From positions 1 through 35,576 of the forward strand of contig JAMPXV010000006.1 of NCBI GenBank assembly GCA_023700985.1: a DNA stretch of 35,576 nt. Reading direction: 5' to 3'. This DNA comes from Lysobacter sp. (GTDB lineage Bacteria > Pseudomonadota > Gammaproteobacteria > Burkholderiales > Usitatibacteraceae). Each line of letters starts with the position of its first letter. The first letter of the stretch is position 1. Positions 1 to 35,576 of the stretch are shown piece by piece. The notes under the pieces were generated by a model. It saw only the letters and a list, made by a program, of their open reading frames with translations. It was not told the DNA's origin and did not search any database. The position numbers were made by a program, and so were the translations under genes.

Positions 1-69
1 GCAGCCGATGAGCGGCGGCGTCTTGGCCTTCAGGAAGTCGAATTGATCAGCGAGTTTTTCTTTAAGCAT
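1..69 (-). CDS. pilM: Type IV pilus assembly protein PilM, N-terminal fragment (continues off the left edge)
   Basis: Reverse complement from 69 reads MLKEKLADQFDFLKAKTPPLIGC, which resembles the PilM N-terminus (F-LK-K-PPLIGIDI). It is divergent from mrcA, a common proteobacterial arrangement. Confidence 0.75.
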   Translation of the reverse strand, partial: MLKEKLADQFDFLKAKTPPLIGC

Positions 70-108
70 GGTGGAGGCTTAGCACCCACTGCGAAGAATC
101 TACTTTAG

Positions 109-137
109 ATGCTAGCAACAAGTCCTAGGAGTGTAAA
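109..137 (-). promoter_or_regulatory. Putative sigma70 promoter for pilM
   Basis: Minus strand TTTACA (137-132), 17-nt spacer, TAGCAT (114-109), upstream of the pilM ATG at 69. Confidence 0.4.
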
Positions 138-245
138 GCATTTTGTCGGCGGGCCCCGGGAACCCCCGCCCGTCTATAATGTCTTCCGTCTTTCCCCGCC
201 CGGCGGGGACCGGATTGCTTGTCCTTCCGCCAGGCTCGCCTGCCC

Positions 246-2573
246 ATGACTTCCCGTTGGTGGTTCTACCCCTCGCTCGTCGCCGCGTCGTTGGTCCTCG
301 TCGCCGCGGGGGTGGGGGCGCTCACGGTCATCCTGCTCTGGCCGAACCTGCCCTCGCTGGAGGCCCTGACCGACTACCGGCCGAAGATCCCGCTGCGGGT
401 CTACAGCGCCGAGGGAGAGCTGATCGGGGAGTTCGGCGAGGAAAAGCGGGCCGTCGTGAGGATCGAGAACGTGCCGCCGGTGATGAAGCACGCGATCCTC
501 GCGGCCGAGGACGACAGGTTCTACGAGCACGGGGGTGTCGACTACGCCGGGGTGGCGCGCGCGGCGGTGGCCAACCTGCAGGGTCGGCGGGAGGGGGCGA
601 GCACCATCACCATGCAGGTCGCGAGGACGTTCTTCCTCACCCGCGAGAAGACCATCGCCCGCAAGCTCTCCGAGATCCTGCTCGCCTTCAAGATCGAGGC
701 GAGCCTCACCAAGGACCAGATCCTCGAGCTGTACGTGAACCAGATCTTCCTCGGCAGCCGGGCCTACGGGTTCGCCTCGGCCGCCAACGTCTACTTCGGC
801 AAGAGCCTCTCGGAGCTCACGGCGGCGGAGGCGGCGATGCTCGCGGGGCTGCCCCAGGCACCCTCCCGGCAGAACCCCTTCGTCAACCCGAAGCGGGCCC
901 AGCAGCGCCAGCATTACGTCCTGCGCCGGATGAGCGAGGTGGGATGGCTTCCCGCGGAAGACTACCGGCGCGCGCTGGCCGAGCCGCTCCGGCTGAACGC
1001 GAACGCCCGTGACACCTACGCGCTGAAGGCCGACTACGTGGCCGAAATGGCGAGGGCGGCAGTCTTCGAGCAGTACGGCGAATCGGCCTACGTGAGCGGC
1101 ATCCGGGTGGAGACCACGATCCGCCGGCAGGACCAGGAGGCGGCGAACGCCGGCCTGCGGCAGGGGGTCCTCGACTACGACCGTCGCCATGGCTACCGCG
1201 GTCCGGAGGCCTACGTGAGCCTGCCGGCCGGGTCCGGGCCGGAGATCGAGGAGGCCGTCGAGGAAGCCCTCCTGGACCGGGAGTCGGTCGGGGACCTGGT
1301 GGCCGCCGTGGTGGTCCAGGCCACGCCGCGCGAAGTCGTGGCCGTCATGAGGCGCGGCGACGTCGTGAAGATCGGCGGCGAAGGCCTGAAGTTCGTCGCC
1401 CGGGCCCTGGTCGACCGGTCGAATCCCGACCGTGCCATTCGCCGGGGGGCGGTGATACGCCTGGCGCCGGGCGAAAAGGGGGCGTGGAACGTCGCGCAGG
1501 TGCCCAAGATCGAGGCGGCCCTCGTGGCGCTCGACCCCGCCAACGGCGGCATCCGCGCCCTCGCGGGCGGGTTCGACTTCAACGCGAGCAAGTTCAACCA
1601 CGTCACCCAGGCCTGGCGGCAGCCGGGCTCCAGCTTCAAGCCCTTCATATATTCAGGGGCGCTGGAGAAGGGGTTCACCCCGGCCACCGTCCTGAACGAC
1701 GCCCCGTTCGTGATCGACGCGGCCAAGACCGGCGGCCAGCTGTGGGAACCGAAGAACTACGACGGCAAGTACGAGGGCCCGATGCGGCTTCGCACGGCGA
1801 TCGCCAAGTCCAAGAACATGGTCTCCATCCGCCTGCTGCAGGCGATCGGCCCCGACTACGCACAGGACTACATCCAGAGGTTCGGGTTCGACCCGAAGCT
1901 GCACCCCCCGTACCTCACCATGGCGCTCGGCGCCGGATCCGTCACGCCCCTGCAGATGGCGAGCGCCTACGCGGTGTTCGCCAATGGCGGCTTCCGGGTG
2001 AAGCCCTGGTTCATCTCCCGCATCCTCGACAACCGGGGCACGACGCTCTACGAGGCGAAGCCGGAGGTGGCCGGGGAAGACGCCGAGCGGGTGCTCGATC
2101 CGCGCAACGCGTTCCTGATGTCGAGCCTCATGCGCGACGTGGTGCGCCAGGGCACTGCCGTGCGGGCGATGTCGCTGGGCCGTCACGACCTCGCCGGCAA
2201 GACGGGCACCACCAACGACCACGTTGACGCCTGGTTCGCCGGCTACCAGGCGTCGCTGGTGGCGGTCGCGTGGATCGGCTTCGACACGCCCGCCCCCATG
2301 GGCGCCAACGAAACGGGCAGCCAAGCGGCCCTGCCGATGTGGATGACCTATATGTCCCGGACCCTCAAGGGCGTGCCGGAAGCGGAGCTCGAGCCCCCGG
2401 AAGGCGTGGTCGCGGTTTCCATCGACCCCGCCACGGGGATGCGCGAGACGGACGGCCGCAGCACGACGCTCGAGTTCTTCTACAGGGAATCGATTCCGGG
2501 CAGCGGCCCGGAAGGCGGGGCGGCCCGGGACTCGGCCCGCCCCCCCGAGGAAGTGAAGAACCAGATCTTCTAG
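246..2573 (+). CDS. mrcA: Penicillin-binding protein 1A (bifunctional transglycosylase/transpeptidase)
   Basis: TM segment at the N-terminus; transglycosylase motif EDDRFYEHGGVD; transpeptidase motifs SSFK, SKN and KTGTTND. ATG at 246 is preferred over the TTG at 219. Confidence 0.95.
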   Translation: MTSRWWFYPSLVAASLVLVAAGVGALTVILLWPNLPSLEALTDYRPKIPLRVYSAEGELIGEFGEEKRAVVRIENVPPVMKHAILAAEDDRFYEHGGVDYAGVARAAVANLQGRREGASTITMQVARTFFLTREKTIARKLSEILLAFKIEASLTKDQILELYVNQIFLGSRAYGFASAANVYFGKSLSELTAAEAAMLAGLPQAPSRQNPFVNPKRAQQRQHYVLRRMSEVGWLPAEDYRRALAEPLRLNANARDTYALKADYVAEMARAAVFEQYGESAYVSGIRVETTIRRQDQEAANAGLRQGVLDYDRRHGYRGPEAYVSLPAGSGPEIEEAVEEALLDRESVGDLVAAVVVQATPREVVAVMRRGDVVKIGGEGLKFVARALVDRSNPDRAIRRGAVIRLAPGEKGAWNVAQVPKIEAALVALDPANGGIRALAGGFDFNASKFNHVTQAWRQPGSSFKPFIYSGALEKGFTPATVLNDAPFVIDAAKTGGQLWEPKNYDGKYEGPMRLRTAIAKSKNMVSIRLLQAIGPDYAQDYIQRFGFDPKLHPPYLTMALGAGSVTPLQMASAYAVFANGGFRVKPWFISRILDNRGTTLYEAKPEVAGEDAERVLDPRNAFLMSSLMRDVVRQGTAVRAMSLGRHDLAGKTGTTNDHVDAWFAGYQASLVAVAWIGFDTPAPMGANETGSQAALPMWMTYMSRTLKGVPEAELEPPEGVVAVSIDPATGMRETDGRSTTLEFFYRESIPGSGPEGGAARDSARPPEEVKNQIF

Positions 2574-2597
2574 GACGGGAAGCGGCGGGAGGAGGCA

Positions 2598-4240
<1,643 letters not shown>

Positions 4241-4308
4241 TTAGCATGGCAGCCGACTCTGATCGCTTGAAGGGTGACTCCTTCCCCGCTTCTCCTCCCT
4301 GAGCGGGC

Positions 4309-4334
4309 GCCTTAATTCCCATTAAGGCTTTTTT
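4309..4334 (+). terminator. Intrinsic terminator, plus-strand orientation
   Basis: GCCTTAAT (4309-4316), TCCC loop, ATTAAGGC (4321-4328), followed by TTTTTT (4329-4334): perfect 8-bp stem, 4-nt loop, U6. Confidence 0.75.
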
Positions 4335-4369
4335 GCCCCGGCCTTATTCCCCTTTTGCCGGGGCTTTTT
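4335..4369 (+). terminator. Second tandem intrinsic terminator, plus-strand orientation
   Basis: GCCCCGGC (4335-4342) and GCCGGGGC (4357-4364) followed by TTTTT (4365-4369). It spans the engB stop codon. Confidence 0.65.
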
Positions 4370-4964
4370 GTTTGTGCGCCGCCACCCAGGCCTCTATGCA
4401 GGCCTGTGCCTCCACCGTGCCGGTGCGCTTGAGGCTCGAGAAGAGCTGCGCCGTGGCCCCGGGATAGACCTGCGCGAGGTCCTTGCGGGCCTGGGCCAGG
4501 GTGCGCTGTGCCGCCTGTGCCGAGAGCTTGTCGGACTTGGAGAGCAGCACGTGGACCTGCCGCCCGGAGGGCAGCAGCCAGTCGAGCAGGCGCCGGTCCT
4601 GGGGCGTCAGCGGATGGCGGGAGTCCATCACGATCACGACGCCGGCCAGCGCACGGCGATGGAACACGTACTCCCCCACGAGCGTGTCCCAGTGCCGCCG
4701 CACCGCGAGAGGGACCCCCGCGTAGCCGTACCCGGGCAGGTCGACGAGGAAAGCGTCCTCGTCCACGGCGAAGAAGTTGATGAGCTGGGTCCGCCCGGGC
4801 GTCTTGCTCACGAAGGCGAGGCGGCGGCGGCCCGCCAGCGTGTTCAGCGCGCTGGACTTCCCGGCATTGGAGCGGCCGATGAACGCGATCTCGGGGAGCG
4901 TATCGCCGGGCAGCAGCTTCGGGTCGTGGACGGAGAGGTGGTAGCGGGCGTTCTCGATGCGCAT
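4344..4964 (-). CDS. engB: Ribosome biogenesis GTP-binding protein EngB/YihA/YsxC
   Basis: G1 motif GRSNAGKSS, VSKTPGRTQLINFF, DLPGYGYAGV, LLSKSDKLS. MRIENARYH start chosen at 4964; the ORF is open to 5015. Confidence 0.92.
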   Translation of the reverse strand: MRIENARYHLSVHDPKLLPGDTLPEIAFIGRSNAGKSSALNTLAGRRRLAFVSKTPGRTQLINFFAVDEDAFLVDLPGYGYAGVPLAVRRHWDTLVGEYVFHRRALAGVVIVMDSRHPLTPQDRRLLDWLLPSGRQVHVLLSKSDKLSAQAAQRTLAQARKDLAQVYPGATAQLFSSLKRTGTVEAQACIEAWVAAHKQKAPAKGE

Positions 4965-5072
4965 GGAGGGGCTCAGGGTTGCGGCGTTGCCCCATCCCGC
5001 GGGCTGGCGGCACAAGGGTCGGCTACGGTAAAATCGCCGGGTTCAAGCGACTCGACAGACAGAGGACCGGCA

Positions 5073-5693
5073 ATGCGTGCAATCCAAGGGTGGGCGGGGC
5101 TCATGGCGGTAGTCTACGCAACGCTGGCACAGGGTGCTGCGCCGGCACCTGCGCCGAAGCCCGATCTCGAGCGCGGCAAGCAGGTTGCGGCGACCGTCTG
5201 CGCGGCTTGCCACGGACCGGACGGCAACAGCCCCGCGCCGGCCAATCCCATCCTGGCGGGCCAGCACGCGGACTATCTTGCCGCCCAGCTTGCCGCCTAC
5301 AAGTCGGGCGCGCGCGCCAATCCGATCATGGCGGGCATGACCGCCGCCCTCACCCCGGAGGACATGCGCAACGTCGCCGCGTGGTTCGCGAAGCAGACGC
5401 CCCGGCCGTCCGCGGCCAAGGACAAGGCGCTTGCCCTGCGTGGCGAGCAGATCTGGCGAGGCGGCATTCGCCAGGGCAACGTCCCGGCCTGCGCCGGCTG
5501 CCACGGTGCCGCCGGTGCCGGCATCCCCTCCCAGTACCCCCGCCTCGCCGGCCAGTACGCGGACCTCACGCTCGCGTGGCTCAAGGCCTTCGCCAGCGGC
5601 GGCCGCGCCAACGCCATGATGGGGCCGATCGCCGCCAAGATGTCCGAGGCGGACATGAAGGCGGTCTCGGAGTACGTCGCCGGGCTTCGCTAG
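5073..5693 (+). CDS. Diheme cytochrome c4
   Basis: Signal peptide followed by two CXXCH motifs (CAACH, CAGCH) in a duplicated cytochrome c fold; divergent from engB. Confidence 0.9.
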   Translation: MRAIQGWAGLMAVVYATLAQGAAPAPAPKPDLERGKQVAATVCAACHGPDGNSPAPANPILAGQHADYLAAQLAAYKSGARANPIMAGMTAALTPEDMRNVAAWFAKQTPRPSAAKDKALALRGEQIWRGGIRQGNVPACAGCHGAAGAGIPSQYPRLAGQYADLTLAWLKAFASGGRANAMMGPIAAKMSEADMKAVSEYVAGLR

Positions 5694-5738
5694 CCCCGGC
5701 GTCACCTCGCGCGGCCTGTCCGCGCGTTGCGGGGGCCT

Positions 5739-7028
5739 CTAGGCCGCCCGTGATTCCCCGAACGCCTCGCGGGCCGCCGCAAGCGTCGCCTCGATCTCGG
5801 CGGTGCCGTGCGCGGCGGAAACGAAGCCGGCCTCGAATGCCGACGGCGCCAGGTACACCCCGCGGCGAAGCATGGCGTGGAAGAAGCGGTTGAACGCCTC
5901 CTTGTCGCTTTCCATCACCTGGGCGAACGTCGCCGGCGCGGTGGCCCGGAAGAAGATCCCGAACATGCCGCCCAGCGATGCCGCGCTGAAGGCGACGCCT
6001 GCCTGGCCCGCTTCGCGAACGAGGCCCTCGGCAAGGGCCGACGTCGTGGCCGAAAGCGCCTCGAAGAATCCGGGCGCCAACACGCGCTTGAGGGTCGCGA
6101 GCCCGGCCGTCACCGCGACGGGGTTCCCGGACAGCGTGCCTGCCTGGTAGACGGGTCCCACGGGCGCGAGCTTCGCCATGATGTCGCGGCGGCCGCCGAA
6201 GGCGCCCACGGGCATGCCACCGCCGATCACCTTGCCCAGCGTGGTGAGGTCGGGGCGGATCCCGAACACGCCCTGCGCGCCCTGCGGGCCGACGCGAAAC
6301 CCGGTCATCACCTCGTCGAAGATGAGGACCGCGCCGTGCTCGGTGCACAGGCGGCGCAGGGTCTCGACGAAGTCCTGCGATGGCCGGATGAAGTTCATGT
6401 TCCCCGCGACGGGCTCGAGGACCACGGCGGCGATCTCCGCCCCGTAGCGCCGGAACGCGTCCTCGGCCTGCTGCGGGTCGTTGTAGTCGAGGACGAGGGT
6501 CTTCGAGGTGAGCTCGGGAGGCACGCCGGCGGAGGTGGGGTTGCCGAAGGTGAGGGCACCGGAACCCGCCTTCACCAGCAGGAAATCGCTGTGGCCGTGG
6601 TAGCAGCCCTCGAACTTCACGATCAGGGAACGGCCCGTGAATCCCCGCGCCAGGCGCAGGGCGCTCATCACGGCCTCCGTGCCGGAGCTCACGAGACGCA
6701 CCTGCTCGATCGACGGGAGGCTGCGCGTGATGAGCTCCGCCATCTCCAGCTCGAGCTCGGTCGGCGCGCCGAAGGAAAGCCCGCGCGAGGCCGCGGCGGC
6801 GATTTCCGCGAGGACCTCCGGGTGCGCGTGGCCGAGGATGGCCGGGCCCCACGAGCCCACGTAGTCGATGTACCGGTTGCCGTCGACGTCGACAAGCCAG
6901 GCGCCCTTTCCCTCGCGGAAGAAGATGGGCGTCCCGCCGACCGCGCGAAAGGCGCGAACGGGCGAGTTCACGCCGCCGGGAATGACCCGCTGCGAGGCTT
7001 CAAAGAGCTGCTGGCTGCGTTCGTACAT
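5739..7028 (-). CDS. hemL: Glutamate-1-semialdehyde 2,1-aminomutase
   Basis: [74 protein letters not shown]. Confidence 0.96.
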
Positions 7029-7680
7029 GGGTGTCGTCTTCCGTTTCGAAGGGTCGTGAGAGGGCGCGGGCGGCGGCGGCCACGTCCGGCGCGTCGAAGA
7101 GCGAGGAGATCACCGCCAGCATGTCTGCCCCGGCCGCGACGGCTTCGGCGGCATTGGCCTGCGTGATGCCGCCGATGGCCGCGACGGGAAGTCCGGTCAG
7201 GCGCCCGGCCTCGCCGAGCGCGGCCAGACCCGAGCGCACCGCCTGCGGCTTCGTCGCGGAGGCGAACACGCTGCCGATGCCCACGTAGTCCGCGCCCGCT
7301 TCGGCGGCCGCCACCGCGAGCGCGACGTCGTCGTAGCAGGACACGCCCAGGATCGCCCCGGGCAGGCGGCTGCGCGCCTCGCGCGGGTCGCCGTCGTCGC
7401 GGCCCAGGTGCAGCCCGTCGGCGTCGAGGACGATTGCCAACGCGAGGTCGTCGTTCACGATGAGGGGCACGCCGCGCTCCCGGCACAGGGCAAGGAGCGA
7501 TTCGGCCTGCACGCGCCGTTCCCGGGCGGCCAGCCGCTTCGCACGGTACTGGACGAGACGCGCGCCGCCCTCGATGGCACGATCCACCAGGTCGCGCAGC
7601 CGGGCGAGGTCGTCGATCTCGGGCGTGACGGCATAGAGGCCACGCAGCCGCCGCCTTCGCTCACTCGCGCTCGTCGTCAT
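7000..7680 (-). CDS. thiE: Thiamine-phosphate synthase
   Basis: [52 protein letters not shown]. Start at MTTSASERR (7680). Confidence 0.92.
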
Positions 7681-8491
7681 CGGCGTCGCGAGCCCAGAAC
7701 AGGCGATCGGGGATGTGCTGTCCCATGCCCGGCCGGAACGCCCGCGCCAGCGCCTGCCAGGTGTAGTCCTGGGCTTCGTGGACGGCCTCGGCCACCTCGA
7801 GGCCGCGCGCAAGGTTGGCCGCGATGGCCGACGCGAGCGTGCACCCCGAGCCGTGGAAGCTGCCGGGCAGGCGCTGCCAGGTGTCGGAACGGATAATGCC
7901 GTCGCGGTGATGCAGCGTGTTCACCACGGACGCCGTGGCATCGTGCGTTCCCGTGACCAGCACGTACTCGCAACCCGCGTCGAGGAGGCGGCGGGCGCAC
8001 TCGGCGTGGTCGGGATCCTCGTCGTCGTCCACCTCCGCGAGCCGGCGCAACTCGGGGATGTTGGGTGTCACGACCGTGCTCTGGGGCACGAGGAGCTCGC
8101 GAATCGCGGCGATCAGGTCCTCGCCGCCGAACTCGTCGCCCCTGCCCGAGGCAAGGACCGGGTCCAGGACCAGGGGGATGTCCGGATAGTCCGACACGAT
8201 CTCGGCCACCACGGTGACGATGTCGGAGGAGGCGAGCACCCCCACCTTGAACGCCACGACCGGGATGTCCTCGAGGATGCAGCGCGCCTGGTCGGCGACC
8301 CAGTCGGGGTCGAGCGCGAGGAAGCCCTCCACGCCCGCGGTGTCCTGCACCGTGATGGCCGTGACCACCGATAGCGGGTGGCATCCCATGCTGGCAAGCG
8401 TGAGGATGTCGGCCTGCAGCCCGGCGCCCGAAGTCGGGTCGGTGGCCGCGAAGGTGAGGACGGCGGGGGGAACGGGGGGCTGGGCAGGCAT
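7661..8491 (-). CDS. thiD: Hydroxymethylpyrimidine/phosphomethylpyrimidine kinase
   Basis: TFAATDPTSGAGLQADILTLASMGCHPLSVVTAITVQDT; LVLDPVLASGRGD; FHGSGCTLASAIAANLA. ATG at 8491 preferred. Confidence 0.94.
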   Translation of the reverse strand: MPAQPPVPPAVLTFAATDPTSGAGLQADILTLASMGCHPLSVVTAITVQDTAGVEGFLALDPDWVADQARCILEDIPVVAFKVGVLASSDIVTVVAEIVSDYPDIPLVLDPVLASGRGDEFGGEDLIAAIRELLVPQSTVVTPNIPELRRLAEVDDDEDPDHAECARRLLDAGCEYVLVTGTHDATASVVNTLHHRDGIIRSDTWQRLPGSFHGSGCTLASAIAANLARGLEVAEAVHEAQDYTWQALARAFRPGMGQHIPDRLFWARDADDDERE

Positions 8492-8516
8492 GGAAGCGGA
8501 GGGGGACGCGGGGTAA

Positions 8517-8572
8517 ACTGCCGGCTGGCCGCGAGCCGAGGGGGCTGAGAGTCGCCACCCCGGCCCGGCAGT
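8517..8572. other. Long imperfect hairpin in the thiD/rubredoxin divergent region
   Basis: ACTGCCGG (8517-8524) pairs with CCGGCAGT (8565-8572); further internal GC pairing (for example GGGG with CCCC around GGCTGAGAGTCGCCACCCC). Confidence 0.5.
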
Positions 8573-8638
8573 CACGGCGTGCAGGGTTTCCTGTCCGCTC
8601 ATTCTACCCACATCCGCCGCCGCCACCTCCGACCCGCC

Positions 8639-8830
8639 ATGTCCACCGCCCCCGCTCCCGCCCCGTATCGAACCTGGATGTGCCTGGTCTGCGGATTCGT
8701 CTACGACGAGGCGGCGGGCTCGCCCGAGGACGGTCTCGTGCCCGGCACGCGCTGGGAGGACGTTCCCGCCAACTGGAGCTGCCCGGAATGCGGCGCGCGC
8801 AAGGACGACTTCGAGATGGTGGAGATCTGA
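8639..8830 (+). CDS. Rubredoxin
   Basis: 63-aa protein with [13 protein letters not shown] and [15 protein letters not shown]. Confidence 0.95.
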
Positions 8831-9056
8831 ACGTTACATTCGCAACATTTCGAAGTCGCGGCAGGTTGCGGCGCTTGAGTCTTGTTTCCGGGGATCAAGT
8901 AACATAGTGTTGTTTTGTTAAGGATCGACGATCCAGGGAGTCGCCGGAGAGCGAACGCGAAGGTGGTGCCGGCCAGATCGGGGCCCGGGCGGGAGGCGGG
9001 AGCCGCGCGGGAATGAGTCTTCGGCGCCTTGGAAGCGGCAAAACATCGAGGAAGGC

Positions 9057-9458
9057 GTGGCGGAAACGAAGACTCTTGCCGGCGTGCGGGTGATGGTGAT
9101 CGACGACAGCAACACCATTCGTCGAAGCGCCGAGATCTTCCTCATGCAGGCCGGCTGCCAGGTCATCCTGGCGGAGAACGGCTTCGACGCGCTCGCGAAG
9201 ATCGCCGACCACGAGCCGGACCTCATCTTCGTGGACATCATGATGCCGCGGCTCGACGGCTACCAGACCTGCGCCCTCATCAAGAAAAGCGGCAAGCACC
9301 ACGCCACGCCGGTCATCATGCTCTCGTCCAAGGACAGCCTGTTCGACCGCGCGCGCGGGCGGATGGTCGGCTCCGACGAGTACCTCACCAAGCCTTTCAC
9401 GAAGGAAAGCCTGCTCCGGGCGGTCGAGACACACCTCGCCCACCGCAGCACGGCCTGA
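9057..9458 (+). CDS. pilG: Response regulator PilG (CheY-like REC domain)
   Basis: Receiver motifs VIDDSNTIRRSAE, FVDIMMPRLDGYQTC, MLSSKDSLFDRARGRMVGSDEYLTKPF; first gene of a Pil-Chp operon. Confidence 0.92.
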   Translation: MAETKTLAGVRVMVIDDSNTIRRSAEIFLMQAGCQVILAENGFDALAKIADHEPDLIFVDIMMPRLDGYQTCALIKKSGKHHATPVIMLSSKDSLFDRARGRMVGSDEYLTKPFTKESLLRAVETHLAHRSTA

Positions 9459-9492
9459 CGAAACGGACACCACGTAACGGAGCGAAATCCAA

Positions 9493-9858
9493 ATGCCCAT
9501 CAAGAAAGTCATGGTTGTTGACGACTCGCCGACGGAGCGGGCCTATCTCGATAATCTCCTCAAGAAGAAGGGCTTCGAGGTGATCCTCATCGACAGCGGC
9601 GAGGCGGCCATCGAGCGCGCCAAGAGCGACAAGCCTGATCTCATCCTCATGGACGTCGTGATGCCGGGGCTCAACGGGTTCCAGGCAACCCGCGCGATCA
9701 CGCGGGACGAGGCGACCAAGCACATCCCGGTGATCATCTGCACGACGAAGGACCAGGAGACGGACAAGATCTGGGGCCTGAGGCAGGGCGCCAAGGACTA
9801 CGTCACGAAGCCGATCAACGAAGCCGACCTGATCGACAAGATCAAGTCGTTCGGCTGA
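9493..9858 (+). CDS. pilH: Response regulator PilH (CheY-like REC domain)
   Basis: KKVMVVDDSPTERAYLDNLL, LILMDVVMPGLNGFQATR, ICTTKDQETDKIWGLRQGAKDYVTKP. Confidence 0.92.
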   Translation: MPIKKVMVVDDSPTERAYLDNLLKKKGFEVILIDSGEAAIERAKSDKPDLILMDVVMPGLNGFQATRAITRDEATKHIPVIICTTKDQETDKIWGLRQGAKDYVTKPINEADLIDKIKSFG

Positions 9859-9871
9859 GGCGCCACGCCCC

Positions 9872-10387
9872 TTGGCGCGACGCACCGGACTTCGCGAGTT
9901 CCAGCTTTCGGTCGCCGAGCGGCTGCGTACCGCCGCGACCCGGGCGGCGCTTTCGTCGAAGCTGGGGTTCCAGGTCGCGGGTGCGAACTGGTTCGTGGCA
10001 CTCCACCAGGTGAGCGAGGTGATCCCGATGCCGGCGTTCGTGCCGGTGCCGCTGACGCAGCCCTGGTTCCGCGGGGTCGCCAACGTGCGGGGGAACCTCT
10101 GCAGCATCGTCGACTTCTCCGCCTTCCAGGGCGGCGAGCCGGCAGCCGTCGGGACCGAGCGGCGGGTGATCCTGGTATCCGACAAGCTCGTGGCGGGCGC
10201 CGGCCTCCTCGTTTCCCGGATGCTCGGGCTGCGCAACCCCGAGCACTTCACCCCCGCAGAGCGTCCTCAGGACGCGCCGGCCTGGCTTGGCGCGGTCTTC
10301 CACGACGCCTCGGGCGCAACCTGGCATGAACTCGACCTCGCGCGCCTCGCCCAGGAGCGGCGTTTCCTGGAGGTCGGAAGCCACTAG
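9872..10387 (+). CDS. pilI: Chemotaxis adaptor PilI (CheW-like)
   Basis: CheW-like sequence WFVALHQVSEVIPMP...WFRGVANVRGNLCSIVDFSAF, between pilH and pilJ; TTG start. Confidence 0.88.
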   Translation: MARRTGLREFQLSVAERLRTAATRAALSSKLGFQVAGANWFVALHQVSEVIPMPAFVPVPLTQPWFRGVANVRGNLCSIVDFSAFQGGEPAAVGTERRVILVSDKLVAGAGLLVSRMLGLRNPEHFTPAERPQDAPAWLGAVFHDASGATWHELDLARLAQERRFLEVGSH

Positions 10388-10438
10388 GGCGGGGACCGCG
10401 AGTCGCCGCCCACGATACCCAGCTGCACGGAGAACACC

Positions 10439-12691
10439 ATGGCCAAAGCACCACCGGCAAAAAACAAGACATCGTTCGCGGATTCGCTGCGAAGCCTCTT
10501 TTCGCCCAAGCCGAAGGCGGCGGGGGCGAGACCCGCAGCATCCGCCTCGTCCACGATGACGAACCTGCCTGCCGGCGGACCGCGAACGGTACCGAGCGGG
10601 ACCACCTCCACCCAGGGCGCCTCCGGCGCGAAGAAGGCGGCGTCCGCGCGCAAGGGCGGGATCGAGTCCTTCTCCCTGCCCCTGGTCGGCCACCTGCCGA
10701 TCACGACGCAGATGAACATCCTGGGCACCGTCGCCCTCGGCCTCGTGGCGCTCACCGCGCTCATGGTGTTCGTCGACGCCACGGCGCGGTCGCACAACTC
10801 CACCTACGTGACCGTGGCGGCGCAGATGCAGTACCACACGCAGCGGCTGGCCAAGGCCGCGAGCATCGCCGCCCGCGGCCAGGCCGCCGCCTTCGCGCAG
10901 GTGAAGGACAGCCGCGACGAGTTCGCGAACTACCTCAAGGTCCTCCGGGAGGGCGGTTTCGCCTTCGGCGTCGACGTCCCCCCCGCGGGCGTGAACGACG
11001 AGATCAGCGGCCGCCTGGACGAGCTGTCGCAGCGCTGGCCCGACCTGTCCAAGGCCGCGTCCGCGATCCTCGCCGCGCAGAAGGACCTCGTCGCCCTCGC
11101 GCAGAACGTCGCGCAGATCCGCGCCGGTTCCGAGGAGATGGCCACGATCTCCCAGGAGCTCACCGCCCTCATGAGCCAGTCCGGCATCGCCCCCGGGCAG
11201 GTGCTCCGGGCCAACCGCCTGACGTTCCTCTCGGAACGCCTGGGCCGGGGCTCGGCGGAGATCCTCGGCGCCGAGACCATCGACCCCGAGGTGCCCTTCC
11301 TCATCGGCAAGGACACCAACGACCTGCGCGACCTGCTCAAGGCGCTCGACGCCGGCAGCGAGCCGCTCGCCATCGTGGCCATCCGCGACAGCGAGTCGCG
11401 GGCGAAGCTCGGCGAGCTCAAGAAGCAGTTCGAGGCCTTCGAGAAGAACGTGGGCCCGATCCTGCGCGAGCTGCAGAAGCTCGTGTCCGCGCGCCAGGCC
11501 GGCACCCAGCTCGTGGCGGGTTCCGAGCAGCTGCAGGCGGCCGTGGCCAGGCTCCAGGACGCCCTGCAGTCGGCTAAGTCGGCGGCCACGCTGATCGCGG
11601 TGGTGCTCTTCGCCACCGTCCTCGTGCTCGTGCTCGCGCTGATGGGCCTGGTCTTCCTGGCGGACTCGAGGCGCAGCGCCATGCAGAGCGAGAAGGAGAA
11701 CAAGAAGAACCAGGAGGCGATTCTGCGCCTGCTCAACGAGATGGGCGACCTCGCGGACGGCGACCTCACCGTGAAGGCGGAGGTGACCGAGGACATCACG
11801 GGCGCCATCGCGGACTCGATGAACTACACGATCGACGAGCTGAGGAACCTGGTGACCGGCGTGAACAGCGCCGCGATCTCGGTGACCCAGAAGACGGCGC
11901 AGGCGCAGTCGATTTCCGCGGAGCTGCTGGGCGCCGCCGAGCGCCAGTCGAAGGAGATCGAGGAGACGACCTCGCAGGTTCTCGAGGTCTCGCGGTCCAT
12001 TTCCGTCGTGTCCACCACCGCGGTGGAAGGCGCGCAGGTGGCGCAGCGCTCGCTCGCCGCCGCCGACAAGGGCCGGCTCGCCGTGCAGGACTCGATCTCC
12101 GGCATGAACGACATCCGCGAGCAGATCCAGGAGACCTCGAAGCGGATCAAGCGCCTGGGCGAGTCGTCCCAGGAGATCGGCGAGATCGTGGAGCTCATTT
12201 CCGACATCACGGAGCAGACGAACGTGCTCGCGCTCAACGCCGCCATCCAGGCGGCCTCGGCCGGCGAGGCGGGGCGCGGCTTCTCGGTGGTCGCGGAGGA
12301 AGTGCAGCGGCTTGCCGAGCGTTCCGGCGAGGCGACCAAGCAGATCGGCGCGATCGTGAAGACCATTCAGGCGGACACGCAGGATGCGGTGGCGGCCATG
12401 GAGAAGTCGACGCAGGGCGTGGTGGAGGGCGCGAAGCTCTCCGACGCGGCGGGCCAGGCGCTCTCCGAGATCGACGCGGTGACGAAGAGCCTCGCGCAGC
12501 TGATCGACCAGATCTCGCGCTCCACGAGCGCGCAGGCCGAGGCGACCAACCAGGTGGCCCAGAACATGCAGGAGATCCTGGAGATCACGCGGCAGACCAC
12601 GCGCGGCACGCAGCAGACGGCCGGCTCGATTCGCGACCTGTCCGCGGTGGCCCAGGAGCTGAAGAGTTCCGTCGCCGGCTTCAAGCTGTAG
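10439..12691 (+). CDS. pilJ: Methyl-accepting chemotaxis protein PilJ
   Basis: Two TM segments, HAMP-like region, and MCP signalling tip [38 protein letters not shown]. Confidence 0.94.
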
Positions 12692-12697
12692 GAACCC

Positions 12698-15600
12698 ATG
12701 AGCGCCCGCCCTTCACCCGGCCTCGATCTCGGCCCCCTCAGCTGGGTCAAGACGGAGATCGACCATTCGCTCGGGCAGGCGCGCGAGAACCTCGACAGGA
12801 TCGCCGCGGTGCCGGCCGACCGGGCGCCCGTCAAGTACATCCTGACGCACCTGCACCAGGCGACGGGCGCCCTGGCGATGGTCGGGCTCGGCGCCGCCAC
12901 GCGCTTCAACGAGGAGCTGGAGCGGCTCGTCTCCTCCATCGAGGCCTGCGAGGCACACGAGGCGACCGCCCGGGTGCCGGCCGCCAAGCGGGCGATCGCG
13001 CGGCTGTCGGCCTACCTCGATGCCCTGATGACGGGCGAGCCCGACCGCCCGATGTTCCTGCTGCCGGCGTACCTCGAGCTCAACCGTTCGCGCGGGGCCT
13101 CCGACGCCACCGAGGGCGATCTCTTTCATCCCGACCTCGCCGCCGAGCTGCCGGCGCCGGCGCAGCCGCCGGAGTCCATGGACGACGCGGTGCGCGCCAA
13201 GGCGCTCCAGCACCAGCGTGCCCAGTACCAGCAGGGGCTGCTGAAGGCCCTGCGTGCCGCGGAGCCGCTGGAGGCGTATCGCCAGATGCAGGCGTCGATC
13301 GCGGCCATCGAGTCGCTCGAGTCTTCCACGCCCAACCGCCCGTTCTGGTGCGCGGCGGCCGGATTCTTCGATGCGCTCGCGATGGAGGGCCTCGCGCTCG
13401 ACCCGGCGGCCAAGCCGCTGCTCGCCAAGGTCGACCAGCAGGTGAAGCAGCTGATCGACGGGTCCCCGAAGGTGCCCGAGCGGCTCTTCCGCGACCTGCT
13501 CCTCCAGGTGGGCCGCAGCCGATCCGTGAGCCCCCGCGTCGTGGAGCTGAAGTCGGCCTACCGCCTCGAGGAACTTCTCGCCGCACCCCCGGCGTCGCTT
13601 GGAGAGGCGCCCGACGAGGCGGTTTCCTCCGTCGTGCGCGAGCTTCGCGAGCTCACTGTCCAGGAGAAGGACACCTGGCTCAAGTACACCTCGGGCAACC
13701 GGGCCGCCCTGGAGCCGTTCGGCAAGCAGGCGCTGGCACTGGCAGACCGGGCCGCGCGGCTGCCGCGCCGCGACCTGGAGCAGGTGTTCGTGAAGCTGGC
13801 CGACGTCGCGCCGATGCTCAAGGCGCGCGCCATCCCGCCATCCGAGTCCCAGGCCCTGGAAGTCGCGACGGCGCTCCTCTTCATCGAGTCCGCGCTCGAC
13901 AACTACTTCCGGCTCGGCGCCGACTTCGATCGCCAGGCGAAGACGGTCTCGGAGCGCCTGAAGGCGGCCATGGCCGGCGAGGCCGTGCCGCCGATGGACA
14001 CGATCGAGGGCGGCATCCTCGACGAGATGACTCGCCGCGCCCAGGAGAAGCTCCTGGTGTTCCAGGTCGGCCAGGAGGTCCAGGTGAACCTCCAGGGGAT
14101 CGAGCAGGCCCTGGACGCCTTCTTCCGCGACGCCGGGCGCCGCGACGAGCTCAAGGGGCTTCCGGCGCAGTTCGCCCAGGTGCAGGGCGCCCTGATGATC
14201 ATGGAGCTGGACGCCGCCGCCGGGCTCAACGCCGCCGTGGCCGCGCGCGTGCAGCAGTTCGCCGAGGGAACGCTCGACGGCACGGGTGAGGCGGCCGAGA
14301 TGGTGGCCGACGGGCTATCCGCGCTGGGGCTGTACATCACGGCCATTCAGCAGGGCGCGGCGCGGCCGGCGGAGGTTCTCCAGCCCGCGCTGGTGCGCTT
14401 CGGGCTGGCGCCGTCCGCCGAGAAGGTGCTGGAGGAGTCGCTCCGCAGGACGGGCACCGTCTCGCCGCTCGACCTCGACGTGCAGAAGCAGAAGGTGCAG
14501 GCCCTCTACGAGGACTGGAAGGAGGAGCCCGGCGCAGAGGTGAAGGAGAAGCTCGAGCGCGCGGTCGATGACCTGAAGCGCGACGCCGTCGTCATCGCCG
14601 ACGCCGAGGTGGCCCGGCAGAGCGACGAGGTGCTGGCGGCGCTCCAAGTGGCCACCGACGCGTCGCAGACCGGGGTGTTCCAGGCGATCCAGGAGATCGC
14701 ACCGGAGAAGCCGCCGGAATCCCCGCCGGCCCAGGTGGTGCAGCTCGTCGACGCGCCCGGCGCGGAGATCGACCGCGAGCTCCTCGAGATCTTCCTCGAG
14801 GAGGCGACGGACGTTGCCGCCACGATCGCCGACAACCTGGCGACCTGCCGCGACGCCCCCCACGACCGCGAGTCCCTCACGACGATCCGCCGCGGCTTCC
14901 ACACCCTGAAGGGAAGCGGCCGCATGGTCGGCCTGACCGACCTCGGCGAGGTCGCGTGGCAGTGCGAGCAGGTGATGAACAAGTGGCTCAAGGACGAGAA
15001 GCCGGCCACCCCGGGGCTTCTCGGATTCGTGGAGCTCGCGCAGAAGTCGTTCTCGGGCTGGATCGAGAGCCTCAAGGCGGGCGGCGATGCGGCGATCGAC
15101 GGGACGGAGATCGCGCGTCGCGCCGAGCTCCTGAAGAGTGGCGAGGCGGCCGTGTCCGTTGCCCCCCTCGCGCCGGTCCCCGAAGAGGAACCGCCGGTTG
15201 CGCAGGCGCCCGCCGCGCCGCAGCCCGCAGCCCCCGCCGCCGCCGCCGCGGGGCTCAGCTTCGAGTCGCTCGACCTCCTGCCCGCCGCGGCGCCCGAGGC
15301 GCCGGAGGCGCCGGAAACGCCTTCTGCGCAGCCTGCGGAGCCGGCCGTCGAGGAGTTCGATATCGCCGCATTCGCTTCGGCGACGGGTGCCGCGGAAGCG
15401 ACCGGGGAGGCGGAGGAGGCGGCGGCCGGGGAAGAGGCCGACGTCATCGTCGGCAACGTCTCGGTGTCGTCGGCGCTCTTCTCCATCTATGTCGGCGAGG
15501 CGGAGCAGCACGCCGCCACGCTCGAGCGGGAGATGTCGGCGATCGAGGCCGACCCCATGTACCCGGTGAGCCACGAGTTCATGCGCGCGGCGCACACGCT

Positions 15601-18505
15601 CACCAGCAGCTCGCGGACGACGGGGTTCAACGTGCTCGCGGACGTCGCGCACGCCCTCGAGAAGTGGCTTGCCGACGCGATCGACTACCCGCCCGAGTTC
15701 ACGCAGGAACGGATCGACACCACGCGCCGCGCCGTCGACGGCGTGATCTCGATGGTGCGTTCCATCGCGGGCCGCGCGCTTCCGCTCGGCCGCGACGACC
15801 TCGTCGACGACCTGAAGACGCTTCGCGAGGGACTGCAGGAGTCGCGCCGGACGGGCGAGGGCACGCACATCCGCATGCCGGGCCTGAAGCACGAGGCGCC
15901 GGCGGTCCCGGCCGTGCCCGTGTCCGTCGGGGAGCCGGCGGTGCCGGATCTCGTCTCGATGGAGGCGGCCCCGGCGGAACCGGTTTCCCCGGAACCGGCG
16001 CCCGCGGAGTCCGCGCCTGCCGCGCCGGCGCCGGTCGAGTTCGAGCCGGTCGCCGCCCAGCCGGAGCCGCAAGAGGCCGCCGCGCCGGCGGCCGCACCGG
16101 AGGCCGCGGCGCAGCCCGAGGAGGCGGCGGGGAAGGCGGAGGAGGCGCCGCGCCCGTTCGAGGCCGGCAAGGACCAGCGCAAGATCAAGGACGACGTCGA
16201 CCGCGACCTCCTGCCCATCTTCCTCGAGGAGGCGCGGGAGCTCGTTCCGGCGGTCAGCGACGGGCTGCGGCGCTGGAAGGCGAACCCGTCCGACGCCGCG
16301 CCGGCCATCGACCTGCGGCGCCACCTGCACACCCTCAAGGGCAGCGCGCGCATGACGGGCCTCATGCGGCTGGGCGAGCTCGCGCACGTGCTCGAGACGC
16401 GCGTGGTGGACATGGGGGCCCAGGCCCGCCCGGCGGAAAGGGAATTCGAGGAGGCCGAGGACCGCATCGACCGGTTCTCGGTCGCGCTGGAGCGGCTTTC
16501 CCGGGGCGAGGACCTGCAGGATCTCGTGCCCGTCGAGGTTCCGGTGTCGGCGGTGTTCGAGCAACAGAAGGACAAGCCGACGCCGCTCGCCGTGATCGCC
16601 GCGGCGGCCGAGACGATGGCCCAGCAGCAGGGCCTGCCTCCCGAGCTGCGCGAGGTGCGCGCGGCGCTGCTGCGGGTGAACGCCGACCTCGTCGACCAGT
16701 TCGTGAACGAGGCGGGCGAGCTCTCGATCGCGCGCTCGCGGATCGAGGGCGAGATGGCGGCGTTCCGGCGGGCGCTGTCGGACCTCGCGGAGAACGTCTC
16801 GCGGATGCGCGTCCAGCTTCGCGAGATCGAGATCGCCTCCGAGGGCCAGATGCAGAGCCGGCTCAAGGAGCAGGAAGAGCACGGCGCCAACTTCGACCCG
16901 CTGGAATTCGACCGTTTCACGCGCATGCAGGAGCTCACGCGCTTCCTCGCGGAGTCGCTGGGCGACGTGATCACCCTCCAGCAGGGCCTGCAGAAGAACA
17001 TCGACGAGACGGAGCTCGCGATCCTCCAGCAGGCGCGCCTGAACCGCGAGCTGCAGCAGGGCCTGATGGGCGTGCGCCTCGTTCCCCTCGGAAACCTGGC
17101 CGACCGCTTCTACCGCGTCGTCCGGCAGACCGCCAAGGACGTGAACAAGAAGGCGAACCTGGAGCTCAAGGGCATCCGCGTCGAGCTCGACCGTTCCGTG
17201 CTCGAGAAGATCACCGCCCCGTTCGAGCACCTGCTGAGGAACGCCGTCGCGCACGGCATCGAGGCGCCGCAGGAGCGCGTCTCGGCAGGCAAGCCCGAGA
17301 TCGGCGAGATCCTGATCGATGCCGTGCAGCGGGGCAACGAGGTCGTCCTCACCGTCGCCGACGACGGCCGGGGCCTCGACCTCGCCGGCATCCGCGACCG
17401 CGCCGTGGAGATGGGGATGATGGAGCCCGGCGACGAGCTTCCCGGCGAGGCGCTCGCCCAGTTCATCTTCTGGCCGGGCTTCACGACCGCGAGGGAGGTC
17501 ACGCAGGTGGCCGGCCGGGGCGTCGGCATGGACATCGTGAAGAGCGAGATCACCTCGCTGGGCGGCCGGGTGGAGCTTTCCACCCTGCCGGGCCGCGGCA
17601 CGACCTTCACCATCTCGCTTCCCCTCACCCTGGCGGTCACGCAGGCGGTGATGCTGCGGGCGGGCGAGCGGCTGTTCGCCGTGCCCTCGGTGTTGATCGA
17701 CCAGGTCCAGGAGTACAAGGGGGCCAGCTACGCCGAAGCCGTCTCGCGCGGCGAGGTCCTGTGGAAGGACAACCGCTACCCCCTGCGGTCGCTCACGACG
17801 CTCCTGGGCGAGCCCGACACGCCGGTTCCGCCGCGGCAGATTCCCGTGCTGCTGCTCAAGAGCGGCCTGCAGCGCGCCGCGATCCGGGTCGACGAGATCA
17901 TTGGCAACCGGGAAATCGTGGTGAAGACCATCGGCCCGCAGCTCGCCCGTCTTGCCGGCATCGCCGGCGCCACGGTGCTGGGCAACGGCCAGGTCGTGCT
18001 CATCCTGAACCCGGTGAACCTCGTCTACGGCGGGGCGGAGGCCGTCACGGCCAAGGTCCCGGAAATGGCGCCGCAGGCGCCCGTGCCGGAGGTCCGCAAG
18101 GCCGCGCCGCTCGTGATGGTGGTCGACGATTCGCTCACGGTGCGCAAGATCACCAGCCGGATGCTCGCGCGCGAGGGCTACGAGTTCATCACGGCGAAGG
18201 ACGGCGTGGACGCGCTGCAGCAGCTCCAGGACGTGCGCCCCGCGGTGATCCTCCTCGACGTCGAGATGCCGCGCATGGACGGGTTCGAGTTCGCGCGCAA
18301 CGTCCGCGCCGACGAGGCCACCCGGCCCATCCCGATCATCATGATCACCTCGCGCACGGCCGACAAGCACCGCGCCCGCGCCATCGAGCTCGGCGTGAAC
18401 GAGTACATGGGCAAGCCCTACCAGGAGGACCAGCTGCTCGCCCTCATCGCGCGCTACACGGGGCGCGCCGTCGCCGGGAAGCCGGCCGCGCCCGCCGAGG
18501 CCTAG
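12698..18505 (+). CDS. chpA: Hybrid CheA-type histidine kinase ChpA/PilL with multiple Hpt-like domains, CheW and C-terminal REC
   Basis: Hpt motifs [36 protein letters not shown]; HATPase [38 protein letters not shown]; CheW-like region; [33 protein letters not shown]. Confidence 0.94.
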
Positions 18506-19308
18506 CGGAAGTACGCCAGGACCGCCGCGCCCAGCGCGATCCGGTACCAGGCGAACGCCCTGAAGTCGTGGTTCGCGACGTAGCGGATCAGCCCGCGCAC
18601 GGCCGCCAGCGCGGCGACGAAGCTCACCGCGAAGCCCACGGCGAACGGCCCCAGGTCGGCCGCCTCGAAGAGGTGCCGGTACTTCACGACCTGGTAGCCC
18701 GTGGCCGCGAACATGATCGGCACGGCGAGGAAAAACGAGAATTCGGTCGCGGCCTGGCGCGAAAGGCCGAAGAGCATGCCCCCCATGATCGTCGCGCCGG
18801 AGCGCGAGGTGCCGGGGATGAGCGAGAGGCACTGCGCGAGGCCCAACTTGAGGGCGTCCGGCCAGCGGATCTCGTCCACCGAGGAGATGCGGGGCGCCCC
18901 GTGGCGCGCGTACCAGCGCTCGATGGCGAAGATCGCGATGCCTCCCACGACGAGCGCGATCGCCACGCTCACCGGGTTGAACAGGTAGGCCTTGATCTCG
19001 CGCTGGAAGGCGAGGCCGACGAGGGCCGCGGGCAGGAACGCCACCGCGAGGTTGACCGCGAACCGCTGCTGCACCGGGTCGCTCCCGATGCCGGAGAAGG
19101 TCCGGGCGAACCGGGCCCGGTACTCCCAGCACACGGCGAGGATGGCGCCGAGCTGGATCACGATGTCGAAGACCTTGCCCTTCTCGTCGTTCACGCCGAG
19201 GAGGTCGGAGGCGATGATGAGGTGGCCCGTGGAGGAGATCGGGAGGAATTCCGTGAGACCTTCCACCACGCCCAGGACGAGCGCGTTCAGGAGCGGGGCG
19301 ATTTCCAT
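18502..19308 (-). CDS. uppP: Undecaprenyl-diphosphatase
   Basis: [60 protein letters not shown]. The longer ORF to 21021 is read-through into the wrong frame of thiC. Confidence 0.95.
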
Positions 19309-19373
19309 CGCCGCGAGTCTAGCACCGACGCGAGGCCGCCGCGCGCATGCGGAGGCCGCGCGCGCCCGCGCCC

Positions 19374-21408
<2,035 letters not shown>

Positions 21409-21472
21409 TCGGACTGCAAACGCTACCGGAACGCGGGTGGCGGCGCAAATGTCATCGGGCAAAGGCCGCGGG

Positions 21473-21508
21473 CACGGGAGCGGTCACGGGAGCGGTCACG
21501 GAGCCGGC
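21473..21508. repeat. Three-copy 12-bp tandem repeat
   Basis: CACGGGAGCGGT (21473-21484), CACGGGAGCGGT (21485-21496), CACGGAGCCGGC (21497-21508): two exact copies and one degenerate copy. Confidence 0.8.
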
Positions 21509-21515
21509 ACGACCC

Positions 21516-21546
21516 TTGACTGGGTTACTAGTCAATTGTACAGTAA
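21516..21546 (+). promoter_or_regulatory. Promoter and candidate TetR operator for the tetR-hlyD-ABC operon
   Basis: -35 TTGACT (21516-21521), 17-nt spacer, -10 TACAGT (21539-21544). Inverted repeat TTGACT-N8-AGTCAA (21516-21535) overlaps a second one, TTACT-N12-AGTAA (21525-21546). Confidence 0.6.
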
Positions 21547-21571
21547 TTCCCGAACTCGCTCCGGACACGCC

Positions 21572-22231
21572 GTGCCCCGCCCATCACGCCACCTCGATCG
21601 CGCCCTCGTCGCCGCCGGCCGGGAACTGCTTCCCGTCCACGGCTGCTCGGGCCTCACCATCCGCCAGGTTTCGGAGGCCGCGGGCGTGAACATCGGCATG
21701 TTCCACTACCACTTCCGCACGCGCGAGGTCTTCCTTCGCGCGGTGATGCAGAGTGCCTACGAGGAGATGTTCTCGCGGCTCACGCTCGGCATCGCGAAGG
21801 AGGCGACCGCCACCGCGAACCTGCGCGCCGCCCTGCGCGCCCTCGGGCGCTTCGTGCAGGGCAATCGTGCCCTGGTCGCGCGCATCCTGGCCGACGCCCT
21901 GGGGGGCGACGCGATCGCCCGCGAGTTCCTGAAGGACAATTTTCCCCGTCACCTGGGCGTGCTGCTGATGCTCGTCGCCGCCGGGCAACGCGCCGGCGAG
22001 CTCAGGCCCGTGGCGGCCACGCAGGCGATCGGCTTCTGCGCGGGGGCGCTCGTGCTGCCGATCCTGGTCGGCGGTTCGGTCGCGGAAAGCGGCGCGCTGG
22101 ACCCGGCGTTCGCGGAAGGGCTCCGGGCGGACATGCTCACCGAGCGCGCGCTCGACGAGCGCATCGACCTCGCGCTCGCCGCGCTCGTCGCAGGCGGGGC
22201 GAAACGCAAGCGAAGGGGAGGAACACCGTGA
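21572..22231 (+). CDS. TetR/AcrR-family transcriptional regulator
   Basis: N-terminal HTH: GLTIRQVSEAAGVNIGMFHYHFRTREVFLRAVM; GTG start; first gene of an efflux-type operon. Confidence 0.88.
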   Translation: MPRPSRHLDRALVAAGRELLPVHGCSGLTIRQVSEAAGVNIGMFHYHFRTREVFLRAVMQSAYEEMFSRLTLGIAKEATATANLRAALRALGRFVQGNRALVARILADALGGDAIAREFLKDNFPRHLGVLLMLVAAGQRAGELRPVAATQAIGFCAGALVLPILVGGSVAESGALDPAFAEGLRADMLTERALDERIDLALAALVAGGAKRKRRGGTP

Positions 22232-23172
22232 AGACTGCCGCCACGATCCTGGTCGCGCTTGCCGTCGCCGGCTGCGACTCGCCGAAGGACAACGCGCTGC
22301 AGGGCTATGCCGAGGGCGAATACGTGCGCGTGGGCGCGCCGTTCGCGGGGACTCTCGTGCGCCTCGACGTGCAGCGCGGAAGCCGCGTGGAGGCGGGCGC
22401 GCCGCTCTTCGCGCTCGAGGCCGAGAACGAGTCGGCGGCGCGCCGCGAGGCCGAGGACCGCCTGGACAACGCCCGGGCGCAGCTGGAAAACCTGCGCAAG
22501 GGGCGGCGCCCGACGGAGATCGAGGCGGTGCGTGCGCAGCTTGCGCAGGCGCAGGCGGCCTTTGTCTTCACGGCGGCCGAGCTGAAGCGCCAGGAGGACC
22601 TCCTCGCGAAGGGGTTCGCGACGCGCCAGCAGCTCGAGGAGGCGCGAACCGCCATGGCCCGCGACAGGGCGCGGGTCGACGAGCTGAAGGCGCAGGTCGC
22701 GACGGCCCACCTGGCGGCGCGCCCCGACGAGATCCGCGCGGCGCAGGCGCAGGCCTCCGCCGCGAAAGCCGTGCTCGACCAGGCCGACTGGCGCCTGAAG
22801 CAGAGGACCGCCGTGTCGACGGTGGCGGGGGTGGTGGCGGACACGCTCTTCGTGCGCGGCGAATGGGTGGGCGCCGGCCAGCCCGTCGTCTCCCTGCTGC
22901 CGCCGGAGAACCTCAAGGCCCGCTTCTACGTGCCGGAGACGGGGCTGGGCGCCGTGAGGATCGGCCAGCCGGTCGAGCTGCGTTGCGACGGCTGCGGCGC
23001 GCCCATCCGCGCGACGATCACCTGGATCGCGCCGCAGGCCGAGTACACCCCGCCGGTCATCTACAGCAAGGAAAGCCGCGCGAAGCTCGTCTTCCTGGTC
23101 GAGGCGCGGCCGGCGCCCGCGGACGCGACGCGCCTGAAACCCGGCCAGCCCCTCGACGTCGTGCTTCCGTAG
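22228..23172 (+). CDS. HlyD-family membrane fusion protein, probable lipoprotein
   Basis: Signal/lipobox ALAVAGC; YVRVGAPFAGTLVRLDVQRGSRVEAGAPLFALE biotinyl-lipoyl-like motif; coiled-coil; FYVPETGLGAVRIGQPVELRCDG. GTGA overlap with tetR. Confidence 0.88.
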   Translation: MKTAATILVALAVAGCDSPKDNALQGYAEGEYVRVGAPFAGTLVRLDVQRGSRVEAGAPLFALEAENESAARREAEDRLDNARAQLENLRKGRRPTEIEAVRAQLAQAQAAFVFTAAELKRQEDLLAKGFATRQQLEEARTAMARDRARVDELKAQVATAHLAARPDEIRAAQAQASAAKAVLDQADWRLKQRTAVSTVAGVVADTLFVRGEWVGAGQPVVSLLPPENLKARFYVPETGLGAVRIGQPVELRCDGCGAPIRATITWIAPQAEYTPPVIYSKESRAKLVFLVEARPAPADATRLKPGQPLDVVLP

Positions 23173-23183
23173 GGCGCCCCGCC

Positions 23184-24134
23184 ATGGCCGAAGCCGCCCT
23201 CGTCATCGACGTCGAAGGACTTACCAAGCGCTTCGACGACAAGGTGGTCGTCGACCGCTTCGCGCTCCAGGTGCGCCAGGGCCAGATCTACGGCTTCCTG
23301 GGACCCAACGGCAGCGGCAAGACCACGACGATCCGCATGCTATGCGGCCTCCTCACCCCGGACGGCGGCCGCGGCACGTGCCTCGGCTTCGACATCCTGC
23401 GCGAGTCGGCGCGGATCAAGCGCGAGGTCGGCTACATGACGCAGCGCTTCAGCCTCTACGAGGACCTGTCGATCGCGGAGAACCTCGAGTTCACCGGGCG
23501 CATCTACGGGCTGGCCGACCGCCGCCGCCGGGTCGACGAGGCGCTCGAGCGCCTCGGGCTCGGCAAGCGCCGCGGCCAGCTCGCCGGCACGCTCTCCGGA
23601 GGCTGGAAGCAGCGCCTCGCGCTCGCCGCCTGCCTGCTGCACGACCCGCGGCTGCTGCTCCTGGACGAACCCACGGCGGGCGTCGACCCCGGTGCGCGCC
23701 GCGAATTCTGGGAGCACCTCCACCAGCTGGCCCACGGGGGAATGACCGTGCTCGTGAGCACCCATTACATGGACGAGGCCGAGCGGTGCCATGCGCTCGC
23801 CTATATCGCCTACGGCAAGCTCCTCGCGAGCGGCACGGCCGCGGAGGTCGTGGCGGGCGCGAGGCTCCACACGTGGGCGATCGAGGGCGAGGACCTCGCG
23901 GCCGTCGCGGCGGAGCTGCGCGGGGCGCCGGGGGCGGACATGATCGTCCCGTTCGGCGCGCGGCTCCACGTGAGCGGCACCGACGCCGAAACGCTTGCGT
24001 CGAGCGTCTCGGCGGCGGCGGCCCGGCGCGGGCTGCGGGCGACCTCCGTTGACCCCGGCCTCGAGGATGTCTTCATCCACCTCATGCGCCACGCGCCGGA
24101 GCCGGTGACCGTTGCCGGCCGGGCGGAGGGCTGA
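23184..24134 (+). CDS. ABC transporter ATP-binding protein
   Basis: Walker A GPNGSGKTT, signature LSGGWKQRLALA, Walker B LLLLDEPTAGVD, H-loop VSTHYMDEAERC. Confidence 0.94.
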   Translation: MAEAALVIDVEGLTKRFDDKVVVDRFALQVRQGQIYGFLGPNGSGKTTTIRMLCGLLTPDGGRGTCLGFDILRESARIKREVGYMTQRFSLYEDLSIAENLEFTGRIYGLADRRRRVDEALERLGLGKRRGQLAGTLSGGWKQRLALAACLLHDPRLLLLDEPTAGVDPGARREFWEHLHQLAHGGMTVLVSTHYMDEAERCHALAYIAYGKLLASGTAAEVVAGARLHTWAIEGEDLAAVAAELRGAPGADMIVPFGARLHVSGTDAETLASSVSAAAARRGLRATSVDPGLEDVFIHLMRHAPEPVTVAGRAEG

Positions 24135-24139
24135 TCGCC

Positions 24140-25267
24140 GTGTTCGCCTGGAGCCGCTTCGCCGCCGTCGTCGTGAAGGAGTTCGTCCAGGTTCGCCGGG
24201 ACCGGCTCACCTTCGCCATGATGATCGGAATGCCGGTCATGCAGCTGGTGCTCTTCGGCTTCGCGATCAACATGGACCCGAAGAGCCTGCCCATGGCGGT
24301 GGTCGCGGCCGAGTCGAGCCCCTTCTCGCGCTCGCTCGTGCGCTCGCTCGAGGCGAGCGGGTACTTCCGGGTGGTCGCGCAGCCGGCCACCGCGGCCGGG
24401 GCGGAGGCGCTCATGGCCGAAGGCGACGTCCAGTTCGTCCTCCACGTGCCGGCGGACTTCTCGAGGAAGATCGCGCGCGGCGAGCGCCCGGTGGTGCTCG
24501 TGGAGGCCGACGCGTCGGACCCGGCCGCCACGGGGAATGCGCTTTCGGCGATCCAGGCCCTCAACTACTCGGCCCTCGATCGCGACCTCGCGGGGCCCCT
24601 GGCGGGACTGCGTTCGCCCGCTCCCGCCTTCGAGCTGCGCGTGCACCGCCGCTACAACCCCGAGGGCATCACGGCCTACAACATCGTGCCGGGGCTCATG
24701 GGCGTCGTGCTGACCATGACCATGATCATGATGACCGCGCTTGCCATGACGAGGGAGCGCGAGCGCGGAACGATGGAGAACCTGCTCGCCACGCCGGTGC
24801 GTCCCTTCGAGGTGATGGCGGGGAAGATCGTCCCCTACATCCTCATCGGGTACGTCCAGGTGGTGGTGATCCTCGTCGCCTCCCAGCTCCTCTTCCGGGT
24901 GCCTATGGTAGGAAGCCTCGCCCTCCTTTCCTCCATCCTGGTGCTCTTCATCGCCGCCAACCTGGCCGTGGGGTTCACCTTCTCCACGCTCGCGCGCAAC
25001 CAGCTGCAGGCGATGCAGATGACGTTCTTCTTCTTCCTGCCCTCCATGCTGCTCTCCGGATTCATGTTCCCGTTCCGGGGCATGCCGGGCTGGGCGCAGG
25101 CCATCGGGGAGGTCCTTCCGCTCACCCACTTCCTGAGGATCGTGCGGGGCATCATGCTCAAGGGGAACCAGTGGGACGACATCGCCCTCGAGGTGGCCGC
25201 CCTCGCCGCGTTCCTGCTGGCGGCGGGCGCGGTGGCGATGGCGCGCTACCGCGAGACCCTCGATTGA
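24140..25267 (+). CDS. ABC-2-type transporter permease
   Basis: VVKEFVQVRRDRLTFAMMIGMPVMQLVLFGFAINMDP, TRERERGTMENLLATPVRPFEVMAGKIVPY, several TM segments. Confidence 0.9.
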   Translation: MFAWSRFAAVVVKEFVQVRRDRLTFAMMIGMPVMQLVLFGFAINMDPKSLPMAVVAAESSPFSRSLVRSLEASGYFRVVAQPATAAGAEALMAEGDVQFVLHVPADFSRKIARGERPVVLVEADASDPAATGNALSAIQALNYSALDRDLAGPLAGLRSPAPAFELRVHRRYNPEGITAYNIVPGLMGVVLTMTMIMMTALAMTRERERGTMENLLATPVRPFEVMAGKIVPYILIGYVQVVVILVASQLLFRVPMVGSLALLSSILVLFIAANLAVGFTFSTLARNQLQAMQMTFFFFLPSMLLSGFMFPFRGMPGWAQAIGEVLPLTHFLRIVRGIMLKGNQWDDIALEVAALAAFLLAAGAVAMARYRETLD

Positions 25268-25337
25268 GCCCCGGGCGCAAGGCGCCGTTTCGCTTTGATA
25301 CAATTCGACTTTTTTCCACCCCACCGCCTCCGGTACC

Positions 25338-25991
25338 ATGAACTTCGAACAAGCGCGCTTCAACATGGTCGAGCAGCAGATCCGGCCGTGGGAAGTCCTC
25401 GACCCGGGCGTCCTGGGGCTGCTCTTCGAGGTGAAGCGCGAGCTGTTCGTGCCCGCGCCGCACGCCTCGCTCGCCTTCGCCGACATGGAGATACCCATCG
25501 GCCACGGCGAGGCGATGATGCAGCCGAAGGTCGAGGCGCGGATCCTGCAGGAGCTCGCGGTGCGTCGGGAGGAGTCGGTGTACGAGGTGGGAACGGGGTC
25601 CGGGTACCTCACCGCGCTGCTCGCGCGGCAGGCGAGGCACGTGACGAGCGCCGAGATCCACGCGGACCTGCACGCCGGCGCCAGGGCGAACCTCGAGCGA
25701 TCGGGCATCGGCAACGTCACGCTGCTCCAGGGCGACAGCGCCCGCGCGCCGCTCGGGGAATCGGGCTACGACGTCATCGTCCTCACCGGCTCCACGCCGG
25801 AGCTTCCGCAGGCCTTCCTCGACCGGCTCAACCCGGGCGGGCGCCTGTTCGCGGTCGTGGGCGATGCGCCGGTGATGAAGGCCGTGCTCGTCGAGCGCGC
25901 CGCGGGCGGAGCCCTGCGCCGCACGGAGGTCTTCGAGACGCTCCTGAAGCCGCTCGCGAATGCGCAGTCGCCCGCGCGCTTCCGCTTCTGA
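25338..25991 (+). CDS. Protein-L-isoaspartate O-methyltransferase-like protein (PIMT/pcm family)
   Basis: FVPAPHASLAFADMEIPIGHGEAMMQPKVEARIL, SAM-binding VYEVGTGSGYLTALLAR. Confidence 0.82.
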   Translation: MNFEQARFNMVEQQIRPWEVLDPGVLGLLFEVKRELFVPAPHASLAFADMEIPIGHGEAMMQPKVEARILQELAVRREESVYEVGTGSGYLTALLARQARHVTSAEIHADLHAGARANLERSGIGNVTLLQGDSARAPLGESGYDVIVLTGSTPELPQAFLDRLNPGGRLFAVVGDAPVMKAVLVERAAGGALRRTEVFETLLKPLANAQSPARFRF

Positions 25992-26311
25992 TGCGCCACC
26001 TCCAGGCCCGGGATCTCGACTCCTGGCTCGCGGCCGCGCCCGGGCCCGTGTCGCTCCTCGACGTGCGCGAGCCCTGGGAGTTCGAGGTCTGCCGCATCGA
26101 GGGCTCCCGCCTCATCCCGCTGTCGCAGCTGCCGGCGCGGCTGGGCGAGCTCGATCCCGGCCTGGCGACGGTGGTGATCTGCCACCACGGCGTGCGGAGC
26201 CTCCGCGCCGCGGCCTACCTGGAGCACTGCGGCTTCGCGGACGTCGTGAACCTGAGCGGGGGCATCGACGCCTGGGCGCGCACGGTGGACCCCGCCATGG
26301 CCGTGTACTGA
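25991..26311 (+). CDS. Rhodanese-domain protein
   Basis: LLDVREPWEFEVCRIEGSRLIPLSQLPARL, active-site loop ICHHGVRSL, NLSGGIDAWA. One-base overlap (TGATG) with the PIMT-like gene. Confidence 0.9.
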   Translation: MRHLQARDLDSWLAAAPGPVSLLDVREPWEFEVCRIEGSRLIPLSQLPARLGELDPGLATVVICHHGVRSLRAAAYLEHCGFADVVNLSGGIDAWARTVDPAMAVY

Positions 26312-26388
26312 ATCCCGGGTCGGCCGGAATCCGGAACACTCCCGCGCCGCGTCAAACGCCGATCGAACAACGAACCGAAAGACCCACC

Positions 26389-27714
26389 ATGAAACGCAAA
26401 CGCCTCGCACTCCTCCTCGCCGCCTCGGGCCTCGCGCTTTCGGCCCAGGGCGCCGACCTCCTCGGCGTCTACCGCGACGCCCTCTCGAGCGACCCGGTGT
26501 TCCAGGCGGCGCGCGCGCAGTACCAGGCGAGCGTCGAGCGGCTGCCGCAGGCGCGCGCGGGCTACCTGCCCTTCGTCACGGGCTCGGCCGGCGCCTACCG
26601 GAACTTCAACGAGCGCGACGGCGCGGAAGACGTCGACTACTCCACGCGCGGCTTCAGCGTGACCCTGTCCCAGCCGGTCTTCCGGATGCAGAACTGGATC
26701 TCGATCTCGCAGGCGCAGAAGCAGGTGGTGCAGGCCGAGGCGGCGCTCACGACGGCGGGCCAGGACCTGATCCTGCGGGTTGCCCAGGCCTACTTCGACG
26801 TGCTGCAGGCCCAGGACAACGTCGCGCTCTCCGAGGCCCAGAAGCGCGCCATCTCGGAGCAGCTCGCGCAGGCGAAGAGAAACTTCGAGGTCGGCACGGC
26901 GACGATCGTCGACACGCTGGAGGCGCAGGCGCGCTACGACCAGGCCGTCGCCACGGAAGTCCTCGACGCGAACGACCTCGAGGTGAAGAAGCGCGCCCTG
27001 CAGCAGCTGATCGGCAAGTTTCCCGACGCGCTCAAGCCCCTGGGCGACCGGCTGGAGCTGCAGCGGCCCAAGCCCGACAGCATCGACGAATGGGTGAAGT
27101 CCGCCAGCGAGTCGAGCCTCGCGGTCCTCGTGGCGAAGGCCGCCTACGAGATCGCCGCCCAGGAGGTCGATCGCGCACAGGCCGGGCACTACCCGACGGT
27201 CGACCTGAGCGCCAGCTACAACTACAACCGCAACCCGGCGAGCTCCCTGGGCGAGGTTTTCACCGGGTCTTCCATCACCTCGAAGAACGCCCAGGTGGGG
27301 CTCGTCCTTTCGGTGCCGCTCTTCGCCGGCGGGGCGACCCAGTCGCGCGTGCGCGAAGCCCTCGCGCTGCGCGACCGGGCGCAGCAGGACCTCGAGAACA
27401 CCGAGCGCACGGTTGCGCAGTCGGTCCGGCAGAACTTCCTCGCCGTCACCAACGGCATCGCCCTCGTGCGGGCACTCGAGCAGGCGCTCGCCTCCACGCA
27501 GAGCCAGCTCGATTCCTCGATCCTGGGCCGCGACGTGGGCGTGCGCACGAGCGTCGACGTGCTGAACGCGCAGCAGCAGGTGTTCCAGACCCGGCGCGAC
27601 CTGCAGCGGGCCCGCTACGCCTTCATCCTGAATTCGTTCCGGCTCAGGGCCGCCGCGAGCACGCTCACGGAGGCCGACCTGGAGCTGGCGACCCGCGCGC
27701 TGTCGCGAGGCTAG
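26389..27714 (+). CDS. tolC: TolC-family outer membrane efflux protein
   Basis: Signal peptide; DLLGVYRDALSSDPVFQAARAQYQA; repeated OEP architecture; NFEVGTATIVDTLEAQARYD; VGVRTSVDVLNAQQQVFQTRRDLQRARYAFI. Confidence 0.93.
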   Translation: MKRKRLALLLAASGLALSAQGADLLGVYRDALSSDPVFQAARAQYQASVERLPQARAGYLPFVTGSAGAYRNFNERDGAEDVDYSTRGFSVTLSQPVFRMQNWISISQAQKQVVQAEAALTTAGQDLILRVAQAYFDVLQAQDNVALSEAQKRAISEQLAQAKRNFEVGTATIVDTLEAQARYDQAVATEVLDANDLEVKKRALQQLIGKFPDALKPLGDRLELQRPKPDSIDEWVKSASESSLAVLVAKAAYEIAAQEVDRAQAGHYPTVDLSASYNYNRNPASSLGEVFTGSSITSKNAQVGLVLSVPLFAGGATQSRVREALALRDRAQQDLENTERTVAQSVRQNFLAVTNGIALVRALEQALASTQSQLDSSILGRDVGVRTSVDVLNAQQQVFQTRRDLQRARYAFILNSFRLRAAASTLTEADLELATRALSRG

Positions 27715-28966
27715 CGGGCAGGCGTTCGGCGAGCCACGCGGCGAGGCGGTCCAGCGCCCCCCGGTTCGCCTTCGCGAAGCCCTCGGCGCGCTGCCCCATC
27801 TGCGCGCGCCGGGCGCCGTCCTCGAGCAACTGCATCGCAAGCGTCACGGCGTGCGCCGCGTCCCGGGCGCGAAGCCCCGCGCCCGCGGCGAGGGCCGCCT
27901 CGGCGGCGCTCTCGAAGTTGAAGGTGTGCGGCCCGAAGACCACGGGCCGCCCGACGGCGCAGGGCTCGATCAGGTTCTGTCCCCCGAACGGCTTGAGGCT
28001 TCCGCCCACGAACACCACGTCCGCCGCCGCGTAGTAGTCGAGCATTTCCCCCATCGAGTCACCCAGCGCGTAGCGGACGTGCGCGGGAACCGGCTGGCCC
28101 AGGCTGCGGCGCCCGATCGGGCCGCGCGCGGCGAGCAGCTGCGCCACTTCCTCGAACCGCTGCGGATGGCGCGGCACGATCACCACGAGCACGTCGGCGG
28201 GAGGGCGTGCCGCCTCGATGGCCTCCACGAGCAGGGCTTCCTCGCCGTCTCGCGTGCTGCCCACGACCCAGACGCGGCGGTCGCGGCCGAGGAGGGCGCG
28301 AAGCGCCGCGCCGCGCTCCGCGGTCTCGCCGGGCACCGCGAGGTCGAACTTGATGTTTCCGGTCACCGCCACGTCGCGGGCGCCGAGGGACTCGAGCCGG
28401 GAGGCGTCCTCGGGCGTCTGCGCCGCCACGCCCGCGAGGTTCCCGAGCGCCTCCCGGGCGAGGGAGGGAAGGCGCGCATAGCCCGCCGCCGAGCGGGCCG
28501 AGAGCCTCGCGTTCACCAGGAACACCGGCACGCCCCTGGCGCGGCACTCGGCGAGCAGGTTGGGCCAGATCTCCGTCTCGAGCAGCACGCCGAGGTCCGG
28601 CCGGACACGGTCGAGGAAGCGGCGCACGAACGCGACGTGGTCCCACGGCAGCCAGGATTGCGTCACGCCGTCTCCGAAGAGCTCGCGCCCCGTGTCCCTT
28701 CCCGTGGGAGTCGTGTGGGTAAGGAGCACGGCCGCACCGGGGTGCTCGCGGCGAAGCAGGGTGACGAGGGGGGCGGCGGCGCGCGTTTCGCCGACCGAGA
28801 CGGCGTGCACCCAGATCACCGGCTTGCCTGCCGGGCGGGGGCCGGCGCCGAAGCGCTCGCCGAGGTGGGCGAGGTAGCCTGGCTGGCGCCGGGCGCGCCA
28901 GGCCAGGCGGACTAGGACCAGCGGCAGGGCGAGCCACAGGACGATGCGGTAGGCGGTTCGCGCCAT
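27665..28966 (-). CDS. waaA: 3-deoxy-D-manno-octulosonic acid transferase
   Basis: VIWVHAVSVGETRAAAPLV, LLETEIWPNLLAECRARGVPVFLVNARLS, VTGNIKFD, VFVGGSLKPFGGQNLIEPCAVGRPVVFGPHTFNF. Confidence 0.95.
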   Translation of the reverse strand: MARTAYRIVLWLALPLVLVRLAWRARRQPGYLAHLGERFGAGPRPAGKPVIWVHAVSVGETRAAAPLVTLLRREHPGAAVLLTHTTPTGRDTGRELFGDGVTQSWLPWDHVAFVRRFLDRVRPDLGVLLETEIWPNLLAECRARGVPVFLVNARLSARSAAGYARLPSLAREALGNLAGVAAQTPEDASRLESLGARDVAVTGNIKFDLAVPGETAERGAALRALLGRDRRVWVVGSTRDGEEALLVEAIEAARPPADVLVVIVPRHPQRFEEVAQLLAARGPIGRRSLGQPVPAHVRYALGDSMGEMLDYYAAADVVFVGGSLKPFGGQNLIEPCAVGRPVVFGPHTFNFESAAEAALAAGAGLRARDAAHAVTLAMQLLEDGARRAQMGQRAEGFAKANRGALDRLAAWLAERLPASLATARGSPAPGRPP

Positions 28967-29934
28967 TACCCGCCTGCGGTCCCGCCGAGCAGGGCGTGAA
29001 CGACCTGCCCGACGGTGGGCGTGGTACCCCGCCCGCCGAGATTGACGACGCCCGCGGCCCCGTGCAGGCCCGTCAGACCGGGCTCGGTTGCCACGTAAAG
29101 GCCCACGGCAGGGGTTCCTAGAGCCACGGCGAGGTGGGTGAGACCCGTGTCCACGCCGATGACGGCGCTGGCGTTCGCCAGCAACGCGGCCGCCTCGGGA
29201 AGCCCCATTTCCGGGGCGGCCAGGGCGCCGGGCGTGGCAGCGGCGAGCCGGGCGGAATCGGCTCGCTCGGCGGGCGAGCCTCCGGGGTAGACGACGGTTA
29301 TCGCCTCGTCCCTCAGCCGGGCCGCGAGCGCCGCCCAGTGCTCGTCCGGCCACCGCTTGTCGCGGCGGCTCGAGGCGTGCAGCCCCACGACGTAGCGCCC
29401 CGCGGGCGCCCACGCAGGCGCCGCGACGTTCGCGGCCAGCCCGTAGTCCGGGGGGCCCTCGGGCGCGTACCCGAAGACGGCGCCCACGAGGCGGCGATTG
29501 CGCTCGACGGCGTGGAGCCTGCGCGACACCGCCAGCCCCTGGTCGTAGAAACGCGCGGCGGCCCGCTCACGGATGCTGCGGCGGTCATAGCCGAAAAGCG
29601 GGCCGACCGCGAGGCGGCCGACCGCCACGCTCTTCAGGAGGCCCTGCGCGTCGACGACCCAGTCGTAGGGGTGCTCGCGCAGCGCGCGCCGCGCCGCCGC
29701 CAGCGCGCCCCAGGCACCGGGCGCGAGCGGGCGCCGCCGAAGGTCCCTGAGCCCGACGGGGATGGCCCGCGCGACCGCGGGGTGCAAACGAACGAGCGGG
29801 GCATAGGCCTCCTCCACGGCCCAGTCGATCGTCACGTCGGGACGGCGCGCGCGCAGGTCGGAGACGGCGGGGAAATGGTGGATCACGTCGCCCAGCGAGG
29901 AGAGCTTCACGAACAGGACGCGCGGCGCAGGCAT
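28966..29934 (-). CDS. waaC: Lipopolysaccharide heptosyltransferase I
   Basis: VLFVKLSSLGDVIHHFPAVSDLRARRPD, DWAVEEAYAPLV, VIGVDTGLTHLAVALGTPAVGLY. TAATG overlap with waaA. Confidence 0.94.
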   Translation of the reverse strand: MPAPRVLFVKLSSLGDVIHHFPAVSDLRARRPDVTIDWAVEEAYAPLVRLHPAVARAIPVGLRDLRRRPLAPGAWGALAAARRALREHPYDWVVDAQGLLKSVAVGRLAVGPLFGYDRRSIRERAAARFYDQGLAVSRRLHAVERNRRLVGAVFGYAPEGPPDYGLAANVAAPAWAPAGRYVVGLHASSRRDKRWPDEHWAALAARLRDEAITVVYPGGSPAERADSARLAAATPGALAAPEMGLPEAAALLANASAVIGVDTGLTHLAVALGTPAVGLYVATEPGLTGLHGAAGVVNLGGRGTTPTVGQVVHALLGGTAGG

Positions 29935-30034
29935 GGCGCATTCTAAATCGCCCGCCCCGGCGGGGTCGAAGAGAGAGGAGGAGGGCGGGAGGCATGCGCT
30001 AAAATGCCGGACCTACGCCCCGCCCTGCCGCCTC

Positions 30035-30802
30035 GTGTCCCCCACCCCGGAAAAGCTTCCCCTCACGGTCGCCGTCATCGCCCTCAACGCCGAGGCGCAG
30101 CTCGGCGAACTCCTGGCGAGCGTCGACTTCGCCGACGAGGTCCTGGTGGTCGACTCGGGCAGCACCGACGGCACCGCGGGCCTCGCGCAATCGCGCGGCG
30201 CCCGCGTGATCCACCAGGAGTGGCTCGGCTTCGGCCGGCAGAAGCAGTTCGCGGTGTCCGCGGCCAGGAACGACTGGGTGCTTTGCCTGGACGTCGACGA
30301 GCGGGTGACGCCCCGGCTCGCGCAGTCGATCCGGAAGGCGCTCGCCGGGGGGCGCTTCAAGGCCTGGCGCATGGCGCGGCGCAACCGCTTCCTCGGCGCA
30401 TGGCTCGCCCACGGCGAGGGGTACCCCGACTGGTGCCTGCGGCTCTTCCACAGGGCACACGCGAGCTGGTCCAACGACGAGGTGCACGAGGCGGTGCTCA
30501 CGACGGCCGAGGTCGGGCGCCTCGAGGGGGACCTGCTCCACGATTCCGCCGAGGACGTCTCGACCTACATGGCCAAGCAGAACCGCTACACGACGCTGCA
30601 CGCGCAGGCGCTCTTCCGCCAGGGGGTGAGGGCGGGCTACGCGAAGCTCTTCGTGAACCCGCTGGCGCGCTTCCTCAAGTTCTACGTATTCAAGCTCGGG
30701 TTCCTCGACGGCGGGCCCGGATTCGCGCACGTCGTGATCGGCTGCAACAACACCTTCCACAAGTACCTCAAGCTCATCGAGCTCCAGAAATCAGGCAGAT
30801 GA
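30035..30802 (+). CDS. Family 2 glycosyltransferase (LPS core, WaaE/KdtX-like)
   Basis: LTVAVIALNAEAQLGELLASVDFADEVLVVDSGSTDGT, QKQFAVSAARNDWVLCLDVDERVTP. GTG at 30035 preferred. Confidence 0.88.
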   Translation: MSPTPEKLPLTVAVIALNAEAQLGELLASVDFADEVLVVDSGSTDGTAGLAQSRGARVIHQEWLGFGRQKQFAVSAARNDWVLCLDVDERVTPRLAQSIRKALAGGRFKAWRMARRNRFLGAWLAHGEGYPDWCLRLFHRAHASWSNDEVHEAVLTTAEVGRLEGDLLHDSAEDVSTYMAKQNRYTTLHAQALFRQGVRAGYAKLFVNPLARFLKFYVFKLGFLDGGPGFAHVVIGCNNTFHKYLKLIELQKSGR

Positions 30803-30897
30803 CCATCCTCGTCACCGGAGGCGCCGGATTTGGTTCCGACATAACGCGCCAAGGCGCATTAGTCTCCACTGAAACCGGCACAAGGGAGAGCGCCTAA
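30799..30897 (+). CDS. Small 32-aa ORF resembling the N-terminus of dTDP-glucose 4,6-dehydratase (relic or leader ORF)
   Basis: [32 protein letters not shown]. Start overlaps the GT2 stop (ATGA) and stop overlaps the rfbB start (TAATG). First 13 aligned codons match rfbB at 32 of 39 nt, with 6 of 7 differences synonymous. Confidence 0.55.
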
Positions 30898-31955
30898 TGA
30901 TCCTGGTTACCGGGGGTGCCGGTTTTATTGGCTCCAACTTCGTGCTCGACTGGCTGGCCGGCGGCGGCGAACCGGTCGTGAACGTCGACAAGCTCACCTA
31001 CGCGGGCAATCCCGCCAACCTCGCCAGCCTGTCGGGGGACGCGCGGTACCGGTTCGCGCAGGCGGACATCGGCGACCAGGCGGCCATGGAGGCCATCCTC
31101 GCCGAGCACCGCCCGCGGGCCATCGTCCACTTCGCGGCGGAAAGCCACGTCGACCGCTCGATCCACGGGCCCGGCGAGTTCGTCCAGACCAACGTGGTGG
31201 GCACCTTCCGGCTGCTGGAGGCCGCGCGCGGCCACTGGCTGGCGCTTCCGGCGGCGGAGAAGGAGGCGTTCCGCTTCCTGCACGTCTCGACCGACGAAGT
31301 CTACGGGTCGCTCTCGGAGACGGACCCGGCCTTCAGCGAGACGACCGCCTACGCGCCCAACAGCCCCTATTCGGCCTCCAAGGCGGGCAGCGACCACCTG
31401 GTGCGCGCCTACCACCACACCTACGGGCTGCCCACGGTCACCACGAACTGCTCGAACAACTACGGGCCGTACCAGTTCCCCGAGAAGCTGATCCCGCTCA
31501 TGATCGCCAACGCGCTCGAGGGCAAGCCCCTGCCGGTGTACGGGGACGGGCGGCAGGTGCGCGACTGGCTCTACGTGGGCGACCACTGCGAGGCCATCCG
31601 GATGGTGCTCGCCAGGGGGCGCACGGGGGAGGTCTACAACGTGGGCGGCAACGCGGAGAAGCGCAACCTCGAGGTCGTGCACGCGCTCTGCGACACGCTC
31701 CAGGAGATGCGCCCGCGCGAGGGTGGCTACCGCGGCCTGGTGACCTACGTGGCGGACCGTCCCGGCCACGACCGTCGCTACGCGATCGACGCGCGCAAGA
31801 TCCGCGCCGAACTGGGCTGGGCGCCGCGGGAGACCTTCGAGAGCGGCATCGCGCGCACCGTGCGCTGGTACCTCGACAACGCCGCGTGGGTCGCGCAGGT
31901 GAGGAGCGGCGAGTACCGGCACTGGATCGAGAAGAACTACGAGAAGAGGGCCTGA
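30897..31955 (+). CDS. rfbB: dTDP-glucose 4,6-dehydratase
   Basis: [84 protein letters not shown]. Confidence 0.96.
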
Positions 31956-31957
31956 AC

Positions 31958-32836
31958 GTGCGCAAGGGAATCATCCTCGCCGGGGGCTCCGGCACGCGGC
32001 TCTACCCGGTGACGCAGGCCGTCTCCAAGCAGCTGCTGCCGGTCTACGACAAGCCGATGGTCTACTACCCGCTCTCGACGCTCATGCTGGCGGGCATCCG
32101 CGAGATCCTGGTGATCTCCACGCCGCAGGACACGCCGCGCTTCGCGGAGCTGCTGGGCGACGGGTCGTCGTGGGGGCTCGACCTCTCCTACGCCGTGCAG
32201 CCCAGGCCCGAGGGCCTCGCGCAGGCTTTCGTCATCGGGCGCGACTTCGTGGGCCGCGACGACTCCTGCCTCGTCCTCGGCGACAACATCTTCTACGGGC
32301 ACGACCTGTCGGCGCCGCTGCAGCGGGCGGCCGGCCGCCAGGACGGGGCCACGGTGTTCGCCTACCCCGTGAAGGACCCGGAGCGCTACGGCGTGGCCGA
32401 GTTCGACGCGACCGGGAAGGTGGTCTCGATCGAGGAGAAGCCCAGGGCGCCCAAGTCGCGCTATGCCGTGACGGGCCTGTACTTCTACGACAACCGCGTG
32501 CTCGACATCGCGGCCACCATGAAGCCCTCGGCCCGCGGCGAGCTCGAGATCACCGACGTGAACCGGCGCTACCTCGAGATGGGCGAGCTCTCGGTCGAGG
32601 TGATGGGACGGGGCACGGCGTGGCTGGACACCGGGACGCACGAGAGCCTCCTGGAGGCCGCGCAGTTCATCGAGATCATCGAGAGGCGCCAGGGACTCAA
32701 GATCGCGTGCCCCGAGGAGATCGCCTGGCGGCAGGGCTGGATCGATGCCGCGCAGCTCGAGCGCCTGGCCGAGCCCATGAAGAAGAACGCCTACGGAGCG
32801 TACCTTCTCGACATCCTTCGCGACCGCGTGTACTGA
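31958..32836 (+). CDS. rfbA: Glucose-1-phosphate thymidylyltransferase
   Basis: [85 protein letters not shown] start. Confidence 0.96.
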
Positions 32837-32845
32837 TCGCGCGCC

Positions 32846-33391
32846 ATGAAAGCGATTCCGACCGACATCCCGGGCGTCCTCCTTCTCGAGCCGAAGGTCT
32901 TCGGCGACGACCGCGGGTTCTTCTTCGAGAGCTACAACCGGCGGGCCTTCCGCGAAGCCACGGGGCTCGACCCCGACTTCGTGCAGGACAACCACTCGAA
33001 GTCCGCCCGCAACGTGCTGCGCGGGCTGCACTACCAGGTGGAGAGCGCGCAGGGCAAGCTCGTGCGCGTCACCGCCGGCGAGGTCTACGACGCGGTGGTG
33101 GACCTGAGGCGGTCCTCGCCCACCTTCGGCAGGTGGATGGGCGTGACCCTGTCGGCCGCAAACCGCCGCATGCTCTGGGTGCCCGAGGGGTTCGCGCACG
33201 GGTTCGTCGTCACTTCCGAGTCGGCGGAGTTCCTGTACAAGACCACCGACTACTACGCGCCGGAGCACGAGCGATCGCTTCTCTGGAACGACCCTGCCCT
33301 GGGCATCCCGTGGCCCCTGCAGGGCGCGCCGCTGCTCAAGCCGAACGACGCCAACGGCACGCCGCTGGCTTCCGCGGAGACCTTCCCCTGA
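32846..33391 (+). CDS. rfbC: dTDP-4-dehydrorhamnose 3,5-epimerase
   Basis: PGVLLLEPKVFGDDRGFFFESYNRRAF, FVQDNHSKSARNVLRGLHYQ, WVPEGFAHGFVV. Confidence 0.95.
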   Translation: MKAIPTDIPGVLLLEPKVFGDDRGFFFESYNRRAFREATGLDPDFVQDNHSKSARNVLRGLHYQVESAQGKLVRVTAGEVYDAVVDLRRSSPTFGRWMGVTLSAANRRMLWVPEGFAHGFVVTSESAEFLYKTTDYYAPEHERSLLWNDPALGIPWPLQGAPLLKPNDANGTPLASAETFP

Positions 33392-34269
33392 TGCGAATCC
33401 TCCTCATCGGCACGAGCGGCCAGGTGGGCCATGAGCTCCAGCGCACCCTCGCCCCCCTGGGCGAGGTGCGCGGCTGCGACTATCCGGAGGTCGACCTCGC
33501 CGACGCCGGCGCCGTGTCGGCGCTCTGCCGGAAGGTCCGTCCGGAGCTCATCGTGAATGCCGCCGCCTACACCGCGGTGGACAAGGCGGAGAGCGAGCCG
33601 GCTGTGGCGATGGCGGTCAACGGGACCGCCCCCGGCGTGCTGGCCGGGGAGGCGAAGCGGCTGGATGCGGTGCTGGTCCACTATTCGACCGAGTACGTGT
33701 TCGACGGCGCGAAGCGCTCGCCCTACCTCGAGGGCGACGCCGCGGCGCCGCTCAACGTGTACGGCCGCTCGAAGCTCGCCGGCGACCTCGCCATCGCGGC
33801 GAGCGGCTGCAAGCACCTCATCTTCCGCACGACCTGGGTGTACGGCCCCCGCGGGCGCAACTTCATGCTCACCATGCTCTCGCTCGCGGCCGGCCGCGAC
33901 AAGCTGCGCGTCGTGGCGGACCAGCGCGGCGCCCCGACGTCGAGCCTTTTCCTCGCCGACGCCACCGCCCGCGCGATCCGCTCGATCCCCGACAAGGGGG
34001 TGGCCTCGGGCATCTACAACCTGTCGGCCGCCGGCGAAACCACCTGGGCGGGCTTCGCGAGCGCCATCTTCGAGCGGGCGGCGGCGAGCCGCCCCGGCTT
34101 CCGCTCCCCCCGCGTGATCCCGATCGCAACCTCCGAGTACCCCACGCCGGCCCGCCGCCCGGCCTACTCGGTGCTCTCGCACCGCAAGATCGGGGCGGCG
34201 TTCGGGTTCGCGCCGACGCGCTGGGAAGACCAGCTCGACGACTGCATCCGGCGGCTGCCGCCGGCGTGA
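33391..34269 (+). CDS. rfbD: dTDP-4-dehydrorhamnose reductase
   Basis: MRILLIGTSGQVGHELQRTL, VNAAAYTAVDKAESEP, STEYVFDGAKRSPYLEGDAAAPLNVYGRSKLAGD, RTTWVYGPRGRNFMLTML. Confidence 0.95.
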   Translation: MRILLIGTSGQVGHELQRTLAPLGEVRGCDYPEVDLADAGAVSALCRKVRPELIVNAAAYTAVDKAESEPAVAMAVNGTAPGVLAGEAKRLDAVLVHYSTEYVFDGAKRSPYLEGDAAAPLNVYGRSKLAGDLAIAASGCKHLIFRTTWVYGPRGRNFMLTMLSLAAGRDKLRVVADQRGAPTSSLFLADATARAIRSIPDKGVASGIYNLSAAGETTWAGFASAIFERAAASRPGFRSPRVIPIATSEYPTPARRPAYSVLSHRKIGAAFGFAPTRWEDQLDDCIRRLPPA

Positions 34270-34335
34270 TCGCCTCCTGCCGGGGGAACTCGCCGCCGTT
34301 CCCGCGTTCATACGGAACCGCAATACCCCGTCGGC

Positions 34336-34341
34336 TATAAT
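34336..34341 (+). promoter_or_regulatory. Consensus -10 box (TATAAT) immediately upstream of gspE
   Basis: CGGCTATAATTTCCCCCCCATG: perfect TATAAT ending 9 nt before the ATG. No clear -35 box. Confidence 0.45.
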
Positions 34342-34350
34342 TTCCCCCCC

Positions 34351-35576
34351 ATGTCAGCCCTCCCCGCCGAGAGCCAGCCCCGCCGCCTGGGCGAGATCCT
34401 GATCGCCCGGGGGAAGCTGGATCACGCCAACCTCGATCGCGCGCTGCGCCTGCAGGAGGGCGAGTCGCGCGAAAAGCTCGGGGTGATCCTGGGGCGGCTG
34501 GGGCTCGTGTCGGCCCGCGATCTGGCAGACGCACTGTCCGAGCAATCGGGCGTGGCGGTCACCGCCGCGTCGGAGTACCCCGAGTTGCCCTTCCTCGAGG
34601 AGCAGGTCTCCTACCGCTTCCTGCGCGAGGCGAGGGCGCTGCCGCTGCGCGAGACCGACGAGGGGATCGTGGTCGCCATGGCCGACCCCGCGGACGAGTT
34701 CACGCTGCGCTCGCTGGAGATGGCCTGCGGCAAGACCGTGGTGCCCCGCCTGGCCGTGGTGACGGAACTCGAGACGGCCCTCGAGCGCCTCTACGGCGCC
34801 GGCAAGTCGTCTATGGGGCAGATCGTCGACAACATCTCCACGCGCGACGAGGAGCAGGACTTCGGCGACGTCGAGCACCTGAAGGACCTCGCTTCCGAGG
34901 CACCGGTGGTGCGCCTGGTGAACCTGCTCATCACCCACGCGCTCGAGAGCCGGGCTTCCGACATCCACATCGAGCCCTTCGAGAACCGGCTCATCGTCCG
35001 GTTCCGCATCGACGGCGTCCTGAACGAGGTGGAGTCGCCGCCGCGGCGCCTGTCGGCCGCCGTGATCTCGCGCGTGAAGATCATGGCCAACCTCGACATC
35101 GCGGAGCGGCGCCTGCCGCAGGACGGGCGCATCAAGCTGCGCATCCAGGGCAAGGAGATCGACCTGCGCGTCTCCACGGTGCCGACGATGCACGGCGAGA
35201 GCGTCGTCATGCGGATCCTCGACAAGGGGGGCGTGCCTCTCGACTTCGCCTCGCTCGGGTTCGACGGCGAGATCCTCGATACCTTCCTCGAGGCCCTGAG
35301 CCAGCCGCACGGCGTCCTGCTGGTGACGGGCCCGACGGGCAGCGGCAAGACCACCACGCTCTACACCGCGCTCGACCGTCTGAACCAGCCCGACGTGAAG
35401 ATCCTCACGGTCGAGGACCCGGTCGAATACCAGATGCCGGGCATCAACCAGATCCAGGTGAAGCCGCAGATCAACCTCACCTTCGCCAACGCCCTGCGCT
35501 CCATCGTGCGCCAGGACCCGGACGTGATCATGATCGGGGAGATCCGCGACCTCGAGACGGCGGAGATCGCCGTCCA
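34351..35576 (+). CDS. gspE: Type II secretion/type IV pilus assembly ATPase, GspE-like (continues off the right edge)
   Basis: RLGEILIARGKLDHANLDRAL N-domain, SRASDIHIEPFENRLIVRFRIDG, Walker A GPTGSGKTTTLY, VEDPVEYQMPGINQIQV, RQDPDVIMIGEIRDLETAEIAV. Confidence 0.92.
   Translation, partial: MSALPAESQPRRLGEILIARGKLDHANLDRALRLQEGESREKLGVILGRLGLVSARDLADALSEQSGVAVTAASEYPELPFLEEQVSYRFLREARALPLRETDEGIVVAMADPADEFTLRSLEMACGKTVVPRLAVVTELETALERLYGAGKSSMGQIVDNISTRDEEQDFGDVEHLKDLASEAPVVRLVNLLITHALESRASDIHIEPFENRLIVRFRIDGVLNEVESPPRRLSAAVISRVKIMANLDIAERRLPQDGRIKLRIQGKEIDLRVSTVPTMHGESVVMRILDKGGVPLDFASLGFDGEILDTFLEALSQPHGVLLVTGPTGSGKTTTLYTALDRLNQPDVKILTVEDPVEYQMPGINQIQVKPQINLTFANALRSIVRQDPDVIMIGEIRDLETAEIAV

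Follow-up and report, generated by a model that had tools for sequence, protein, structure and literature searches.

An anti-hemB small RNA with a sigma-E-type promoter motif between hemB and engB in a Lysobacter sp. genome, and its possible kinship with ErsA and sX13

The hemB-engB intergenic region and the anti-hemB RNA

The window analyzed here, that is, the entire 35,576-base stretch of Lysobacter sp. DNA, contains on its minus strand the porphobilinogen synthase gene hemB (3200-4210; NF006762, 501 bits) and the gene for the YihA GTPase, engB/ysxC (4344-4964; TIGR03598, 213.7 bits), so that the gene names given in the original prediction are correct. The two perfect 8-bp stems that it described on the plus strand, with tracts of six and five U, respectively, were also confirmed: stem H2 (GCCTTAAT/ATTAAGGC, 4309-4316/4321-4328) is followed by T6 at 4329-4334, and stem H3 (GCCCCGGC/GCCGGGGC, 4335-4342/4357-4364) by T5 at 4365-4369, with no T after either stem on the minus strand, as had been stated. 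A search of both strands of the whole window for perfect 8-bp stems with loops of 3-15 bases, directly followed by at least five T, returned exactly these two, and none of 100 dinucleotide-preserving shuffles of the window yielded a perfect 8-bp stem with a T-run. H3 overlaps the 3' end of engB, with the engB stop codon (4344-4346) located inside its loop. Judged by sequence, both H2+U6 and H3+U5 combine a GC-containing stem with a U-tract, the usual hallmark of an intrinsic terminator. Elsewhere, the window contains a TPP riboswitch (21320-21414, minus strand; RF00059, 62.8 bits, above the Rfam gathering score).

In a cmscan search against Rfam 15, the anti-hemB model RF02837 matched positions 4283-4372 of the plus strand over its full length (1-81 of 81) with 77.3 bits and an E-value of 1.2e-16, well over the gathering score of 49.5 bits. 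The locus thus encodes a new member of the known anti-hemB family, and the two stems are hairpins 2 and 3, in the 3' half of this sRNA, rather than stand-alone tandem terminators. Among the sources considered earlier for a plus-strand transcript ending here, an sRNA arising in the hemB-engB gap is the one that this match bears out. The description as tandem terminators holds in part: H3 with its U5 tract is likely to be an intrinsic terminator, but H2, which covaries, forms part of the RNA body, and the U-run behind it differs among relatives. Similarly, the stems are real but make up only a part of the object, the two hairpins upstream and the promoter having been overlooked.

The predicted full-length RNA extends from 4268 to 4369 on the plus strand (~102 nt), its start being placed from the position of the -10 element and the base of the first hairpin, and its end from H3 and the U5 tract; it folds at -42.5 kcal/mol (z -4.8). 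The 5' hairpin H0 (GAAGGG/UCCUUC, 4269-4284) lies outside the Rfam model; hairpins of its strength occupy the same spot in 86% of the loci of the beta group and 83% of the other gammaproteobacterial loci vs 7-9% of shuffles. H1 (CCCGCU/AGCGGG, 4285-4307, with arms at 4285-4290/4302-4307 in the RF02837 alignment) has the C-rich loop UCUCCUCCCUG (4291-4301), a mimic of the anti-Shine-Dalgarno sequence and the probable main seed. H2 with its U6 tract (4309-4334) and H3 with its U5 tract (4335-4369), the latter with CCCCUUU in the loop, each vary on both sides at all 8 pairs among relatives. The RNA is encoded opposite hemB and engB, between the two genes, divergent from hemB and convergent with engB; its complementarity is limited to the last ~26 bases of engB and to either the hemB leader or a readthrough transcript from engB into hemB.

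Members of this family are known from Burkholderia. In B. cenocepacia, anti-hemB corresponds to ncS04, a 105-nt RNA with a 3' end mapped by RACE and dRNA-Seq, which binds Hfq and showed no significant change across the seven conditions tested (PMC5688073). According to the material cited in a review, Bc7 of the same species was found by co-purification with Hfq, hemB was predicted as its mRNA target, and RybB was proposed as a homologue (PMC6321483). Anti-hemB also appears in B. pseudomallei (PMC3521395).

The sigma-E-type promoter motif

Upstream of the RNA, a -35 element of the sigma-E (RpoE/ECF) type, GGAACTT (4235-4241, plus strand), is followed after a 16-nt spacer by a predicted -10 element, TCTGA (4258-4262), and this arrangement matches the consensus of E. 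coli RpoE in both sequence and spacing. The pattern GGAACTT-N15..17-TCNNA has a single match on both strands of the window, at 4235-4262. From this position, transcription is predicted to begin around 4268, at the base of H0. This start is placed 58 bp ahead of the start codon of hemB and points away from that gene, so the suggestion of an antisense RNA over the hemB coding region is rejected; readthrough from the mrcA operon (mrcA-yjgA), also proposed originally, was likewise rejected, being unnecessary as a source given the dedicated promoter directly upstream.

The pattern GGAACTT-N16-TCTNA precedes the RNA in nearly all loci of the beta group. The sigma-E-type motif was found at a fixed distance in 45 of 49 beta loci and 48 of 60 other gammaproteobacterial loci vs 0.4-0.5% of shuffles, a count with which free-position motif scoring against dinucleotide shuffles agrees; among the named loci, it is present in Azoarcus, Aromatoleum, Dechloromonas, Propionivibrio, Nitrosospira, Methylovorus and several Gammaproteobacteria. 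Instead of this motif, the loci of Burkholderia, Paraburkholderia, Caballeronia and Pandoraea contain TGGTATATCAT/TGGTATATGAT, and most of those in Comamonadaceae have a TTGAAA...TTTGTTAAATT arrangement in its place. Read by eye, these upstream regions appear to be housekeeping (sigma-70-like) promoters, in two different forms, one in Burkholderia and its relatives (L203, L205, L215, L222, L225, L233) and the other in Comamonadaceae (for example L211 and L217). The ancestral control may be missing from the very species used to study anti-hemB.

An RpoE protein is encoded in the genome that contains the window (TIGR02939, 328 bits), and we infer from the motif that RpoE drives the anti-hemB sRNA in the source organism. 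Conceivably, the anti-hemB sRNA is genuine but the motif in front of it is no sigma-E promoter, transcription being the task of another ECF or a housekeeping sigma factor: the same genome encodes six further proteins with sub-cutoff matches to the sigma-70 family, and the replacements in Burkholderia and Comamonadaceae look sigma-70-like. We consider this unlikely, given the fit of GGAACTT-N16-TCTGA to the sigma-E consensus and the transcription of the related sRNA ErsA by sigma-22, the RpoE homologue of Pseudomonas (PMC5819304).

Conservation and predicted mode of action

Anti-hemB scored over the cutoff in 48 of the 61 sampled relatives. When 50 loci of the beta group were read, engB was convergent with the RNA and hemB divergent from it in 39; in five others, there is no hemB, and the RNA follows engB on the same strand, and in three, neither gene is found beside the RNA. 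Among 49 distinct sequences, 19 of the 22 pairs showed changes on both sides, with 98.7% of the cells paired, which was matched by none of 500 shuffles, although the fitting of the structural alignment to the model biases the pair counts in its favour and makes them supportive rather than independent. The loop of H1 is near-invariant across homologues (CUCCCUGA): its CTCCCTGA portion is found in 48 of 50 beta and 33 of 60 gamma homologues, and CTCCC in 49 of 50 and 57 of 60, respectively. The CCCCTTT of the H3 loop is largely kept among the beta homologues in the MAFFT alignment A1. A MAFFT alignment of 44 beta RNAs combined with an RNAalifold structure smeared H2, and the model derived from it (R1) was not used; the beta-only covariance model employed below (R2) was built with a hand-derived structure, and its E-values are rough. 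Variable stems combined with near-constant loops are what would be expected of a trans-acting seed rather than of a mere terminator.

The survey also yielded several observations on individual lineages. In several of them (L170-L174, L132, L143, L149), the orientation of the sRNA to engB is inverted, with the seed and mostly the promoter kept, and at three of the inverted loci its orientation to polA is inverted as well. Six Comamonadaceae loci (L193, L208, L211, L212, L217, L250) share a distinct conserved H2 region, GUGUGACAGCAAA; elsewhere, the H2 loop is variable. One genome from the same genus as the window (G005, 98% complete) gave a weak anti-hemB match of 26.2 bits, and the RNA may have been lost there or be hidden by a contig break; a seed 12-mer occurs in this genome outside any anti-hemB RNA (G005:C67:1140-1151). 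In the genome of the window itself, there are two sub-threshold anti-hemB matches, G000:C207:7354-7433 (minus strand, 27.8 bits) and G000:C32:20424-20499 (plus strand, 26.1 bits), possibly chance matches or paralogous C-rich sRNAs.

Taking the motif, the fold and the conserved loops together, we regard it as highly probable that the locus encodes a dedicated RF02837 sRNA of ~102 nt, transcribed from the sigma-E-type promoter at 4235-4262 up to position 4369 and acting in trans as an Hfq-dependent repressor under envelope stress. In this scheme, envelope stress would free RpoE, which would transcribe the sRNA from the plus strand; transcription would stop at the engB 3' end, after H3 and its U5 tract (4369); Hfq would bind the U-tract of the sRNA; and the C-rich loops (CUCCUCCCU in H1, CCCCUUU in H3) would pair with target mRNAs at their G-rich ribosome-binding regions, causing repression. 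Both the trans action and the repression are features that we infer from these sequences. The unchanged level of ncS04 in B. cenocepacia speaks against this scheme, although the sigma-E-type motif has been lost from Burkholderia loci. The pattern CAGGGAGG-N-ATG occurs at 12 places in the genome of the window vs 3 for the reversed control, with the caveat that G-richness is a general property of ribosome-binding sites. The best seed match places 12 nt with perfect complementarity to the H1 loop region in the ribosome-binding site of a Crp/Fnr-like gene (G000:C210:7698-7709; L316/L349); this match was not found in the relatives, so that these searches support no target.

The name of the family suggests a different role, that of a cis-antisense regulator of hemB or of the engB-hemB transcript, acting through pairing or transcriptional interference. 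The geometry fits this role: the RNA and the two genes are on opposite strands, and the RNA covers the leader region of hemB and the final bases of engB. The target prediction for Bc7 points the same way. However, the RNA and its seed, mostly together with the promoter, are kept in the five beta loci where no hemB adjoins and the orientation of engB is reversed, and the RNA is also conserved where neither gene is present; outside the beta group, it is adjoined by polA and not by hemB. The conservation of the RNA therefore does not follow that of a hemB antisense, and conserved loops would not be expected in a perfectly complementary cis-antisense RNA. This argues against hemB antisense regulation as the main job of the RNA, a reading that we consider improbable, although an additional antisense action on hemB is possible; the name "anti-hemB" probably misleads. 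Least plausible is that the stems serve no functional RNA and simply halt plus-strand readthrough from mrcA-yjgA or keep convergent transcription units apart: two good stems with U-tracts do lie in the right orientation, convergent with engB, but upstream of them lie H0, H1 and a dedicated promoter, the loop sequences are conserved, the hairpin unit recurs at loci without mrcA-yjgA and, in Salinisphaera, as a tandem array in which every copy has a promoter to itself, and in Burkholderia the homologue has been mapped as a small transcript (PMC5688073).

Distribution at the polA-engB locus and relation to known sRNAs

Outside the beta order, a search of 184 genomes of the class with RF02837 produced 11 matches above the cutoff and many sub-threshold ones; the whole-genome searches were run with strict filters, which lose weak matches. 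From the non-beta matches, 60 loci were picked by score alone, and 51 of these are located within 1 kb of engB or polA, a placement for which well below 1% would be expected by chance. The RNA lies downstream of polA, in the same direction, and faces a convergent engB in 26 of the 60 loci; another 13 have the convergent engB, nine have polA upstream, and in three, the RNA is inverted between both genes. In these bacteria, the neighbour of the sRNA is polA, not hemB. The R2 model recovers nearly all of the non-beta RNAs, bearing in mind that the loci had been preselected by the related Rfam model. Schmidtke et al. raised the question whether the polA loci of other bacteria encode sRNAs too (PMC3771888); the present data indicate that they do, in many lineages.

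Some of these loci contain more than one copy. Arrays of three or four tandem anti-hemB-like RNAs lie between polA and engB at L141 (G213:C33:13148-13886), in Salinisphaera shabanensis (L194) and at L235, and at two named array loci, all three copies are individually preceded by a sigma-E-type promoter. Two anti-hemB-like copies are present in Nitrosospira briensis (L267) and in the genomes G193, G191, G150 and G059.

The closest known relatives of the RNA in the window are the anti-hemB RNAs described as Bc7, ncS04 or Burkholderia RNA 7, with which it has in common the sequence, the three-hairpin architecture, the C-rich H1 loop and the position between hemB and engB. It differs from those of Burkholderia, Paraburkholderia and Pandoraea in having the sigma-E-type promoter in place of the sigma-70-like TGGTATATCAT, and from the Rfam model in having H0. 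Neither the sigma-E-type promoter, nor H0, nor the spread of RNAs of this family at polA-engB, nor hits of the ErsA and sX13 models on some of its RNAs, nor a link to ErsA was found in the literature searched, which covered few subscription journals.

Several other sRNAs resemble it in position or composition. Spot 42 of E. coli (RF00021) occupies the same position between polA and a convergent engB, but agrees in position only: the beta model gives spf 10.3 bits, no Spot 42 match was found on the window or in the 184 genomes of the class sample, and it was rejected as a homologue. The Betaproteobacteria toxic small RNA family RF02278 (ncS27, bdhR1, S17) shares a first hairpin with a C/U-rich anti-Shine-Dalgarno loop, a terminator hairpin after it and the same predicted mode of action, but it consists of two hairpins only and reaches 19.1 bits on the window vs a cutoff of 50.

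ErsA of Pseudomonas (Pseudomon-1, RF01719) lies between polA and engB (PMC8575079). It represses algC by pairing at the ribosome-binding site, as shown elsewhere. Like the RNA in the window, it adjoins the 3' end of engB and is C/U-rich with hairpins. ErsA depends on Hfq and is transcribed by an RpoE homologue, features that are predicted for the RNA in the window, where a conserved sigma-E-type promoter sequence is present; the window shares the engB side of the ErsA arrangement, with hemB in the place of polA. The Rfam covariance-model search gave no RF01719 match on the window RNA, and the ErsA locus scores weakly with the beta model (12.9 bits). Outside Pseudomonas, RF01719 produced seven sub-threshold hits, five of them on the coordinates of anti-hemB hits (G213, G110, G187, G199, G124) and a sixth 3' of engB (G087).

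The sX13 RNA of Xanthomonadaceae (RF02232) likewise has C-rich apical loops and belongs to the polA locus, on the polA side, and is reported to be Hfq-independent (PMC3771888). Unlike the RNA in the window, it lacks the sigma-E-type motif in the two loci examined and does not neighbor engB there; RF02232 reaches 21.9 bits on the window, below its 50-bit cutoff, and sX13 scores weakly with the beta model as well (14.0-15.7 bits). The sX13 and anti-hemB models nevertheless share RNA copies in G213, G131 and G180, and copies in the L141 array score 41.8 bits with the anti-hemB model, 37.1 bits with the ErsA model and 48.3 bits with the sX13 model.

Given the weak direct similarity between the extremes, the case for homology rests on the intermediates, together with position and promoter. 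We consider it good for ErsA, suggesting that anti-hemB is the betaproteobacterial cousin of this Pseudomonas stress RNA, and fair for sX13, which is graded lower for want of the promoter motif and the engB neighbor in the loci examined. Overall, we lean towards the view that anti-hemB, ErsA and sX13 are branches of one ancient polA-engB sRNA of Gammaproteobacteria (including the beta group), ancestrally driven by sigma-E, with polA giving way to hemB in the beta group and housekeeping-type promoters arising in Burkholderia and Comamonadaceae. If sigma-E control is ancestral and ErsA homologous, anti-hemB would be a candidate envelope-stress sRNA of Betaproteobacteria that can be put to the test, and its targets could be sought with the help of findings on ErsA and sX13; three Rfam families would then form a single clan, and many unannotated RNAs at the 3' ends of engB genes would be explained.
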